Source: Lachnospiraceae bacterium
GTDB lineage: Bacteria > Bacillota > Clostridia > Lachnospirales > Lachnospiraceae
Assembly (NCBI GenBank): GCA_910575775.1
Contig: CAJTEY010000001.1
Span: 310,001-374,000 of the forward strand
DNA: 64,000 nt
Direction: 5' to 3'
The notes beneath the pieces are model-generated. The model ran no database searches and had not been told where the DNA came from. It was given only the letters and a program-made list of their open reading frames with translations. The position numbers and the translations under genes are program-made. This document shows positions 1 to 64,000 of this stretch, piece by piece (position 1 is the first letter of the stretch; every line of letters starts with the position of its first letter).

Positions 1-687
1 CAGACTCCCCTGCACCCATGGATTAGGAACATAAAAGCCCATCAGGCGATCCATAATCTCCGCAAAGGGCTGCTTAAAAAATACACGTTCATCCCCACTG
101 TACCTTTCTGATCTTGGGCTGATACACCTTACAATTTTGGCTGAGAACGGAAGCGGCTCCCCTTTTTTTAATCGAAATCCATTTGTTGGATTGGACAAAA
201 TGCTCGCCGGGCTTGAAAAGCAGATCGGCGCTATAATCGTTTTTATTTTCTTCCTTTTAGCATAATAAATAAAAAATTTTTCCAGCTCGGATTTGTTGTC
301 TGCATACAGCAATATCATGTGTGGCGGATCGTTTTTTAAGACTTTCCTTGCACGATGTTTCCCTCTGCTGTTTCCAGCCGCTATCCTGCATATATTGCCG
401 ACAGCCTTTCCAATCGAAATGATAAGATTATCCTTTTTATACCGATACTCGCGACCAATTCGGTCTCGGTCTGTCTTCCTTCCCTTTTCGTCGAAATCAA
501 TTAGTGCGAAACATTCCATTCCCATTTTTTGAATCTTCTCTTCAGCAGCTTTGATCTGCACCCGGGGATGACAAACCATGACAAACTTTATTTCCTTCCT
601 GTTGCGCAGGCGTTCCGCTAATGACAAAAATCCGTTTACCGCCGTATCGCTGTTGGCAATCATCAGAATTGTTTTTTTATTTTCCAT
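1..687 (-). CDS. Unidentified glycan-locus protein, 3' end outside window
   Basis: Open reading frame of 229 codons that starts at ATG 687 and is still open at base 1, so the C-terminus is missing. The start overlaps the end of the downstream-read neuA-like gene by 11 nt, which supports translational coupling in the same operon. The N-terminus (TILMIANSDTAVNGFLSLAE) looks like the first strand and glycine-rich turn of a Rossmann/GT-B fold. The protein is basic and has no membrane segment. I do not recognise the family. Its place directly after NeuB, NeuC and NeuA makes a sialyltransferase or other transferase a reasonable guess, but nothing in the visible part proves it. Confidence 0.7.
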   Translation of the reverse strand, partial: MENKKTILMIANSDTAVNGFLSLAERLRNRKEIKFVMVCHPRVQIKAAEEKIQKMGMECFALIDFDEKGRKTDRDRIGREYRYKKDNLIISIGKAVGNICRIAAGNSRGKHRARKVLKNDPPHMILLYADNKSELEKFFIYYAKRKKIKTIIAPICFSSPASILSNPTNGFRLKKGEPLPFSAKIVRCISPRSERYSGDERVFFKQPFAEIMDRLMGFYVPNPWVQGSL

Positions 688-1387
688 TCGATGCCCTCTC
701 CATGAGCCACTCTGTCAGCTCCATATCATACCGGGTATCAATATTCATAGAACGCTCCGCAGGCATCACATAGATGACAGGCTCGTCACTGATCACCAGA
801 TCAGATGTAAGCAGATACTGCACATCCGTAATAAAGACAGCCCCGTTTCTCACATACAGCTCCGGCAAATCCTGCCGCCGTTTTCCTTTATTATGATCCG
901 GGTGCAGTGCAATACCCATATCATCCCGCCTGTGATAGGCATTGTACTGACTGACGCTCTCTTCCCTGTAACAGCTCACCAGAGATGTTCCCTGCCTGCT
1001 GTCATACAGCGCAATGGCGCCAATAATGTCTTCCCCTCTCCTGAGCGGCGAAGTAGGCTGCAATAAAACAACATCGTCGTAATATTCCCCCAGTTCCCGG
1101 TAAAAATTCACCGCATGAATCATCAGATCCGCGCTTTTTGACTTATCAGACGAAAGCGCTGCAGGCCGGATAAAAGGCACCTCTGCGCCGCATTCTCTTG
1201 CAACAGCAGCGATCTCCTCGGAATCCGTCGATACGATCACTCTGTCAACCGCCCCGGCTTCTTTCGCCTCTTTCGCCGCCTGAATAGAGTAATAAATCAG
1301 CGGATGTCCCGCCACATTATATATATTCTTTTTGGGAATCCCCTTTGAGCCTCCTCTGGCGGGAATAATTGCCAGCCTCTTTTTCAT
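677..1387 (-). CDS. neuA: CMP-N-acylneuraminate cytidylyltransferase (NeuA-like)
   Basis: Activates a nonulosonic acid with CTP to give the CMP-sugar donor. The nucleotide-binding motif IIPARGGSKGIPKKN is at residues 7-21, followed by the DRVIVSTDSEEIA strand and LLQPTSPLR, both classic for the family; about 236 residues is the usual length of the single-domain enzyme. I chose ATG 1387, not the in-frame GTG at 1396, because GGGGTG lies 6 nt before it. The gene follows neuC-like and neuB-like genes in the same direction and overlaps the next gene by 11 nt. Neu5Ac is the simplest substrate because no legionaminate or pseudaminate genes are seen here, but a legionaminate enzyme cannot be excluded by eye. 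Confidence 0.9.
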   Translation of the reverse strand: MKKRLAIIPARGGSKGIPKKNIYNVAGHPLIYYSIQAAKEAKEAGAVDRVIVSTDSEEIAAVARECGAEVPFIRPAALSSDKSKSADLMIHAVNFYRELGEYYDDVVLLQPTSPLRRGEDIIGAIALYDSRQGTSLVSCYREESVSQYNAYHRRDDMGIALHPDHNKGKRRQDLPELYVRNGAVFITDVQYLLTSDLVISDEPVIYVMPAERSMNIDTRYDMELTEWLMERASNGK

Positions 1388-1428
1388 GTATCTCACCCCA
1401 AATCCTGATGTGAACAGTTTCCCTTTTC

Positions 1429-2580
1429 CTAATATGTCATTCTTTTGTGGATGGACAATTCCACCTTAGCCAGAAAGTCTGCAATGATTTCGCCCGCATT
1501 TCCTTTTCCGAAAATAATTTCCGATTCATATCTCCCATGGGCTATCTGTCTCTCCAGACATTCGGAGATTTCTTCCGTGTCGTAATCCGCAAGCACGACG
1601 TTTTTTCCGTGCTCCCTTCCCTCCTGTCTGTCTCCGACAATAACCGCCGGTGTCCCGAGAAAAGAAGCTTCCCGGATAAAGGAGCTGCTATTGCCCACCG
1701 CGCAAATGGCATTTTTTAAAATGCAGTTATAGATTTCCGGCGGAAAATTCTTACAGTAAGCGAAGTTGGAATCACTGTTGTTTTCCCGAAAAATGCGAAT
1801 TCCCCTCGACACCAGATCGCTTCCAGCATCAATGTTCGGCCACATCACAATCTTCTGTTCTTCTCTGTCCCTAAGCGCAGCAAGTGTCTTCTCCACCTGC
1901 GCGCGCCCCTCCTCCGGCGTCGATGTCACCGGATGCTGCATCATCAAAATATACGGCTTCGTAAAATCAATCCGATAGCCCACACCAACGTTATATTCCT
2001 GCATCTTTTCGTTGCTGATTGAAAGATCCTGATGGCAGAGTGCATCTACGGAAGGGCAGCCGCTGTTCACAATACGTTCAGGCTCCTCCCCCATCTTAAT
2101 CAACCGCTCTTTGCTCTGCTCTGTAGAGGGAAAATGGTAATGTGACATTTTCGTTATCGCATGTCTCACCAGCTCGTCAATGTTTCCCGTAATCTCTCCC
2201 CCCTGAATATGGGCAAGCGGAATATTGAGATAGGTTGCCGCAATCGCCGTCGCCATCGTCTCATATCTATCAGCGACAGTCACCACCACATCCGGCCGGA
2301 TATCCTCAAAGACCGTGGACAGTTCTATAATACCAAGACCTGTGGATTTGGCCTGTGTTTCCAGATTTTCACCCTCTATCACATAATAAATCTTTCTGGT
2401 GGGTGTAAATCCGTCTTTTTCAATTACACGGAGCGCATTCCCGAAACGATCCAGCAAAACGGATGCCCCTACAACAAGCTGCAGTTCCAGATCCGGGTGC
2501 GCCTGTATCGCTTTCAATACATATTTTACCCTGCCATAATTAGCCCTGCTCGCCACTACCACACATACTTTTCTCTTCAT
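1429..2580 (-). CDS. neuC: UDP-GlcNAc 2-epimerase, hydrolysing (NeuC-like)
   Basis: Family members convert UDP-GlcNAc to ManNAc plus UDP, the first step of bacterial sialic acid synthesis; LegG/NeuC homologues act on UDP-diacetylbacillosamine. The 383-residue protein has the family start ASRANYGRVKYVL near residue 10, the QHPVTSTPEE segment in the middle, and GNSSSFIREASFLGTPAV followed by GDRQEGRE near the C-terminus. That last block separates this protein from the non-hydrolysing WecB at 10586-11710. It sits between neuB (22 nt upstream) and neuA. Substrate assignment rests on the absence of bacillosamine-type genes in the window and is an inference. Confidence 0.88.
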   Translation of the reverse strand: MKRKVCVVVASRANYGRVKYVLKAIQAHPDLELQLVVGASVLLDRFGNALRVIEKDGFTPTRKIYYVIEGENLETQAKSTGLGIIELSTVFEDIRPDVVVTVADRYETMATAIAATYLNIPLAHIQGGEITGNIDELVRHAITKMSHYHFPSTEQSKERLIKMGEEPERIVNSGCPSVDALCHQDLSISNEKMQEYNVGVGYRIDFTKPYILMMQHPVTSTPEEGRAQVEKTLAALRDREEQKIVMWPNIDAGSDLVSRGIRIFRENNSDSNFAYCKNFPPEIYNCILKNAICAVGNSSSFIREASFLGTPAVIVGDRQEGREHGKNVVLADYDTEEISECLERQIAHGRYESEIIFGKGNAGEIIADFLAKVELSIHKRMTY

Positions 2581-2601
2581 GCTAAACCGCGCATCCCCTT
2601 T

Positions 2602-3654
2602 CTATTCTTCCGCACTGCCGCCCTCCAGGTCAGACCAGTGCAGCGCCCCTCCCATCTTTAGGTCTTTTACCAGTCTTTTTCCAAGCACCTCCTCATAGTG
2701 TTCCCCGGAGATACCGTTTAAAGGTTTTTTGAAGGAGAGCGCTTCCAGATCCAGCTTTTCCCCCTTTGCGATGTCCCGCTTCAGGTAAATGCCCTTTGCG
2801 AAAATACGCTTTAACTCCTTCTGCTCCTCATTCAATGCTGTCTTATCAACCGGTGCATTGCGCATCGCGGTAATCATCCGGATGCCCTCTGTCATTTCCC
2901 GCAGCTGTTCTATCGTCACAGACGCTTTCACATCGGGGCCAAACATGTAAGGACTCATGGTCACATGCACTTCTATCATCAGCGCACCGTTCGCCACAGC
3001 TGCCAGTGACGGAAATATCGTTCCGGAATGATCCGAAAGCCCAATGGGGCATCTGTATCTGCTTCGCATCTCGGAAATAAGATTCAATCCGATCTTCTCC
3101 GGCGGACACGGATAAGCTGTCGTACACTGCATCACTGCATATGGATTTGATTTGACCATCGCCACCTGATGGTCGATATCCTCAAAAGAGCTTAAGCCTG
3201 AGGATAAAAGAATCGGTTTTCCTGTTTTTACCATCCTCTCGACCAGACAGTTGTTAAAAACTTCTCCCGAACCAAGCTTCCATGCCGGCATGCCGATGTC
3301 CTGCATCATTTCAAGCGCTTCCACAGAAAAAACAGAGCTCAGAAAATCAAGCCCACCCTCCCATGCATGGCGGTGCAGACCTTCCCACTGTTCATAAGTA
3401 AATTCCATTCTTTTCCAGTAATCATATCTGGTCCTGTCCTCGTAGCTGAACCTGACGCGGAAGGGCTCGTCCGGCGTGCTCTCCGCCTCCGCAATATGGG
3501 TCTGAAATTTAATCGCATCAACTCCTGTGCCTGCCACCGCATCAATAAATGCGTGTGCCTGCCCCAGACTGCCGTCATGATTCTGGGATATTTCCGCAAT
3601 AATATATACTTTGTTCTGTGCAATGCCTTCCGCAAACCATTTACTGATTTCCAT
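2602..3654 (-). CDS. neuB: N-acetylneuraminate synthase (NeuB-like)
   Basis: Condenses ManNAc (or a related hexose) with phosphoenolpyruvate to make a nine-carbon nonulosonic acid. The TIM-barrel part shows IIAEISQNHDGS near residue 18, PAWKLGSGE in the middle, GLSDHSGTIFPSLAA and then IEVHVTM, whose His matches the metal ligand of the family's EKHFT motif. The C-terminal 70 residues (GIYLKRDIAKGEKL to the end) form the antifreeze-like SAF domain that closes the active site, so the enzyme is full length at 350 residues. The Asn-His pair of the usual IGxNHxG motif is kept with a small change (ISQNHDG). Start ATG 3654 follows AGGAAGG and lies 7 nt after the previous gene's stop. Confidence 0.9.
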   Translation of the reverse strand: MEISKWFAEGIAQNKVYIIAEISQNHDGSLGQAHAFIDAVAGTGVDAIKFQTHIAEAESTPDEPFRVRFSYEDRTRYDYWKRMEFTYEQWEGLHRHAWEGGLDFLSSVFSVEALEMMQDIGMPAWKLGSGEVFNNCLVERMVKTGKPILLSSGLSSFEDIDHQVAMVKSNPYAVMQCTTAYPCPPEKIGLNLISEMRSRYRCPIGLSDHSGTIFPSLAAVANGALMIEVHVTMSPYMFGPDVKASVTIEQLREMTEGIRMITAMRNAPVDKTALNEEQKELKRIFAKGIYLKRDIAKGEKLDLEALSFKKPLNGISGEHYEEVLGKRLVKDLKMGGALHWSDLEGGSAEE

Positions 3655-3661
3655 ACCCGCT

Positions 3662-5038
3662 TCACCTTCCTTCCTGTAATAGCGCTCCTATTTTACAAAT
3701 GATTTTTTCAGCTTCCCCACCATCCCCCGCTTCTATGGCATTCATCTTCTTCCATCGGTCAAATTCTTTATCCTGGTATTCTTCCAGCCATTGTCTGCGC
3801 CTCTGCAAAAAGGGAAGCGGCACATGACGCAGCAGCCATCCGTATATCCGATACAGGAAGCTGTTTCCCATAAAAGCAATAACCACTCTCTCCCTCAAGG
3901 AATACAGACGCTTATAAGCCCTCTGCTGCCTGCGGTTAAGCGCATATGCATCATCGCGGTACACTTCCTCAAAAGCGTCCGCGACCTTGACATAAGAAGC
4001 CTTCCCGTCATCCACAAGATAAAACGGATTTACAATTTCCTTTGTAAGTCCCAGATCCACCTGCTGGCCGGATGCAGATCTTGAAAATGTATCATAATCG
4101 GTAATCCTGTTCATTTTCATCAGAAGTGGGTGACTCTGGTCTTCCGGTATGGGATAGGGACATAAGTGCATTGGGTTCTTTCCCGCAAAATATGCCTCCA
4201 GAATCGCCGTGCTGTTCCACGCATAGACCAGATCACTGATCACAATCCACTGTTTGACGGAAAGCTCTGAAATCACTCTGAAATTTTTATCATTCTCCGC
4301 CATCTTTTCGGCGCGCGGCGAACCGTCTCCCGGATGCGGACGATAGACAATCACGCAGTCTTTATGCTCCTCCAGAAACTGTCTGAACCATCCCAGTATC
4401 GTGAGCTGTTCTCTTTCGGCCACCTCCAGATACCGTCTTCGCCCCTCACCAAAACGCGCAATCGTTGCCCGTCTTGCTTCCTCCGATGCCTCCACATATT
4501 TAAATCCTGCAATAAAAAGACAAATTTTTTTGTCAGTAGGTAACTCATAGCGTTCACAAATTTCATCTCTGGATAAATAAAACCCTTTGAACTCCGGCCT
4601 CAGCAGATCCATAGTTATATTTCCCGTCACTTTGACATGATCCGGCGTGACTCCTGCTTTCTCAATCAGCCTTCTCCGGTTTCTTTCTCCCCATGATATG
4701 TGTACGATTTCCTTTGCCAGACCTGACAGGTTCCGAAAGCTGTTGCTGTCCTTTTCCTGTTCATTGGTGATCACCTGTTCCCACTGAAGATTAACCACTT
4801 TGTCAAACTTAATCCTGTAGCTGGCATAATCCTTAATGGAACTGCTCGTATAACAGTACCCGACCACCAATACTTTGGTTTTATACACTACTGTACGCGA
4901 TTTTATCAATTCATAATCATTTTCATACAGAATCTTTGTCTTGTACCCTCTTTTGTCCAACTCATACTTTAATAAGCACAAATTGTCCAATTCTCTCACC
5001 TTATGTTCATACATGAGCAGGAAATCATATTCTTGCAT
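3662..5038 (-). CDS. Surface carbohydrate biosynthesis protein, GT-B-like
   Basis: A 458-residue soluble protein. It carries IVYRPHPGDGSPR near residue 230 and a later ISDLVYAWNSTAILEAYFAG segment, the pattern of GT-B-like proteins annotated as surface carbohydrate biosynthesis proteins and of CDP-glycerol/polysaccharide phosphotransferase relatives, where the RPHP histidine lies in the active cleft. The N-terminus (YDFLLMYEHKVRELDNLCLL) is also typical of that group. It lies 7 nt upstream of neuB, so it probably transfers or polymerises a sugar of the nonulosonate-containing glycan. Donor and acceptor cannot be read from the sequence, and it could be a sialyltransferase of an unlisted type. 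Confidence 0.7.
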   Translation of the reverse strand: MQEYDFLLMYEHKVRELDNLCLLKYELDKRGYKTKILYENDYELIKSRTVVYKTKVLVVGYCYTSSSIKDYASYRIKFDKVVNLQWEQVITNEQEKDSNSFRNLSGLAKEIVHISWGERNRRRLIEKAGVTPDHVKVTGNITMDLLRPEFKGFYLSRDEICERYELPTDKKICLFIAGFKYVEASEEARRATIARFGEGRRRYLEVAEREQLTILGWFRQFLEEHKDCVIVYRPHPGDGSPRAEKMAENDKNFRVISELSVKQWIVISDLVYAWNSTAILEAYFAGKNPMHLCPYPIPEDQSHPLLMKMNRITDYDTFSRSASGQQVDLGLTKEIVNPFYLVDDGKASYVKVADAFEEVYRDDAYALNRRQQRAYKRLYSLRERVVIAFMGNSFLYRIYGWLLRHVPLPFLQRRRQWLEEYQDKEFDRWKKMNAIEAGDGGEAEKIICKIGALLQEGR

Positions 5039-5049
5039 CCGAAGTTCTC

Positions 5050-6288
5050 CTAAGTTATATTTGGATAATACTGTTCTATCTGTTTCAGCCCCTCATTAAA
5101 CTGCTCCAACAAATCGTCTGGCTGGTAAAATTCATTTAATAACATTTTTTTAGGCTGAACCGCTCCCTGCATAATTTCAAGAATTAAAGGCTCAAGTTCC
5201 GAATCATAATCATCTATCAGCCACGTGTGTCCCCAGACAAAATGCTTTATATATTCACGGTCAAAGACGATCTGTATCACATAGTTTCCGATCGCCCCCG
5301 CTTCCACAAGAGCAGATGTCCGCACCCCCATTATAATATAATTTTTTCTCAGTTCTCCATAAAAATCATTTGTCTGCTCTATTTCAGGCAGTAAATATTT
5401 TTTTATATATTCAGCCTCTTTGCCGGGAGAATGCGCTTTAAATTTAAATGGAATGCCCACCCGGCGGCAGATCATATAGATTTCATTTATCATTTTATAA
5501 TATTTGCTGTAATCTATTTCATCTTCAAATACAAATCCATCCCCGACAAACAAGACAGACATGTTTCTTTCTCCCGAATATTGCTCAAACGGCTTCAACG
5601 GATAACCCAAAACAAACGATCTTTCTTCCTCTGTCTTCTGTATTTCCGTATAAATTTTCCGATTGTTTTCATTCCAAAACCAATAGAAATCAAACCATTT
5701 CGGAGCCAGAATCGTATGCTTTCTCCACCCATACTCATAAATAAGCGGATTCGCAAGAAAACCATGTTCCAATAACACAACCGGGATGCTGCACTCCCTT
5801 GCCGCTTCATAAAGAATGATATCAAAAATATGGGCAGGTCTGAATGACGTTGTCAATATCAGTTTAGGTCTTGCCTTTGTAAGATATTTTTTCAATTTTT
5901 GCTTTATTTTTTCCAGGCGTCTGTCATCATCATCGAGAACTGCAAGTACCGCATCTTCCGTGTACGCCCGTAAATGACACAGCATAGAAAGTCTGCGGTC
6001 AAAACAGTATTCCTTCCATCCAAACCCATCAACCGAGACCGAAAAAACATGATATTGTCCTGCCAGCATTCTGCATAGATATCCCAGCTTCCATCCGTGA
6101 ACGACAACGCTCTCCGCTTTGCGGTCCACAACCATTTTAGAGAGATCAGCCACGGAAAATACTTCTTCACGCACCCTCTTTAAACGGCGCCAGAAGCCTG
6201 CTGCCCCTTTAGGCATGTTTTCAAGCCCGTAAATCTTTTTTAAATTTTCTTTGTCCGCCCACTCCCTAAGTATATAATCATATTTCAA
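5050..6288 (-). CDS. Putative GT-B-like polysaccharide transferase
   Basis: A 412-residue soluble protein, AT-rich like its upstream neighbours. The mid-region VVLLEHGFLANPLIYEYGWR and the later FKAHSPGKEAEY plus GVRTSALVEAGAIGNY resemble the cleft-forming blocks of capsule/CDP-glycerol-type GT-B enzymes: an HG motif, a (K/R)xHP-like motif and a glycine-rich S/T-E motif. No membrane segment is visible. It is 11 nt from the following gene, which has the same kind of fold, so the two may act in sequence on one glycan. The family assignment is by motif only, and the sugar donor is unknown. Confidence 0.6.
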   Translation of the reverse strand: MKYDYILREWADKENLKKIYGLENMPKGAAGFWRRLKRVREEVFSVADLSKMVVDRKAESVVVHGWKLGYLCRMLAGQYHVFSVSVDGFGWKEYCFDRRLSMLCHLRAYTEDAVLAVLDDDDRRLEKIKQKLKKYLTKARPKLILTTSFRPAHIFDIILYEAARECSIPVVLLEHGFLANPLIYEYGWRKHTILAPKWFDFYWFWNENNRKIYTEIQKTEEERSFVLGYPLKPFEQYSGERNMSVLFVGDGFVFEDEIDYSKYYKMINEIYMICRRVGIPFKFKAHSPGKEAEYIKKYLLPEIEQTNDFYGELRKNYIIMGVRTSALVEAGAIGNYVIQIVFDREYIKHFVWGHTWLIDDYDSELEPLILEIMQGAVQPKKMLLNEFYQPDDLLEQFNEGLKQIEQYYPNIT

Positions 6289-6324
6289 CGATCTGTCACC
6301 TTCCTGTTTAAACTTTTTCTCCTG

Positions 6325-7938
6325 TTATGGAGTTTCTTCCAGTATTTGCTGATAAACACTTGGTGTAATGAATTCTATGGCGCTTTTTCCCTTAATCGAC
6401 GAAATATAATCCCTCAGCATACACATAATATCATTGTTAAGAGAATCAAACTCTTCTATATGCCTGCTATTTTGAAAACTGTCATCAATATAATTATTTT
6501 TAATGCCTGTACTAAAACCGTCAAAACCCGCCAGATATATTTTCTTAAATCCTATCCTTCGGAGCAGATACAGCAGCATCATGGCGGAGTTATCAAAATA
6601 TTTATATTTTTTATTAATCAGATCATAGTAATTCACAATCTTATCATTCTCATTGTCACGTTCAATATTTGATGTCACAATCGTTTCAATTCCATTTCTC
6701 TCACCACATCTTAAATAGCGCTTTTTATTTCCAAAAAAGAGCATATCCGCATTTTCGTAGACATAGTTGACACTGATCGTAAAGATATCCCCCTGTACAG
6801 TATACTGACATATTTCATCCTCAAACTTCTGCAGACTTCCGCCCGGTACAATAATCAGAATTCTTTTTCCAGACAGCTTCTCTTTTAAGTACGACAAAAC
6901 TTCCCTGTCATCTATATTGGCTGCACAATACTCCACATATATCTTTTCAATATTATCATAATTATATCTCGTGCGTTCTTCTGGTTCTATGCTGGCAAGA
7001 AGATTCTTAATATCCTTTGACTGCAGTCGGAATTTTGAAAGCAGATAAATTACATTGTTGGGATGACTCTGGTAAATACCCGAGAACAGTGAAGGAATGG
7101 AATATCCCCATTGACAGCTCTCCTTGTAAGGATAAATATAATCATCTATCAAATCACATATTTTATTAAATTCATAATCCATGTTGCATTTCCGCACCAG
7201 GTAATCAACTAAAAGCTCTGTATTTAAATTTCCCGCAAGCTTTCCCATTCCATTTAATGTGCAGTCTATTATCACATTGCGCCTGTCTTTGGCAAGTCTT
7301 ATCATTTCCTGCGAAAGAGAAAAGGAAAGCTGGTAGTTATTATGGGAATGAAAATCCAGAAAAATATCCCCGGACAAGTTCTTGTCCAGCAGATCAAAAA
7401 CAGCTTTCAAGTCATCCGCATACATTGCACCATATGTATCAACAATGCCAAAACTGTAGGGGGAAACTTCATTGACCATATCAATGACATCCAGCATTTC
7501 CTCTTCAGAGTACGCAAGAGAATTCACGCCTTGTATAAATAATTGATATCCTTTTGTTTTTACCGATACCAGGCTTTCAATGATCTCATCCTTATGCTGC
7601 ACAAAATCTCTTTTTGTAAATCCAACCCTGATTCCTTCTATGGAGCGTCCGTCATATTCCTTTAATGACGAAAAATCATACATTCCAAAATCAACAAATG
7701 CAACATACATCGTATTGCAATCTTTCCTGACAAACGGAACTATTTGCTCTACATCTGTAAAAAAAGTGCTGTTCCCCAAATATTCCATCTGTCTACAGTC
7801 CCGTAAAAAACCGATCTCTACAATATCAATTTTCGCCTCAGCTAATCCCGAAGAAACTTCTTTTATATATGAGTCCTTAAATGCACAATTTATTATTCTT
7901 CCACCGTCTCGAAGAGTACAGTCCAAAACCTTAATCAT
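6325..7938 (-). CDS. DRE-TIM aldolase fused to DUF115/sialyltransferase-like domain
   Basis: Two-domain protein of 537 residues. Residues 1 to about 290 are a DRE-TIM metallolyase/aldolase (HMGL-like): LDCTLRDGG at 5-13, E41 in VEIGF, metal ligands H197 and H199 in DFHSHNN, and GMGKLAGN at 230-237, matching the GxGxxAGN loop of 4-hydroxy-2-oxovalerate aldolases. Residues about 356-537 form a Rossmann-like domain (ILIIVPGGSLQKFE, then KKIYLAGFDGF at 465-475) like DUF115/MptE or GT42-type sialyltransferase folds. ATG 7938 overlaps the upstream cytidylyltransferase stop by 8 nt, so the genes are coupled. Pyruvate aldolases can build 2-keto-3-deoxy sugars, so it may replace NeuB in a second ulosonate route. 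The reaction is inferred. Confidence 0.75.
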   Translation of the reverse strand: MIKVLDCTLRDGGRIINCAFKDSYIKEVSSGLAEAKIDIVEIGFLRDCRQMEYLGNSTFFTDVEQIVPFVRKDCNTMYVAFVDFGMYDFSSLKEYDGRSIEGIRVGFTKRDFVQHKDEIIESLVSVKTKGYQLFIQGVNSLAYSEEEMLDVIDMVNEVSPYSFGIVDTYGAMYADDLKAVFDLLDKNLSGDIFLDFHSHNNYQLSFSLSQEMIRLAKDRRNVIIDCTLNGMGKLAGNLNTELLVDYLVRKCNMDYEFNKICDLIDDYIYPYKESCQWGYSIPSLFSGIYQSHPNNVIYLLSKFRLQSKDIKNLLASIEPEERTRYNYDNIEKIYVEYCAANIDDREVLSYLKEKLSGKRILIIVPGGSLQKFEDEICQYTVQGDIFTISVNYVYENADMLFFGNKKRYLRCGERNGIETIVTSNIERDNENDKIVNYYDLINKKYKYFDNSAMMLLYLLRRIGFKKIYLAGFDGFSTGIKNNYIDDSFQNSRHIEEFDSLNNDIMCMLRDYISSIKGKSAIEFITPSVYQQILEETP

Positions 7939-8596
7939 GCTGATTCCCTTTCCTCTTTATATATTCCGCTGCAGCTTCCGCAAGGGCAAAGTCTTCTTTC
8001 GTGTCTATATCTATCGCTTCAAACTGATCAATTGCACAAATATAAGGATTGTCACCGATTCTTTGATGAAGCTCTGTAAATACTTTTTTCGTAAATATGA
8101 AAAAAGCCCCAGTCTCCATATAGATCGGTTCCAGATCCTGTGTCCTCACAATATCCTTCATATCATAGTTAAAAGGTTTCCCATGATACCACATATAATC
8201 CTGCAGTTCTACCGCGCTGAATGCAGAATCATAGGCTCCGCTTTTTACCTTATCCAAAGCTTCTATAATTGATTTTCCTTTCGTAAACGGCTGCGTGACA
8301 TGCGTAATAATATAAATGTCTGCATCAATATCATTTACAAAAGCTTCTATAATATCCAGTCCCTTAACCTCATAGCCGTCCAATTTCTCATCCCTTTTGA
8401 GAAATTCAATACCGTCTGGTATATATGGAATTATTTCCTCATTGCTGCAATACACATACCTTTCATCAATTTCTTTCAACCGGCTTACCGTCTGAAATAA
8501 ATAATCACATACAGGTCTGCCCGCTAAATCCATAATATTTTTTCCCGGCAGCCTCTGGTTATTTAGTTTAATCGGAATAAACAATGCAACTTTCAT
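7931..8596 (-). CDS. Second CMP-sugar cytidylyltransferase (acylneuraminate type)
   Basis: About 221 residues with the cytidylyltransferase fold: ALFIPIKLNNQRLPGKNI at the N-terminus replaces the canonical IPARGGSKGIPxKN but keeps the R-x-PGKN end, followed by YVYCSNEEI and ITHVTQPFTKGKSI. It is clearly different from NeuA at 677-1387. I placed the start at ATG 8596, where AGGAA lies 5 nt upstream, and not at a longer in-frame start at 8638 that would run into the KdsC-like gene. It lies between a KdsC-like phosphatase and an aldolase fusion gene. In animal CMAS and some bacteria a cytidylyltransferase is joined to a KdsC-like domain, so this adjacency suggests a KDN/KDO-like substrate. Substrate unknown. 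Confidence 0.82.
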   Translation of the reverse strand: MKVALFIPIKLNNQRLPGKNIMDLAGRPVCDYLFQTVSRLKEIDERYVYCSNEEIIPYIPDGIEFLKRDEKLDGYEVKGLDIIEAFVNDIDADIYIITHVTQPFTKGKSIIEALDKVKSGAYDSAFSAVELQDYMWYHGKPFNYDMKDIVRTQDLEPIYMETGAFFIFTKKVFTELHQRIGDNPYICAIDQFEAIDIDTKEDFALAEAAAEYIKRKGNQHD

Positions 8597-8603
8597 AAAA
8601 TTC

Positions 8604-9128
8604 CTACACTCCTGTCCCGTATTCGCCATACATGGCACTGATTACAGCATCCCATTCTCCGCGCTGCCTCAACAGATATTCTATGACATCCCGCACCGCC
8701 CCTGCGCCGCCGCTCACATCGCTGACATACGAAGCAATCTCTCGAACCTGTTCGCAGGAATCCTTCGGACAGCCAACAAAAGCTGCCAGAGACATAGCCG
8801 GATAATCATTGATATCGTCACCTATATAGCCCATGTCCTCTTTCGCAATATCTCTCGCCGCCATAAATTCTGCCAAAAAATCTTTCTTATTTTCCACCTT
8901 TTGATACAGAAAATCAATTTTCATTTCCTGCATCCTTCGTGTTGTCGCCGGACATTCACGTCCTGTCAGCACAATCAGCTTTATCCCTGCTCTTCTCGCC
9001 GCCACGAATCCAACGCCGTCCCTCGTGGAGAACTTTTTTATTTCATTGCCTGTACTGTCATAATATATGCCGGCGTCTGTCATGGTTCCGTCGACATCCA
9101 GAACTAAATATTTGATTTGTTCGAACAT
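8604..9128 (-). CDS. KdsC-like HAD phosphatase
   Basis: HAD-superfamily phosphatase of 174 residues, the normal size of the capless KdsC/KDN-9-P phosphatase group. Motif I is LVLDVDGTMTD with D11 as likely nucleophile and D13 as acid/base; motif II is IVLTGRE; K in the VENKKDF segment fits motif III; motif IV is YIGDDINDYPAM. Members remove phosphate from 8- or 9-phosphorylated 2-keto-3-deoxy sugars. The start lies 3 nt after the upstream glycosyltransferase stop, and the next gene begins 8 nt after this stop, so the three are one transcription unit. The classical NeuB route uses unphosphorylated ManNAc and needs no phosphatase, so this gene argues for a second, phosphorylated pathway. The exact substrate is inferred. 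Confidence 0.85.
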   Translation of the reverse strand: MFEQIKYLVLDVDGTMTDAGIYYDSTGNEIKKFSTRDGVGFVAARRAGIKLIVLTGRECPATTRRMQEMKIDFLYQKVENKKDFLAEFMAARDIAKEDMGYIGDDINDYPAMSLAAFVGCPKDSCEQVREIASYVSDVSGGAGAVRDVIEYLLRQRGEWDAVISAMYGEYGTGV

Positions 9129-9131
9129 AGT

Positions 9132-10493
9132 TTATCCATTTTCCTCTTTCCAATTTCCGGTAATACCTTGAAATATCTCGTATCTCTCCGGCTTCCACAT
9201 CCATGCCAGCCGAACCGCGCCGCACTTCACGTTATAGAGCAGCGCCCTGCACTCCGTCAGACTATGGATAACAGACAAATAGTCTCTCCCCGCTATCCTT
9301 CCATCGTTCTGCTCCATAGCTTCGTTTAAAGCTATATTCTCCTTATTGGCATAATCATAAGTCGTCCTTTTCTGATCAATAAATAAAACTTTATCCCCTA
9401 AAACCTTCTGTGCCATTTGTAAATACTCCGCGTCCTCTGTCGCCAGAAAAATATATTCGCATTTTAGTTTATCCATATAATAACTGCAAGCCTGCAAAAA
9501 GAGATCTGGATCTACAACATTTTTCCGCCATTCCTTATGGTACTTCTCCGCCACTTCCTTCCGAAAATCCGACCCACGCATAACAACGCCCAGAACACGT
9601 TTTCCTTCCCGTATTTCTTTTGGCATCTTCGCGTCAACATATTGTCTCGTCTCCGAATTGAACCTTACAGTCTTTCTGAATGATTCATTATTTGCAAATT
9701 CTTTCATATACACACGTTGATACGGATTGATCTCAACATCATGCCAGGAAATATCATTTTCCGTCGCTATGATTACATTTTTGCTCTCGTAGGCTTCATC
9801 GACCGTCACCTGCGAAACCGGCTCAAAAAAATATTCCCACATGTTTTCACCAGGATCATTCAAATACTGGTTTGGATAAGTATGCAGATTCATTACGGGA
9901 ACATATCCATTCTCTCTCATCCACATGATATGCGCAAAGGCACATCTTGCAATTGATCCAAGCCCCTCTTTATCACAGGAATAATCTATAATAACAATTT
10001 CCTTATCTGGATTTTTTTCTCCGAAACATCTTTTCTGTTTTTTCCACATGAGGCTGCGCATAACATTCTGGCTGTTGTACACCAGGCCTTCCTCTCCCGG
10101 ATGGTTTCGTCTATCTACCTTGACAATACAATAATCTCCGCATTTTCTCAAGGTTGCCAGTATTTTCCAGCCAATAAAAGCACGTATGCGGTCCAAAAGG
10201 GCTGTGCTTCCTGCCCCTCTCATCCATTCCTCCGTCAGTTCCATATGCCGCCCGGCATCATATAAGCGGCTTAAATATTTCACTTTGCTGTCTTCAGCAA
10301 AGCACTTCGTTTTCATCCCCCCCCCCCCGAAAATAATTTTTTTATCCGGGCGGTATTTCAGCAGCAGTTTCGCAATGGTAACTGAATAATCATCCACATT
10401 TAGAAAAAGAAACTTCTGATATCGGTCTACCAACGTAAAATCCAGATCCTCAAAATTTATGTCTTTTAAGAGATCTTTATCAATTTTCAGCAT
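9132..10493 (-). CDS. Fucosyltransferase-like glycosyltransferase with internal G12 tract
   Basis: A 453-residue protein. Its second half has the layout of the fucosyltransferase superfamily: IVIIDYSCDKEGLGSIARCA as a donor-site loop, then LGVVMRGSDFR like the H/R-x-R-R-x-D motif, and YIFLATEDAEYL, a strand found in NodZ/FUT8 and O-fucosyltransferases. The first 120 residues are not recognised. Residues 56-59 are four glycines coded by an unbroken run of 12 G (10317-10328 on this strand), directly followed by an in-frame ATG. Losing one G gives a stop at the next codon and gaining one gives a stop after seven codons, so the sequenced copy is in the ON state. It leads the aldolase/KdsC/CMP-synthetase operon. 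Acceptor and donor are unknown. Confidence 0.75.
   Translation of the reverse strand: MLKIDKDLLKDINFEDLDFTLVDRYQKFLFLNVDDYSVTIAKLLLKYRPDKKIIFGGGGMKTKCFAEDSKVKYLSRLYDAGRHMELTEEWMRGAGSTALLDRIRAFIGWKILATLRKCGDYCIVKVDRRNHPGEEGLVYNSQNVMRSLMWKKQKRCFGEKNPDKEIVIIDYSCDKEGLGSIARCAFAHIMWMRENGYVPVMNLHTYPNQYLNDPGENMWEYFFEPVSQVTVDEAYESKNVIIATENDISWHDVEINPYQRVYMKEFANNESFRKTVRFNSETRQYVDAKMPKEIREGKRVLGVVMRGSDFRKEVAEKYHKEWRKNVVDPDLFLQACSYYMDKLKCEYIFLATEDAEYLQMAQKVLGDKVLFIDQKRTTYDYANKENIALNEAMEQNDGRIAGRDYLSVIHSLTECRALLYNVKCGAVRLAWMWKPERYEIFQGITGNWKEENG
10317..10328 (-). repeat. Poly-G(12) tract inside a coding sequence
   Basis: Twelve consecutive G on the coding strand (C on the given strand) at codons 56-59 of the glycosyltransferase gene 9132-10493. 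No other G or C run in the window that I could find exceeds about 7. Long mononucleotide G/C tracts in surface-glycan transferase genes are the standard substrate of slipped-strand phase variation, for example in Campylobacter and Helicobacter. Here both +1 and -1 changes produce early stops, as expected for an ON/OFF switch. It could also be an assembly-sensitive region, so its true length needs read-level support. Confidence 0.9.
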
Positions 10494-10585
10494 TGCACAC
10501 TATCCCCCATGCACGTAAATAAAAAGTTTTTTGGAGATCTTTCCGCACCCTTAAATGATAATCTAAAACATCTCCTGAGTCAACG

Positions 10586-11710
10586 TTATATGCGCGTATA
10601 TCCCTTTTCCAGAATATCCGCGATTCGCTCACAGGCATGTCCATCGCCATACGGATTGGAAGCGCATGCCATCCGGTTGTACGCCTCCCTGTCATTCAGC
10701 AATCTGCTAAATTCCTCGTAAATTTTATCCTCATCGGTCCCGACCAGTCGCAATGTACCCGCCTCGATCCCCTCCGGCCGCTCTGTTGTATCACGCATTA
10801 CCAGAACCGGTTTGCCAAGTGAAGGCGCCTCCTCCTGAATGCCTCCTGAATCCGTGAGAATCAGGTAACTGTGTTTCAAAAAATTATGAAAATCTAACAC
10901 GTCCAGCGGCTCTATGATGTGTATCCGTTCTTCCCTTCCGCCAGCCGCCTGGTCACCAAACACCTCATCCGCTGTCTCCCGCACCTGCGGGTTCATATGA
11001 ATCGGATAGATTGCCTTTACATCCGTATGTTCTTCCATCACCCGCCGTATGGCCCGGAACATGTGATACATCGGCTCTCCCAGATTTTCCCGTCTGTGGG
11101 CTGTAATCAGAATCAGACGAGAATCCGCCGCCCAGTCCAGCTCTGGGTGGAAATACTCTTTTTTAACCGTCAATGTCATCGCGTCAATCGCTGTGTTTCC
11201 TGTAACCCAGATTCTGCCCTTATCCTTTCCCTCTCCCAGAAGGTTCTGCGCAGCCTGTGCAGTCGGTGCAAAATGATACTGTGCGATAATGGATACCGCC
11301 TCGCGGTTAAACTCCTCCGGGTAAGGTGAGTATAGATTATAGGTCCGCAGTCCGGCCTCCACATGACCGACTGGAATCTGCTTATAAAAACAGGCAAGAG
11401 CCGTGACAAATGTCGTTGATGTATCACCGTGAACAAGCACTACATCTGGCCTCGCCGTTTCCAGAACCGCTTTTATCTCATTTAATATATTTGTCGTCAC
11501 GTCAAAAAGCGTCTGATTCTCCTTCATAATAGCAAGATCAAAATCGGGCAGCACCTCAAAAGCCTGCAGTACCTGATCCAGCATTTGTCTGTGCTGGCCC
11601 GTCACGCATACCACCGTCTCAAGCGTCGTTCTTTTCTTCAGCTCCCTTATCAGAGGGCACATCTTTATCGCTTCCGGCCTGGTGCCAAAAACAAGCATGA
11701 TTTTTTTCAT
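10586..11710 (-). CDS. wecB: UDP-GlcNAc 2-epimerase, non-hydrolysing (WecB)
   Basis: Interconverts UDP-GlcNAc and UDP-ManNAc. The 374-residue protein begins with IMLVFGTRPEAIKMCPLI and has VVCVTGQHRQMLDQVL, VLVHGDTSTTF, GHVEAGLRT, the ITAHRRENLG block and LTDSGGIQEEAPSLGKPVLV, all diagnostic of WecB/MnaA. ATG 11710 has AGGTGG 6 nt upstream; the ATG one codon earlier (11713) is too close to that site. The WecC gene lies just upstream in the transcript (14 nt), so together they supply UDP-ManNAcA. This makes it distinct in job from the hydrolysing NeuC. The 92 nt between this stop and the next gene hold no clear terminator. Confidence 0.95.
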   Translation of the reverse strand: MKKIMLVFGTRPEAIKMCPLIRELKKRTTLETVVCVTGQHRQMLDQVLQAFEVLPDFDLAIMKENQTLFDVTTNILNEIKAVLETARPDVVLVHGDTSTTFVTALACFYKQIPVGHVEAGLRTYNLYSPYPEEFNREAVSIIAQYHFAPTAQAAQNLLGEGKDKGRIWVTGNTAIDAMTLTVKKEYFHPELDWAADSRLILITAHRRENLGEPMYHMFRAIRRVMEEHTDVKAIYPIHMNPQVRETADEVFGDQAAGGREERIHIIEPLDVLDFHNFLKHSYLILTDSGGIQEEAPSLGKPVLVMRDTTERPEGIEAGTLRLVGTDEDKIYEEFSRLLNDREAYNRMACASNPYGDGHACERIADILEKGYTRI

Positions 11711-11724
11711 CATCTGCCACCTTT

Positions 11725-12945
11725 TTAAATGTGGTATACATTTGGTAAATCAATTATGTTCTGACAGTCCAACACTATTTTTCCTGCCAGTTTCTGCATG
11801 TTATCTTTGATCTGCACATGTTTCACCATAATCACAACCATATCCACATCTGACAAAAACCCCTCTAAGCTGTGGTACTGATTATCCACCAGGTCCTCTT
11901 CGATAAAAGGATCGTAAACTTTCAGGCCGGCAGCCAGATGTCTCGCCTGACTCTCCAGTAACTGTAAAGTAGGCGACTCTCTCACGTCATCCACATTCTC
12001 TTTATATGTCATACCATATAAACCAACTCTGGATATATCCTTTAGTCCATTTTCCCGCATTATCTCGTAGATTCGTCCGAGTACAAAATCAGGCATGCCG
12101 TCATTCGTCCGCATAGATTCGTCAATTACTTTCGCCAGTGACGGATAGTCACCCACCAGAAACCACGGATCCACTGAAATGCAATGTCCGCCCACTCCCG
12201 GGCCCGGCTGTAGAATATTTACACGGGGATGCATATTGCAGATTTTTATGATCTCATAAACATCCATATCATCATGCCTGCATATCTTTGCCAGTTCGTT
12301 TGCAAAAGCAATATTCACTGCTCTGAAAGTATTCTCCACAACCTTTGTCATCTCTGCTGTGCGGATATCCGTCACTACAATCTCCCCCTGACAGAAGGCT
12401 GCATACAGTTCTTTTATCCTCTCTCCCACTTCTTTGTCATCTGCACCGATTGTCCTGTTATTGTGCAGAAGCTCATACACCATATTACCGGGAATAATCC
12501 GCTCCGGCGCATGAACCAGATGAACATCCTTTCCCGCCTCATATCCGAACTCCTCCACCACCGGCCGCACGCTTTTGTCAATCGTGCCCGGCGATATGGT
12601 TGACTCGATCACAATGATTGCTCCCTTGGGAGCCACCTCCAGAACACTCTTCACTGCGGCAGACACATAGACTGGGTCGACTTTCTTACTAAACTTATCA
12701 TAAGGTGTCGGAACAGAAATAATGTATGTGTCCGTTTTCTGATATTCTGTTGTAAAAGAAATACCCGCTTCCAAAGCGGCATGAAACAGCTCCTCTATTC
12801 CGTCTTCTTTAAAGGTCATCTTACCCGCTGTCAGGGAATCTACTACCTTTTGGTTATAGTCGGTTCCCACTACTTCCACACCGTGGGAAGCCAGCATCAG
12901 CGCCGTCGGCAGCCCAATGTACCCCAGTCCGATCACATTTACCAT
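11725..12945 (-). CDS. wecC: UDP-N-acetyl-D-mannosamine dehydrogenase (WecC)
   Basis: NAD-dependent four-electron oxidation of UDP-ManNAc to UDP-ManNAcA. N-terminal Rossmann motif VNVIGLGYIGLPTALMLA at residues 2-19, middle-domain VVENTFRAVNIAFANELA, the catalytic-cysteine region PGPGVGGHCISVDPWFL with Cys in GGHCISV, and the C-terminal GLYGMTYKENVDDVRESP block. About 406 residues is full length. I use ATG 12945, where AGGAAAGG lies 8 nt upstream, because the longer ORF from 12984 adds a non-homologous stretch and runs into the preceding gene. UDP-glucose dehydrogenases share this fold, but the ISVDP form and the neighbouring wecB favour ManNAc. Confidence 0.93.
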   Translation of the reverse strand: MVNVIGLGYIGLPTALMLASHGVEVVGTDYNQKVVDSLTAGKMTFKEDGIEELFHAALEAGISFTTEYQKTDTYIISVPTPYDKFSKKVDPVYVSAAVKSVLEVAPKGAIIVIESTISPGTIDKSVRPVVEEFGYEAGKDVHLVHAPERIIPGNMVYELLHNNRTIGADDKEVGERIKELYAAFCQGEIVVTDIRTAEMTKVVENTFRAVNIAFANELAKICRHDDMDVYEIIKICNMHPRVNILQPGPGVGGHCISVDPWFLVGDYPSLAKVIDESMRTNDGMPDFVLGRIYEIMRENGLKDISRVGLYGMTYKENVDDVRESPTLQLLESQARHLAAGLKVYDPFIEEDLVDNQYHSLEGFLSDVDMVVIMVKHVQIKDNMQKLAGKIVLDCQNIIDLPNVYHI

Positions 12946-12980
12946 GTTTTTTTCCTTTCCTGTAAAAAGCTTATTTGATT

Positions 12981-14078
12981 TCAACCCTCAATAAAATCAA
13001 TAATTGGCTGCATTACCGACTTCATACTGACCCGGGAAACCGCCGACTCACGAATTTTCCAGGCCAGCTTCTGCTTATTCTCATTTTCCTTCTTCAGCCC
13101 TTCGTAAAATGTTATCACTTCCCGGATATTCACACTCTGCGCATTATTAGGAAAATTTTTTACATAAGGATAAGTTTCCTCCAACACATCTACCGGGCAT
13201 CCGGTGATAAACGGAATTCCCTTCGCCAGATATTCTCTTGTCTTTAAAGCTCCCAGCGTATAAAGACCCAGTTTATACATACCGAAAGACCCCAGTGCAA
13301 TATCACTCTGATCATACAGTTTGTCCAATTCTTTTCCCGACTTATTGGAATAAAAGACGACATAATCCTGCAAATGGTATTTTTCTACAAGTTCCTGATA
13401 ACCGGCTTTCTCCGGTCCGTCCCCGACAAGCCGGAGCTTCACCCTATATGTGCCGCTCTGATCATACTCTCTCATGCCTTCAATGATACGCTCATAACCA
13501 TGGTGTCTCTGCATGTATGCCACACCGATCAGTGTCATTTCCTTTTCCTGATATGCTCCTCCTACCAACTCTACATCCTCCACCTGTATGCCGTTAAAGG
13601 TACACAGTGCAGGTACGCCGAAGATCTCTTTATCGCTCGTGTAAGTCACAAACCGATCTATATATTTTTTTAGTCTTCCGCGGTATAACAATTCCTTGAT
13701 ATAAAACGGCCATGCATTCCACTTGGCAAAGTCATCCTTATCGTAAGGATATGTGAAAATTTCTATGATAATTTTACACGCCGGATATTTCTCTTTCACT
13801 TTTTTCCAAAACGAAACATACGCTCTGTCCGCAACCGCGCGGCGCACATATATAAAATCAGGGTTTTCCAACTTTTTCAAAGCTTCGTCATAGTCTCTGG
13901 CAATGGACGCTGTCGGAAACAAACCGAAAATCCTCTGTAAGAGCGTTCTGTCCACTGCCTTAATTTCAAGCTCACTCATGTTATAATGTTTGGAAAATTC
14001 TTTTATCTGCATGTCAATTTTCTTGCTGACACCGATAGACTCTCTTCCTTGAAAATGAATGTAATATCCTTTTTTCAT
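12981..14078 (-). CDS. Glycosyltransferase, GT4/GT-B type
   Basis: 365-residue soluble glycosyltransferase. The N-terminus (GYYIHFQGRESIGVSKKID) gives the first strand and a glycine-containing loop; the C-terminal half has LIGVAYMQRHHGYERIIEGM, VKLRLVGDGPEKAGYQELV and the ALGSFGMYK segment, which follow the GT4 donor-site order although the classic E-x7-E is weak (LKTREYLAKGIPFI supplies one Glu). A polysaccharide-assembly role is inferred from its place between a GT4 gene (23 nt upstream) and wecC (36 nt downstream). Donor unknown. Start ATG 14078 has AGGAAAG about 7 nt upstream. Confidence 0.82.
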   Translation of the reverse strand: MKKGYYIHFQGRESIGVSKKIDMQIKEFSKHYNMSELEIKAVDRTLLQRIFGLFPTASIARDYDEALKKLENPDFIYVRRAVADRAYVSFWKKVKEKYPACKIIIEIFTYPYDKDDFAKWNAWPFYIKELLYRGRLKKYIDRFVTYTSDKEIFGVPALCTFNGIQVEDVELVGGAYQEKEMTLIGVAYMQRHHGYERIIEGMREYDQSGTYRVKLRLVGDGPEKAGYQELVEKYHLQDYVVFYSNKSGKELDKLYDQSDIALGSFGMYKLGLYTLGALKTREYLAKGIPFITGCPVDVLEETYPYVKNFPNNAQSVNIREVITFYEGLKKENENKQKLAWKIRESAVSRVSMKSVMQPIIDFIEG

Positions 14079-14100
14079 AATGTATCTTTCCTGTCTTACT

Positions 14101-15345
14101 TTAACTGATTTCCGCCAGCATTTTTACAAATTTCTCTGCATTTTCATCTGCGTTGTATTTTTGTTCCCACATCTGTCTTGATCTTTCACGCATTTTCGCC
14201 ATCTCTTCGTCCGTCATCTGACAGAACCGGGTGATCGCCGCACCGACATCCTGCGCCTGCGGATTTTCCGGCAGCAGAATACCATTACCATCTATCATAT
14301 TGGGGATCTCTCCCACCGCTGTAGCGATGATCGGAATGCCAAACGACATCGCTTCCTGCACAGAAACCGGACTGCCTTCCGTGGACGACGTTGTCAAAAA
14401 ACAGTCCACACAATTATTGGCATAAAACTGCATAATCTCTTCTACAGCCACAAACCCTGCCATTTCATAAGAAATATTTTCTTTGTCTCCCAAAAGTTCC
14501 TCCGCATATTTCGCAGTTTCCTCATGGTGGCTGCCTGTTCCGAAATGTGTCCACCGAATCTTGATATCCTTAACCCGGGCAAAACCTTCAATCAATAGCG
14601 GCACCCTTTTTAACGGAATTATATGGGAGCAGCTCACAAAATGAAAAGTTTCCCGCCCCACATGGAGCAGTTCCTTTCGGACACAACCATTATCCGCCGT
14701 TCCAATCGGCGCCATGATATATTTTTCTCCCACCAGCTCTCTGCTACCCCAATGCGCCAGATAATATTCCAGACCCGCCTCCGCAACAAAAAAGATTCTG
14801 TCTACCGTCTCATCCATGTATTCCCGGAATGGCTGTCTGTTATGTGGATTCCTCTCATGATACAAGTCATATCCGTGTATTCTGGAAATCACTTTTCTGC
14901 TCGGATCAGATTTCCTGTCCATAAGAAATGCCAGACAGCTGGGATTAAACCAATAGGAATAAATCAACGCACCACCAACGGCAATCTCATTTTTTTTTGC
15001 ATATTTGCGCAGCTGATCTGCCATGCTGTAGTATGCAATCGAATCATACAAACGGCCAAAAATATCTTCCCCGGTCTTTATAATCCTCTTAATCTCTCTT
15101 CGCCCACACCCAGAAGAGAGAAACTTCACAACCGCTTCCAGCTTTTCCCCGATTCCGAAAGTCCTCACACAATGATAGACCGAAATCCGCTCATCTGTTA
15201 TCATTTTCTGCTCTGTTGAAGGAGATACCGACAGAATGCATATCTCAAAGCGCTCCACCAGTTTTTCCAGCTCGGTACGGATAAAGGAATATTCTCCTGT
15301 CTCAAACGGATACCCGTCCAACAATAAAATCAGCTTTTTTTTCAA
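14101..15345 (-). CDS. Glycosyltransferase family 4
   Basis: About 414 residues. Typical GT4 C-terminal donor-binding block: FHFVSCSHIIPLKRVPLLIE, then IRWTHFGTGSHHEE and EGSPVSVQEAMSFGIPII with the paired glutamates of E-x7-E. The N-terminal half has LILLLDGYPFETGEYSFI. The start is probably TTG 15345: AAGGAG lies 8 nt before it, whereas the GTG at 15354 directly abuts that site. The preceding AsnB-like gene stops at 15358, so the pair are tightly coupled. An A9 run near the middle (14990-14998) is noted but is unremarkable for this base composition. Sugar specificity unknown. Confidence 0.85.
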   Translation of the reverse strand: MKKKLILLLDGYPFETGEYSFIRTELEKLVERFEICILSVSPSTEQKMITDERISVYHCVRTFGIGEKLEAVVKFLSSGCGRREIKRIIKTGEDIFGRLYDSIAYYSMADQLRKYAKKNEIAVGGALIYSYWFNPSCLAFLMDRKSDPSRKVISRIHGYDLYHERNPHNRQPFREYMDETVDRIFFVAEAGLEYYLAHWGSRELVGEKYIMAPIGTADNGCVRKELLHVGRETFHFVSCSHIIPLKRVPLLIEGFARVKDIKIRWTHFGTGSHHEETAKYAEELLGDKENISYEMAGFVAVEEIMQFYANNCVDCFLTTSSTEGSPVSVQEAMSFGIPIIATAVGEIPNMIDGNGILLPENPQAQDVGAAITRFCQMTDEEMAKMRERSRQMWEQKYNADENAEKFVKMLAEIS

Positions 15346-15357
15346 ATCCCTCACTCC

Positions 15358-17031
15358 TTAAAAATATAGCTTTACCGCTCCGAGCACAGTAAGCGCCATA
15401 CTTTTTTCCTCCACTGTTCCTTCTTCAAACATCAAAGAAATATCCTTTCCAAGTTCCCCGCCAATCTCACTCCTATCCCTGTTCTGCAAATAGTATTCTC
15501 TGTAGTACTCCTGTATTCCTGGATTTCCATGATACCAGTAATCCAACGGATTCATGTTGTCTCGATCCGGCAGCTTCAAAGCTCTACAAGATACCTGCCA
15601 CAGAAGCCTCTGCGTTGTCTTCACTTTCCTAAAAAAAATAAGATTTTCCCGGGGCTTAATGCCTCCCCATTTCTCCCAGCCAAAGGAAGTTGCCTTTGGA
15701 TATTTTTGTTCCATCCATTTCAAATAAATGTGATGCTTGTCTCTGTATTCAAAAGGGATCGAATAATTAACTTCCAGAAAATCCACATCTGTAAAAGGAG
15801 ATGCCGCTTCTACATAGTGCTGCCGGATAATATAGGAGGACATAGCTCCCATCATTCCTCTTGTATAAATAGCGAACATTTCTTGACAAGGATACTCTTC
15901 CATAATCTGACTGTCAACCGCATAGGAGAGTCTGTTAGAGTACTGATTTAATCCCAGGCGCGGTTTCCCAAAATTCAATTCCCTGTTATGATAAAAGGTC
16001 GACAGCGTAATATCCCCTATCATACCTGTATGCTCAAGTCCATATTGATTCGTATTAAGCGCCCCAAGCAGTCTGCTGCCCCCCGTAATACCGGTATAAA
16101 GCGCCGCCCCATTATTTTTAGAGACAATGTCATCAATATCATATAGCCACTTCGCATCATCCAATGCCTTAAAAAGATACTCATGCCCCAGATAAATGGC
16201 TATCTGCTGAGATATCTTATAATCAAGATAGTCTGCCCGGCAATAAGTGACATTTAATTGATCCGTATATCCCATATCATGTGCCACCCAGGAAACCATC
16301 CTGCTGTCCAGACCGCCACTCAAATCTACCAGATGACTGCGTCCATATTCTCTGTCCTTATCAAACTCTCTCCGAACAGCTTCCCTGAATGCGCTGTCAA
16401 TCCTCTCGACAGCTTCCCTCTCAGACATCTGTACTTCCTTATTCGAAATCAGATAATATCTTTCAACCTTCTGTTGTCCATTCCCGATGCGCACCAGCTG
16501 CCCCGGCAGCAGACGATGGATCTCCTTTACAAATGTACTGCCGTCCAGCATATAGCCGTATGTCAACATATATTTTGCTGCAGTTTCATTAAAATGATAC
16601 GGTATTCCGTTTTTTTTCAAAACAGTAGTCATATATGGAATGTGGCTTGACACTATCCATCTGTCTCCGTCCGCATAGTAATACAGGGCTTTTGTGGCAA
16701 TATGATCTGTATACGCAGTAAGAACAGAATCCTTCTTATTATAGATATATCCACAAAATCCGCCTCTCAATGCCCGCAGGCATCCGCCTGCATCCGCCCG
16801 CATAGCCCCGGCAAAGGCATGCTGCCAATCCTTGGTACCTCCTGCCGCCAGCTTCTCTTTATTATAGATATATCCATCCAAAAAGCTGATCTGTGCCTCC
16901 TCGTCTAAAAAAACCTGATCTTTCGGAAACTTATTGAGAAGGTGATTATACTGCCTGCAGTGCCCGAGATCTACGGTTTCACCGAGACATTCTATATTCA
17001 TATTTCCTGCCGCCAAAAATCCCCGTACCAT
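15358..17031 (-). CDS. Asparagine-synthetase-like ligase without N-terminal Cys
   Basis: About 557 residues with the two-domain layout of AsnB. The C-terminal synthetase domain holds the PP-loop VDLSGGLDSRMVS (near residues 235-247), which binds ATP and adenylates a carboxylate. The N-terminal half keeps the glutaminase fold pattern (ISFLDGYIYNKEKL, GGFCGYIYNKKDS) but lacks the Met-Cys start needed for glutamine hydrolysis, so it may use free ammonia or another amine, as in beta-lactam synthetase relatives. In polysaccharide loci such proteins are thought to amidate uronic acids; UDP-ManNAcA made nearby would be a fitting target, but this is inference. ATG 17031 has GAGG 7 nt upstream and is preferred to ATG 17037. 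Confidence 0.82.
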   Translation of the reverse strand: MVRGFLAAGNMNIECLGETVDLGHCRQYNHLLNKFPKDQVFLDEEAQISFLDGYIYNKEKLAAGGTKDWQHAFAGAMRADAGGCLRALRGGFCGYIYNKKDSVLTAYTDHIATKALYYYADGDRWIVSSHIPYMTTVLKKNGIPYHFNETAAKYMLTYGYMLDGSTFVKEIHRLLPGQLVRIGNGQQKVERYYLISNKEVQMSEREAVERIDSAFREAVRREFDKDREYGRSHLVDLSGGLDSRMVSWVAHDMGYTDQLNVTYCRADYLDYKISQQIAIYLGHEYLFKALDDAKWLYDIDDIVSKNNGAALYTGITGGSRLLGALNTNQYGLEHTGMIGDITLSTFYHNRELNFGKPRLGLNQYSNRLSYAVDSQIMEEYPCQEMFAIYTRGMMGAMSSYIIRQHYVEAASPFTDVDFLEVNYSIPFEYRDKHHIYLKWMEQKYPKATSFGWEKWGGIKPRENLIFFRKVKTTQRLLWQVSCRALKLPDRDNMNPLDYWYHGNPGIQEYYREYYLQNRDRSEIGGELGKDISLMFEEGTVEEKSMALTVLGAVKLYF

Positions 17032-17059
17032 TTTCATACCTCTTCAATCATTCCGAAAT

Positions 17060-17098
17060 AACGGTCAGGCATCAATTAAAACAGGCAAGCTGACCGTT
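17060..17098. promoter_or_regulatory. 9-bp inverted repeat before the AsnB-like gene
   Basis: AACGGTCAG at 17060-17068 and its exact complement CTGACCGTT at 17090-17098, separated by 21 bp. It lies in the 104-nt gap between the GT2 gene stop (17136) and the AsnB-like start (17031), one of the few real gaps in this tightly packed region. It could be a hairpin in the transcript (attenuator or weak terminator, though no T run follows on the minus strand) or an operator dyad. No function can be assigned. Confidence 0.45.
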
Positions 17099-17135
17099 CC
17101 CATCATAGCATACTCCCTTTTTCAATGCAAATGCT

Positions 17136-18041
17136 TCAATAATACTCCGCTTTTCCAAAGCAGCTCTTCCGATAATCCCCGACCCCTCTTAAGGTTGCCC
17201 GCACAAGCTGTCCTTTTCCACGCACCAGCCACAGCAGGCAGCACACTGTCCGGTTCAGTGCATAATAGGCCAAAAACAGCGGATACCGCCACCCCAGATG
17301 CAGCCTGCTGCACAAAAGCCAGTTCCTGGCGATATAATAGGCGCAGAGCGGACTGTCCGCCCCTCTGGTACTGGCCCCGACTTTGTGATACATCACAGCT
17401 TCCGGGCAGTAATAAATAGAAATCCCCAGCTTATGCAGGCGGAAGCTGTACTCGGTGTCCTCATAGTAAAGAAAAAAACGCTCGTCCAGTGTACCGGCCC
17501 GCTCAATCACACTCATTGGAATCCACAGGCAGCATCCTGTGGCAAAGCCGGTTTCCCGCTCCAGGTCATACTGTCCCCGATCCGTTTCATTCAGACCAAC
17601 GTGTTTCGCCTTTTTTATGACTTTCGAAAAGCTTCCCCCGGCAGACCAGATCCGCTCTCTGTCACTGCTGTAATAGATCTTCGGCGCAATCATACTGCCC
17701 GGATGTCTTTTCGCACACTCCCACAATCGGCGCAGCATATCCGGCATAATCTCGGTATCGTTATTCAAAAGCAGTACATAATCCGCACCCTGTCTGCGCG
17801 CCCTGTCAATCCCCACATTATTTGCATATGAAAAACCGTAATTATCATCCAGCCGTATCAGCTCCAGCCGCTCTTCTCCTCCATATCGTTCCTCCAGCAG
17901 GCGCATGGAATCGTCCTGCGACGCATTGTCCACCACGATGATCTTCCCTTCTTCCATGCCGCTGTTTGCCAGTATGGAATCAATGCAAGCATCGTTATAC
18001 TGTTTTCCGTTATAGTTTACTAAAATTACTGCCAGTGTCAT
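17136..18041 (-). CDS. Glycosyltransferase family 2, rhamnosyltransferase-like
   Basis: About 301-residue GT-A enzyme. LAVILVNYNGKQYNDACIDS at the N-terminus, IIVVDNASQDDS, and YVLLLNNDTEIM, where NND replaces the usual DxD, follow the GT2 rhamnosyltransferase (WbbL-like) pattern, as does FFLYYEDTEYSFRLH about two thirds along, which holds the catalytic acidic residues. A C-terminal amphipathic or hydrophobic stretch (YPLFLAYYALNRTVCCLLWL) may attach it to the membrane. ATG 18041 fits the family start; a GTG at 18059 is also in frame, and neither has an ideal ribosome site. It transfers a sugar, possibly rhamnose, to the lipid-linked repeat unit. Specificity is not proven. Confidence 0.85.
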   Translation of the reverse strand: MTLAVILVNYNGKQYNDACIDSILANSGMEEGKIIVVDNASQDDSMRLLEERYGGEERLELIRLDDNYGFSYANNVGIDRARRQGADYVLLLNNDTEIMPDMLRRLWECAKRHPGSMIAPKIYYSSDRERIWSAGGSFSKVIKKAKHVGLNETDRGQYDLERETGFATGCCLWIPMSVIERAGTLDERFFLYYEDTEYSFRLHKLGISIYYCPEAVMYHKVGASTRGADSPLCAYYIARNWLLCSRLHLGWRYPLFLAYYALNRTVCCLLWLVRGKGQLVRATLRGVGDYRKSCFGKAEYY

Positions 18042-18113
18042 ATGCCGTACTGTTCCCACCCTTCTTTCGACCGATCCTGCTCCCGCCTCTGCCGCTTTGG
18101 CATAACAGTTTTT

Positions 18114-19229
18114 TTATGCAAGATATTTCTGCAAAAGATCAAAATATTTCCTGCTCAGTTTCATCTGGTCGTACTGACTAAAATCCACCTCCGCTATTTT
18201 GTCAACCGGGTTTTGCATCACCCTGATCCATTCTTCCACATTATAAGGGTCTTTCACATAGTTTGCCTTTCCCTGGGTCACCTCCGGGATACACGTCCTG
18301 TCCGTGGCAATCACTACCGTACCGAAAAGCATTGCCTCGACCGTCGGCATGCCAAAGCCCTCAAACACACTGGGAAAGAGGAACGCCCTGCAGTAGCGGT
18401 ACAGCGCGTTTCTCTCGGCATTCTCCACGAATCCCGTGAGCGTTACCTCCCGCTCCAGACCTCTGTCACGTATCTGTCTTTCCAGCCTGTCCCTGCTCTC
18501 CCCGTTGACCCCGGAAATCAGCAGTCTGCACGGCAGATCCGTCCCCGTGCTTTTAATGCGCTCCATAACGGTAATCAGTGTATCCAGATTTTTGTGCGGA
18601 ATCAGCTGCGCAACCGTATAGTAAAATCCCTTCTCCTCCACATGATACTTTTCCGCAAGGCAGTCAAAAGTGACCATCTCCTCTTTTACCACCGTAATTG
18701 GATCGTAGATCGTTGTAATTTTATCCCGCCTCACATGATATTTTTCCCGGATGTCATCCCGCACCCAGTCGGAAATCGCCACAAGATGTCTGGACAGATG
18801 CGCGTCCAGCCACCAGCACAGTCTGGAGTAGGCAATTTCGTGAAGCGGGTGGTATTCGGGGTGATGCGCCGCCTGCAGATCATGGATTACATTGACATAG
18901 GCAACGCCGCCATTAAACAGCGGACGGCAGTATACCGGCACAAAACATTTGCGGATGCCTCTTTTTCTGAGAAAACGGTTCTGACAGAAAAAGTTCCACA
19001 GAATCCGCCCCGGAATATTGGCAGATACCACTTCTGTCTCCAAAAGTTCCATCCTCTTATCCTCTGTATAATGACGGAATGTCTCCTTATTATCTTTTGA
19101 TACGAGCAAAAAGAGATGAAACGGTTCCTCAAGTCTTAAAAAACCATCCAGCAAATTCCTGATATAAAATTCTGTTCCCCCCACCTTCTTTGGGCGGAGC
19201 CACAGTAAATCAACCGCTGCTACAAGCAT
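18114..19229 (-). CDS. Glycosyltransferase family 4 (mannosyl/rhamnosyl type)
   Basis: 371 residues. N-terminal LWLRPKKVGGTEFYIRNLL is the glycine-rich acceptor-side loop. The C-terminal half has FYYTVAQLIPHKNLDTLI, CRLLISGVNGESRDRLERQI, VTLTGFVENAERNALYRYC and AFLFPSVFEGFGMPTVEAML, with both glutamates of the E-x7-E donor motif. This order matches the WbaZ/MtfB-like GT4 group that often uses GDP-mannose. ATG 19229 has AAAGGAA at good spacing, and the upstream CotH-like gene ends 17 nt before. It is cytoplasmic, with no membrane segment. Confidence 0.9.
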   Translation of the reverse strand: MLVAAVDLLWLRPKKVGGTEFYIRNLLDGFLRLEEPFHLFLLVSKDNKETFRHYTEDKRMELLETEVVSANIPGRILWNFFCQNRFLRKRGIRKCFVPVYCRPLFNGGVAYVNVIHDLQAAHHPEYHPLHEIAYSRLCWWLDAHLSRHLVAISDWVRDDIREKYHVRRDKITTIYDPITVVKEEMVTFDCLAEKYHVEEKGFYYTVAQLIPHKNLDTLITVMERIKSTGTDLPCRLLISGVNGESRDRLERQIRDRGLEREVTLTGFVENAERNALYRYCRAFLFPSVFEGFGMPTVEAMLFGTVVIATDRTCIPEVTQGKANYVKDPYNVEEWIRVMQNPVDKIAEVDFSQYDQMKLSRKYFDLLQKYLA

Positions 19230-19246
19230 ATGATTCCTTTCCCTTT

Positions 19247-21166
19247 TCAGTCTGCCCTTGAAACTTCATGTCTTCGTTCACACACCGCCATATCGGTGAG
19301 AACAGGCGTCGTGGTGTCAAAGCGTGTACCTTCCTGTGTATACCACCCGTCAAACATCCTGTCTCCGCTGACAGTCCCCGGCTCTGCTCCCGGCAGTCTC
19401 TCCATACACGCCCCTTTTATCACACTCACATAGTTGCTGACAAATCCCTCTTCCGAAAGAAAACAGACCGTGCAAATTTCTTTATCTCCTGCCCACACCT
19501 CATCCAGAAACAGCTTGCGCGATGCCAGGAAATCCCTTATTCTCTGTACTTCACGGCCATAATCAACCTTTTCTCCGTAAATCTTTTTCCATCTGATCAG
19601 ATCCATATCCCTAGAAGCTTCAATCTCCGATACATACTCGTCAATTTTCTCATCCTGAATCGTCTGCATATAGTCAGAAAAAAACGCTTCATAACACGCC
19701 GACACCGACTGGCGGAACTCGTCATGCGTGTTCAGATACCAGAAGAGCATGGTCGGGTCTGTACTCCTCTGCATCAGATAGCACAGATCTTTCACTGACT
19801 CGTTTATCCCATCCAGATTGGCATAAGCCTTGTCATAATCCCAAATGGGCCCGGCAAATAATTTCGGACTGACTGCATCCTCTGGTTTATAGAAAAAGGA
19901 ACTGGTCGCCCCCGCGCCGTTGTTCTTACACAATTCTTCGATGACATATTTCTGCGCAAAGGACCGCATATCTATATAATCCGCAAAGCTCTTACCACTC
20001 TCGGGATTCACGCCGTCCTCGCTGACAAGCGCTTTCTCCAGCGCATTCACAATCCCGCTGATATAATCCACCTGCGCCTCCGAGGCATATGCCGGTTCTT
20101 TGACCGTATACAGATCCTTTAATGTCTCCGTGTAAAATCCACTGATTTCCCCGCAGTATTTTTCGGCCACATCCCGCTCCAGAAGATACCCTCCCGTGAT
20201 GTCCGGGGGATCGTCAGAAAGCACCACGCCCTTTTTCCTCTCTGTCTCAAACCGACCGCAGTTTTCTATATCCCTGTTCCGTTTTTCATTTTCCGCTTCC
20301 AGGTCAGCAATCGGCACTCTCTCCGGGTCGATCTCCACCTTCTCGCATAGCTGGTACATACCGTGGTAGCTGTGATTGACATAGAGATCCACATACTGGG
20401 ACTGCGGCGATCCCGCCATTCCCGCCGCCACGCCCATATCATAAGTGATCTTATTTCGGATATAGGAGCGGTCTTCCACATTGCTTAAAAGAATCCATTT
20501 GTCGGCGCTTCCCATCCCAAACAGGTCGGCCCGGATTTTCAGCCGAATGCCATAGGACTTCTTCGGGTAAGCCCATGTGGAATTTCCTCTCCCGGAAATA
20601 CGATCCAGTCTGTCCGCGCAGACAACATTGCCATCCGCATCGAACAGGACGATCCTCCCTTTTTCCGCATAGTTTTTGTCTGCATCCAGCTTCTTCATGG
20701 AGCCGCTGTCCGTCTCCAGAAAAACAGCCGGAATTTCTGCGGAATGCATGATAACCACAGCCTGCTTTTCCAGTTGTTTCCCTCTTCTGTCACAAAAATA
20801 CAACTGATATTTTTCGTTGTAATCCAGCGCATCGATTCTTGCCCCGTTTACAAGTGAAATGTCGCCCTTCTCCCCCGCAAAGACCACCGTATCCGCCCCA
20901 GCAAAAGAAATTCTCACCTCATTTTTCTTCGCATAAGAGGGGAGAAAGAAATAACTGGTCTGTTCCTCCTCATCCGTAAAACAAAAGATTTCCTGCTCCG
21001 ATGCGGAATTGCCCAGAACAAAACTGATATTTTCCATGTAGCCGTCATTTCTCTGAATGCGATAATATGCCTCTCTCTCCAGCAACGCTACAACCGCAGC
21101 AAGGAAAACAATCAGAAAAAGGAGCATTCCGCGCTGTCTCACCCTGTATGACATCACTTTTTCCAT
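19247..21166 (-). CDS. CotH-like kinase-family protein, membrane anchored
   Basis: About 639 residues. One N-terminal membrane segment (GMLLFLIVFLAAVVALL, about residues 14-30), an extracytoplasmic beta-rich region, then the CotH-kinase-like core: ISGRGNSTWAYPKKSYGIRL at 191-210 (nucleotide-loop region), NKITYDMG, and SPQSQYVDLYVNHSYHGMYQ, ending in PIWDYDKAYA with the metal-binding Asp pair at 444-446. Family CotH of Bacillus spores phosphorylates coat proteins. Here the preceding catalytic position reads KNNGAGATS, with no Asp where the other copy has one (D397 of the 30763-32631 protein), so activity is doubtful. A C-terminal repeat-like tail has FDGWYTQEGTRFD. Start is ATG 21166 or GTG 21169. 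Confidence 0.85.
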   Translation of the reverse strand: MEKVMSYRVRQRGMLLFLIVFLAAVVALLEREAYYRIQRNDGYMENISFVLGNSASEQEIFCFTDEEEQTSYFFLPSYAKKNEVRISFAGADTVVFAGEKGDISLVNGARIDALDYNEKYQLYFCDRRGKQLEKQAVVIMHSAEIPAVFLETDSGSMKKLDADKNYAEKGRIVLFDADGNVVCADRLDRISGRGNSTWAYPKKSYGIRLKIRADLFGMGSADKWILLSNVEDRSYIRNKITYDMGVAAGMAGSPQSQYVDLYVNHSYHGMYQLCEKVEIDPERVPIADLEAENEKRNRDIENCGRFETERKKGVVLSDDPPDITGGYLLERDVAEKYCGEISGFYTETLKDLYTVKEPAYASEAQVDYISGIVNALEKALVSEDGVNPESGKSFADYIDMRSFAQKYVIEELCKNNGAGATSSFFYKPEDAVSPKLFAGPIWDYDKAYANLDGINESVKDLCYLMQRSTDPTMLFWYLNTHDEFRQSVSACYEAFFSDYMQTIQDEKIDEYVSEIEASRDMDLIRWKKIYGEKVDYGREVQRIRDFLASRKLFLDEVWAGDKEICTVCFLSEEGFVSNYVSVIKGACMERLPGAEPGTVSGDRMFDGWYTQEGTRFDTTTPVLTDMAVCERRHEVSRAD

Positions 21167-21191
21167 CACTCCTCAGCATGATCCGTGCCAG

Positions 21192-21554
21192 TCACTCTGC
21201 ACTTCTCTTCTCCAGTTCTCTCACCCGCCTGTCCAAAATCGCCAGCTCCTGCGTCAGCGTCCTGATCTTCCGATTCTGTCTTGACGCGATCGACGTCAAA
21301 GATAACAGAATCATAATGATAAATCCAATGGCAAAGATAAACAGGCCGTTCATATTATCCTGAATACCAAATATCCGAATAATCTTCACAAGCAGCTCCG
21401 GCACAACAATCAGAATGCCCATTACCACCCCGGCAACCAGCCACAGCAGCGTGTATTTTAAGTTGAGCGCCTTCTGCTTTAAAAAATACAGGATAACAAA
21501 AAAATAGCAGATCACTGCAATGATTAATGTCAGTCTCAGTGTAGCAGGTATCAT
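21192..21554 (-). CDS. DUF2304 small membrane protein
   Basis: 120 residues with three hydrophobic stretches (about 5-25, 33-55 and 68-90) and a charged coiled-coil-like tail (QNRKIRTLTQELAILDRRV). The length, the KYTLLWLVAGVVMGIL segment and the tail match DUF2304. These proteins are regularly coded next to DPM1-like glycosyltransferases, as here: its ATG overlaps the GT2 stop (21551) in an ATGA arrangement. It probably partners the transferase at the membrane, as GtrA-like subunits do. The biochemical role is not established. Confidence 0.85.
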   Translation of the reverse strand: MIPATLRLTLIIAVICYFFVILYFLKQKALNLKYTLLWLVAGVVMGILIVVPELLVKIIRIFGIQDNMNGLFIFAIGFIIMILLSLTSIASRQNRKIRTLTQELAILDRRVRELEKRSAE

Positions 21555-22312
21555 TTCGCTTGCTCCTTCCCACGCGGATTCTGAAGATCCTCCCGCTTCC
21601 CTCTCCGAATGCCATAGCCCATACGGCAGATCAGTATTGCCAAAGTGACCTTAATCATATAGTAAATGGATTTTTTGAAGGTGATGGAACTGATTCCACC
21701 TTCTCTGGCCCGCATCTGCACCGGCACTTCCTTCACTCTTCCAAGATGCATGATCGCGGCAACGATAGCCTCCGGCTCAGGGTAGTCCATCGGATAATCT
21801 TCGCTGTATATTTTGATAAACATTTTGTTCACTGCCCGGTAACCGCTGGTCACATCCATAATGCGCCTGCCGGTAACAAGCCAGATCAATGCGCTCAGAA
21901 TATTGATTCCCATTCGGCGTGTCACCGAGGACTGAAATCCTTCCTTTTCCAAAAAACGGGAACCGATCACCACATCGGCCTCCCCACTGTCGATCGGTTC
22001 CAGCAGCTTGTCCAAATAGGCTATATCGTGCTGCCCATCCCCATCCACCTGTACGGCAATATCATAATCATATTTTCTGGCATAGACATATCCCGCCTGC
22101 ACCGCGCCGCCGATCCCCATATTGATCGCAAGATCCAGATAGTGAAAGTTCTCCCGCCTGCACAAATCACACGTATCGTCGGTAGAGCCGTCGTTGATTA
22201 CCAGATAATCGTACTGCGGCGCCGTGTCCATCATATGCTTTACCACATGCACAATATTTTCCGCTTCATTGTATGCCGGTATGATAACCAGCACCCGTTG
22301 ACTCTGTTTCAT
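21551..22312 (-). CDS. Polyprenyl-phosphate glycosyltransferase, DPM1-like GT2
   Basis: About 253 residues. VLVIIPAYNEAENIVHVVKH, YLVINDGSTDDT, VQVDGDGQHDI (the DxD-type metal site) and VIGSRFLEKEG are the normal DPM1/GtrB sequence order. Such enzymes move a sugar from a nucleotide donor to undecaprenyl phosphate on the cytoplasmic face. One weak hydrophobic stretch near the C-terminus (YYMIKVTLAILICRMGYGI) may be a membrane contact. ATG 22312 overlaps the upstream stop as ATGA and has GGAGA 5 nt before it, so it is preferred to ATG 22324. With DUF2304 downstream and a GT-C-like protein upstream it forms a likely lipid-linked side-branch module. Confidence 0.9.
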   Translation of the reverse strand: MKQSQRVLVIIPAYNEAENIVHVVKHMMDTAPQYDYLVINDGSTDDTCDLCRRENFHYLDLAINMGIGGAVQAGYVYARKYDYDIAVQVDGDGQHDIAYLDKLLEPIDSGEADVVIGSRFLEKEGFQSSVTRRMGINILSALIWLVTGRRIMDVTSGYRAVNKMFIKIYSEDYPMDYPEPEAIVAAIMHLGRVKEVPVQMRAREGGISSITFKKSIYYMIKVTLAILICRMGYGIRRGKREDLQNPRGKEQAK

Positions 22313-23907
22313 GCTTTTCTCCATTTTCTTGCTTTATCACGGATATGACCGTTCCACAGCTCCCTGAGCAGCAAATAGTAGGAAATATAGAATGCGCCAA
22401 AATTATACACCAAATACCTCTGCTGCCCGAAAAAGACCAGAGATATCACAATTACCATCACCACATTGCTTCCCAGGATAAGTGCCATAAACTCCGCGCA
22501 TTTCTGATCAGCCTTCCTGTCAATAAACTCCCGGATCATCAATGCAAGCGCGGACAGATAAAGGAAGAGCGTCACCAGATGACACAACAGATAAATCGGT
22601 CCGACCTGAAAAAAAACAGTGCAGATAAACGCCTGCGGAAGCATCATAAACGTATGGTACAGAAACCGCCCAAAATGTGCCTTCAGCAAGGTTATCCCTA
22701 TCAGCGTCAGATGCGCATTGCGGATTTCACTGTACTGATCGGACAATACAATCTCCGGATAGTTTTCCGCGTAGTACAGAGACGGCACTCTCAGGCATGT
22801 TTTTCCCACCTGTCCTACCCCTCCCACAATATCTTTCCACATCCAAAGTCCGTTTTGCGCGTACACATAACGCTGTTTTTCCTCATCCACAGCCTCATAC
22901 AGCGCAACATACAGCCCCCTTACGATCTCATCCTCAAACAAATATGCGTCTTCGCTGTCCGCCTCGTACATACCGCGCGAAAAGATCAGACTGACATACT
23001 GACTCGTAGTAAATCTGCTTAGTCTCCTTTTCAGAGCAAGCTCCCTGTCTTCCTCCTCCTCTTTCTTTCTGGCGGCCTCTTCCTCAGCCGCTTTTTCGGC
23101 ATCCATACCGCTCAGAAGATATGTTTCATAATCCTCTGGAGACTGCACCTTCATCGCAAACACAGAAAATGTTTCATTTGTCTTAATCAGATTTTTATAC
23201 CCGGCTGTCAGTCTGGATATTACAAAAATACCAGCCAGACATATACATAACCCTCCGGCTATTCCGATGAACGCACGGATCCACACACAGGCTTTGCGCC
23301 CTTCCTGTTTTCGTCTGCAGACGATATATAAAAAAATAACGCTGCAAACCGCAAACAGAATCTGAAGCTGCGAGCGCAGCGCCGCCAGTACAAACGTCAT
23401 CGCAAGGCTACCCGCAAACCACACATATTTTTTCGTCCACACAGCTTTCAGCATCACAATCACAAACAGATAAAACAACGCGTATGACAATCCTTCTGTC
23501 AAAATCTGCTGTGTAGCCATAGACTGTGGCATCTCTGTCGTAAACGGCATCAAAGATAAGAAGAAAAACAGATACGTTTCCCAATAGTGTAAATGGAACT
23601 CATCCTTAAGCGTCCTGACAAATAAGATCACACATACCGCTGCGAGAATCCCCTGCTCAACGATAACCGCATACAGATATCTGTCCAGACCGAACAGATA
23701 CTGGTTTAGCAGCAGGAAGAGCGGATAAACAGGCATAACGCCTTCTATCGGGTCAATTTTTGTGTATGCGCCGCTGTCATCAAACAAAACCGGCTCTCTC
23801 GAACCGACAACCAGGAAAGAAAAAAGGGCAAGCAAAACCAGAGAACCGTAAAACAGCCGGTTCTTCTGTACTACATTCAGTTGAATCCGCTTTCCTTTTT
23901 CTACCAT
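22309..23907 (-). CDS. Polytopic membrane protein, probable GT-C glycosyltransferase
   Basis: 532 residues with around eleven hydrophobic segments. The first loop after the first segment contains VLFDDSGAYTKIDPIEGVMP, with acidic residues in the position where GT-C enzymes have their catalytic Asp. A long central loop is highly charged and probably coiled coil (KAAEEEAARKKEEEEDRELA). Near the C-terminus is SLVFFGQQRYLVYNFGAFYI, typical for GT39-like and related polytopic transferases. It is followed directly by a DPM1-like enzyme, so it may use the lipid-phosphate sugar outside the membrane. No family name can be fixed by eye, and it could instead be another assembly membrane protein. Confidence 0.65.
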   Translation of the reverse strand: MVEKGKRIQLNVVQKNRLFYGSLVLLALFSFLVVGSREPVLFDDSGAYTKIDPIEGVMPVYPLFLLLNQYLFGLDRYLYAVIVEQGILAAVCVILFVRTLKDEFHLHYWETYLFFFLSLMPFTTEMPQSMATQQILTEGLSYALFYLFVIVMLKAVWTKKYVWFAGSLAMTFVLAALRSQLQILFAVCSVIFLYIVCRRKQEGRKACVWIRAFIGIAGGLCICLAGIFVISRLTAGYKNLIKTNETFSVFAMKVQSPEDYETYLLSGMDAEKAAEEEAARKKEEEEDRELALKRRLSRFTTSQYVSLIFSRGMYEADSEDAYLFEDEIVRGLYVALYEAVDEEKQRYVYAQNGLWMWKDIVGGVGQVGKTCLRVPSLYYAENYPEIVLSDQYSEIRNAHLTLIGITLLKAHFGRFLYHTFMMLPQAFICTVFFQVGPIYLLCHLVTLFLYLSALALMIREFIDRKADQKCAEFMALILGSNVVMVIVISLVFFGQQRYLVYNFGAFYISYYLLLRELWNGHIRDKARKWRKA

Positions 23908-23921
23908 ACCTTTTCCCTGTC

Positions 23922-25700
23922 TTATTCTCCAAATATCTCAGCCTTGTTCCTCTGCGCAACCTTTCCGTCTCCCACCTCGTAGATCGTGTCTACGTTGCGG
24001 ATCGTGGTAAGTCTGTGCGCAATGATGATCATTGTCTTTATCCCCTGCAGATGCTCAATGGCCTCCATAACCGCCGCCTCCGTCTCATTGTCCAGTGCGG
24101 AGGTCGCCTCATCCAGCACAAGAATTTCCGGGTCATGGTAGAGCGCTCTGGCAATGCCGATCCTCTGTCTCTGCCCGCCGGATAATCTGACACCCCTGTC
24201 ACCGACAATGGTGTCCAGTCCGAGCGGAAGACTCTCGATAAACTCCTTAAGCTGCGCCTTCTCCACCGCCGCCATCACTGCGCTCTCGTCAATCTGCCCT
24301 TCCTGCACGCCAAATGCAATATTATTGCGGATCGTATCGTCAGACAGATAAATGGTCTGGGGAATATACCCCACCTGCGCATGAAATGTTTTCGCCTGTT
24401 CATGGATGTTGATCTCATCCGCCATCACTGCGCCCTTTACCGGGGCCAGAAGCCCCAGTATAATATCCACCATAGTCGTTTTCCCAGACCCGGTGGAACC
24501 GATAAACGCCACGGTGGTGCCCTTTTCAATCGTAAAATTCACATGCTCCAAAACCCATTCGTCCGTGTCCGGATAATGGTAAGACACATCCTGCACGCAA
24601 ATTCCCCTCTGCAGCTTCCAGTCCTCTATACACTCCTGCCCGTCCTTCTGGGTAAGTCCCTCAATTCCCACCAGATCATGATAAACAAGCTCCACGGAAG
24701 GCAGGGCGTAGAGCATGTTGGAAGCGTGCTCATTGATCCGTCCCACACTCGGCATAAGCCTCATAGCCGCCACCGCGAAAACCGCAAGCTGGGAGACAAA
24801 GTAAACCATATCAGCCTCACCGAACAGCAGCTTTACGATTACGGCGCTCAAAAGTCCCATCATGGAGACGGCCTCCACCGTATACTTCGGCAGAATCGAA
24901 ATAGTCCTGGCAATCCGAAGCCCTCTGGCATACTTTTTCCAGTATTTCCGATATTCGTCAGTGAAATAATTCTCCCGCTCCAGAATCTTAATTTCCTTAA
25001 TCCCGCCGAGCGCCTGATTCATCCACTGAAAAATTTTACCCTCATAATTCTGGTTCTCCATTCCGAGGCGGCGGCTGTACTTTCTGCTGATCATCAGAAA
25101 ACCGCCCACAAAAACTGCAAGAAAGCCCAAAACAATGATCGTGATGGACTTGCTGATCACCAACAGATAAATCACCAGCACCCCGGAGACGGCAAGCTCT
25201 GCGCCAAGCTCCAGCGCATAAAGGATCACCTGCATAAACCGCGATGTATCCTCGTAAAGGCTTCTCTGCAGAATCGCAATGTTATTGTTCAGGTGAAAGG
25301 TGTACGGCTCCTTCATGTATGCGGAAAGAAGCCTCGTTGAGAGCTTCATCTGCGTATTGTAAGAAAAGCGGAAAATATAGTCTTTCTCCAGAATCAGATA
25401 CGCGTTCTTGACGAGGTAGATGCCGATGATGGCCGCCGCAAGCAGTACCATAAACTGTTTGGCGGAGCGAAAACCGAAGAAGTCGTATACCATTTTCAGA
25501 TACCAGGTCCTCTGAACCGATTCCGGATGCTGGAGAACATCAATAAAAGGCATAAAAACCATAACCGCGAGAAGCTCCAAAAAGCTCCCTGCCGCGATGG
25601 CTGCCGTGAGAAGCGCAAGCTTTCTTTTATCCCTTTTATCAAATATATATCCAAGCTTTGTGAGCATTCCCGCTCCCGAATTACTGTTCTCTCTGCCCAT
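23922..25700 (-). CDS. ABC exporter, PglK/MsbA-like lipid-oligosaccharide flippase
   Basis: 592-residue half-transporter. The N-terminal half has six membrane segments (first LALLTAAIAAGSFLELLAVM, then QFMVLLAAAIIGIYLVKNAY and others) and ends near residue 330. The ATPase has Walker A GSTGSGKTT, Q-loop GYIPQTIYLSD, signature LSGGQRQRIGIARAL and Walker B ILVLDEATSALD, then the switch His in IIAHRLTT. The same layout occurs in PglK of Campylobacter and in the second copy at 53064-54848. It lies 14 nt from the GT-C-like gene. A start at the twelfth residue (ATG 25667) also has a good GGGAG site. The substrate is presumably a lipid-linked glycan, inferred from context. Confidence 0.9.
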   Translation of the reverse strand: MGRENSNSGAGMLTKLGYIFDKRDKRKLALLTAAIAAGSFLELLAVMVFMPFIDVLQHPESVQRTWYLKMVYDFFGFRSAKQFMVLLAAAIIGIYLVKNAYLILEKDYIFRFSYNTQMKLSTRLLSAYMKEPYTFHLNNNIAILQRSLYEDTSRFMQVILYALELGAELAVSGVLVIYLLVISKSITIIVLGFLAVFVGGFLMISRKYSRRLGMENQNYEGKIFQWMNQALGGIKEIKILERENYFTDEYRKYWKKYARGLRIARTISILPKYTVEAVSMMGLLSAVIVKLLFGEADMVYFVSQLAVFAVAAMRLMPSVGRINEHASNMLYALPSVELVYHDLVGIEGLTQKDGQECIEDWKLQRGICVQDVSYHYPDTDEWVLEHVNFTIEKGTTVAFIGSTGSGKTTMVDIILGLLAPVKGAVMADEINIHEQAKTFHAQVGYIPQTIYLSDDTIRNNIAFGVQEGQIDESAVMAAVEKAQLKEFIESLPLGLDTIVGDRGVRLSGGQRQRIGIARALYHDPEILVLDEATSALDNETEAAVMEAIEHLQGIKTMIIIAHRLTTIRNVDTIYEVGDGKVAQRNKAEIFGE

Positions 25701-25754
25701 AGGCCAGCATACTCCTCATCCCGGCATCCTGCCGCTTCCGAATCATTTGTATTT

Positions 25755-26357
25755 TCACACAGGTTCTCTTCCGTCACCGTCCTGTGCAAACAGCGCGCTG
25801 CAAAGATTGCTGCGGGAATCCCTGTCGCTTATCTTTCCCGCCGGAGCTCCCGCCCAGGTGACGCCGGACTCTGCAATATCCTTCGTCACCACGGCGTTCG
25901 CGCCCACCGCCACATCATCCGCTATGCGGACAGCGCCGATCACCTTCGCGCCGCTTCCAAAATAACAGTTATCCCCTATCACAGCCGCCTCATGGCTTCC
26001 GTTTGTTGCGCCGATGGTCACACCCTCCTGCAGGCGGCAGTTTTTCCCGGCCCGCACATTCCCATGCACCACAATCGTCCCGTAATGGGGTATGGAAAGC
26101 CCCGGCCCGAACACATTGGGCGGAATCGTAAACCCAAGCCTGACGCTCAGACGGTGAAACCGCATTTTATGCCACTTACCAACCAGTTTTCCCATGACTC
26201 CGCGGCGGCAGTTCAAATCATACTCCACTTTTCGCAGCAGAATCTCAAACTTCCAGATCTCATCCCCAAACAGACGGGGACGCGCATCCTGCTTCCGTCC
26301 AAGCGCAAGCTGATCCTGTCTTATATATTCTCTGTATTTCTGCCTGCTGTCTATCAT
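25755..26357 (-). CDS. Serine-O-acetyltransferase-like hexapeptide acyltransferase
   Basis: 200 residues. The left-handed beta-helix repeats are clear from FGPGLSIPHYGTIVVHGNVR to AVVTKDIAESGVTWAGAP, with the His of IPHYGTIVVHG in the usual catalytic place of CysE-like transferases and a GATNG loop. The N-terminus (about 60 residues, YREYIRQDQLALGRK) is shorter than in true CysE. In polysaccharide loci these proteins usually O-acetylate sugars. Its ATG overlaps the stop of the GT-D gene (26354) by four bases, so the two are coupled. The last 30 residues are not typical, and the acceptor is unknown. Confidence 0.88.
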   Translation of the reverse strand: MIDSRQKYREYIRQDQLALGRKQDARPRLFGDEIWKFEILLRKVEYDLNCRRGVMGKLVGKWHKMRFHRLSVRLGFTIPPNVFGPGLSIPHYGTIVVHGNVRAGKNCRLQEGVTIGATNGSHEAAVIGDNCYFGSGAKVIGAVRIADDVAVGANAVVTKDIAESGVTWAGAPAGKISDRDSRSNLCSALFAQDGDGREPV

Positions 26358-27217
26358 ATTCTCACCTTAATCTGCTCCAGATACGCCGTATGCCCCGCCG
26401 CACGGTTTGCCTCCTCGGTGACAAGATCATGCTTGGCCAGCTTCCTCTTGCCGGGGGATCGTGTCACAAACCACTCATACTCCATATCCAGATTGCCGAT
26501 GTCAAGTACGCGGTACCCCCGGCCAAACAGATCCACCGCCAGAAACTTCGCGGCCACACCTACCGACAATAAAAACAGCCTGTCCTTATCGTAGGCCGTG
26601 CAGGCGTCCAAAATGGCGGGAATCGCTCCGTAAGCATTGCTGGGAGGGCAGATGATACGCTCTACGCTGCGCGCCGTGTCAAGCAGGTCGTTGCCAACCC
26701 CGTTGTGCGTTTTCTCCCCCTCCACAACAACAACGTCTCTATTTTCCCATATTTTTCTGATTTTAGCAAACTGTGTGCCGCAGCCGCTGCGATCGGCGGC
26801 ATAATAATAGCAGCGGGAAACAAAAGTACTGTAATATACCCTGTCGGGATTGCAGTATCTCTCATAAGTTTTTCTGCAAAACAGCAGATGATCCCTCCAG
26901 AACTGCCGGCTTTCCCTGTGATGATCGGAAAGGGTTTCAAAAATATCCGGTATCGTCACGATCAGATCGTCATGGGGATAGGCCAAAATCCCGGCAAGTC
27001 CTTCCGCGATCTCCGGGGATGCCTTCTGCAGCATCAGGTCGACGCCCTTTATCATCACGATCTCCCCGTCCCCGAATCGGACCATGCTCTTTTCGGTATT
27101 TAAAAGAACATCGATGGTTTCATCGATGGTGTGCACCTGTATTCGGTTATGCAGGATGCCCTTTTCATAGAGAAAATAGGCAATCGCCGCCAAAATATCT
27201 TTTATTTTCTGCTTCAT
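26354..27217 (-). CDS. GT-D fold glycosyltransferase (DUF1792)
   Basis: 287 residues. MVRFGDGEIVMIKGVD near residue 45, followed by DLIVTIPDIF, and later DVVVVEGEKTHNGVGNDLLD, is the DUF1792 signature. The founding member, in Streptococcus (DUF1792 of a serine-rich adhesin glycosylation locus), transfers glucose onto an O-linked glycan using an atypical metal site, so a glycan-elongation job is likely. A hydrophobic N-terminus (IKDILAAIAYFLYEKG) may only be an amphipathic helix. The gene is flanked by a GT4 gene 41 nt upstream and overlaps the serine-acetyltransferase-like gene by 4 nt. The donor sugar is not determined. Confidence 0.88.
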   Translation of the reverse strand: MKQKIKDILAAIAYFLYEKGILHNRIQVHTIDETIDVLLNTEKSMVRFGDGEIVMIKGVDLMLQKASPEIAEGLAGILAYPHDDLIVTIPDIFETLSDHHRESRQFWRDHLLFCRKTYERYCNPDRVYYSTFVSRCYYYAADRSGCGTQFAKIRKIWENRDVVVVEGEKTHNGVGNDLLDTARSVERIICPPSNAYGAIPAILDACTAYDKDRLFLLSVGVAAKFLAVDLFGRGYRVLDIGNLDMEYEWFVTRSPGKRKLAKHDLVTEEANRAAGHTAYLEQIKVRI

Positions 27218-27258
27218 ATCTTTTCCTGACCGCCTTGGAGTCCGTGCCCTGTCACCGC

Positions 27259-28407
27259 TCAGCGCAGGTGTCCCTGCACGATTCGCTCCCGCATGCCCAT
27301 GATGGTATCAAAATACTTGTCAAAATTATACTTTTCCACTACCGCACGGTAACCTGCCGCCCCCATAGACAACATCCGCTCCCGGTCTGACAGCATGGCA
27401 TCCAGCTTCCCGGACAGATCCGCCTCGTCGCAGTCCCGGAACCAATACCCTGTCACGCCGTTTTCCACATAACAGGACGTGCCGTTGGTGTCGCTGCTGA
27501 TCACCGGCAGGGAATAGCTCATAGCCTCCAGCTGCGACACCGATGCCATCTCCAGAGTACTCGGAATCACATACAGGTCCGCCGCCAGATACTCTTTCTC
27601 CATGTCACGCTTCGCCACATTTGTTTTCACCGTAACCAGATTTTCCATGTGGCGCTCCCTCACATAAGCATTTACCTGCTCACAGTATGCCTTCTGAAAC
27701 CGATTCGTCGCCTCTCCCACAAGCGTCACATGTATGTCATATTTATCCCGAAGCTTCTCTGCCGCCCGCAAAAGCTCCAGATGGTGCTTTCTGATCTCAT
27801 ACTTGCCTATGCAGAGGATATGTACCCTGCCGTCTGCGAAATAAGTGCGCTCTTTGGGCGCTCTGCGCGGATTGACCACAAAGGGCACAAAATAATCGTT
27901 CTCCCGCACGGTCGTACCCGGCTTTTTTTCACCCATCACGGGCGTCATGCGGAGTGCCGGTGTCATGCGGTCCACCAGCCGGTGCGCCAGATCCGTCTTT
28001 GCAGGCTCCGACCAGAGCGGATTCTGGTTGTAGAGAATACAAGGATACCCCTTCTTCCTGCAAATATGATATGCCGCCATGGAATAAACCGAGCGTTCCC
28101 GCAAAATAACCAGATCCGGTTCAAATCCGCAGATCAGTTTTTTCAGTTTCCCAAGGGGCGGAAATCCATGCTGTATTTTAAACACAATGGCTGTCGGATC
28201 TTTCCTGTGAATTACCTTTACATAGAAAAAATCAATGAGTTTGTAAAGTTTCGAATACCCCAGCACAATGGGCGTCACACAGGAATAGTCCTCGATGATG
28301 GCCGCATAGTGGCTGATAAATCGCACCTCATGCCCCAGCTGCGTCAGTCCCTGCATGATATCCATCTGGTTGGTGTGGTAGCGCGGTGCCACATATAAAA
28401 ATTTCAT
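27259..28407 (-). CDS. Glycosyltransferase family 4
   Basis: About 382 residues. MKFLYVAPRYHTNQMDIMQG is the N-terminal strand-loop. The C-terminal donor domain holds RVHILCIGKYEIRKHHLELL, HVTLVGEATNRFQKAYCEQV and VIPSTLEMASVSQLEAMSYS, the last carrying the E-x7-E-like pair (E in LEMA and in LEAM). ATG 28407 has GGAGG five nt upstream; the longer reading from a TTG at 28419 would place the start inside that ribosome site. The following gene is GT-D and the preceding one is a radical SAM protein. Specificity unknown. Confidence 0.88.
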   Translation of the reverse strand: MKFLYVAPRYHTNQMDIMQGLTQLGHEVRFISHYAAIIEDYSCVTPIVLGYSKLYKLIDFFYVKVIHRKDPTAIVFKIQHGFPPLGKLKKLICGFEPDLVILRERSVYSMAAYHICRKKGYPCILYNQNPLWSEPAKTDLAHRLVDRMTPALRMTPVMGEKKPGTTVRENDYFVPFVVNPRRAPKERTYFADGRVHILCIGKYEIRKHHLELLRAAEKLRDKYDIHVTLVGEATNRFQKAYCEQVNAYVRERHMENLVTVKTNVAKRDMEKEYLAADLYVIPSTLEMASVSQLEAMSYSLPVISSDTNGTSCYVENGVTGYWFRDCDEADLSGKLDAMLSDRERMLSMGAAGYRAVVEKYNFDKYFDTIMGMRERIVQGHLR

Positions 28408-28452
28408 GCCATCCTCCAAAATTTATCTCTTCATCAGACGCTTTCTCCATCT

Positions 28453-29460
28453 CTATTTCCGCCCGATATATTTATTCTCTTTCAGACTGTACTTCCCGCC
28501 CTTTAAGAATTTATGCCGGATCACCCACCAGCCGGGCACCCAGATATACTTATGCATGGCCGGGGACGCGGAACCGATCATCCAGCAGTTCCTGTCGCAT
28601 TTCCTCGTACACGCCCTTACTTTCTCCGCCTGCTCAGAGTTCCAAAGCTCGTCCCACGACTGCTCTCTGAGATTTCCCATGACCGCCTTCTTCTCCATCC
28701 CGTTACAGGGAATCACATCGCAGAAAGGGTCGATAAAGAAGGCATTTTTCGACATATCACAGGGCAGCAGGCGTTTGTTGCCGTATATATAGTTGATCAG
28801 TCCGTGATTAAAATAAGCGCGGAACCATTTTTTGGGCGACCGGCTCTTTAACAGCTCGTTGATCAGCTTCTCAAAATTCTGCGCCACCTTATATTTGTCA
28901 TCAATCTTATTGTCCGTCTTTCGGAAATAAAAAGAATTGTGCAGAGTCGCCGTGGCAAACTCCATCCCCATATCGTTGGCGATATGGTAGAGCGGCACCA
29001 GATCCTCACAGTTCATGTCCTGCACTGTCATGCCAAACCCCACATCGGGATGCCCCATCTCCACCAGTGTCTTGAGCGTCTTATAACCTCTGTTAAAACC
29101 GTCGGGAATCCCCCGGATTTTATCATTCGTCTCCTGCAGTCCCTCGATGCTGATGCGGATTCCCACCTTCGGAAACTCCCTGCAGAGCGCAATAATGCGG
29201 TCCGTGAAATAGCCGTTAGTAGATATGACAATCCTGTCAGATTTCTTGTACAGCTCACGCACGATATCCGGGATATCCTGTCTGATAAAGGGCTCCCCGC
29301 CCGTGATGTTCGTAAACGCCATCTCCGGCAGCTTTTTGATATCCTCCAGCGTGATCTCCTCCTCCGGCCTGGTCGGATCCCGAAAGCAGTCGCACATGTT
29401 ACATCTCGCGTTACATCTGTAGGTCACTATAACCGTGCCATATAACGTTCGTCTGGACAT
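28453..29460 (-). CDS. Radical SAM protein with SPASM-type C-terminus
   Basis: 335 residues. VTYRCNARCNMCDCF gives the CxxxCxxC iron-sulphur/SAM site near residue 15; NITGGEPFIRQDI is the SAM-binding GGEP motif; RISIEGLQETNDKIRG is the middle barrel. The C-terminal part has further cysteines (LLPCDMSKNAFFIDPFC, VIPCNG and CTRKCDRNCW), as in SPASM/twitch auxiliary-cluster proteins. Radical SAM enzymes in glycan loci act as epimerases or dehydratases, or modify peptides. No peptide substrate gene is seen nearby, so a carbohydrate modification is more likely, but this is a guess. It lies 45 nt from the GT4 gene downstream. Confidence 0.88.
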   Translation of the reverse strand: MSRRTLYGTVIVTYRCNARCNMCDCFRDPTRPEEEITLEDIKKLPEMAFTNITGGEPFIRQDIPDIVRELYKKSDRIVISTNGYFTDRIIALCREFPKVGIRISIEGLQETNDKIRGIPDGFNRGYKTLKTLVEMGHPDVGFGMTVQDMNCEDLVPLYHIANDMGMEFATATLHNSFYFRKTDNKIDDKYKVAQNFEKLINELLKSRSPKKWFRAYFNHGLINYIYGNKRLLPCDMSKNAFFIDPFCDVIPCNGMEKKAVMGNLREQSWDELWNSEQAEKVRACTRKCDRNCWMIGSASPAMHKYIWVPGWWVIRHKFLKGGKYSLKENKYIGRK

Positions 29461-29500
29461 TTTATCATTTCTCCTGTCTTATAGGCTGCCCGGATGGAAA

Positions 29501-30757
29501 TTACTTTCCATCCGGACTCCCATGATATACATTCCTCACTATTTTATCACAATATTCCCCAATTGTATCAAATTTTATATTTTTACAGTTTTCGCTGTAC
29601 TTCCGGCAAAGCTCCGGCTGCTCCCACAATTCCCTGATGTGTGCGGTCAGTTCCTCCGTGTCCCCTCCCCGGAAAAGATCCCCGGTCCTGCCTGCCTGCA
29701 CCAGCTCAGGCGCGCCGCCAAGATCCGAGACCAGCACGGGCGTACCGTACATCTGGGATTCCATCACGGAAAACGGACAGTTCTCATACCACTCGGACGG
29801 GTAAACGGAAAACCGCGCCCCTGCAATCAGTCTGTGCAGGGCCTCCCCTGTCACAAATCCTCTGTTCTCCACATTTTTGACCCTCGATACCTGTTCTTCA
29901 AACGGCCCGGATCCGGCGAAAACAAAGGGAATGTCCGGCAGGGCTTCACAGGCTTCCAGCAGCGTACCGATCCCCTTCTCCTCGGAAAAACGCCCGAAGT
30001 AGAGCACATAATCCGATGCCGTGCCGCCCCGTTTTTCCGTTCCTGTCGGTTGTGCAACGCCCGGCTTTCCCTCCGCCGTCCGTTCCACGAAGTTTCGCAT
30101 CATCACCGTCTTCTCCTCCAAAAGGGGATTGGTGTCGAGCTGTCTTTTCATAAACTCACTGGGACAGATGATGACGTCAACCATGCCGTATGTCTGCCGC
30201 CGCATATAAAACCTGGCTTCCACCGTCCCGAGCAGGCTTTTTATGCGCGAGTTGTGAATGCACCTGTTTTTACTGCATGCTCCAAAGCATCCGCCCCTGC
30301 AGTCGAAACAGATCCTGCCCGTGGCGGGAATGCGCATCATATGGTTGGGACACACCCACTGGTAATCGTGGGCCGTGTACACAAGCTTTATCCTGCGGCC
30401 GGTCTTTTTTTCGTAGGCGCGCACCGCGTAAATCACGGAGGGCGTGAGCTGGAAATTGATGTTATTGAGATGCACCACATCCGGGTTCATGTCCTTTAGC
30501 ACCCTGCTGATCCTGCGTTTCGCCTCAAAGGAGTAGATGATTTTAAAGGGATAAACGAGCTTTTGCAGCTTTCCCGTATGGAAATCCATGTCGGACGTAT
30601 AGGATCCGGCCCGGTTGCCCACAATCCGCCCCTCATGCTCCATACCGAAATACTGTACGTCGTGTCCCCTCTTCTGTAATTCTTCCCCCAGCTTGAAAAT
30701 ATAAGTCTCCGATCCGCCGTTTGGATGCAAAAATTTATTCACCATCAGTATTTTCAT
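29501..30757 (-). CDS. Glycosyltransferase family 4
   Basis: About 418 residues. VNKFLHPNGGSETYIFKLGE near the N-terminus is the acceptor-side G-G-S-E loop; a cysteine-rich segment follows (CFDCRGGCFGACSKNRC), seen in a subset of GT4 enzymes of Clostridia and Bacteroidetes. YVLYFGRFSEEKGIGTLLEA and SEWYENCPFSVMESQMYGTP with the paired acidic residues are the donor domain. ATG 30757 has GGGAG 8 nt upstream; the longer form starting at a GTG (30772) would overlap the CotH-like stop. Seven nt separate it from that stop codon's first base. Sugar unknown. Confidence 0.88.
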   Translation of the reverse strand: MKILMVNKFLHPNGGSETYIFKLGEELQKRGHDVQYFGMEHEGRIVGNRAGSYTSDMDFHTGKLQKLVYPFKIIYSFEAKRRISRVLKDMNPDVVHLNNINFQLTPSVIYAVRAYEKKTGRRIKLVYTAHDYQWVCPNHMMRIPATGRICFDCRGGCFGACSKNRCIHNSRIKSLLGTVEARFYMRRQTYGMVDVIICPSEFMKRQLDTNPLLEEKTVMMRNFVERTAEGKPGVAQPTGTEKRGGTASDYVLYFGRFSEEKGIGTLLEACEALPDIPFVFAGSGPFEEQVSRVKNVENRGFVTGEALHRLIAGARFSVYPSEWYENCPFSVMESQMYGTPVLVSDLGGAPELVQAGRTGDLFRGGDTEELTAHIRELWEQPELCRKYSENCKNIKFDTIGEYCDKIVRNVYHGSPDGK

Positions 30758-30762
30758 TTGTT

Positions 30763-32631
30763 TTACTCCCACTTTGCATTATACAGTTCCATATCCTCAT
30801 AAATGGGAATATAACTGCTGTAAGACTCCCCGCACCGCCTGTACGTCCATCCCTGATACACGCCGCTGTCATAATCCGGCGTGTAAGTGAGCGCTTCCCC
30901 GTCAGGAATCTGTATCTGCTCCACCACACCCTCATAGACCGAAAACGTCACCTGATGCATTTCCCCGTCCGCCGGCGCGGCAAAAGCCTCGTGGGACACA
31001 CCCCATCTGGCGCACAGGCAGTTCAGCCGGTTTGCAATAAAATATTTCGTATACTTGACACTCGCGTCATAATTTACATACCGCAGCAGATCATCCCCGG
31101 AAGTCCGCACACTTTCCCATCTGGCTTCATCCATCGCCACGGAGGCTCTGATCCGCTCCGCATATCTGTCAATACCCGTGCTTAACAGTTTTTCAAAAAA
31201 GGGCAGAACTCCCGTATACTCCTCCACAATGCGCGCATACAGTTCAGGCGTCTCATAAAGCTTCTGATACCAGTTGATGGCGATTGCCAGACGCTCATTG
31301 TTGTTCACAACGGTCTCCCCGTAATTCACATAAAAGCTGTCGCTGCCGTCTTCGCCAAACGCCCGGTCATAATCCCATGCCGGGCCGGAGTACAGCTTTT
31401 CATCTCCTTTGTCCTTATAGAAATACATGCTGGTAGAGCCCGTATCCATCTCCAGCGCAATCTCATCCACCAGAAACCGTTTTGCAAAGCTGGCAAGATC
31501 CAGCTTTTCCCAGACTGCGGAGTCCCCATTCTGCACCAGCGCGTCAATCGTTTCCACATAGCCCTGTATATAATCCACCTGCTCCTTCGATGCATGCTGC
31601 GGCGCATTGATGGTAAAGTGGTCCCCCCTGGAAAGACAAAAACCGCTCTCCTCCGCTTCCCAATGCTTCGGATGGTCTTTCTCGATCAGATAACCGCCGT
31701 CCACATCCGCCCCGTCCTCCAGAAGGAATCCCTTATTGTCTTCCTCCTCGTAGCGCTGCGCCGTCCCCTCTTCTATGGAAGCATTTTTTTGTCTATTACC
31801 CTTTTCTATGTCATTTATATCAACACGGCCTGAACCCACGGTAATGGATTCTGCCAAAAGATAAATGCCCCGGTATTCCCCGTTCAGATACAGGTCTATC
31901 CAGGTTCCCTGGGGGCTGTAGGAAAGGCCAAGCTCCTGTGCCAGATCCATCGCAAGTTTATCCCCCAGCCTGCTGCCCTCATTCCACAGCGCCAGAAGCC
32001 GCCACCTGTCACTCTTTCTCAGGCCACAGAGAGGCTGATCCTCCTTCAATTTCAGCGAATACGGCTTTTTCTCATATTCCCATGTAGAATTTCCCCTGCC
32101 GGATATCCGCAGCAGCTCATCCTGATATTCCGTGACACCGTCCGCCTGCAGGACGCAGATCTTCCCCGTCTCCTCGTTCTCTTTATCCTCGTGCAGATAC
32201 TCCATACCTCCGCTTGCGGTGTCAATAAACAGGGCCGGAATGTCCGCCGATGCCATCACGGCAGCCTCGCAGGCAAAGGATCCGCCGGAATCATCGGTAA
32301 TCTGAAGCGCGTAAGTGCGGCCCTCCTCCCATGTAAAGCGGTCTCCCTCCTGGTAAAGCTTTCCGTCTATCCTCACACTGCTTCCACCCGTATCGCCCAG
32401 ACGAATTTTATGGCTGCTGACACAGGATGGCAGGAAAAAATATCCCGCCGCCGTTTCTTCATCCATCCACAGAAGCACGCGGTTTTCGCTCTGAGCCGTG
32501 CGGACGCTGATACATGGCTGTCCGTTCTCCACCATGAGCTGGACATGATCTATTCTCATAAAGTACAGACAGCATACCGCCGCCACAACTGCCACGGCAA
32601 GCAAAATGCCCATGTAAGTCCTCTTGCGCAT
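30763..32631 (-). CDS. CotH-like kinase-family protein, membrane anchored
   Basis: About 622 residues, paralogous to the protein at 19247-21166. Hydrophobic N-terminal anchor (MGILLAVAVVAAVCCLYF, about residues 7-24), a beta-rich outer region, and the CotH core: LLRISGRGNSTWEYEKKPYS at 175-193, TWIDLYLNGEYRGIYLLAES at 244-263, and the putative active site EMDTGSTSMYFYKDK with D397 followed by PAWDYDRAFG with D420 and D422. This copy therefore keeps all the acidic residues that CotH kinases need, unlike the other. Its ATG overlaps the stop of the WecG-GT4 gene as TGATG, with AAGGAG upstream. Phosphorylation of a wall or coat component is possible but unproven. Confidence 0.87.
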   Translation of the reverse strand: MRKRTYMGILLAVAVVAAVCCLYFMRIDHVQLMVENGQPCISVRTAQSENRVLLWMDEETAAGYFFLPSCVSSHKIRLGDTGGSSVRIDGKLYQEGDRFTWEEGRTYALQITDDSGGSFACEAAVMASADIPALFIDTASGGMEYLHEDKENEETGKICVLQADGVTEYQDELLRISGRGNSTWEYEKKPYSLKLKEDQPLCGLRKSDRWRLLALWNEGSRLGDKLAMDLAQELGLSYSPQGTWIDLYLNGEYRGIYLLAESITVGSGRVDINDIEKGNRQKNASIEEGTAQRYEEEDNKGFLLEDGADVDGGYLIEKDHPKHWEAEESGFCLSRGDHFTINAPQHASKEQVDYIQGYVETIDALVQNGDSAVWEKLDLASFAKRFLVDEIALEMDTGSTSMYFYKDKGDEKLYSGPAWDYDRAFGEDGSDSFYVNYGETVVNNNERLAIAINWYQKLYETPELYARIVEEYTGVLPFFEKLLSTGIDRYAERIRASVAMDEARWESVRTSGDDLLRYVNYDASVKYTKYFIANRLNCLCARWGVSHEAFAAPADGEMHQVTFSVYEGVVEQIQIPDGEALTYTPDYDSGVYQGWTYRRCGESYSSYIPIYEDMELYNAKWE

Positions 32632-34553
32632 CAAACGATCTCCTTTTTCCCCGCCGCCTTTTCATAAACGGCCAAAGTACGGCCCGTCACATCGTCCCAA
32701 TTATGCTTTCCGCATATATAGTCCACACCCTCTTCCCCCATGCGGCGCACCTCGTCGGGATGTTCCAGCATCCAGGCAAGCTGTCTTTTCAAGTCCTTCA
32801 CATCGCCTCTCCTGAAGGTCAGGGCCTTATCCTCCACCACTTCCGTATTCTCACGGATATCGCTGACCAGACAGCAGTCCCCGTAGCTCATGGCCTCAAG
32901 CAGCGTAAGCGCCATACCTTCCACGTCGCTTGGCAGCACAAAAGCGTAGGCGTTGGCATACAGTTCCTCCAGAACCTGTCCCTGCACAAAATCGGTCATC
33001 AGGATTCTCTCATCTTCCGCCGCCATTCGGTGAATCTGTTCCATATAACCGTAAGCCTGGGAACTGCCCCCGGCAATTACCAGTTTTTTGTCTGTTTCCA
33101 GCCCGGAAAATGCCTCGATCAGATAGTGCAGCCCCTTCTCCGGCACGATCCGCGCCAGAAACAGGAAATAGCCATCCTTTTTCAGACCGTATTTTTCACC
33201 GATCACCGTCTGTCCCTGGGATGCCGGCCTGGTAATCCCATTGGGAATATAGGTCGTCTCTCTGTTGTATGTTTCCTTGAAATACTGCTTTACGTTTTCC
33301 GACAGCACAATCACTTCATCCGCATATTTCGCTGCCATACGCTCACCGAACTTGATCACAAAAGAGGCAAAATTTCCCCACTTCGCCCGCTGCCAGTCAA
33401 GGCCGTGAACCGTCACCACAATTTTTCTTTTCAGAAAATGCGGCAGCCAAAGCATGGCGCATGGCCCTTCCGCATGATAGTGGATTACGTCATAGCGGTG
33501 GAAAAGCGCCATAATCGTTGCAAAAAAGGAATAGACGATGGCGTTTAGGCTGCTCCGCCTGAACGTGGGCACAATATAGACGCGGACACCCTTGTAAAAT
33601 TTCCTGCCCTTCCATCCATATTCCTGATCGTACTTTTTCCCGGAAACGTGATGGCCAAAGCGATTGTAAGCGTCAATCCGATGCCCCAGCGCCGCCATGC
33701 GCACGGAGAGTTCCTCCACCACCACTTCCACGCCGCCCTCCCTGGAAGGGATCCGCTTGTGGCCGATCATGGCAACGCGCATCCCTTGTCTGCGTGCACG
33801 CCTGAACACCTTTCCCTCCCTGATAACGTAGTATACAAAAGCGAAATTCGTATTCAGATACCGGGGCAGCATCCGCTTCGGATCTTTCAGAATACGAAAC
33901 ACCCACTCCAGACAGAGCTTCTGCATCCACATAGGCGCGCGTTTGGTCGTGCCTGCCGTGAAATCAAAGGCCGCGCCCACGCCCAGCATCAGCGCCTTTA
34001 CCCTGTGGCGGTGCTCATACATCCACCACTCCTGTTTCGGCGCACCAAGGGCCACCCACACAAAATCCGCGCCGCTGTCATTGATCCTTCTGACAATCTC
34101 CTCGTCCTCTTCCCCGGTCAGTTCCCGGAAGGGAGGTGAATACATGCCTGCGATCTGCAGCTTCGGGAAACGTCTCAGCAGGGCAGCCCGCAGCGCCTCC
34201 AGCGTAGTTTCCGTACTGCCGTAAAAATAATGGCGATATCCCGCCTTCTGTGACAAGTCCAGAATCGCCGGCATCAAATCCGGCCCCGGCACCCTCCTTG
34301 CCTCCGAAAATCCTCTTTTCCTGCTTACGATAGAGAGAGGCTGTCCGTCGGGAAGGGCCATAGCCCCGCTGTTCTGCACATGGCGGTACGCCTTATCCCG
34401 GTAAGCCGTCACGGTAGTATGCACATTGGAGACACAGATGTAATCCCCCTTTAATTCCTCCAAATTGTCCGTGATGTAGGAGATAGTGTCCTCCATGTTC
34501 GTGACGTTGATGTTTGTTCCCAGAATTTTACAGTAAGTCAGCTTTTCCTTCAT
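32631..34553 (-). CDS. WecG/TagA-CpsF transferase fused to GT4 glycosyltransferase
   Basis: About 640 residues in two catalytic domains. Residues 1-235 are a TagA/WecG/CpsF (GT26) domain: ILGTNINVTNMEDTISYI, ALPDGQPLSIVSR, VWVALGAPKQEWWMYEHRHR and GVGAAFDFTAGTTKRAP. Such enzymes add ManNAc or ManNAcA to a lipid-linked sugar. Residues from about 260 are a GT4: MRVAMIGHKRIPSREGGVEV, VHYHAEGPC-like loop, GYFLFLARIVPEKGLHYLIE and LPSDVEGMALTLLEAMSYGD. The start is set at ATG 34553, with GAGGA spaced 5-6 nt; the in-frame codons further up (to 34607) are not conserved. With WecB/WecC in the window, ManNAcA is a natural donor. A fusion of these two families is uncommon. Confidence 0.9.
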   Translation of the reverse strand: MKEKLTYCKILGTNINVTNMEDTISYITDNLEELKGDYICVSNVHTTVTAYRDKAYRHVQNSGAMALPDGQPLSIVSRKRGFSEARRVPGPDLMPAILDLSQKAGYRHYFYGSTETTLEALRAALLRRFPKLQIAGMYSPPFRELTGEEDEEIVRRINDSGADFVWVALGAPKQEWWMYEHRHRVKALMLGVGAAFDFTAGTTKRAPMWMQKLCLEWVFRILKDPKRMLPRYLNTNFAFVYYVIREGKVFRRARRQGMRVAMIGHKRIPSREGGVEVVVEELSVRMAALGHRIDAYNRFGHHVSGKKYDQEYGWKGRKFYKGVRVYIVPTFRRSSLNAIVYSFFATIMALFHRYDVIHYHAEGPCAMLWLPHFLKRKIVVTVHGLDWQRAKWGNFASFVIKFGERMAAKYADEVIVLSENVKQYFKETYNRETTYIPNGITRPASQGQTVIGEKYGLKKDGYFLFLARIVPEKGLHYLIEAFSGLETDKKLVIAGGSSQAYGYMEQIHRMAAEDERILMTDFVQGQVLEELYANAYAFVLPSDVEGMALTLLEAMSYGDCCLVSDIRENTEVVEDKALTFRRGDVKDLKRQLAWMLEHPDEVRRMGEEGVDYICGKHNWDDVTGRTLAVYEKAAGKKEIV

Positions 34554-34618
34554 CTGATTCCTCATTTCGCTCTGCTGTTCTCTCTTTCGCGGCAGATTAT
34601 ATCCCACATTTACCGGAT

Positions 34619-36262
34619 TTATCTTTTATCGTACCCTGAAATTTCAGTAACCGCCATAGTCCGTTTTCCCCGCCACCGCATCAAATGCCACAAAACTGCG
34701 GCGGCCGCTCCCAGTATCCCGCCAAGCAGTGCGCTTCCCACATAATACCGCACCGTTTCCAGTTTTACAGCCTTCCCCGAGACGATCTGCATGGGCGTCT
34801 GGGCATCCAGATAATTCATAACCCGGTACCCTTCGTAGGCCGGATCATCTTCACTCTCAAGATAGACGCTTGTCTCCTCCTGTGCATCCGTGTAGAAGCG
34901 CTGTACCACGTAGCCTTCCGGCTCCCTGTAAAGCAGTGCACAGAGAAGAATGCCTAAAAGCCCCCCGGCCATTGCAACGGCATACACTTTTCTTTTATGT
35001 GCCCTGCCGGCTGCACACACGGCTTCCAGAAACTTGTCCGGCAGCTCTGCCAGAGGAACGGTGACTTCCCGCCATCGCTTCGGAATCAGAAACAGCAGAC
35101 TGTATTCCGCCTTTCCCTCCTTCTGCAGGAACAGCAGCTCTCCCAGAAAAATCAGCGTAACATTTTTGAAGGAACTGTTAAACAGGAGCTGCTCCGTCCA
35201 CCCCGCCGCCAGAAAGCAGGCCAGAATCACCAGCTCCCTCGTGCGCTGTTTACGCGTATCATAAAAAAACAGCGCAAAATATCCGAGCATGATCACCACT
35301 GTAAAGACAAGGCCGTAATTGATGTAGCACCAGATATAAGAACAGTCCATATTCATGGAAGCGTTGACCACCTGGGACACATCTGTCCCAAACAGACTTG
35401 TGTAGCCCGACTTCAAGAACTGCTCCGCCAGCCAGATTCTGGTATTCAGCAGATTATTTAATTTATGTGTCCAGATGCCAACCATGGGCATGCCAAATAA
35501 ATAGATCAGTGAAAAATAGTCATACAGAAAAAACGGCAGGACAAAGGACAGGAGCAGACAGACAGGCAGCACCAGATTTACCAGCAGCTTCTCCGCAAAA
35601 CAAAATCTGGGGCGAAGCCTCACATACAAACAGCCCGTCAGCAGTACCGCCACGATGCCGAATCCCGTATAGCTGACAGAATAAAAAAATACAAGAAAAT
35701 TTCCGGCCATAAGAAGCGCGTACTGCTTAAAGCCATATCTGTCACCCATTTCATATATCATGAGGGCACATAGCATCAGATAAGTAATATGCAGAATGTT
35801 TGGATGCGTAAATCCCAGACTCCAGCGGAAAATATGGCCAAGTCCCAGCTTCGCGTGCACACGGTAAACGGTATGTTCCAGACGGAAAAAAGAAAAAACG
35901 GAGATTCCGATAGCACAGATTGTCCACACCCAGACAGCCAGATGAAGTACCTTTTTCATCGACATTCCCTTCATGCCGAGCACCGTAAACGCCACAAAAA
36001 AAATGGCAATCTGTCGCGACTCAAAATAAACCACCGCCACGAGCGCCATAAGCAGGATCTGCAAAACTGCCTGCCTTTTTGTGTAGGAGGACAGGCAAAT
36101 TTTCAAAAAGCCAAGGGCAAGGGCAGGCAGAACAAGCAGATAAAAGAGCTTCTGCCCCTCGTAAAATCCAAGCCCCTTTGCCAAGGACAGGAGGATAAAA
36201 AAACCGTAATAGCACGCCTCCTGTATGGTTATCGTTTTTTCACACTGTCTATATTGTTCCAT
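34619..36262 (-). CDS. Wzy-like O-antigen/capsule polymerase with extra C-terminal hairpin
   Basis: 547 residues with around ten hydrophobic segments up to residue 400 and a large mid loop; GFTHPNILHITYLMLCALMI is the conserved HPN-type signature of Clostridial and Firmicute polymerases. The last 120 residues are unusual: a membrane segment (VYAVAMAGGLLGILLCALLY), an outer stretch of about 60 residues rich in acidic and aromatic residues (VYLESEDDPAYEGYRVMNYL), then a second membrane segment (GSALLGGILGAAAAVLWHL). That two-segment hairpin is reminiscent of Wzz chain-length proteins. It joins lipid-linked repeat units at the outer face. Downstream start of the fusion transferase is 66 nt away. 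Confidence 0.8.
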   Translation of the reverse strand: MEQYRQCEKTITIQEACYYGFFILLSLAKGLGFYEGQKLFYLLVLPALALGFLKICLSSYTKRQAVLQILLMALVAVVYFESRQIAIFFVAFTVLGMKGMSMKKVLHLAVWVWTICAIGISVFSFFRLEHTVYRVHAKLGLGHIFRWSLGFTHPNILHITYLMLCALMIYEMGDRYGFKQYALLMAGNFLVFFYSVSYTGFGIVAVLLTGCLYVRLRPRFCFAEKLLVNLVLPVCLLLSFVLPFFLYDYFSLIYLFGMPMVGIWTHKLNNLLNTRIWLAEQFLKSGYTSLFGTDVSQVVNASMNMDCSYIWCYINYGLVFTVVIMLGYFALFFYDTRKQRTRELVILACFLAAGWTEQLLFNSSFKNVTLIFLGELLFLQKEGKAEYSLLFLIPKRWREVTVPLAELPDKFLEAVCAAGRAHKRKVYAVAMAGGLLGILLCALLYREPEGYVVQRFYTDAQEETSVYLESEDDPAYEGYRVMNYLDAQTPMQIVSGKAVKLETVRYYVGSALLGGILGAAAAVLWHLMRWRGKRTMAVTEISGYDKR

Positions 36263-36325
36263 ATGCCTGTCCAGTCCTTTCGCTTCGCGACATCATTCCC
36301 CCACACACGCTCTGGACGCATCAGG

Positions 36326-37441
36326 CTAAAGCGCTTCAAGCGCCGGGCCAAGCGACCACGGATACGCCCCGTAACGCTGGGGATATCGGGAGAAGCCCTC
36401 GCACTCCCCGGAGCACTGATACACCAGCCCGCTCCTGACAGAACGCTCCAGCGCATGTCTTCCCGCCGTCAAGGCGTTCTCATATTTGACACCTGCAAGC
36501 ACGCCAAGCGACATTCCCTGTACCAGAGCGCAGCAGATCATCCCCGCCGCAGAGGTGTCCGCAGGCCCCTCCTGCGCTTCCAGCTGCCAGGAAAAACAGC
36601 CGTCCTGCCTCTGATAAGCCAGCGCCGCATCCACCAGCGCAGTGCAGGATGCCTCCAGCCGCTCCCTGCCATACCCGGAAATCATACAGCCCATCATACC
36701 ACGAAGCAGCCAGCCCACAGCCCTCCCCCAGCCGATGATTCCGTATTTGCAGCCGTCCGTCATATCATAACCGTGATAGGGAAGTTCCGTTGCTCCGTCC
36801 ATACCATAGGATAAAAAGTTCACAATCTGTCGAAGGGCCAGTTCCCTGTACTCCTGCCTGTCAAAAATTTCCCCATACCGATAGAGAAACGGACAGGCCA
36901 GACCGATACCGTCAACAAAGACCGTTGTCTCTCCGTTAGCCGGACGGTATAAAAAACTTCCGGCTCCGTCCACCGGATGAGCCGCCGCACAGGAGGCCAT
37001 CTTGTCCAGCGCCGTTTTTAACTGCCCCTCTGACAGTCCAGCAGTCTGTCCTGCGCCCCCCTCTTTTATCTCCGCATACATGCCCAGAAGCGTCTCCCCG
37101 GCAAGCAGATCATCCACATACATAACCGGCATGTCTTTTTTCAGCCATCTCCCGTAATATGCCGCGAGGGAACGCTCTATCTGCCCCATCCGTGCCGCAG
37201 CGTCTGAAATCTCTGTGCTTCCAGGATTCTTTGCTGCAGCCGCCTCCTGCGCAAGTTCTTCCCTGCAATGCCAAAGCCCCGCCGCTAAAAGCCCCGTGGG
37301 CCAGAAAATGACATCTTCTCCCGGGACTTTTCTCCGTAAGAGCAGGCGTTTTACCAGATCCTTACCCTTTTCCCGCCTGCTGCGCACACCGTACTCCAGG
37401 AGCTCCTTACAAGCATTGTCGATCAGAGGAATCTTATTCAT
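36326..37441 (-). CDS. GH105/GH88-like hydrolase, cytoplasmic
   Basis: 371 residues folding as an alpha6/alpha6 barrel of the GH105/GH88 type: VFVDGIGLACPFLYRYGEIF matches the catalytic-Asp segment of YteR-like enzymes, YGIIGWGRAVGWLLRGMMGC the W-G-R-x-x-G-W motif, and GCFSWQLEAQEGPADTSAAG the final D-T/E-S-x-A segment. No signal peptide, so it acts inside the cell. GH105 enzymes hydrolyse unsaturated uronyl residues left by lyases; here it is surrounded by Wzx and Wzy, so a role in editing or recycling repeat units is only a guess. ATG 37441 has GGGAGG five nt upstream, and the longer ORF to 37531 is artefactual because it runs into the flippase gene. Confidence 0.78.
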   Translation of the reverse strand: MNKIPLIDNACKELLEYGVRSRREKGKDLVKRLLLRRKVPGEDVIFWPTGLLAAGLWHCREELAQEAAAAKNPGSTEISDAAARMGQIERSLAAYYGRWLKKDMPVMYVDDLLAGETLLGMYAEIKEGGAGQTAGLSEGQLKTALDKMASCAAAHPVDGAGSFLYRPANGETTVFVDGIGLACPFLYRYGEIFDRQEYRELALRQIVNFLSYGMDGATELPYHGYDMTDGCKYGIIGWGRAVGWLLRGMMGCMISGYGRERLEASCTALVDAALAYQRQDGCFSWQLEAQEGPADTSAAGMICCALVQGMSLGVLAGVKYENALTAGRHALERSVRSGLVYQCSGECEGFSRYPQRYGAYPWSLGPALEAL

Positions 37442-37485
37442 ATGAACCTCCCAGATTTCCGCTTCACGGAATCTCTCATTCCTTC

Positions 37486-39024
37486 TCACCCTTTCTTCCG
37501 CACCGAAATCCTTCCTGCCGCCGCTTTCCACAGATAAGAAAATTCTTCCGTCCTGTGAAACACCGCCAGAAACACCAGATTGTAGAGCAGCGTAATCACA
37601 ATCACCATCAGCGCAAACGTAAAGATTGTGACCTCCCCCATGATCATATGCCGGATCGGCGCAGCCACCGCTCCCACCGCCAGAATCACCCCGATATATT
37701 TCAGCGAATCCTTGAAATAGGCGCCCGCCTTTTTGTCAAAACAGGCCCGGTAAATAATCCCGGGACGGATCAGGTTCGCCAATATGCCGGATACTAACGT
37801 CCCTACATAGACGCCCGTGACGCCGATTTTCTGCACCAATGCAATGGACACCACCAGATTGACGGCTCCCTGCACAAGCGGCAGGAATCTGTCCTGCTCG
37901 AAGAGTCCCGAGGCAATCTTGAAATTGAGGAGCACCGTGCGTCCGCCTTTCAAATAAAAATCCGTCACCAGAAGGGTTACCGTCATCTGCGGCAGCGTCC
38001 AGCCATCATCCCGCAGCCATATCCCGCCTATAAAAGGGGTGAGCAGATGAAAAAAGCCCACAGCGCCAAATCCGAAAAGCCAGCAGGCAAAAAATCGGTA
38101 CACCTTAAAGAGCAGGTACTGCCTCTCCTTTGACTCCGTGGCCACCACATTGCCAAAGCCCGAAATCACAGAGTCAAATATGATGTTCACAAAGTTTCCC
38201 ACATAGGTGATGATGTAGAGATAGTTGCCCACAACAGCCGAAGTATCTACATTGACAAAGGAGGAAATCACAAGTGTATCCGTCTGAAGCCTGGCCACAT
38301 CGCCGACCTTATGACAGATCAGCGCCTTCGTCTTGGAGGCGACTATCCGGGTCTCCTGCGGCGTAAGTTTCTTCACGTCTTTATCCCGCAGATAGGGGTA
38401 AAGCCTGTTCATATAGAGCGTCACAAAAATTTTCTGTAAAAATTCCACCACAGACTGTGCCAGCAGATAAAACAGAAAATTCCTGAAAAGCAGCAGAACC
38501 GTAATCTGCACTGTGGCCGCCGCTATCTTTGTCAGGGTCGCGATGTTGGTCTGGATATAATTTTTCTGTTCCGCATTTGACAGACTGTATTTATAGGCGA
38601 CAAAGTAGCTGATCACCGTGTTAAACAGAAACAGGTAATAGTACAGCGTCAGTTCCTTCACGGTCAGATTGCCCGGATTCTTCAGGAATAATTTTAAAAA
38701 CGGGGAAATCGCGATTCCCGCCGCCGCGATCACACCCGCAATCGTCAGATACGCCTTTTTGTAGAACCGCATGTAGGACTTGATCTTCTCGATATCACGC
38801 TCCGCCACCGGCTTGTAAAGGCTGTAGTTCAAGGCCGTGCCGATCCCCAGCTCCGCCAGGGACAGAACACTTAAAACACTCGTGTACGTTTCGTTTACTC
38901 CCGAAAACGTCCTGCCAAGCACATAGATAAAGACCGTCCGCTGGATAAAGTTCACCAGCAGGATCACCAGATTGCTGATATATCCGAATATGATATTTTT
39001 TCCGGCTTTCTGTATTCTGCCCAT
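37486..39024 (-). CDS. wzx: Wzx-like oligosaccharide flippase
   Basis: 512 residues and about twelve to fourteen hydrophobic segments with the MATE/Wzx family rhythm. N-terminal GKNIIFGYISNLVILLVNFI, then VLGRTFSGVNETYTSVLSVL (the G-x-N-x-T loop of the family) and LAELGIGTALNYSLYKPVAE (the conserved SLAELG/GIG segment) are typical of flippases of the PST family. It moves the undecaprenyl-linked repeat unit across the membrane to Wzy. It is the only Wzx I found in the window; the other cluster seems to use the PglK-like ABC exporter instead. Direct neighbours are a pyruvyl transferase 13 nt upstream and the GH105-like gene downstream. Confidence 0.9.
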   Translation of the reverse strand: MGRIQKAGKNIIFGYISNLVILLVNFIQRTVFIYVLGRTFSGVNETYTSVLSVLSLAELGIGTALNYSLYKPVAERDIEKIKSYMRFYKKAYLTIAGVIAAAGIAISPFLKLFLKNPGNLTVKELTLYYYLFLFNTVISYFVAYKYSLSNAEQKNYIQTNIATLTKIAAATVQITVLLLFRNFLFYLLAQSVVEFLQKIFVTLYMNRLYPYLRDKDVKKLTPQETRIVASKTKALICHKVGDVARLQTDTLVISSFVNVDTSAVVGNYLYIITYVGNFVNIIFDSVISGFGNVVATESKERQYLLFKVYRFFACWLFGFGAVGFFHLLTPFIGGIWLRDDGWTLPQMTVTLLVTDFYLKGGRTVLLNFKIASGLFEQDRFLPLVQGAVNLVVSIALVQKIGVTGVYVGTLVSGILANLIRPGIIYRACFDKKAGAYFKDSLKYIGVILAVGAVAAPIRHMIMGEVTIFTFALMVIVITLLYNLVFLAVFHRTEEFSYLWKAAAGRISVRKKG

Positions 39025-39037
39025 AATTTATCCACTT

Positions 39038-40228
39038 TCAGTCGTGCAGGCTGTTCCACAGCTTACGGAGTTCATCCCCTGCCTCAGCCGCCTTCCTGCA
39101 GTAATCAGGCATGATTTCCTGCAGTTTTCCCCGGATCTCGCCCTCTCTTTCCATCATCCACTCAAACGCGCCGATCAGCTCCTCCGGGTTGGAGAGTGTC
39201 TGTACCGGCAGCACATAGCGCTCCGGGTCTCCAAAGAGATCCTTCGCGATTCCTCTTGCTTTCACGGAATACCCCACCACCAGCGTGGGAATCATGGACG
39301 AATAAGCCGCGATGGTAGCATGCGTTCTCGCCCCGATAAACGCCCGGCATTTGGAAATGACATATTTGAGCTTCTGACAGGACATGTCCTCAAACTTCAC
39401 CACTCTGTCATTCCCCTGGTAAACGCCGTAAAGTTCATGGATTGTCAGCCTGTCGTCATTGTTCTTCCATATCACATGGGGGATCAGCGCGATGTGACAG
39501 TCCGTGGTCTCCAAAATATGGTCAATCAGTTTTCGATAATTCATTATTGTAATGCCGTCTTTTTCTTCGTACTTGAGAATCATCGGGCTGATATTGATGC
39601 CTATGGTATTTCCCTCGCTGAAACCGAATGGAAGCTTTGTCTTTTCCGGCTTCAGAGCAAAGGCCGGATCCGGGAACTGTTTCACATTCTCCGTCACTCC
39701 GGCTGCCGCAAGCGCCTGCGTCGTGATCGACTCCCTTGGCGTAATCAGCGCGTACCTCTTCATGTCCTCCACCACTTCCGGATCCTGCAAAAGCTCCGGC
39801 TCCAGGGAACAGCCCCAGAGAACGGTTTTCGCTCCCGCCCTGTTGAACGCGCTGTTGGCGGTGACCGCCTCCTTCTTTGACAGCTCGTAGCAGTACATGT
39901 CTCCACCGATGGAGAGATAGAGCGGCGCCAGATTTTTGCCCATCACCTCACGGAACCGATAGCGCATAAAGGATTCGGGATCGTGAAAAATTTTCCGCCA
40001 GGCGTAATACCACACATGGGCGAAAAAGTGCTCCGCGATCTTACGCTCCTGCAGGATATCACAGAGCGGCTCCACCGAGTAGTGCCTGTCCTCCTGCTCG
40101 CTGTTCGTCACAAGGAGCTTCGGAATCTCTTCTATCATATGGCAGGTGCTGTTGACAATCGCCTCACAGCCGTGATTGCCGCTTCCGCCGTGTAAATACA
40201 TTACTATTCTGTCGTTGTTGTGTTCCAT
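39038..40228 (-). CDS. Polysaccharide pyruvyl transferase family protein
   Basis: 396 residues. The N-terminal YLHGGSGNHGCEAIVNSTCH, then LYLSIGGDMYCYELSKKEAV and later AFIGARTHATIAAYSSMIPT (with the R and H of the CsaB-like R-x-H) are the landmarks of this family, which places ketal pyruvate on sugars using phosphoenolpyruvate; several members are in fact not active on pyruvate and may be other GT-B transferases. Soluble. ATG 40228 has AAAGG 7 nt upstream. The gap to the fucosyltransferase gene is 56 nt. Addition of pyruvate would give the polymer extra negative charge, in line with the acidic sugars made elsewhere in the locus. Confidence 0.85.
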   Translation of the reverse strand: MEHNNDRIVMYLHGGSGNHGCEAIVNSTCHMIEEIPKLLVTNSEQEDRHYSVEPLCDILQERKIAEHFFAHVWYYAWRKIFHDPESFMRYRFREVMGKNLAPLYLSIGGDMYCYELSKKEAVTANSAFNRAGAKTVLWGCSLEPELLQDPEVVEDMKRYALITPRESITTQALAAAGVTENVKQFPDPAFALKPEKTKLPFGFSEGNTIGINISPMILKYEEKDGITIMNYRKLIDHILETTDCHIALIPHVIWKNNDDRLTIHELYGVYQGNDRVVKFEDMSCQKLKYVISKCRAFIGARTHATIAAYSSMIPTLVVGYSVKARGIAKDLFGDPERYVLPVQTLSNPEELIGAFEWMMEREGEIRGKLQEIMPDYCRKAAEAGDELRKLWNSLHD

Positions 40229-40284
40229 GCTGCTGCCTTTCAGAATTTTTATCTATGATGAGTATATCATAAACACTGATACCG

Positions 40285-41199
40285 TTACAGTAAAACATTT
40301 CCGGCGGGGGTGACGAGTGTCCAGGTGGGCCAGAGCTTTTTCATCTGTTCTGGTACGCAGGTCTGAGTGTTTTTGTGAATGGAGGGGCGGAGCATGATCT
40401 TACCGGGGGTTCCGTTCAGTCGCGCGCCCCAGAAGCTGAAGGTGCTGTTGGCGCATATATTATGTCTGCAGCAGCTCATAAGCTGCATGTCATAAAAGCT
40501 GTTTTCTCCCTGGTTCCAGTCCACGATGTGGAACGCTTCCCCCTGAAAATGCGCCCGCACATAATCCGCGTCATCCGAGAAGACGTAGAAGACCGCTCCG
40601 GGGCACTTCTCTTTCATATAACCGACACAGGCGTCATAATACGTTTCGGTACAAATCCCGCCAAACATAGCCTCGTTGGCGGCGTCCAGGTAATCCCCTC
40701 TGCGGACATGGATGCTGACGGAAGGCTGTTCCGCCATCGCTTTCATGGTCTCCCGGTTTCTGGCATCGCCGCTCTTCGGAAAGCGGATTTCCTCTCTAAG
40801 TCTGTCAAGAATGTCCGCGTAGTACGCCTCGCAGGCCCAATACCCGGACAGATAACGGTTCTGCCACGTGAAAATCTGCGGATGATACATTTCTGATTCC
40901 TCAAACAGAGGCGCCTTTCCCGGCGCAATCCGCTTTTTCACTTTCTCCGCAAAGCCCGCCTCCTCCTCATAGATTCTCCCAAGAAGCGCCCGCACTTCCT
41001 TCTCGGAAGCCATTTCCAGACAAAGTCCGTCGAAGTCAGAAAGCGCAAATTTCCTGGGCGCGGCCGCCGACTCCTGGTTCTTTTGCAGGAACCAGGAAAG
41101 ATCCAGTTTCACCTCTGCACCCAGGCTCTGAAATTTTCGAAACAGTGCGTACTGCTGCAGTTGATTGCCCAGTCCGCCCATGACTCTTATGATTATCAC
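40285..41199 (-). CDS. Alpha-1,2-fucosyltransferase, GT11
   Basis: About 304 residues. IIIRVMGGLGNQLQQYALFR at the N-terminus and VSIHVRRGDYLD near residue 170 are motifs of GT11, where the H-x-R-R-x-D binds GDP-fucose, and SFWGARLNGTPGKIMLRPSI is the C-terminal block (usually SxFSWWxAxL, here STFSFWGARL). The start is set at GTG 41199, which fits the family length and has AGGA before it; the ATG at 41223 has no ribosome site. GDP-fucose synthesis genes are not in the window. The gene is 58 nt below the GT2 pair. Galactose versus other acceptors cannot be read. Confidence 0.9.
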   Translation of the reverse strand: MIIIRVMGGLGNQLQQYALFRKFQSLGAEVKLDLSWFLQKNQESAAAPRKFALSDFDGLCLEMASEKEVRALLGRIYEEEAGFAEKVKKRIAPGKAPLFEESEMYHPQIFTWQNRYLSGYWACEAYYADILDRLREEIRFPKSGDARNRETMKAMAEQPSVSIHVRRGDYLDAANEAMFGGICTETYYDACVGYMKEKCPGAVFYVFSDDADYVRAHFQGEAFHIVDWNQGENSFYDMQLMSCCRHNICANSTFSFWGARLNGTPGKIMLRPSIHKNTQTCVPEQMKKLWPTWTLVTPAGNVLL

Positions 41200-41257
41200 G
41201 TTTCCTATCTCCCATTCACCCATCTAAAACGGAGTGATTTTTTGGTTCCCCGCAAAA

Positions 41258-42280
41258 CTACCGCCGGTCATAGAGGCGCAGGATCAGTCGCAGCACCCGC
41301 AGCAGCACACCGCCGGGATACAGCATTCCCATATACAAAAGCTGATTGGACCGCTCCGTTACCGCAACCGGCGTATTGTGCAGCATTGTTTTTATGTTCT
41401 CCTCCCCGAAAATGGCCTGAATCCTCTTTCGGTAACCTTTGTCCGGGGCGCGTAGTTCGTTCTTCATCACATACATCAGCATGTAGCAGTGTTCCCTCGC
41501 CACCGCACGGACGGCGTCCGGCGCCTTCTTCTCTTCCGCCGTCCGTCCCACAGCCTCCATCAGCCTCTCCACGCCTGCAAAAAGCCCCTCGTCATAGCCG
41601 TGCACCAGGGATCCCTCCACATAGCGGTAATGGTAATAAAAAGCATCCTTCATAATAACCACGCGGCTGCTCTCCAGAAATGCTGGATACATCAAGTTTG
41701 TGTCATCCCCGAAGCGGAGACTGTAATCATAATATGTTTCATTGCCCTCGAAGAGAGATTTTTCACACAGCTTCATGCAGCGCGACAGGGGAATCACCTT
41801 CTTTTCCTCCCCGATCAGCTTCGCCTTAATCTGCTCCCTCAGCCTGTCACCCTCGTAGATTCCGGGTTCTGTGCCGCTTTTTACCTCCTCGGTTCCCCTC
41901 TGCTTCTCCACCACATGGTCACAGCAGACGATCTCCCCCGGCACACCTGCCAGACGTCCGGTCATCTGAACAAGCATCTCCGGCTCCAGATAGTCGTCGC
42001 TGTCCACAAACATATAATACCCGCCGGAGGCCGCCTCCATACCCGCCACGCAGGCCGCCGTCGGGCCGCCGTTTTTCTGATGGATGACCCGCACCCGCGC
42101 GTCCGCCTGCCCATACGCATCACAGACCGCGCCGCTTGCATCCGTGGATTCGTCGTCCACCAGAATCACCTCGATCCGCCGGTAAGTCTGTCCCAGAATG
42201 CTGTCCACGCACTCCCGCACATACTCCTCTTTGTTGTATACAGGCACTATGATGCTGATTAACGGATTTGTCCTTTTCAT
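41258..42280 (-). CDS. Glycosyltransferase family 2
   Basis: About 340 residues. LISIIVPVYNKEEYVRECVD, VILVDDESTDASGAVCDAYG and YMFVDSDDYLEPEMLVQM are the GT-A start, DDxSTD and DxD motifs. The C-terminal third has GDDTNLMYPAFLES, with the acidic pair typical of the GT2 branch with a GDD block. ATG 42280 overlaps the preceding stop as ATGA and carries GGA close by; the ORF could be read from 42322 but that would overlap the previous gene by 46 nt. It is a paralogue-like neighbour of the GT2 gene just upstream. Sugar donor unknown. Confidence 0.88.
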   Translation of the reverse strand: MKRTNPLISIIVPVYNKEEYVRECVDSILGQTYRRIEVILVDDESTDASGAVCDAYGQADARVRVIHQKNGGPTAACVAGMEAASGGYYMFVDSDDYLEPEMLVQMTGRLAGVPGEIVCCDHVVEKQRGTEEVKSGTEPGIYEGDRLREQIKAKLIGEEKKVIPLSRCMKLCEKSLFEGNETYYDYSLRFGDDTNLMYPAFLESSRVVIMKDAFYYHYRYVEGSLVHGYDEGLFAGVERLMEAVGRTAEEKKAPDAVRAVAREHCYMLMYVMKNELRAPDKGYRKRIQAIFGEENIKTMLHNTPVAVTERSNQLLYMGMLYPGGVLLRVLRLILRLYDRR

Positions 42281-43293
42281 TCTTTTCCACGCCTTCTCTC
42301 TTTGCTGCAGTGGTACAGCCACACATAAAGCCCCGGCAGGCAGGCAAACAGCCTCACCTTAATCTTGTAACCTGCCGGCAGATAAGGAGCACATGCTTTC
42401 TTATTTGCAATTCCCTTCAGTTTCCTTTGGCATACCTGCAGATAGGCTTTCGCCCGCCTCCGATCCTTCCCTGACAACCGGGCAATCTTTCCCGCCGTCA
42501 ACATAACCGCCACCATAATCTGGGCATCCGCCCGGGCCGCCAGGTAAGGCTCTCTTTCCACAATCAGTTCGCGGGCCATCTCCCAGCAGTAAACCTGATC
42601 CATGTAGGCCGGCGTAAAAGGTCTCTGCATGGCCCCGCCGGGATTCTGGTAATAGGCGTAGCCGGGATAAGCCGTCTCCACGGCCTGCTTCATACGAGGC
42701 AGAAGCTCCACAAGAAACAGCATGTCCTCGCCGATGGTCAGTCCTTCCCGGAACCGCACCTGTCCGATCAGATCCCGTCTGTAGAGCTTACTCCAGCACC
42801 GGGTATTCCCCCGCAGTATATTTTCTCTCAGATAGCTTTCGCTGTCATATTTTTTTCCTGTGTCCGCACCTGTCAGCTCCTCTGGCATTTCTCCCTCCGT
42901 CCGAAGCCGTTCCCACTCTCCTGCCGTTCCCCAGGCGGCAAAGCTGCATCCCGCCATATCACTGCCCGTCCGGCAAAGCAGTCTATGCAGACTCTTAAGC
43001 ACGCCGGGGCGCAGTCTGTCATCGGCGTCCACAAACATAATATAAGCGCCTTTTGCCTGTTCCAGCCCACGGTTGCGTGCCGCTGAGACACCCAGATCCG
43101 GCATCGTAATCACCCGCAGGCAGGAATGCTGCCCGCACAGCCGCTCGCAAACCGCCGCCGTATCATCCGTAGAGCCGTCATTTATAATAAGCACTTCCAA
43201 CGCTTCACAGTCCTGCGCCAGAATACTGTCGATACATTCTTCCAGATAAGCAGTCCCGTTGTGAACCGGGACAATCACGCTGATTCGATCCAC
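42277..43293 (-). CDS. Glycosyltransferase family 2
   Basis: 338 residues from a GTG start at 43293. ISVIVPVHNGTAYLEECIDS, VLIINDGSTDDTAAVCERLC and AYIMFVDADDRLRPGVLKSL are the GT2 motifs, with DADD as the metal site; TIGEDMLFLVELLPRM is the later catalytic block. About 338 residues is the normal length. The previous acetyltransferase stop lies 7 nt upstream, and the next GT2 gene begins inside its last codons. Both GT2 genes probably add successive sugars in the same repeat unit, judged only by arrangement. Confidence 0.88.
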   Translation of the reverse strand: MDRISVIVPVHNGTAYLEECIDSILAQDCEALEVLIINDGSTDDTAAVCERLCGQHSCLRVITMPDLGVSAARNRGLEQAKGAYIMFVDADDRLRPGVLKSLHRLLCRTGSDMAGCSFAAWGTAGEWERLRTEGEMPEELTGADTGKKYDSESYLRENILRGNTRCWSKLYRRDLIGQVRFREGLTIGEDMLFLVELLPRMKQAVETAYPGYAYYQNPGGAMQRPFTPAYMDQVYCWEMARELIVEREPYLAARADAQIMVAVMLTAGKIARLSGKDRRRAKAYLQVCQRKLKGIANKKACAPYLPAGYKIKVRLFACLPGLYVWLYHCSKERRRGKE

Positions 43294-43300
43294 TTTTTTC

Positions 43301-43846
43301 TCATACTCCCTTTTTCATCGATGAAATCGGTACATGTAACGTTTCTCTTTTCTGATAGCAGATTGTATGAGGCGGCACATCTTTTTTTATGACGCTTCCC
43401 GCCGCGATCACACAGTCGTCTCCGATATGCACGTCCTTTAAGATCGTGCAGTTTGCGCCAATCCAGACACGGTCTCCGATTGTAATTTCACCGATCAGAA
43501 ACTCCTCGCCCTGATTTTTGAAATTATGGTCATGGTCAACAATAACCACATTATTGCCAAATCTACAGTAATCTCCTATTTTGATATGCCCCATACACGT
43601 AATACAGCCGCCTATCGCATAAATGACATGATTCCCTATCTCCAGCCGGCCATCGCCCGCACAGATAAAATGCATCTTGCCCCGGTTCTCGTTTTTCTCC
43701 CCAAAACTCATATGCCCTTTTCCGGAAAGTTCAAGATAGACACGGTCAAATCCCTGTATCCACGGCATCTTGAGCCGGGATCCGTAACGGCACTTCCAAT
43801 AAGCGATTTTAAACAGACTTTTTAAAGCCTTTAACTTTACATTCAT
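43301..43846 (-). CDS. Hexapeptide-repeat O-acetyltransferase
   Basis: About 181 residues. From GHMSFGEKNENRGKMHFICA on, the hexapeptide-repeat beta-helix is clear: AIGGCITCMGHIKIGDYCRF, IVDHDHNFKNQGEEFLIGEI, with the catalytic His in VDHDH, and TIGDRVWIGANCTILKDVHI, ending AAGSVIKKDVPPHTI. This matches WcaF/maltose-acetyltransferase-like O-acetyltransferases. ATG 43846 overlaps the GT4 stop as ATGA; an in-frame ATG at 43858 overlaps more. Short basic N-terminus and no membrane segment. It acetylates a sugar of the repeat unit from acetyl-CoA; the exact position is unknown. Confidence 0.9.
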   Translation of the reverse strand: MNVKLKALKSLFKIAYWKCRYGSRLKMPWIQGFDRVYLELSGKGHMSFGEKNENRGKMHFICAGDGRLEIGNHVIYAIGGCITCMGHIKIGDYCRFGNNVVIVDHDHNFKNQGEEFLIGEITIGDRVWIGANCTILKDVHIGDDCVIAAGSVIKKDVPPHTICYQKRETLHVPISSMKKGV

Positions 43847-44901
43847 TTTGTCATACATGCCTTTCTGTAAGTCTCTTCCAACTTCTGCAAATGAATCTTC
43901 AAACTATATTTCTCCTCTACCGTCTTCCCTGCCAGCTCTCCCATACTGCGGCATAACTCCCCGTCCTGCAGGAGCGCGCCGACATCTTCCGCCATAGCGC
44001 CCAGATCGCCGGGCGCTTCAAGAAAACCACTCTTTTTGTGGGTGATCAACTGCGGGATCCCGCCTACGGTAGTTGTCACAATGCCCAGTCCATAGCCCAT
44101 CGCCTCCAGAACCGCCATCGGCATACCTTCATTATAACTCGGAAAAAGAAAGACCGCACTTTGCGCCAGCAGCTTTTCTTTCTCCCGCCCGCGCACCCAC
44201 CCCGTGAACGCCACGTCGGATAGAAGATTTTTTTTGCGAAACGCCTCTTTTATCTGTTCCATCTGCCCATCTCCCGCCATCACAAGCCGGGCGTCCGGGC
44301 ATTTCTTCTTTACGCTTTCAAATATGACAGGTATGTCATAACATCCTTTTCTTTCTTCCAGAGCGCCCAGAAACAGAATCTGGTTCTTTCGCCGCTTCAC
44401 ATGATCCCGTTTCTCGGGCAGGGCACAATAATTCTCTATCACGTCGATTCTGTCCGCCGGAACAATCCGCGCTATTTTTTCTTTCCATTCCTCCGATAAC
44501 ACGATGAACCTTGTACACTTCCGATAAACCCTGCGCACCCTCCTCTTTTTGGCGGCAGACGCCCTCTCATAGAACCTGTCAAATTCCGCTCCGTGGATAT
44601 GATTCACCACCGGAATTGCAGCAAGCCGGCTCAAATAGATAAACGGCATTTTCCGATAGAAGCTTGGCCCGAAGGAGGAGTGGACATGCACCAGATCGGG
44701 GCGGTCCCTCCTGAGCAGTCTGCGAAAGGCCAGATACCCCTCCAGCGCCTTTTTCAGCTTGGCCCATTTGCTGCCGTTCTGATAGGATTCGATATAGGTG
44801 ATGCGGTACCGCTTCTCAAGGGCGCTCCCCCGGTAACCGTTTACCACGGAGGCGATTCCGCCTTTCACGGCCTCATTCGGCACGATCATACATACATGCA
44901 A
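43843..44901 (-). CDS. Glycosyltransferase family 4
   Basis: 352 residues. VCMIVPNEAVKGGIASVVNG is the N-terminal acceptor loop (KGGI for the common GG). The C-terminal domain holds QILFLGALEERKGCYDIPVI, ARLVMAGDGQMEQIKEAF, and FLFPSYNEGMPMAVLEAMGY with E-x7-E. It is the first glycosyltransferase gene behind the priming enzyme, 60 nt from its stop, so it may add the second sugar of the repeat unit. ATG 44901 has GGAGG eleven nt before. Soluble, no membrane segment. Confidence 0.9.
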   Translation of the reverse strand: MHVCMIVPNEAVKGGIASVVNGYRGSALEKRYRITYIESYQNGSKWAKLKKALEGYLAFRRLLRRDRPDLVHVHSSFGPSFYRKMPFIYLSRLAAIPVVNHIHGAEFDRFYERASAAKKRRVRRVYRKCTRFIVLSEEWKEKIARIVPADRIDVIENYCALPEKRDHVKRRKNQILFLGALEERKGCYDIPVIFESVKKKCPDARLVMAGDGQMEQIKEAFRKKNLLSDVAFTGWVRGREKEKLLAQSAVFLFPSYNEGMPMAVLEAMGYGLGIVTTTVGGIPQLITHKKSGFLEAPGDLGAMAEDVGALLQDGELCRSMGELAGKTVEEKYSLKIHLQKLEETYRKACMTK

Positions 44902-44961
44902 TTTCTTTCCTCCCCCGGCCGGATACCGCTGCTCCTCCTTAGACAGGCCAGCCGCTCCCTC

Positions 44962-46374
44962 TTACTTGGATCCCTTCCCCGTCAGCACCACCCACACGGT
45001 CTGAAACAGGATTTTGATATCCAGTCCCAGCGTCCAGTTGTCGATGTATTCCAGATCCAGTTTCACAACCTCGTCAAAATCCACAATCTCGCTTCTGCCG
45101 CTGATCTGCCACAGCCCCGTGAGTCCCGGCGTCATACTGATCCTGCGCCTGTAGTGGGAATTGTACTGCTCAAACTCACCCTCAGTGGGCGGCCTTGTGC
45201 CCACCAGGCTCATGTCTCCCTTTACGATATTAAAAAACTGGGGCAGCTCGTCAATGCTTGTCTTTCTGATAAATTTACCTACCTTCGTGATACGCGGGTC
45301 GTTCTCCATCTTAAACATGAGCCCCTGCATCTCGTTTAGCGCTTCCAGCTCTTTCTTCCGCGCCTCCGCATCCGTATACATGGAGCGGAACTTATAAATT
45401 TTAAAGCGGCGGCCGTTTTTACCGATTCTTGTCTGTGCAAAGAGAACCGGCCCCGGCGAGTCCAGCCTGATGGCCAGCGCCACAAACGGGGTGATTACGA
45501 TCGTTATGAGACAGCCAACCAGACCGCCCACGATGTCGATCAGCCGCTTCACGATCATGCGCCTGTAATCAAAATGATTGATCGAATAGGTCACCACCGT
45601 AAATCCGGCAAAGCTTCCCACCCGAACCTCCTTGCTTGGCCTTTCTATGATATCAATGTTATAATGACAGGCCACACCCATAGACTCCAGGTCATAGATG
45701 ATGTGCTTCACATAGGCCATGTCCTCGTCCGGCAGGCTGATAAACACCTCGTCAAGGGGCATCTGTCTGGCCAGGGAAAGCACGTTTTTCCGGTTCGCGT
45801 TCACGGCAACGCCTTCCACCGTTTCACCCTTCCTGTCCTTGTCCACACAGGCTAACGCCACGATCTCATAGTTGATATCCATAGCCGCTTTCAGCTTGGA
45901 AAGGGTTTTCTCCATCGCCGCGTCTTTCGTAATAATCATAATCTTTACAATGTTGGACTTGGCCGTGAACCAGACCCGCAGCGCCTTCTTCATCGCGAGC
46001 CGCACAAACCATACGACAAAAATATTCAGAATGGCAAAATACCCCATCACAAGACGGGAGACGTCCGCGCTTCTCTGCAGCATAAAGAGAAAGGCCATCA
46101 CGGACAGCTCCATAAAGACATTGAATTTGGTAACCGCTATAAACTCGACCAGAACGCCTCTTTTTATAAACTCCCTGTTCCAGTCAAACATAAAGCTGTA
46201 AATCGTGCAGAACAGCAAAAATCCGATACATACCACGAAGTGGAGCTCAGGCTCCATGACTCTGGAAAACTTCCGATACCGTATCAAAATGGCTGCCATA
46301 TATGTCAAGGCTATGCTGAACAGATCCGTGAGAAGCAGCAGATAGCTCTCTATCAATTTCATTTTTCGATTCAT
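44962..46374 (-). CDS. Undecaprenyl-phosphate sugar phosphotransferase (WbaP/CpsE type)
   Basis: 470 residues. Four or five N-terminal membrane segments (SYLLLLTDLFSIALTYMAAI and following), a soluble NAD-like domain, then the conserved catalytic module: KRLIDIVGGLVGCLITIVIT, LDSPGPVLFAQTRIGKNGRR, FKIYKFRSMYTDAE, KVGKFIRKTSIDELPQFFNI with D-E, GDMSLVGTRPP, and PGLTGLWQISGRS. It transfers a sugar-1-phosphate (commonly glucose or galactose) to undecaprenyl phosphate and starts the repeat unit. It is the first gene of the left-going operon behind an AT-rich gap. AGGAAG is four nt before ATG 46374. Confidence 0.95.
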   Translation of the reverse strand: MNRKMKLIESYLLLLTDLFSIALTYMAAILIRYRKFSRVMEPELHFVVCIGFLLFCTIYSFMFDWNREFIKRGVLVEFIAVTKFNVFMELSVMAFLFMLQRSADVSRLVMGYFAILNIFVVWFVRLAMKKALRVWFTAKSNIVKIMIITKDAAMEKTLSKLKAAMDINYEIVALACVDKDRKGETVEGVAVNANRKNVLSLARQMPLDEVFISLPDEDMAYVKHIIYDLESMGVACHYNIDIIERPSKEVRVGSFAGFTVVTYSINHFDYRRMIVKRLIDIVGGLVGCLITIVITPFVALAIRLDSPGPVLFAQTRIGKNGRRFKIYKFRSMYTDAEARKKELEALNEMQGLMFKMENDPRITKVGKFIRKTSIDELPQFFNIVKGDMSLVGTRPPTEGEFEQYNSHYRRRISMTPGLTGLWQISGRSEIVDFDEVVKLDLEYIDNWTLGLDIKILFQTVWVVLTGKGSK

Positions 46375-46493
46375 AGAACTTCCTCATTAAATATATATTA
46401 AATGTAAATTATTATTTTTAATGATTATTTTATCATAATGTTTTTATTGTTGCCACCGGCTGACAGCTTTTACTGCTCTATGGGCTCACCAAA
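46375..46493 (-). promoter_or_regulatory. AT-rich leader of the PHPT operon (probable promoter)
   Basis: 119 nt between the decayed small gene and the priming transferase, strongly AT-rich in its last 70 nt (46380-46450), with several TATAAT-like and TAAAAT-like hexamers and no coding sense. The position before the first gene of an operon suggests a promoter. No -35/-10 pair with proper spacing stood out, so no exact box is named. Confidence 0.35.
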
Positions 46494-46780
46494 TCATTCA
46501 TTTCCTGTATAATTATCATTTATATACCGATACAGCTTTTCAAGTTTCCTCTGAATTTCTATGTAGACCTCCGCTTGATCCTCCTGCTCAAATATTTTCT
46601 TGCCTGCGGTATTTTCCTGATTAAATACTCATCAAATATCTTTTCATAATATCTGGCTTTCATATTAATTCTATTCAATCTTAAATTCTGCTTATTTGCA
46701 ACGTGCGCAGCGATAGCGGAAACAATAATGGATATAACAGAAACCACGATCGCTATCGTTGATAATATCACTTCAACCAT
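46494..46780 (-). pseudogene. Small membrane protein, frameshifted (HATPase/STAS-linked type)
   Basis: The intact reading frame gives 73 residues: a membrane helix (LSTIAIVVSVISIIVSAIAA, residues 6-25), then MKARYYEKIFDEYLIRKIPQ and a stop at 46559. If one A is added in the A run near 46598-46601 the frame continues as EDQAEVYIEIQRKLEKLYRY to a new stop at 46494, which looks like a natural amphipathic end, whereas the present end (SRRIKRRST) does not. I therefore call a one-base deletion. AAGGGG is seven nt before ATG 46780. Such small proteins with an FDEYL..IPxAR segment occur with DUF4325 and HATPase genes. Function unknown. Confidence 0.6.
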
Positions 46781-46791
46781 AGTCTATCCCC

Positions 46792-47073
46792 TTACTGTAA
46801 TTTTTTCAAAATATTATTTCGCACTCTGGAATTCCCGGAAATAATATTCGTTCTCTCTTCTGTTGCAAGCAGACCAATCGTTTCAACAATATTCGCAAAA
46901 AATCCCTGTACAAAAGAGGATGCCACTCCTCTGATCTGTTCTGGAAACTCTATTGTAAATTCTTGATACAGATCTATTTTCCCCCTTACCTGTTCTTCAT
47001 ATATCTTTCTTCCATAGTCATAACCAGCCAAATTACTTAAAGTTTTATCGAACACCAAATTTACTTTGTTCAT
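46792..47073 (-). CDS. STAS-like DUF4325 protein
   Basis: 93 residues from ATG 47073, which has AAGGAG seven nt upstream; eight more codons are open upstream but lack a better site. FTIEFPEQIRGVASSFVQGF is the DUF4325 signature: beta strand, then the SSF turn and helix. These STAS-like proteins normally sit next to a histidine-kinase-like ATPase gene, and here the stop of the broken ATPase (47045) overlaps its start. No membrane segment. It probably formed a regulatory switch with that ATPase; with the partner truncated, it may be non-functional. AT-rich compared with both flanks. Confidence 0.7.
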   Translation of the reverse strand: MNKVNLVFDKTLSNLAGYDYGRKIYEEQVRGKIDLYQEFTIEFPEQIRGVASSFVQGFFANIVETIGLLATEERTNIISGNSRVRNNILKKLQ

Positions 47074-47434
47074 TTTCCCACTCCTTTTTGATTGCATAAT
47101 TTAAATTATACGCTACTCCCGGTAAAAAAGTTTCTATTGTCATGAACAGCTCTTTCTCCGGAACTTCTGTCAAATAGTTTTGCTGGCGGTTGAAGCCTAT
47201 AAATTTATCTTGATTATACCCCATAAACTCCTTCTCAAAAAAGAATATTCTGTTCCCACTCAGCATATAGCATAAATGCGTATTGGACTGCTCCTCCAAA
47301 GACTGAAGCAGTCCGGTCAGCCCTGTTCCCCCTACACTGTTTTTTTCTATATCTCCCGATATCTTATGCTGGAAAGATGAAAGCGGAGATGCAAAGTGCT
47401 TTTCATACGACTCTCTGCTCCTGCAGCTTCGCAT
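47045..47434 (-). pseudogene. 5'-truncated HATPase-like gene next to DUF4325
   Basis: 129 codons, of which the reading from about residue 9 is natural: YEKHFASPLSSFQHKISGDI, then VGGTGLTGLLQSLEEQSNTH, HLCYMLSGNRIFFFEKEFMG and PGVAYNLNYAIKKEWENEQ. This is the C-terminal part (G-x-G-G-T-G glycine loop onwards) of a histidine-kinase-like ATPase paired with STAS-like proteins. The N-terminal catalytic half is missing and the ORF begins inside the upstream polymerase gene, so the break lies at about 47400-47430. Base composition changes there from GC-richer to AT-rich, which fits a recombination joint. Confidence 0.6.
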
Positions 47435-48627
47435 CCCATCATCATAAGCAGATAATTTCTGCCGATATACACAGAAATCAGATGGGCCTCCACCACCGTG
47501 TACACCGCAAACATCACAAAGAGCGCAAGCCCGCAGGCGTCCCGTCTGCGCCAGAGGCGCCAGAGCAGAATCAGATTAGCCCCCACATACAAAATGCCCG
47601 GAATCACTCCATAGCGGTAAAACACCTTAACCCAGCCCATGTCAAAATAATAATTCATATTATTCTCACAGGAAAAGGCAGACCATGTCTGTATCATGCC
47701 GTCATTTTTTTCAGAATCCGTCAAAGATATGATTCTCCCGTTGATATAGCGGTCAATCTTACCTAACAGCACGATATGCCCATTGTCCCCCGGATTCCAG
47801 TAGAAAAATTCATTCCACTGCGCCACCCGCACCCGTTCGGCACAGACCGCCGCATCCACGGAGAATGCGATGCACAGCAGAAAAACCAACAGGCCGCAGA
47901 CATAGAAAAACGTCATTTTCCGCAGGCTTTTCACGACAGTCAAAAGGCAGGCGCCGCAAAGAAACGCCGCCGTAATCAGCATGCTGGTCTTCGAGCGGGT
48001 CAGCGCATAGACACCCGCGTTTAACAGCATCAAAAACAGGTAACTGTACCATTTCATCCGGTCAAACCAGACGTAAACGCCCAGAGCCGCAAGCATAAAA
48101 AACATGCAGGAGAGCGCATTCGGGTGTCCCATCCCGAGCGTGTAGCGGGTTTCTTCCTCCCCCAGCTCCCCGATATAACGGGTGATTTCCGCCGCCTCAT
48201 GCCCGAAATCCCGGGTCAGGCTGATATCCCCGTAAATTCCTGTCACAGCCAGAGCGACAATGGCAAGGCACCCTGCCAGTGTCACATAGAACGTATATTT
48301 CAGAGCCGCTCTCACAGGAATGCCTTTGCAGGCCGCCACAAACGTCACCACACGGATTATGTCGTTGGCTCCTGTCACCCTGTAAGATATAAACCCCACC
48401 GCCTCCATCACGAAAATAAGCGCCCACTCCCGCCGCTCATAGCGCGTGAGCAGAAGCTTACACGCAAACAGAAGAAAGGTGAGTCGAAACAGGTACCCCT
48501 CTATGGGATTGACATAGCTGCTCTTGTCGACAATCACCATCAACAGCTCTATAGTCAGTCCAATATAGAAAACAAGACGTGGAAACGGGCTTTCCTCCCG
48601 AAGCCGCCTGTAGAAATTCATTATCAT
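47347..48627 (-). CDS. Wzy-like polymerase, C-terminus altered at a junction
   Basis: 426 residues, about ten hydrophobic segments. TLGMGHPNALSCMFFMLAAL is the HPN-type polymerase signature, VYALTRSKTSMLITAAFLCG the TRSKT loop typical of Firmicute Wzy proteins, and the large outer loop follows. The final stretch after RNYLLMMMGCEAAG (MKSTLHLRFHLSSIRYREI) is basic, non-hydrophobic and overlaps the truncated ATPase reading, so the original end was probably lost in a rearrangement; the lost part is short. ATG 48627 has GAGGT five nt upstream. It polymerises the repeat unit of the right-hand cluster. Confidence 0.8.
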   Translation of the reverse strand: MIMNFYRRLREESPFPRLVFYIGLTIELLMVIVDKSSYVNPIEGYLFRLTFLLFACKLLLTRYERREWALIFVMEAVGFISYRVTGANDIIRVVTFVAACKGIPVRAALKYTFYVTLAGCLAIVALAVTGIYGDISLTRDFGHEAAEITRYIGELGEEETRYTLGMGHPNALSCMFFMLAALGVYVWFDRMKWYSYLFLMLLNAGVYALTRSKTSMLITAAFLCGACLLTVVKSLRKMTFFYVCGLLVFLLCIAFSVDAAVCAERVRVAQWNEFFYWNPGDNGHIVLLGKIDRYINGRIISLTDSEKNDGMIQTWSAFSCENNMNYYFDMGWVKVFYRYGVIPGILYVGANLILLWRLWRRRDACGLALFVMFAVYTVVEAHLISVYIGRNYLLMMMGCEAAGAESRMKSTLHLRFHLSSIRYREI

Positions 48628-48717
48628 AATCTACCTCAACTCTGTACTCTTTCCGCCCCATCCGCAAACAGGCCAGCCTTCCACCGACCGTCCGCCTGCA
48701 GCCAGTTCCAGCCGTCC

Positions 48718-49659
48718 TTACCGCCTCAGAACCTGTGCCAGCGCTCCGTGCACCCTGCGCAGCCACTGCTTACCCGCCAGCTTTGTCCTTTTCCAGAAAA
48801 TCCCCGCCGGGCTGATTTCCGGGGCAAGCAGAAAATCATACTCCTCTCGGTGTGTCCGCAGATAAGCCGGAAAGCTCTCATCGATTTTTACCCGCACAAA
48901 CTTGGCGTCCCGGTCAAAAATATCCTCGCCGCAGAGCAATCTGTCCACCGCCTCGTTTAAGTAGCGTTTGCTGTTATATTCCGAGTGCGCCGCCGCCTGC
49001 ACCTTCACCCCGATGCGCTTCGCCACATCCCGCTCGCCGTCGCCGCCCATATAGCCAAAATGCCAGCCCCCGTCCGCAACGCGCACACTGCGCGGATCTT
49101 TCGGCGGCACCTCCCGCAGATACACAATGCCCTCCTCCGGCAGTTCTGAAAAACTGCAGACTTTCGTGCCCAGCCACTGTCTTCTCTTCACACCTGGAAA
49201 CTCCCCCGTGATGGAGAGCAGATTGCCGGAAACCTCCTCCATATTTAGGAAGCAGTAAAACATCCGCTGGGCCAGATGATAAATTTTGCCCGCCTCAAAA
49301 TGCGCAAGCAGTTGTACCAAAGTGTCCGGGTTCGGAATCTCATCCACATCGCTGAATATAATCACGTCCTCCGGCTTACAGCCGGATAGTCCCCTGATCA
49401 ATTGGTTTTTCTGAAATTTATCCCGCTCATGTGTGGTAACTCCCTCCATCGGCGAATTTTCCACCGCCACATACCGTATCTTATCCTCAAACTCCGCAAA
49501 AAGCTTCCTGTTCTCGGCAAAAATCATCCGCTTCGGCTCCCCGGAAAACGTGACAGAAGCCTCCTCGATCACAAAAAAATCCACATACGGCGCCATGATC
49601 TGCATACGCAGTTTCAAGATATCCAGTTCGTTGAAAAAAGGAATACAATCAAATATCAT
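48718..49659 (-). CDS. GT17-like beta-1,4-N-acetylglucosaminyltransferase family
   Basis: 313 residues. MIFDCIPFFNELDILKLRMQ, FFVIEEASVTFSGEP, VIIFSDVDEIPNPDTLVQLL (with the DVDE metal site) and YHLAQRMFYCFLNMEE are strong GT17 landmarks; the family is named for the eukaryotic bisecting GlcNAc transferase MGAT3. Bacterial members sit in capsule loci and their sugars are mostly undetermined. Soluble. The start follows AAAGGA ten nt upstream. Neighbours are a DUF5672 gene upstream and the polymerase downstream (90 nt gap without a feature). Confidence 0.88.
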   Translation of the reverse strand: MIFDCIPFFNELDILKLRMQIMAPYVDFFVIEEASVTFSGEPKRMIFAENRKLFAEFEDKIRYVAVENSPMEGVTTHERDKFQKNQLIRGLSGCKPEDVIIFSDVDEIPNPDTLVQLLAHFEAGKIYHLAQRMFYCFLNMEEVSGNLLSITGEFPGVKRRQWLGTKVCSFSELPEEGIVYLREVPPKDPRSVRVADGGWHFGYMGGDGERDVAKRIGVKVQAAAHSEYNSKRYLNEAVDRLLCGEDIFDRDAKFVRVKIDESFPAYLRTHREEYDFLLAPEISPAGIFWKRTKLAGKQWLRRVHGALAQVLRR

Positions 49660-49717
49660 ATGTCATTTATCCTTTCCGCAGTGTCTTACCGACAGCCGCT
49701 CTGCCCTTTGCAACGCT

Positions 49718-50494
49718 TTATCTTGAAAGTCTGCGCCAAAACAAAAAAGGTCTCGCGAAATCCTTGCACTTTTGCCATCCGCTCTTCCACGGGTTCTTAA
49801 ACTGCGGATATTGTGCGTTCCTGCCGCGCCATTTATGGAAAAGAAAGGGGTTCTCCACATCCATGATCTCGGGGATCATATGCTCATGCCCGAAATACTT
49901 CGCCACCTCAATGGGCGCAAAACACATCCCCGCCGCCTCAATTTCATTGCGGTATTTACAGCAGAGAAAGATATCCTCGTTATATTCATCTTCCTTCTCT
50001 ATTTTTTCCCACTTAAGCCCTGCCTGCGCGGGAAAATCCATAAGCCTTCTGCTTCGGATCGACACGCTGTTTCCCACCCGGACAATCTCTCCTTTGGCAT
50101 CCCGGTAAGAGTAGTCGTTTTGCGGCAGCGGCCACGGGGATCCGATATAGTCATAATCCAGAAACGCGTCCTGCCAGCTCTCGGGATGCACCACAAAACC
50201 GTCGGCGTGGACAATCAGTGCAAATTCAGTGTGAATGTGCTCTCCCAGTTCATACACCATTTTGTAGTTAAACTTGTCTATGTTATCCAGCTTAGAGGTA
50301 TGGGAATATCGGATGCCCTTTGGCAGTGACAACGGTTTTCTGTGGGTGATCAGCACCACATCGCCAAAGGAAATCTCCCGCATACTGTATTCCAAAGCGC
50401 GGATCGTCTCATATACATTTACGCTGGTCATAGCCGCCAGCGTCACGTTTGGAAGAGAAAGCTTCCGCTCATTTGTCTGCGTGTTCTTTTTCAT
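49718..50494 (-). CDS. DUF5672 glycosyltransferase-like protein
   Basis: 258 residues. NVTLAAMTSVNVYETIRALE, then HTEFALIVHADGFVVHPESW with its HADG metal-type site and DYIGSPWPLPQNDYSYRDAK are features of DUF5672, a GT-A-like family common in capsule and LPS loci. The C-terminal FLCCKYRNEIEAAGMCFAPI fits the same family. It starts at ATG 50494, 26 nt inside the end of the DUF6056 gene, with AAGGG close by. It is probably a hexose or GlcNAc transferase, but no member's sugar was recognised. Confidence 0.82.
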   Translation of the reverse strand: MKKNTQTNERKLSLPNVTLAAMTSVNVYETIRALEYSMREISFGDVVLITHRKPLSLPKGIRYSHTSKLDNIDKFNYKMVYELGEHIHTEFALIVHADGFVVHPESWQDAFLDYDYIGSPWPLPQNDYSYRDAKGEIVRVGNSVSIRSRRLMDFPAQAGLKWEKIEKEDEYNEDIFLCCKYRNEIEAAGMCFAPIEVAKYFGHEHMIPEIMDVENPFLFHKWRGRNAQYPQFKNPWKSGWQKCKDFARPFLFWRRLSR

Positions 50495-51989
50495 ATACGC
50501 CCTTTCTTACGCTGTCCTTGTGATAATAGCGCGCAACGGCCAGATTCATCCAGTTTCCCTCATCCTCGCTCAGATCGGTGAAGTCAAAGAGGGCCGGCCG
50601 CACGCTGTAAGGTGCAATCACAACATCAGTCATATCCTCATCCGTATAAAGTTCATGCCGCGCCATCGCCTCCTGATAAAAGGTCTGTGCCTCGCCCCTC
50701 GCCACGGATCGCAGGGCGGAAATGCTCGTGTATGTGTTCTTGTCCGCCGTGAACGTCCACACACCGAGCATCAGCAGCAGACATGTCACGCTCATGCGCT
50801 TTCCCGTCCGCTCCAGAAAGATGCCAAACGCTTCCGGCGCCCCATCCTCCCGCTGTTTTCTGTGGGAAAAATACCCGAGCCAGTATGCGGTCACCATCAG
50901 AACCGCCAGATAGTAAGTCATCTGAATAATATTATCTACACGGGAAAGCCCCGTCATACCAAGTGCAAAGAGCGTGGGGGTAAACATGGCAGAGACCACA
51001 CAGTATGCTCCCGCCGTCACCAGCACAGGATGGGAAAAATCCCGTTCGGATGCCTTCATATACTTCCACAGAAGCGGCAGGAGCGCCAGCCATAAAAGAA
51101 TCACCAGCACCGGTGTCCAGCGGATTGCAAACACCGCCGTGTGATAAAAAGACAGCCCGACGGCCTTCACGGCGGAATATCCCTCATCCATATCAATACT
51201 CCCCCGTCTGCCGTTGCCGGGAGCGAGAACATTCACCAAAAATCCGGCACTCCCTGTCAGAAAAGGGATGATAACATGCGCTATCCTATTCTTCCTCTGA
51301 AAAAAAGCATAGCACACGAGTAGCGCCATCAGAATTTCCGCCTGCAGGCCTGTCACCAGATTGCCGCCGGCCACGACCAGAGAAAGAACTGCCGCCGCCG
51401 CGCAGAAAGCACACGCCCTCCCCCTCTTCTCCGCCCAGAGGCTTCCCGAGACAAGAGTCAGCAGGAAAAACCAGACAGACTGCATGAGCACATAGTGGGT
51501 GGAACCGTTGTACCAGTAAATTCCCTCGAAAGGAGCCTCTATCACCTGGTAGAACACGAACAGGAGAAGCGCCATAGAAAAGGACGCTCCTGCCTTTTCA
51601 CAGCCAAGCCACCTGACCAGAATATGCCTCCCCACGAGAAAGGAGGAGGACGCAAACATGCCGATCATCAGAATCGGCACGACCCACGCAATATTGTAAT
51701 CAAAATTCATGGGGCACATGCCCATCAGAAAGCAGGATATATACGTTCCCTGCCAGTCCTGATAAAAGTCCATGTTCTGCCGCCACGCCTCCTGCACGGA
51801 AGCCGTAAAAGAACCTGTCTCCTGCCAGACATCGTGCACCCGCCTGCCGTAATCGTAGTCGTCAATGCACATCACATTATATTTTCCCAGCCAGAGTAAC
51901 GGTATCAGTGACAGAACCAAAAGCCCCGCCGCCAGAAAAACCGCCCGTCTGCCGCTCAAAAAATTCTCCGCTTTTTCCCAAGCCTTCAT
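50469..51989 (-). CDS. DUF6056 polytopic membrane protein, GT-C-like
   Basis: 506 residues, about twelve hydrophobic segments. The first outer loop is large and rich in acidic and aromatic residues (MCIDDYDYGRRVHDVWQETG), the DDxD layout of DUF6056 and of GT-C transferases, where an Asp is the catalytic base; QDWQGTYISCFLMGMCPMNF is a further family segment. AGGCGG is six nt before ATG 51989. Presumably it transfers a sugar from a lipid phosphate to the glycan outside the cell or modifies teichoic acid, but there is no DPM1-type gene beside it in this half of the window. Confidence 0.75.
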   Translation of the reverse strand: MKAWEKAENFLSGRRAVFLAAGLLVLSLIPLLWLGKYNVMCIDDYDYGRRVHDVWQETGSFTASVQEAWRQNMDFYQDWQGTYISCFLMGMCPMNFDYNIAWVVPILMIGMFASSSFLVGRHILVRWLGCEKAGASFSMALLLFVFYQVIEAPFEGIYWYNGSTHYVLMQSVWFFLLTLVSGSLWAEKRGRACAFCAAAAVLSLVVAGGNLVTGLQAEILMALLVCYAFFQRKNRIAHVIIPFLTGSAGFLVNVLAPGNGRRGSIDMDEGYSAVKAVGLSFYHTAVFAIRWTPVLVILLWLALLPLLWKYMKASERDFSHPVLVTAGAYCVVSAMFTPTLFALGMTGLSRVDNIIQMTYYLAVLMVTAYWLGYFSHRKQREDGAPEAFGIFLERTGKRMSVTCLLLMLGVWTFTADKNTYTSISALRSVARGEAQTFYQEAMARHELYTDEDMTDVVIAPYSVRPALFDFTDLSEDEGNWMNLAVARYYHKDSVRKGVYEKEHADK

Positions 51990-52028
51990 TCAAATCCGCC
52001 TTTTCCCTGAATCTGTGCCGGCGCAGCC

Positions 52029-53063
52029 TCAGGCCGGATGCACCAGCTTTTTCAGCCGCCGCACCACGCCGCGGCCAATTTTACCCAGATACGCCTTCTT
52101 ATATAGATACCAGGCACGGAGCTTCATCATCTGAAGTCTCATGCCCGCAGGCCTTTTGTTTACTTCCGCATACTTCTTAGACCGTCTTTTGTAGGCCACA
52201 AGCTCCTCCCGGCATTCCTCATCCGTAAACACCCGGCCTTTTCGGTCCATGTAATGCCATCCCGCGTAAATGTTCTGCTCAGATGCCCAGTAGCCGTCTG
52301 ACACATTATGTCTCGCCCAGTACTTCGGCGCCAGAATATACTGCACCGTATCGCTCGTAAAGGCAGGAAAATACGCGAAAGACGAATTTGCAAGCAATAA
52401 ATAACGAGCGTTTTTCAAAATCGAATAGTCCTTTGCAAGGTCAAAGTTGTAAGCCGGAATACCCGGCAGAAACTTGTTCGCCTCCTGCACATCGTTGGTA
52501 ATGATCATAAACTGCATGTCCGGATTGACCCTGCGCATCTGGCGCATCCCCCGGATCCAGTAACTTTTGCGCAAATAAAGCTCCGGTGATCCCATATAGT
52601 CGCTGCAGCGAAGATGCAGGATACAGAGACTGTCCCGACTGTACTCCTTACAGTCGTACTCTGGCTTTACCTTCAGCCATTCCCTGATCTCCTCTTTATG
52701 GGAGATAAAATAGCTTTCCGCCTGCAGATTCCCGTAAAGGAGTGTGTCATCCTCCACCTCGAAAAGCTGCCTGTCCGCGTCCGTCACATAGACTCCATGG
52801 GTCAGGTCGTGGGGGGAATTTCCCGCAAAAAGTCTGGTTTCTTTCTCGTAATAGACCTTTTTATAGTCCTCCTTCTTCGAGGGGACGCCCATATCCAGAT
52901 CCATAAAATACAGCCCGCAGTCGCTGTGCATATTGTTGGCAAAATGCTCCGGGTCAAGCACGCTGAACCGATACCCCAAATCCTGCGCGATACATCTGGC
53001 CGTCACATAGAAAAACAGCTGATTTCCAAGCCCGAAGCCCTCCTGTGTCTCGATTCCTAACAT
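52029..53063 (-). CDS. Divergent GT11-like fucosyltransferase superfamily protein
   Basis: 344 residues. The N-terminus IETQEGFGLGNQLFFYVTAR resembles the GLGNQ...Y of GT11, and CILHLRCSDYMGSPELYLRK occupies the H-x-R-R-G-D position with Cys-Ser replacing Arg-Gly; RYLLLANSSFAYFPAFTSDT matches the later ANSSFS block. The second arginine that contacts GDP in classical members is therefore changed, so donor preference may differ. It is directly coupled to the ABC exporter: the GGAGG ribosome site lies in the exporter's last codons and ATG 53063 follows its stop without a gap. Confidence 0.75.
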   Translation of the reverse strand: MLGIETQEGFGLGNQLFFYVTARCIAQDLGYRFSVLDPEHFANNMHSDCGLYFMDLDMGVPSKKEDYKKVYYEKETRLFAGNSPHDLTHGVYVTDADRQLFEVEDDTLLYGNLQAESYFISHKEEIREWLKVKPEYDCKEYSRDSLCILHLRCSDYMGSPELYLRKSYWIRGMRQMRRVNPDMQFMIITNDVQEANKFLPGIPAYNFDLAKDYSILKNARYLLLANSSFAYFPAFTSDTVQYILAPKYWARHNVSDGYWASEQNIYAGWHYMDRKGRVFTDEECREELVAYKRRSKKYAEVNKRPAGMRLQMMKLRAWYLYKKAYLGKIGRGVVRRLKKLVHPA

Positions 53064-54848
53064 TTATTCCTCCAGATTTGTCTGCGCAATTTTCCCGTTT
53101 TCCACCTTATATATCACATCGCACTTGGCAATGGTATTCAGCCGGTGAGCAATAATCACCATCGTCTTTTTGCCATGGAAACTGTTGACAGCCTCCATCA
53201 CCGCCGACTCCGTGTCGCCGTCCAGCGCGGAAGTGGCCTCGTCAAAGACAAGAATCTCAGGATTGTGGTAGAGCGCCCTTGCGATCCCAAGCCTCTGCCT
53301 CTGTCCGCCGGAAATTCTGACACCCCTGTCACCTATTGTCGTCTCCAGTCCCTCCGGCAGCTCCTCCACAAAGCTCTTGAGCTGTGCTTCCTCCAGCACT
53401 TCCCAGATTCTCTTATCATCGATCCTGTCCGCATCTATGCCGAAGGCGATGTTGTCCCGGATGGACTCGTCGATCAGATAGATGGACTGGGGAATGTAGC
53501 CGATCTTGGAAAGCCAGGACGGGTAATTTTCAAAAATATCTCTGCCGTCACAGGTGATCGTCCCTTCCTGCACATGTAAAAGACCCAGCAGAATGTCCAC
53601 AATGGTGGATTTACCGGCACCTGAAGGCCCCATAATGCCTACCGACTGCCCCTTTCTGACCTCCATATGTGCGTCCGTGAAAATAGGCTTCTCCGTATTC
53701 GGATAGGAGAAGCTGATATGATCCAGCACGATTTTGTCCGTCAGCGCAAGCGGCGGTTTCTCCTGCTTTTCCTCTCCCGTAAGCCCGGTCACGCTGCCGT
53801 TCACATCGCGCTTCATATGATCCGTCAGGTTCTCATACAGATAATCCAGACACGGCTGCGCGTAAGCGATCTCCGACAGATAAGTGTTGATGCGGTTGGT
53901 GGCCGGCATCACCCGCACCGCCGCCGCCGCAAAGGCCATAAGCTGGGGCATCAGCACGGTGATATCGCCGTCCTGCAGGATATAAACAAGAATAAAGGAC
54001 AACATCGCGGCAATAAACACAGTCTCGATCAGCAGCCGCGGCGTATTGTTCATCACCGCATAGTTTCTCGCCACATTGGCCCCGACCGCACCGCTCTCAT
54101 AATAATTGCGCACAAAGAACTCTTCCCTGTGCAGCACCTTCACATCCTTCAGGCCGTAAATAGACTGGATTCTCCACTTGGCAATCCGTGACTGGATTGC
54201 CTGGTTCTTTCGCCCGATGGCATTCAGACGGGGCTTGAGCACTCTGGTAATCATCAGCGTCATCCCGAGAAAGAGCACACCACAGCCTATGGAAATGAGC
54301 GGACTCATCCACATCAGCACGATGCAGATGGATACCGCCACCACAATCTCTGTGGTCATCTGGATCAGCACCAGGATCAATTGGAAGGCGTTGGGAATAT
54401 CGCTGTCCGTCAGCCGGAATACTGTGGGAATGTCGGCCCCCAGATAATCTTCATAAGGACGGTTTAAGAACTCCCGCATGACCCGGCTGATCATTCGGTT
54501 GCGGTTCCTGGTCACAAACGTGTTCTGCACATAAGTCAGAAAAAGAAGATATACGTTCTTAAAGACAAAAATGCCTATCAGAACGCTGAGCATCCAGATA
54601 ATGAGGGTTCTGGATGAGTCTATCCCCAGAGTGGCGGCAGCTTTCCCCACCAGTTCATTCTCCATGATTTTGTCCGGCGCCATAACCGCCTCCGCCACAG
54701 GAAGCATCATGGAAACGCCCAATGTCTCTAAAATACCGCCGATCAGGATCAGAAAGGCCAGACCGCCAAGCTGCCAAAACTGTTTTCGGTCAAAAAGATA
54801 TGCAATTTTTTGCAGCAGGCCCACATGTTCCTGACTCTGTTTCTTCAT
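53064..54848 (-). CDS. ABC exporter, PglK/MsbA-like (second copy)
   Basis: 594-residue half-transporter with six N-terminal membrane segments (QLGGLAFLILIGGILETLGV first) and an ATPase with Walker A GPSGAGKST, Q-loop IGYIPQSIYLIDE, signature ISGGQRQRLGIARAL and Walker B ILVFDEATSALD. It is similar in order and length to the exporter at 23922-25700 and is probably a paralogue. It would move a lipid-linked oligosaccharide across the membrane. No Wzx gene was found in this half, which supports that idea. ATG 54848 has AGGAA about ten nt upstream; the fucosyltransferase-like gene follows immediately. Confidence 0.92.
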   Translation of the reverse strand: MKKQSQEHVGLLQKIAYLFDRKQFWQLGGLAFLILIGGILETLGVSMMLPVAEAVMAPDKIMENELVGKAAATLGIDSSRTLIIWMLSVLIGIFVFKNVYLLFLTYVQNTFVTRNRNRMISRVMREFLNRPYEDYLGADIPTVFRLTDSDIPNAFQLILVLIQMTTEIVVAVSICIVLMWMSPLISIGCGVLFLGMTLMITRVLKPRLNAIGRKNQAIQSRIAKWRIQSIYGLKDVKVLHREEFFVRNYYESGAVGANVARNYAVMNNTPRLLIETVFIAAMLSFILVYILQDGDITVLMPQLMAFAAAAVRVMPATNRINTYLSEIAYAQPCLDYLYENLTDHMKRDVNGSVTGLTGEEKQEKPPLALTDKIVLDHISFSYPNTEKPIFTDAHMEVRKGQSVGIMGPSGAGKSTIVDILLGLLHVQEGTITCDGRDIFENYPSWLSKIGYIPQSIYLIDESIRDNIAFGIDADRIDDKRIWEVLEEAQLKSFVEELPEGLETTIGDRGVRISGGQRQRLGIARALYHNPEILVFDEATSALDGDTESAVMEAVNSFHGKKTMVIIAHRLNTIAKCDVIYKVENGKIAQTNLEE

Positions 54849-54878
54849 AATATATAGGTTCCTTCCAAAATGATATGT

Positions 54879-55865
54879 TTACGCCTGTGTAACTATAATT
54901 TTCTGCATGTCCGCCCGGTAAAAGTCGCTGTTATCCGCCCCGTTGAGCCAGCGCTGCGGCGCAAGCACCGTTTTCCCCGGATTCTGATTCAGATAGGACG
55001 CCCACCAGCTGAAACTGCTGTTTGCAAGAATGTGATGCTTGCAGCGGCTCATCAGCAGAAATTCCATATAGTCGTTGTCTCCAGCTCCCTGCAGGTCAAC
55101 CCAGGTGATATCCGCATCCTCCTTGTCCCTATCCTGGCCAAACTGCCTTCTGGCCCATTCCCTGTCATTGGTAAAAAGGAAAAACCGGCATCCCGGATAT
55201 CTCTCCCGCATCTGACGGATTCCTTCTATATAATAAGCGTCCGTACAGATCCCGCCGTAAAGGTTCTGGTTTTCGGGCGTCAGATAGTCCCCCCTGCGCA
55301 CATGCAGGCTTACAGAACACCCGTTATTAATTTTCTGCAAATACTGTCCGGCAGATTTTCTCTCCCCGCCGTTTTCGCTGCGTCCTTTCTTTTCCTTTCC
55401 GGCTTTCCCGGCATCTCCGCTCTCACCGCTGCTCCACAGGCCAGCCTTTTCCAGATACGCCGACAGCCTGTCCGTATCGTAAGCATCACGCACCTGCTTC
55501 TCCACAGGCTGGAAATATTTTTCTGTCTGCCAGTAGCCTTCCAGGTAAATGTCATCCCAGTTCAGCACCTCCGGGATGAAAAGCTTGCCCTGTTCAAAAT
55601 ACGATTTCTTATGTCTGCCAAAGAGCTTCCGTCTCACCCGGTGCCACGGCAGCATGGAAGAGTCCAGCATCTTCCGAAGTTCTTCCCCGGAAGGCCGTTC
55701 ATAAGTGATCCCGAAAGGAGCAAGCGCCGGCATTCTCTGGGCATCCTGCTCGAACCCGGAAACATCATCTATTTTGACCTCCCTGCCAAGGTCTTTCAGT
55801 TGCAAATAAAGGGCGTACTGGAACATCTGGTTGCCCAAGCCGCCCGCAAGTTGTATGATTACCAT
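54879..55865 (-). CDS. Alpha-1,2-fucosyltransferase, GT11, with linker insertion
   Basis: About 328 residues. MVIIQLAGGLGNQMFQYALY, VSLHVRRGDYLTP and HILANSSFSWWASYLN are the three GT11 hallmarks in order. Between them an extra low-complexity stretch, rich in Gly, Ser, Glu and Lys (SGESGDAGKAGKEKKGRSEN), is absent from typical members and looks like a surface loop. Starts are ambiguous: ATG 55865 gives the family N-terminus, ATG 55877 adds four residues and TTG 55907 fourteen. None has a strong ribosome site. GDP-fucose synthesis genes are outside the window. Confidence 0.88.
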   Translation of the reverse strand: MVIIQLAGGLGNQMFQYALYLQLKDLGREVKIDDVSGFEQDAQRMPALAPFGITYERPSGEELRKMLDSSMLPWHRVRRKLFGRHKKSYFEQGKLFIPEVLNWDDIYLEGYWQTEKYFQPVEKQVRDAYDTDRLSAYLEKAGLWSSGESGDAGKAGKEKKGRSENGGERKSAGQYLQKINNGCSVSLHVRRGDYLTPENQNLYGGICTDAYYIEGIRQMRERYPGCRFFLFTNDREWARRQFGQDRDKEDADITWVDLQGAGDNDYMEFLLMSRCKHHILANSSFSWWASYLNQNPGKTVLAPQRWLNGADNSDFYRADMQKIIVTQA

Positions 55866-55954
55866 CTTTTCATCCATTTCGAACCATTTTGTGCCGGGAA
55901 ACCGCAAATGAGTCCGACCATTTTACTCCATCTTATCCAAAAGAAAAACGCGCG

Positions 55955-57034
55955 TTATTTATATTTCCCGAGAAGCCGCTTCACTCTCACCTTGCACGGG
56001 ATCACCACCTGTTCGTCCCACCGCAGTTTTCTGCAGTAGGCATCGGGAGAGCGGTAAAAAAGTTTCAGCTTCTTTCGGTCTCCTGGTGCCGCCATCGGAC
56101 TCTGAAAGGCTTCCTCCGCCCTCTTTCTGTCCCTCTCGAGAATTTCCGTCAACCGAAGCAGGTATCCCCCGCCATCCTCCGCCCGGGAAAGCTCCCAGTA
56201 AAATAACAGAAGTCGTTTATAAAAGAAATAATCGTGGGTCAGAGCCAGATCCTCCCTGCCGAGATTTTGCAGCAGCTTCGTCTTCTCGTAATAGGCAGGA
56301 ATCTGATCCGTGAAAGTGCGCGAATTAATCCGACAGTTCATAATGCTGTCCTCTCTGTCTATTATATAGTTATACAGGGCAATGTCAAGGTAAATGCAAC
56401 GTCTGGCGCGCGCCAGAGCCTCCGTGGCAAACACGATATCCTCGTACCAGCGCCCCTCGGGAAACAGATTCTCTGACAGCAGTTCCTTCCGGTAAAGCTT
56501 GTTCCACGCCGCATTCTGAATCGCAAACTCCTCCCGCTCCTCCACATAAGCCCTGAGAGCCTCCTGCCCTTCAAACAGGACTGCCCTGTCCACCGACTCA
56601 TCCAATGTGCGGGAACGGGAAATCTGCCGGTAACGGCAGACTGCCAGATCCGCCTGTTTGTCCTGCAAGGCGGAAAACAGCTTCTCATACATGTCTGGAT
56701 CGATCCAGTCATCCCCGTCCACAAAGCCGATATAGTTTCCCCTTGCCCTCGCGATCCCCGTATTCCTCGCATGCGAAAGGCCTCCGTTCTCCTCGTGTAT
56801 CACCTGTATCCGCGCATCGCTCTCTGCCAGTTTGTCCAAAATTGTCCCGGTAGCGTCCACGGAACCGTCGTCCACCACGATGATTTCCAGATTGCGGTAA
56901 GTCTGCTCACAGACGGAGCGGACTCCCCTCTCAATATAGGCTTCTATATTGTAGGCGGCAACGATTACGGAAATCAGTTCCGTCTGCTCCTCCTTATGCA
57001 ATTCGGGTGGCCGGTACTGCTTCAAAATTTCCAC
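55955..57034 (-). CDS. Glycosyltransferase family 2
   Basis: 359 residues from GTG 57034, whose ribosome site AAGGAG/AAAGG lies 4-9 nt upstream. LISVIVAAYNIEAYIERGVR, NLEIIVVDDGSVDATGTILD, NYIGFVDGDDWIDPDMYEKL (DGDD metal site) and WYEDIVFATEALARARR are the GT2 motifs in normal order. The long N-terminal tail before the first strand (about 18 residues) is charged. Transfers an unknown sugar. The 245-nt gap before it holds the inverted repeat listed separately. Confidence 0.88.
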   Translation of the reverse strand: MEILKQYRPPELHKEEQTELISVIVAAYNIEAYIERGVRSVCEQTYRNLEIIVVDDGSVDATGTILDKLAESDARIQVIHEENGGLSHARNTGIARARGNYIGFVDGDDWIDPDMYEKLFSALQDKQADLAVCRYRQISRSRTLDESVDRAVLFEGQEALRAYVEEREEFAIQNAAWNKLYRKELLSENLFPEGRWYEDIVFATEALARARRCIYLDIALYNYIIDREDSIMNCRINSRTFTDQIPAYYEKTKLLQNLGREDLALTHDYFFYKRLLLFYWELSRAEDGGGYLLRLTEILERDRKRAEEAFQSPMAAPGDRKKLKLFYRSPDAYCRKLRWDEQVVIPCKVRVKRLLGKYK

Positions 57035-57279
57035 TGTCCCTTTCTCCTTCTCTGCTGCGTATCTGTTTTTCGTCTATCCGTTCCCGCCTCTTTGTCTGTA
57101 CATTTCCTGTTCGCAAGGCAGATATATTTCTATCGTTATTCTTTATTCCATCCAGATATCGTTTCTATTATCAGCAATAAATAACACTGACCACCTGTTA
57201 CGAAATCATTTTTCCAAAAATCGCATTTCTTTCGTAACACATGTTTTCCAGCGTTCCTGCGTGGCAATAAATTAAATCT
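57035..57279. promoter_or_regulatory. Intergenic region with 10-bp inverted repeat
   Basis: 245 nt, AT-rich, no ORF of note. It contains TGTTACGAAA at 57196-57205 and its exact complement TTTCGTAACA at 57230-57239, with a 24-bp spacer that is itself nearly palindromic (ATTTTT and AAAAAT around 57209-57221), so a longer imperfect hairpin is possible. Located between the AsnB stop (57280) and the GTG start of the GT2 gene (57034), it could be a terminator or an operator. No run of T follows on the minus strand, so an operator or hairpin leader is slightly favoured. No -35/-10 pair was clear. Confidence 0.45.
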
Positions 57280-59232
57280 TCATTTTATATTTCTATGCAT
57301 CCACCACTCCTGAAACATCAGAATGTACCAAATCTGCGGTCTCCAGATGTTTCCTATAATATAATCATCCCATAATTTTTTGACCGCCGTCGTGTCAAAT
57401 AGCCCCTGCTCTTCCAAAAGGGAAGACGCCAGCAGGCTCTCTGCCCATTCTCTCAGCTCCTTCTCCTTCAACCATCGGTGAAGCGGAATGGAGAATCCTT
57501 TTTTGGGTCGTTCCATCAGTTCCCGGGGCACGTAGCGATATAAAATATTCCGCAGAATCTTTTTGCTGAGGCCGCCTCCCTGCCGGTAAGACAGGGGAAG
57601 CGTCCACGCAAATTCCACCACATCCTTGTCCAGCATCGGCACACGCGTCTCCAGCGACACTGCCATCGCCGTCCTGTCCACCTTGGTCAGAATATCGTCG
57701 GGATGGTACATCAGCAGATCCATCAGCATGAGATTGTGCTGCTGCTCCTCCAGAAGCCCGGAAGGGTATGTGTCCATCCATGTTTTGCCTGCCCTGCGGG
57801 ACTGTATGGCATCCCAGGTGCCAAAATCCGCAGCCCGTCCCGCTACGCCGCCCCTGACCAGCCCGAGTCCTTCGCCGATCTCCGAGCGCAGGTACATATC
57901 CTCTATGGACTTCGCCCCCAGCAGCCTCGCCCTGGTCGCCAGGGAAGCCTTTCCCGAAGCGGCAGCAACCCCCAAAAGGGCGCTTGCGGGAAAGCGCAGG
58001 GCACCCGGTATCTTTCTCACTTTATTCCAGATGCAGTCAATAGAATAATAGGTGTTATACCCACAGAACAGCTCGTCTCCGCCGTCTCCGCTCAAAGACA
58101 CCGTCACATGCTCCCTCGTGATACGACTCACCAGATAGGTGGGAATCTGGGAAGAATCCGCAAAGGGTTCCCCAAACATCCCCGCCAGCATCGGAATCAC
58201 GCTTTTGGCATCCTCCTCCGTGATATAGACCTCCGTATGCTGCGTTCCCAGATGGGCGGCGATCTCCTTCGCTGCCGGCGCCTCATTGTACTGCTCCTCC
58301 CACATGCCCACCGTAAAGGTTCTGACCTTCTGCGCGCTCTGTGCCTGCATCAGCGCCACTACCGTACTGCTGTCAATCCCGGCAGACAAAAAAGCGCCTA
58401 CGGGCACATCCGCTGACATCTGTCCGGCGATAGATTCCCGCAACAGACGCTCCAGCTCATCCGCCGCTTCCTCCTCACTTCCCCGAAAGAGATTTTTCTG
58501 CCCGGAAACCGCCGTTTCCATCATCGACCAATACTCTTCCATCTCTGGTTTGTCAAATGGTGCTTTAACCTTTAATATTTTTCCCGGTTCCAGCTTCCAG
58601 ATTCCTCGGTACACGGTGTAGGGCGCCGGAATATAACCATAACGCATGTAATCGCCCATAATATCTACGTTGACTGGATTGGTAAATCCATCCAGGGCGG
58701 CGATGGAACAGAGATCCGAACCAAAGACAAAGCTGCCATCATTCTCACTGTTATTTATATCATCCTTTAATATTCCATAAAATAACGGTTTTTCTCCAAC
58801 TCTGTCCCGAGCAAGAAATAACACACGTTCTTCCCTGTCATACAACGCAATCGCAAACATTCCCTTGGCCATTTTCAGTGTATCTTTGAGACCGTATGCG
58901 GCAATCGCCTCCAGAAGCGTTTCCGTGTCGGAAGTTCCCCGGAAGGCAGCCGCCTTCCCCTCCGCCGACAGCTTTTTCCGAATGGAAACATGATTATAAA
59001 TCTCCCCGTTGAAGGCGATCACATATCTGCCGTCGTGGGAAACCATGGGCTGTGCTCCCGCCGGCGACAGATCCACGATCGAAAGCCGCCTGTGTCCAAG
59101 CACCACCCTGTGGTCATCGGAGACCCAGATCCCCGAGGCATCCGGCCCCCGATGGTACATTTTATCACACATCCGCCCGATATTCTTTTGCCAGTCTCCT
59201 TTGAAATTACAAAAACCCGCGATTCCACACAT
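57280..59232 (-). CDS. asnB: Asparagine synthetase (glutamine-hydrolysing) family, AsnB
   Basis: 650 residues, full length. MCGIAGFCNFKG gives the nucleophilic Cys2, then KMYHRGPDASGIWV and IVDLSPAGAQPMVS for the glutaminase. The synthetase has FLSAGIDSSTVVALM as PP-loop (SAGIDS instead of SGGxDS) and SLSGDGGDELFCGYNTYYSI, RVPMLDKDVVEF and PKKGFSIPLHRWL. It can make asparagine or, in a capsule locus, amidate a sugar carboxylate. There are three family members in the window (see 15358-17031 and 61687-63594). ATG 59232 has AAAGGA at ten nt. The downstream gap of 245 nt is listed separately. Confidence 0.92.
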   Translation of the reverse strand: MCGIAGFCNFKGDWQKNIGRMCDKMYHRGPDASGIWVSDDHRVVLGHRRLSIVDLSPAGAQPMVSHDGRYVIAFNGEIYNHVSIRKKLSAEGKAAAFRGTSDTETLLEAIAAYGLKDTLKMAKGMFAIALYDREERVLFLARDRVGEKPLFYGILKDDINNSENDGSFVFGSDLCSIAALDGFTNPVNVDIMGDYMRYGYIPAPYTVYRGIWKLEPGKILKVKAPFDKPEMEEYWSMMETAVSGQKNLFRGSEEEAADELERLLRESIAGQMSADVPVGAFLSAGIDSSTVVALMQAQSAQKVRTFTVGMWEEQYNEAPAAKEIAAHLGTQHTEVYITEEDAKSVIPMLAGMFGEPFADSSQIPTYLVSRITREHVTVSLSGDGGDELFCGYNTYYSIDCIWNKVRKIPGALRFPASALLGVAAASGKASLATRARLLGAKSIEDMYLRSEIGEGLGLVRGGVAGRAADFGTWDAIQSRRAGKTWMDTYPSGLLEEQQHNLMLMDLLMYHPDDILTKVDRTAMAVSLETRVPMLDKDVVEFAWTLPLSYRQGGGLSKKILRNILYRYVPRELMERPKKGFSIPLHRWLKEKELREWAESLLASSLLEEQGLFDTTAVKKLWDDYIIGNIWRPQIWYILMFQEWWMHRNIK

Positions 59233-59278
59233 ATGTTATTTATCCTTTCCTCCATGCCTCAGATACCGTTTTTATGTC

Positions 59279-60370
59279 TTATTCCTCAATGATCTCCGCG
59301 TAATCGCCGTTTGCAATCCGCTCTCTGATGGTTCTGACTGCCTCTTCCTGCCTTGCCTGCCACAGTTCGTAGGAAGCGTCCCAGGAGTCGTAGGAAGCGT
59401 CCCCTCGGTGGTCGGGAAACGTATAGTGTGCCGTCAGGTATTCCTTCAGAAAATCCGTGCACTTTTCCGCCCCTGCCGCGTTAGTGTGACTGCCATAATC
59501 CGCAAAATCCTCCTCAAAGACAATGCCGATCTCATCGTAATAATCATTCATATTCAAAAAGGCGTATCCGCTTTCCTCCACGATCCCTGCCAGATAATTG
59601 AACATCTGCTGTTCCTCCAGAGATTCCCCATACGGAGAGACGATAAACAACGCCTCCCGCCCATTCTCTTTCAAGTAGGCAATCAGTTCCCGCAAATATT
59701 CCTCCTGCTCCTGCGGCACTGCCAGAACTCCCTCCGCGCCGCCGCAAAGAGGTTTGGGCTGAGGCCCCACCTCATCCCGGAAGGTATAGCCCTTTAACGG
59801 ATGTCTGTGGCGGTAGAACATATTCGCCCACTCCGAAGGGAGTGCCAGCATTTTCCAGTTTGTGTGATATTTCATAATATCGATATAGTAGCTTAACCGG
59901 CCTTCTGCATCGTCTTCCGGTACCAGTCCCTGTATCGTCCTGATCCGCTGAGGCGAATAGCGCAGATTATCCGTCACGCCGCGTGTGTAAGCCATATTCT
60001 CCATCAATCCGGCTTCTTCCATCGTAAACATGCGCATCTCAAAAATGTAGAGCGAAGGCGACTGGGTTTTCTCCGCCTCCTCGGCCAGATAACGCATGGC
60101 CGCCGGACGCTGCACGTTAGTAGAGAGCGGATACATCGCAATGCCCGTCTCCCCCCACAGCTTTGGCGCCGCATAATACGGAAAAACCGGACTTGATCCG
60201 ATCATCACCACATCCAGCGAATCCTTTTTCTCCGCATAAAAGCCCGCAAAGCGATCCTTCACATCGCCATTGGTTCTCACCATATAGGAAACAGGCACGA
60301 GAATGGCCAGGAACAGCAGCACAAAAATAGCCGCCTGCAGAATTGTTTTATTATTACGCATGTTATCCAT
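59279..60370 (-). CDS. SGNH-like membrane-anchored protein
   Basis: About 363 residues. One N-terminal membrane segment (ILQAAIFVLLFLAILVPVSY, about residues 9-28) with the rest outside. LDVVMIGSSPVFPYYAAPKL is a G-x-S block I and FADYGSHTNAAGAEKCTDFL is the D/H-containing block V of SGNH hydrolases and of DltD/AlgJ-type O-acetyl transfer partners. Such proteins hydrolyse or transfer acyl groups on glycans. No MBOAT partner gene was found. A 21-bp direct repeat near the C-terminus duplicates the DASY-type segment. Start ATG 60370 is preferred: GAGGAG lies 7 nt upstream and it overlaps the GT4 stop by 8 nt. Confidence 0.75.
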   Translation of the reverse strand: MDNMRNNKTILQAAIFVLLFLAILVPVSYMVRTNGDVKDRFAGFYAEKKDSLDVVMIGSSPVFPYYAAPKLWGETGIAMYPLSTNVQRPAAMRYLAEEAEKTQSPSLYIFEMRMFTMEEAGLMENMAYTRGVTDNLRYSPQRIRTIQGLVPEDDAEGRLSYYIDIMKYHTNWKMLALPSEWANMFYRHRHPLKGYTFRDEVGPQPKPLCGGAEGVLAVPQEQEEYLRELIAYLKENGREALFIVSPYGESLEEQQMFNYLAGIVEESGYAFLNMNDYYDEIGIVFEEDFADYGSHTNAAGAEKCTDFLKEYLTAHYTFPDHRGDASYDSWDASYELWQARQEEAVRTIRERIANGDYAEIIEE

Positions 60371-61472
60371 TTGCAATCTCCTCAAAATACGCTTTCCACA
60401 GCGGATTTACGCGCTCCGGCGCAAGTCTCTCCTGAATCCTCGCCGCCTCCCGGCCAAGCCTGTCCGCATAAACAGAATCTCCCAGAAGCCTGTCCATCGC
60501 ACGCTCCAGCGCTGACTGATCACCCGCAGGAATGACCAGACCGCTCACGCCGTCTTCCACCAGCTCCTCCGTGCCGCCGCTTGGCACATCCGTGGCAATC
60601 ACAGGCAGCCCAAGCGCCAGTGCCTCAATCAGGGCGTTGGAGACCCCCTCCGAATAGGAAGTAAGCAGAAACAGGGAAGCGCGTCCAATCCGCGCCGCCA
60701 CATCAGGCACAACTCCAGGCAGGGATACGCGCTCTGCAATACCGAGCTTTGCCGCTGTCTCTTCTAAATAGAAACGCAGTTCCCCGTCTCCATAAATCAC
60801 AAGCGTATATTCCGGGTATTTTTCTTTCAGCCGCGCAAAAGCGCGAAGCTGCATTTCCTGGTTTTTGTTGGCATCCATGCGCCCCACAGACACAATTTTT
60901 TTCTCCCGCACACCCTCGTATCTTGGTCTGATAAAGGCCGGATTCAGAGAATTAGGCAGGATTACGGCTTTCGCTCCAACCTTCCTGCTAAAGAAGCTTC
61001 TGGAGCGTTCCGTCTGTAAGACGACTCCCGCTGCACGGGAAAAGAGGAAATCCGCCAGCATCCGCATTCCCTTGGAAGGATATTCCTCCTTTGCCTCCCC
61101 GACTACAGAGACCACAGCCTTCGTCTTCGTCCTCATAGTGGTGACAACAGCCATAAAATTATTTTTTCCGATACAGGACAGCACAAGATCCGCCTCCTGC
61201 TCTTTCCATATCGTGTGTAATTTATTGAGCCTTCTGAAAAAATTGATTACCCTGTTTCCAGAGACTTTTTCTTTTTCAATGTCGGAAAGGATTCTCTCAA
61301 TTCCATCCGGCAGTTCATACTCCTCTTCCTTCTGATATTGCGTCACCATGACGACACAATACCCTTCCGTCTGAAAGTATTCGGCCAGATTTACAAACAC
61401 ACGTTCGGCTCCTCCTTTGCTGAGGGAGCCAATATAGAAGGCTATTTTCTTTCTCTCTTTTTTTTCACTCAT
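60363..61472 (-). CDS. Glycosyltransferase family 4
   Basis: 369 residues. IAFYIGSLSKGGAERVFVNL is the N-terminal G-G-A-E loop; the donor domain has IVSVGRMDANKNQEMQLRAF, YTLVIYGDGELRFYLEETAA and LLTSYSEGVSNALIEALALG with the E-x7-E pair. The first codons (MSEKKERKK) are highly basic and coded by an A-rich tract. Just upstream there is a good ribosome site, GAAGGA, but it lies 14 nt from ATG 61472 and closer to a 5-codon mini-ORF (see 61465-61482). The preceding region of 214 nt is AT-rich. Soluble; sugar unknown. Confidence 0.9.
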   Translation of the reverse strand: MSEKKERKKIAFYIGSLSKGGAERVFVNLAEYFQTEGYCVVMVTQYQKEEEYELPDGIERILSDIEKEKVSGNRVINFFRRLNKLHTIWKEQEADLVLSCIGKNNFMAVVTTMRTKTKAVVSVVGEAKEEYPSKGMRMLADFLFSRAAGVVLQTERSRSFFSRKVGAKAVILPNSLNPAFIRPRYEGVREKKIVSVGRMDANKNQEMQLRAFARLKEKYPEYTLVIYGDGELRFYLEETAAKLGIAERVSLPGVVPDVAARIGRASLFLLTSYSEGVSNALIEALALGLPVIATDVPSGGTEELVEDGVSGLVIPAGDQSALERAMDRLLGDSVYADRLGREAARIQERLAPERVNPLWKAYFEEIANG

Positions 61473-61482
61473 GGTCTTGCAT
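61465..61482 (-). other. Possible 5-codon upstream ORF before the GT4 gene
   Basis: ATG 61482, coding MQDHE, has GAAGGA four nt upstream and stops at 61465-61467, inside the first codons of the GT4 gene (ATG 61472). Its stop overlaps the GT4 start region, so ribosomes ending there could restart. This arrangement would make GT4 translation depend on the mini-ORF. It may equally be chance. Confidence 0.3.
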
Positions 61483-61491
61483 AAATTCCTT

Positions 61492-61547
61492 CATTTTTCT
61501 ACAAAAACATCTGTTTTTAAATATTTTTCCTGCATTTTTCTACAAAA
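61492..61547. repeat. Two 15-bp direct repeats in the GT4 leader
   Basis: CATTTTTCTACAAAA occurs at 61492-61506 and again at 61533-61547, spaced 41 bp centre to centre. A third, weaker T-rich match lies near 61641-61654. The whole gap 61473-61686 (214 nt) is AT-rich, with no clear terminator or box pair. Repeats of this size may bind a regulator, but AT-rich low complexity can produce such matches. Confidence 0.35.
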
Positions 61548-61686
61548 TACGGCAAAAATTTAGGTATTAATTAAATTCTCATTTATTTTTATTCTTTTAA
61601 ATGTGTTGATAATTCACTCTATTTTCTGAAAATTCTTTTCTAATTTTTTCTAAAAAACATACGCTATTCCTTCGTTTTTTTAAATC

Positions 61687-63594
61687 TCACTTGTTACTGT
61701 TCTCGTAAAAATGCGTGTACCACTGCTGGAAAACAAAGAGTGCCCAGATCAGCCCCGAATAGTTTTCTCCCGTCCCGCGTCCCCTGTCTCCTGTATCAAG
61801 ATAGTCCTTCACCATCTTCGATAGATACGGTTCGTCAAACAGATTCTGACGCTTCACAAGATCATGTCCCGTATAATATAACAGTCGTTCTTTCAGCGGG
61901 CCTCTCAGCCACTTATCAAGCGGCACGCCAAACCCTTTCTTCGGACGCTCCAGCAGTTCCCTCGGGACATAATCATAAGCGATCTCTTTCAGAATATGCT
62001 TTTTGTCCCCCGCCGCATATTTATAGACATGGGGAATCCGATAGGAAAAGTCCATCACATCCGGGTCAAGAATCGGGCATCTCGCCTCCAGTGAGTATTT
62101 CATGGACGCGCGGTCCATCTTGCAGAGAATGTCCCCCGGCAGATAGGTGTCCATATCCAGAAGCATCCGGCAGATCTGCCAGTCGCTGACAGGATATGCG
62201 CTCTCCATGGGATAATGCACCGGCAGGACACGCTGCACCTGGGACACCCCGCCCACCATAGCTCGCGCCATCCCCGGATAATTTCCCGCACCGAACTGTG
62301 TCTTTGTCTCCCGGTTCCTGTTTCCAGCAATCACGCGCACCCTGAAGGGCAGCTTTTCCTCCAGGCAAAGCCGCCTTACCCCCGGCAGACCGCACAAACC
62401 ATGCACCATGCCGCCCAGCATATCCAGCTTCTGCGCCTGGGCAACCTTCTCGTAAATATTGTAGCCGCAGTAAAACTCATCTCCACCGTCGCCGGAAAGA
62501 GCCACCGTCACCTGCTCTCTGGCCAGTTTGCAGACCAGCATCGTCGGTATCTGGGACGGATCCGCAAATGGCTCATCATAATATTGGGGAATGCTCTCCA
62601 CCATACGAAGCATGTCCGTCTCGTCAATCATCAGCTCCGTGTGAGACGTTCCCAGATAGTCAGCCACCGCTCTCGCATAAGGCGCCTCATTGTAATTATC
62701 CTCGAAAAAGCCGATAGAAAATGTCTTTACAGACTCCGCAGAATGGGCCTGCGCCATCGCCGTCACCAGAGAGGAGTCATAGCCGCCGCTCAAAAAAGTC
62801 CCAAGCGGCACATCCGCAATCATACGAAGAGACACCGCGCGCTGCAAAAGAGCTTTCAGCCGCTCCTTCGCCTCCCCGTAGCTTTTTACAGGCCGCTTCG
62901 CCGCTTCCCCGTAAGCCTCCCGCACGCTCCAGTAATTCCATGTGCTGATCTGTCCATTCCGAAATCTGAGTATCGCGCCCGGCGCAAGCTTATAGACATT
63001 CTCATAGATGCTCTCCGGCGCATTGATATACTGCTGGTATAAGTAGCGCGAAAGCACGCCCCTGTCTATCCTTCCCCGGAAATCCGGGCAGGCCATAATC
63101 GGCTTCAGCTCCGACGCAAACACAAGCTCTTCCTGCTCATACCAATAATAGAGCGGTTTCTTGCCGATACGGTCACGGACCAGGTAAACCGCCTCCTCCT
63201 CTCTGTCAAAAAGAGCGATAGCAAACATACCGTTAAACCGGTTCACACAGGAAATGCCCCATTTTAAATAGGCGGCTATGATAACCTCCGTGTCGCAGTC
63301 CGACAGGAAGGGATAGTCCGCCAATTCCTCTCTCAGTTCTCTGAAATTATAAATTTCCCCATTAAAGACCGCAACAACCCGGTCATCCGCCGAGTGCATG
63401 GGCTGATGCCCCAAAGCAGAAAGATCCATAATGGAAAGCCTTCTCTGCGCAAACCCTGCCCGGTAACCGCCGGCCAGCTCGTAAACCTCTTCCCCGCTGT
63501 CGTTGGGGCCCCTGTGATACATCGTATCATTCATCTTTTTCAGCTGCCCAGGTGTGACCTCCCGTCTTCTGATGTATCCGCATATCCCACACAT
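61687..63594 (-). CDS. asnB: Asparagine synthetase (glutamine-hydrolysing) family, AsnB
   Basis: About 635 residues. MCGICGYIRRRE carries Cys2 of the glutaminase, YHRGPNDSGEEV follows, then SGGYDSSLVTAMAQAHSAE as the PP-loop, VALSGDGGDEFYCGYNIYEK and RCPILDPDVMDFSYRIPH. ATG 63594 has TGGAG six nt upstream; the ORF continues upstream to 63639 but Cys2 must follow the first Met, so the shorter start is right. It is similar in layout to the enzyme at 57280-59232 but different in detail. In this context it could amidate a uronic acid or just make asparagine. Confidence 0.92.
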   Translation of the reverse strand: MCGICGYIRRREVTPGQLKKMNDTMYHRGPNDSGEEVYELAGGYRAGFAQRRLSIMDLSALGHQPMHSADDRVVAVFNGEIYNFRELREELADYPFLSDCDTEVIIAAYLKWGISCVNRFNGMFAIALFDREEEAVYLVRDRIGKKPLYYWYEQEELVFASELKPIMACPDFRGRIDRGVLSRYLYQQYINAPESIYENVYKLAPGAILRFRNGQISTWNYWSVREAYGEAAKRPVKSYGEAKERLKALLQRAVSLRMIADVPLGTFLSGGYDSSLVTAMAQAHSAESVKTFSIGFFEDNYNEAPYARAVADYLGTSHTELMIDETDMLRMVESIPQYYDEPFADPSQIPTMLVCKLAREQVTVALSGDGGDEFYCGYNIYEKVAQAQKLDMLGGMVHGLCGLPGVRRLCLEEKLPFRVRVIAGNRNRETKTQFGAGNYPGMARAMVGGVSQVQRVLPVHYPMESAYPVSDWQICRMLLDMDTYLPGDILCKMDRASMKYSLEARCPILDPDVMDFSYRIPHVYKYAAGDKKHILKEIAYDYVPRELLERPKKGFGVPLDKWLRGPLKERLLYYTGHDLVKRQNLFDEPYLSKMVKDYLDTGDRGRGTGENYSGLIWALFVFQQWYTHFYENSNK

Positions 63595-63667
63595 TACAAA
63601 CTCCAATCTGGAAAATGCCTGCTTTGTGCATTCTCCCACGCAAAATTCAGAGGTTCCTTTCGCGCCG

Positions 63668-64000
63668 TTATCTCACATTCTTGTTCATAAAGTATTCCCT
63701 GTATTCTCCAAAATCCTTACACTCATTGTCCACGGACTCCACCAGCTCTATATATTTCTCCTGCATCAGCGCCCGATAATTGTCGAAATTATCATACCCT
63801 TCTTTACACCATGCAAACGGATGCGTCAAAATCTGCACCTTGTCATGGCCCGTGATATTAGCCTCGTCCGGGTAACCGTAACGCCAGATATGGTTGGCGT
63901 CCGACATATATTTCACGTTCAATTTAGTATCGCTCGTTATTTTATCTGCATAGGTAAAAAATTCATCCTGATACGCATTGAGCAGACCATCCAGCTTGAT
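63668..64000 (-). CDS. Polysaccharide-deacetylase-like protein, 5' end outside window
   Basis: Reading frame open to base 64000, stop at 63668; 110 codons of the C-terminus are visible. KYMSDANHIWRYGYPDEANI, then KVQILTHPFAWCKEGYDNFD resemble the SDSNGxWR and Q-x-L-x-HP-x-W blocks of uncharacterised polysaccharide-deacetylase-like proteins found in capsule loci. The final 30 residues are charged and helical. The start codon and N-terminal catalytic part are outside the window. It lies 73 nt from the AsnB start (63594) in the same direction. The deacetylase link is by motif shape only. Confidence 0.6.
   Translation of the reverse strand: MKLDGLLNAYQDEFFTYADKITSDTKLNVKYMSDANHIWRYGYPDEANITGHDKVQILTHPFAWCKEGYDNFDNYRALMQEKYIELVESVDNECKDFGEYREYFMNKNVR

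Follow-up and report, generated by a model that had tools for sequence, protein, structure and literature searches.

A predicted PEP-independent, aldolase-based route to a CMP-activated sugar acid in a surface-sugar gene cluster of a Lachnospiraceae bacterium

Introduction

To our knowledge, the known routes to CMP-activated ulosonic acids (the sialic acids, Kdo and their kin) all use PEP-using synthases. In a surface-sugar gene cluster of a Lachnospiraceae bacterium, three minus-strand ORFs in direct succession encode a KdsC-type phosphatase, a NeuA/KdsB-like CMP-synthetase (NeuA2) and a two-domain HMGL-type aldolase (ALD). This arrangement raises the question of what the trio makes and whether an aldolase could stand where a synthase would be expected. 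The cluster was analysed within a stretch of 64,000 nucleotides (contig CAJTEY010000001.1, positions 310,001 to 374,000), here called the window, and in comparison with other genomes and plasmid records.

Organisation of the locus

The features of the cluster are as follows (window coordinates).

677-1396, minus strand: NeuA1, part of a NeuB-NeuC-NeuA1 set (677-3654)
1429-2580, minus strand: NeuC (TIGR03568)
2602-3654, minus strand: NeuB (PF03102)
3662-5038, minus strand: TIGR04396 surface carbohydrate biosynthesis protein (162.1 bits against a cut-off of 125)
5050-6288, minus strand: protein of 412 aa of no known family, 36 nt after ALD
6325-7938, minus strand: ALD, two-domain HMGL-type aldolase, 537 aa
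6325-6927, minus strand: ALD C-terminal domain, residues 338-537, no family
6928-7938, minus strand: ALD catalytic domain, HMGL-like / DRE-TIM, residues 1-337 (PF00682)
7931-8596, minus strand: NeuA2, NeuA/KdsB-like CMP-synthetase (PF02348, CTP_transf_3)
8604-9128, minus strand: KdsC-family phosphatase, 174 aa (TIGR01670)

The sequence-only reading had described a consecutive KdsC-like phosphatase, second cytidylyltransferase and aldolase fusion next to a separate NeuCBA set, and both the three minus-strand ORFs and the set are indeed present. Its 8-nt overlap of NeuA2 and ALD was also found, whereas its 8-nt gap between KdsC and NeuA2 is one of 7 bases (a coordinate difference of 8) when NeuA2 starts at ATG 8596, which is preferred although the ORF is open up to GTG 8638. 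By eye, AGGA-like stretches precede the NeuA2 and ALD starts; promoter-like sites showed no excess (29 compared with 27.3 in shuffles). A related-locus search of genome contigs returned one relative only. The trio goes beyond chance association, because the gene order from KdsC to NeuA1 is kept in relative L003, where ALD is 91 percent identical, and because its partners recur in unrelated genomes.

The NeuB-NeuC-NeuA1 set is a second, conventional CMP-nonulosonate route without a phosphatase. Its NeuC exceeds the TIGR03568 cut-off (381.8 against 235.9), and its NeuB passes PF03102 and misses the cut-off of the NnaB equivalog TIGR03569 (283.6 against 399.65). Between this set and the trio, the 412-aa protein, which has no Pfam or NCBIfam family and no significant PDB match, may, by its position, be the glycosyltransferase that uses one of the two CMP-sugars, and the TIGR04396 protein is a candidate for the other.

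The aldolase

As judged from its sequence, ALD belongs to the HMGL-like / DRE-TIM metallolyase superfamily. Residues 2-263 match PF00682 (61.3 bits against 29), the catalytic domain matches the 'putative aldolase' of PDB 3dxi (7e-21), and R10, D11, E41, H197 and H199, which include the metal-binding Asp and HxH of the superfamily, are invariant throughout an alignment of 20 rows, of which two are unfused. Relatives carry only the database labels 'aldolase catalytic domain-containing protein' or 'hypothetical protein', we know of no assayed enzyme of this family, and the open-licence literature searched yielded no recognisable paper about either the aldolase or the trio.

The 4-hydroxy-2-oxovalerate (HOA) aldolases DmpG, MhpE and BphI share with ALD the HMGL-like barrel with RD and HxH motifs. 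Membership of ALD among these enzymes was rejected on its 59.6 bits against the TIGR03217 equivalog cut-off of 286, and ALD further differs from them by an extra C-terminal domain and another residue after RDG. The residue that follows RDGM is R14 in the window ALD, tyrosine in most relatives and histidine in MhpE, and this histidine has been proposed as the base of 4-hydroxy-2-oxovalerate aldolases. Donor and mechanism are therefore not guaranteed for ALD, which is without it. MhpE has an acetaldehyde dehydrogenase as a neighbour, whereas the Pfam search of genes near ALD in the window showed none.

The HMGL-like family also includes isopropylmalate, homocitrate and citramalate synthases, whose models match ALD weakly, and ALD might accordingly be read as a Claisen-type enzyme that condenses an acyl-CoA with a keto acid to a product that is no ulosonate. 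We regard this as very unlikely, since ALD scores best in NCBIfam against models of HOA aldolases (65.6 and 59.6 bits, compared with 38.8 for IPMS), its C-terminal domain shows none of the regulatory domains in Pfam and the partners of ALD are ulosonate-type enzymes.

The C-terminal domain itself, with the pattern APGKS ... TSN ... AGFDG, has no Pfam family. In alignment A2, which comprises 15 of the 18 fused domains (L033, L037 and L042 were left out), 4 of the 15 matched MptE-like PF01973 weakly (best E 0.007); hhalign against the MptE-like / GT42 fold gave P 0.0095 and a probability of 4 percent, and PDB matches were sub-threshold or partial only. The same two-domain layout was recognised by eye in a Leisingera ALD.

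The phosphatase and the cytidylyltransferase

The KdsC-like protein exceeds the TIGR01670 subfamily cut-off (129.1 bits against 106.95) and stays under the equivalogs for KDN-9-P phosphatase (NF058599, 130.3 against 180) and KdsC (NF007019, 132.2 against 208). In the PDB it is closest to Kdo-8-P phosphatases and to 3e81; this entry bears the name acylneuraminate cytidylyltransferase, and we take it to be the Bacteroides KDN-9-P phosphatase. Seven places in 24 ALD-bearing genomes carry a KdsC gene that passes the curated cut-off. Five of them are in an ALD locus, one of these with an unfused ALD, and in G057 KdsC is fused to ALD.

NeuA2 scores 47 bits against the PF02348 gathering score of 22.6, lies below all NCBIfam cut-offs shown and finds its best PDB match in the NeuA 9t4z (3e-11). 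Near its C-terminus is a DID (D-x-D) stretch, matched by eye to a two-aspartate metal motif; the metal-binding aspartates of the Neisseria enzyme are D209 and D211 (PMC2901514). Several ALD-linked NeuA2 relatives have DIN instead of DID.

Among 291 genomes, the ten places closest to NeuA2 (at least 175 bits, window included) all adjoin an enzyme of the kind that makes 2-keto-3-deoxy acids, namely ALD in seven, an HpcH/HpaI aldolase in two (G016 and G194, directly beside the NeuA2 relative) and a KdsA-KdsD-KdsC set in one (G202, where the relative is 51 percent identical and KdsA exceeds its equivalog cut-offs, 405 against 242). Judged by these partners, ALD seems to stand in for KdsA or NeuB. 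The G016 and G194 loci, and more distantly an Acuticoccus plasmid record (HpcH, a 28 percent identical NeuA-like gene, dehydrogenase, HAD), resemble the window in having a pyruvate-aldolase-family gene directly by a cytidylyltransferase; however, HpcH/HpaI is another protein family, and no KdsC-type phosphatase was seen in the G016 and G194 stretches.

Weaker NeuA2 relatives occupy eight places (96-122 bits), of which three (G194, G215 and G255) are in a locus with ALD or HpcH, while the other five (L105-L109) gave no match to the references used, which covered ALD, HpcH and NeuB types and not KdsA. The KdsB-like rows are left out of the tree, as is the L108 relative of NeuA. Among plasmid records, 46 were matched by NeuA2, and in three of the five opened a NeuB-family or HpcH gene stands beside the NeuA2 relative. 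Sulfitobacter and Gemmobacter records, with relatives 35 and 33 percent identical, had no synthase or aldolase among their annotated neighbours.

Synthases elsewhere in the genome

The genome itself holds five NeuB genes, one in this cluster and four elsewhere. No more than 5 kb from each of them lies a CTP_transf_3 that is not NeuA2, and one of these neighbouring cytidylyltransferases is a NeuA-KdsC fusion. Since the only NeuB of the cluster sits with NeuC and NeuA1, there is no second NeuB with KdsC and NeuA2, in agreement with the sequence-only reading. No match over the kpsF cut-off was found for KdsD in the genome, and the one match to PF00793, on another contig, may be either a DAHP or a Kdo-8-P synthase. 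A conventional KDN or Kdo set was thus rejected for the trio, with no NeuB of its own beside KdsC and NeuA2 and no KdsD in the genome. Given the other cytidylyltransferases near all five NeuB genes and the lack of KdsD, ALD is the sole candidate synthase seen beside NeuA2.

KdsC and NeuA2 could still serve a conventional KDN-9-P-like route that borrows a NeuB of the genome, ALD being unrelated. KDN routes of Bacteroides and Prymnesium follow the same logic of synthase, phosphatase and CMP-synthetase, with a synthase that uses PEP (PMC6200933). The window NeuB, which misses the NnaB cut-off, is only four genes away from NeuA2, and plasmids of E. coli and Enterobacter pair a NeuA2-like gene with a NeuB-family one, with an inositol-monophosphatase-family gene between them and no ALD. 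Such borrowing is nevertheless unlikely: all five NeuB genes already have another cytidylyltransferase nearby, one of them the NeuA-KdsC fusion, six of the nine other closest NeuA2 relatives adjoin ALD, and KdsC is fused to ALD in G057. The trio also differs from the KDN system in having no second NeuB and in a phosphatase that misses NF058599.

Neighbourhoods in other genomes

Fused ALD was found as 19 genes in 18 sampled genomes (17 in 16 of the 291 genomes of the class, and two among 398 genomes of the phylum). A cytidylyltransferase (CTP_transf_3) lies directly upstream in 10 of the 19, and a phosphatase lies within 4 kb in at least seven of these ten; G086, G302 and G246 showed none among the matches listed. 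The proposal of an aldolase in place of a synthase, followed by a KdsC phosphatase and a CMP-synthetase, is thereby supported by conserved neighbourhoods, and none of the 19 places showed fused ALD inside a catabolic set.

At least eight of the 19 have instead an acetolactate-synthase-like ThDP enzyme nearby and no such cytidylyltransferase, so ALD by itself does not imply a CMP-sugar. No fused ALD had both partners among the matches listed, and one (G014, on a contig of 8.8 kb) had neither; an unfused ALD in G181 is accompanied by both, so that the mutual exclusion does not extend beyond the fused genes. A Fisher test on the class counts gave p 1.2e-4, a value that ignores kinship, six of the eight ThDP genes coming from one family (f45). 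The absence of a ThDP gene in G057 (contig of 5.5 kb) and G215 (22 kb, ALD near the end) is weak evidence because the contigs are short.

In the loci with a ThDP enzyme, ALD probably feeds ThDP-dependent sugar branching. RfbH exceeded its cut-off in all five loci tested (L043, L045, L047, L079 and the unfused L050; G058, the first G135 locus, G077 and G241 were left out), and 4-hydroxy-2-oxo acids are described as preferred by ErwE (PMC12247030), which with YerE represents the ThDP-dependent branching of CDP-3,6-dideoxy-4-keto sugars. The ALD product of the window might likewise be a 4-hydroxy-2-oxo acid serving as acyl donor of an erwiniose-type branching enzyme, with no CMP activation. This is highly improbable for the window, where KdsC and NeuA2 flank ALD. 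A ThDP branch was rejected there, as no ThDP enzyme (PF02775) is among the matches listed for the window stretch.

Of 22 plasmid records matched by ALD, six were opened and one, from Leisingera, has the trio (ALD, KdsB, HAD). In a Desulfobaculum record, RfbH and transketolase halves neighbour an unfused ALD. Another opened record shows an MhpE in its ordinary setting, and no such set surrounds the ALD match in the records from Paraburkholderia, Priestia and Niallia, the last of which is unannotated.

Aldolases are reversible, and ALD might cleave a 2-keto-3-deoxy acid in a salvage or catabolic step near polysaccharide genes. Enzymes of the KDG-kinase type are catabolic elsewhere, and such a gene directly follows ALD in G086 and G302. 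There, however, the kinase stands directly behind cytidylyltransferase and ALD, and a CMP-synthetase would have no obvious use in catabolism, so that we give cleavage very little credence, the least of the alternatives weighed here.

Proposed pathway

We consider it likely, from protein families and gene neighbourhoods, that the trio makes a CMP-activated 2-keto-3-deoxy sugar acid for a surface polysaccharide independently of PEP; this applies to the type of pathway and not to the chain length. ALD would take the role held elsewhere by a KdsA or NeuB-type synthase. In the first step, its metal-dependent domain would use pyruvate, as the enolate, to extend an aldehyde sugar that bears a phosphate, giving a 2-keto-3-deoxy-aldonate phosphate. 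The KdsC-type phosphatase, whose family is established and whose substrate is predicted, would then remove the phosphate of the aldol product and so drive the reversible aldol step forward. NeuA2, again of established family and predicted substrate, would couple the free acid to CMP, and a neighbouring transferase may put the activated sugar into the polymer. As a first guess, the product is a C6 acid of the KDG/KDGal type made from glyceraldehyde-3-phosphate, because of the KDG-kinase-type genes in G086 and G302; C7 to C9 products are possible.

The proposed route resembles that to CMP-Kdo (KdsA, KdsD, KdsC and KdsB) in its phosphorylated 2-keto-3-deoxy acid, KdsC phosphatase and CMP activation. 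It differs in that no KdsA or KdsD adjoins the trio and an HMGL-type aldolase is in that place.

More broadly, and at somewhat less than an even chance, the fused HMGL-type aldolase may be a widespread entry enzyme of surface sugars that turns pyruvate into 4-hydroxy-2-oxo sugar acids with two fates. One would be activation with CMP, by way of a phosphatase (KdsC or a different one) and an enzyme resembling NeuA or KdsB, as proposed for the window; in the other, a ThDP-dependent enzyme would attach the acid as a long acyl side chain to a CDP-4-keto-3,6-dideoxyhexose.

If true, the CMP branch would yield activated ulosonic acids, possibly of C6 KDG type, without the use of PEP, and its pyruvate-aldolase version would add to the routes by which CMP-activated ulosonic acids are made. 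It would also give a function to an aldolase family with only generic database labels, predict that these bacteria have acid sugars in their polysaccharides and account for the donor acid still missing from the making of long-chain branched sugars.

Organisation of the window locus

The proposed pathway genes are found on the minus strand of the window, which lies in contig C1 of the 4.88-Mb genome G000, in the following order.

Genes of the window cluster
11713-10586, minus, wecB-like gene
10493-9132, minus, 453-aa protein with no assigned family
9128-8604, minus, KdsC phosphatase, over the subfamily cut-off
8596-7931, minus, NeuA2, second NeuA-like cytidylyltransferase, over the Pfam cut-off
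7938-6325, minus, ALD, two-domain HMGL-type aldolase, over the Pfam cut-off
6288-5050, minus, 412-aa protein with no assigned family
5038-3662, minus, TIGR04396 protein
3654-2602, minus, NeuB
2580-1429, minus, NeuC
1396-677, minus, NeuA1

Spacings are 3, 7 and -8 nt from the 453-aa gene through KdsC and NeuA2 to ALD, and 36, 11, 7, 21 and 32 nt from ALD through the 412-aa gene, TIGR04396 gene, NeuB and NeuC to NeuA1. The coordinates thus bear out the sequence-only reading of a consecutive trio with an 8-nt NeuA2/ALD overlap, and its 8-nt gap between KdsC and NeuA2 becomes 7 nt. None of the three products reaches an equivalog model at NCBIfam cut-offs. The G+C content is 37 percent in NeuA2 and 36 percent in ALD, compared to 47-50 percent in KdsC, wecB, NeuA1, NeuB and NeuC (48-50 percent in the last three), and is also lowish in the 412-aa (40 percent) and 453-aa (42 percent) genes flanking the trio; NeuA2 and ALD (6325-8596) were possibly imported as a pair. 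An assembled-contig search yielded a single relative, from an uncultured Lachnospiraceae MAG whose ALD is 91 percent identical (stretch L003), and on this basis the window is assigned to the family Lachnospiraceae and the class Clostridia. The same polysaccharide region of the window also encodes an asparagine-synthase-like protein (15358-17037) and a CotH-kinase-like protein (19247-21169).

In all, G000 carries five NeuB and seven CTP_transf_3 genes, and every NeuB has a CTP_transf_3 gene other than NeuA2 within 5 kb: NeuA1 in the window and, in stretches of contigs C1 and C6, a single gene each in L083 and L084 (that of L084 being a NeuA-KdsC fusion) and two in L085. The two not assigned to a NeuB are NeuA2 and a gene at C1:442888 (L086:8552-9304), which has no NeuB beside it. 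G000 has one PF00793 synthase, on a contig other than that of ALD, and no KdsD over cut-off.

Features and distribution of the aldolase

The HMGL-like Pfam match covers ALD residues 2-263, and the closest solved structure in a PDB search is 3dxi, labelled 'putative aldolase' (7e-21). Across 20 aligned sequences (two of them lacking the second domain, the others being L003 and 17 fused genes), invariant residues include D6, T8, R10, D11, G12, E41, H197, H199 and N201, in keeping with the metal site of the HMGL-like superfamily. The position after RDGM is histidine in an MhpE and arginine or mostly tyrosine in ALD.

The second domain (residues 338-537) matches no Pfam family. Weak hints suggest the MptE-like/GT42 group: weak MptE-like matches in 4 of 15 members (best E 0.007), PDB matches below threshold to one MptE-type enzyme and two sialyltransferases, and P 0.0095 but a probability of 4 percent when profiles were compared. 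The top PDB match is a SteA-like protein (E 0.0055, 40 residues only).

With the window ALD as query and a limit of E 0.001, matches occur in 98 of the 291 genomes searched in the class. Full-length fused ALD (alignment reaching at least residue 490 of the query) accounts for 17 genes in 16 of the 291, the remaining matches being the aldolase domain only or more distant HMGL relatives. A phylum profile search (13 of 398 genomes at E 1e-40) adds two fused genes, in genomes G302 and G639, giving 19 genes in 18 genomes with the window counted and L003 extra. On a Leisingera plasmid, ALD stands in one consecutive series with a KdsB-like and a HAD gene and has the same two-domain layout (second domain by eye). 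In L051:8912-10651, L052:9365-11104 and L053:1519-3249, an aldolase domain appears by eye to be fused behind an IspD/TarI-like cytidylyltransferase domain, which suggests a CDP-linked variant.

Partner enzymes of fused ALD

The neighbourhood comparison proposed in the sequence-only reading was run on a few dozen sampled genomes and places fused ALD directly behind a same-strand CTP_transf_3 (PF02348) gene in 10 of 19 cases (G000, G057, G104, G086, G215, G034, G207, G246, G151 and G302). The PF02348 search covered 22 genomes, leaving out G302, whose partner was identified in a separate comparison, and G639, where phmmer references revealed no CTP_transf_3-type protein in the 20-kb stretch around ALD. 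By eye, partners are NeuA-like, with the motif KLNN-x-RLPGKN or close variants, in the window, G057, G086, G215, G207, G151 and unfused G181, and KdsB-like in G104 (also by family scores), G034, G246, G302 and Leisingera.

Among the matches listed, eight of the 19 fused ALD genes (G058, G135 twice, G077, G260, G241, G158 and G639) instead have a nearby ThDP enzyme, counted as a PF02775 match in a frame longer than 500 aa, with the matched domain 0.2-3.0 kb from ALD; no fused gene has both partners, that of G014 lacks either one, and the unfused G181 gene has the two together. The G158 ThDP protein, scored in full, is acetolactate-synthase-like, and seven of the eight were grouped by clustering with it or by sequence. 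When 25 ALD domains are placed on a tree, the partner labels interleave, with 7 changes for the three groups taken together, and partners have therefore probably been exchanged more than once.

Chemistry and phosphatases

CMP activation has been described as a peculiarity of Kdo and of acids of the Neu5Ac type (PMC2901514). KDN synthesis employs a PEP-dependent synthase together with a phosphatase and a CMP-synthetase (PMC6200933), and the ThDP enzyme ErwE joins 4-hydroxy-2-oxo acids to CDP-4-keto-3,6-dideoxyglucose (PMC12247030). The RfbH cut-off is passed by all five candidates tested (L043, L045, L047, L079 and unfused L050), while CDP-glucose dehydratase passes where tested in L043 and L047, and glucose-1-phosphate cytidylyltransferase in L043, L045 and L050. 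Since pyruvate aldolases yield a 4-hydroxy-2-oxo acid, a single aldolase type could act in CMP-type and ThDP-type loci alike. The G639 locus (L079:9137-14962) also encodes an AroB-related TIGR04425-like protein (336.8 bits, cut-off 400) and an FGGY-kinase-like protein besides its ThDP-type enzyme.

KdsC (TIGR01670) exceeds its cut-off at seven places in 24 genomes, five of them in an ALD locus (window, G057, G104, G151 at 2.5 kb and G181); in G057 it is fused behind ALD (760 aa). From gene density, 0.0015 such genes would be expected within 6 kb of each locus, but the genomes were selected as ALD carriers. Among the matches listed, a HAD_2 phosphatase adjoins ALD in G215, G034, G260 and one G135 locus and lies 3.7-5.5 kb away in G207, G058, G639 and the other G135 locus. 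A HAD-IIA gene adjoins ALD in G077. With all these kinds counted, a phosphatase stands within 4 kb of ALD in 7 of the 10 CMP-type loci and within 5.5 kb in 6 of the 8 ThDP-type loci. These phosphatases fall in different subfamilies, and their recurrence suggests a phosphorylated ALD acceptor aldehyde, in which case the phosphatase would supply the one-way step otherwise given by PEP. Near the ALD of G246, with neighbours only partly annotated, the matches listed include no KdsC or HAD_2. ALD is immediately followed by a KDG-kinase-type gene in G086 (555 bits) and in G302 (548 bits), both scored against the kinase portion of NF041633 and short of its whole-protein cut-off of 700. No description of ALD or the trio was found among the open-licence PMC papers listed; a subscription paper could exist.

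Varied partners of NeuA2

NeuA2 as query matches 38 of 291 genomes at 1e-6, and all ten best places (at least 175 bits, window counted) adjoin an enzyme of a 2-keto-3-deoxy-acid-making kind: ALD at seven of them (window, G151, G057, G086, G215, G181 and G207), an aldolase of the HpcH/HpaI family in G016, where the genes overlap by 8 nt, and in G194, both proteins below all equivalog cut-offs, and KdsA in G202. The latter has a NeuA2-like gene, KdsA (over cut-off in two equivalog models, under in a third), a KdsD-type isomerase (over the kpsF subfamily cut-off, under the KdsD equivalog) and KdsC (over the TIGR01670 cut-off) in a row (L102:8424-11378). G202 belongs to the same family as the window, so this Kdo-type set stands in a presumably Gram-positive lineage.

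Enterobacter and E. coli plasmids carry a NeuA2-like gene (~40 percent identical) followed by inositol-monophosphatase-family and NeuB-family genes. On an Acuticoccus plasmid, a 28 percent identical relative lies behind an HpcH-type aldolase, followed by dehydrogenase and HAD genes, and the annotated neighbours of the Sulfitobacter and Gemmobacter plasmid relatives include no synthase or aldolase of such kind.

MptE-like proteins with a GNGPSL motif recur near the cytidylyltransferases considered here and are candidate CMP-ulosonate transferases (PF01973 tested for L034 and L035, others by similarity).

MptE-like proteins with the GNGPSL motif
L034:3037-3864
L035:6150-6992
L104:10239-11039
L106:5118-5894
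L107:5716-6495
L108:10401-11210
L109:9638-10438

When 23 cytidylyltransferases are placed on a tree, a NeuA2 group of 12 (support 93/90) mixes ALD, KdsA, HpcH and NeuB partners and does not include the sequences from Acuticoccus, Sulfitobacter and Gemmobacter. We read the mixed partners as a sign of a single activation module in which the step forming the C-C bond can be exchanged, with ALD as one option.
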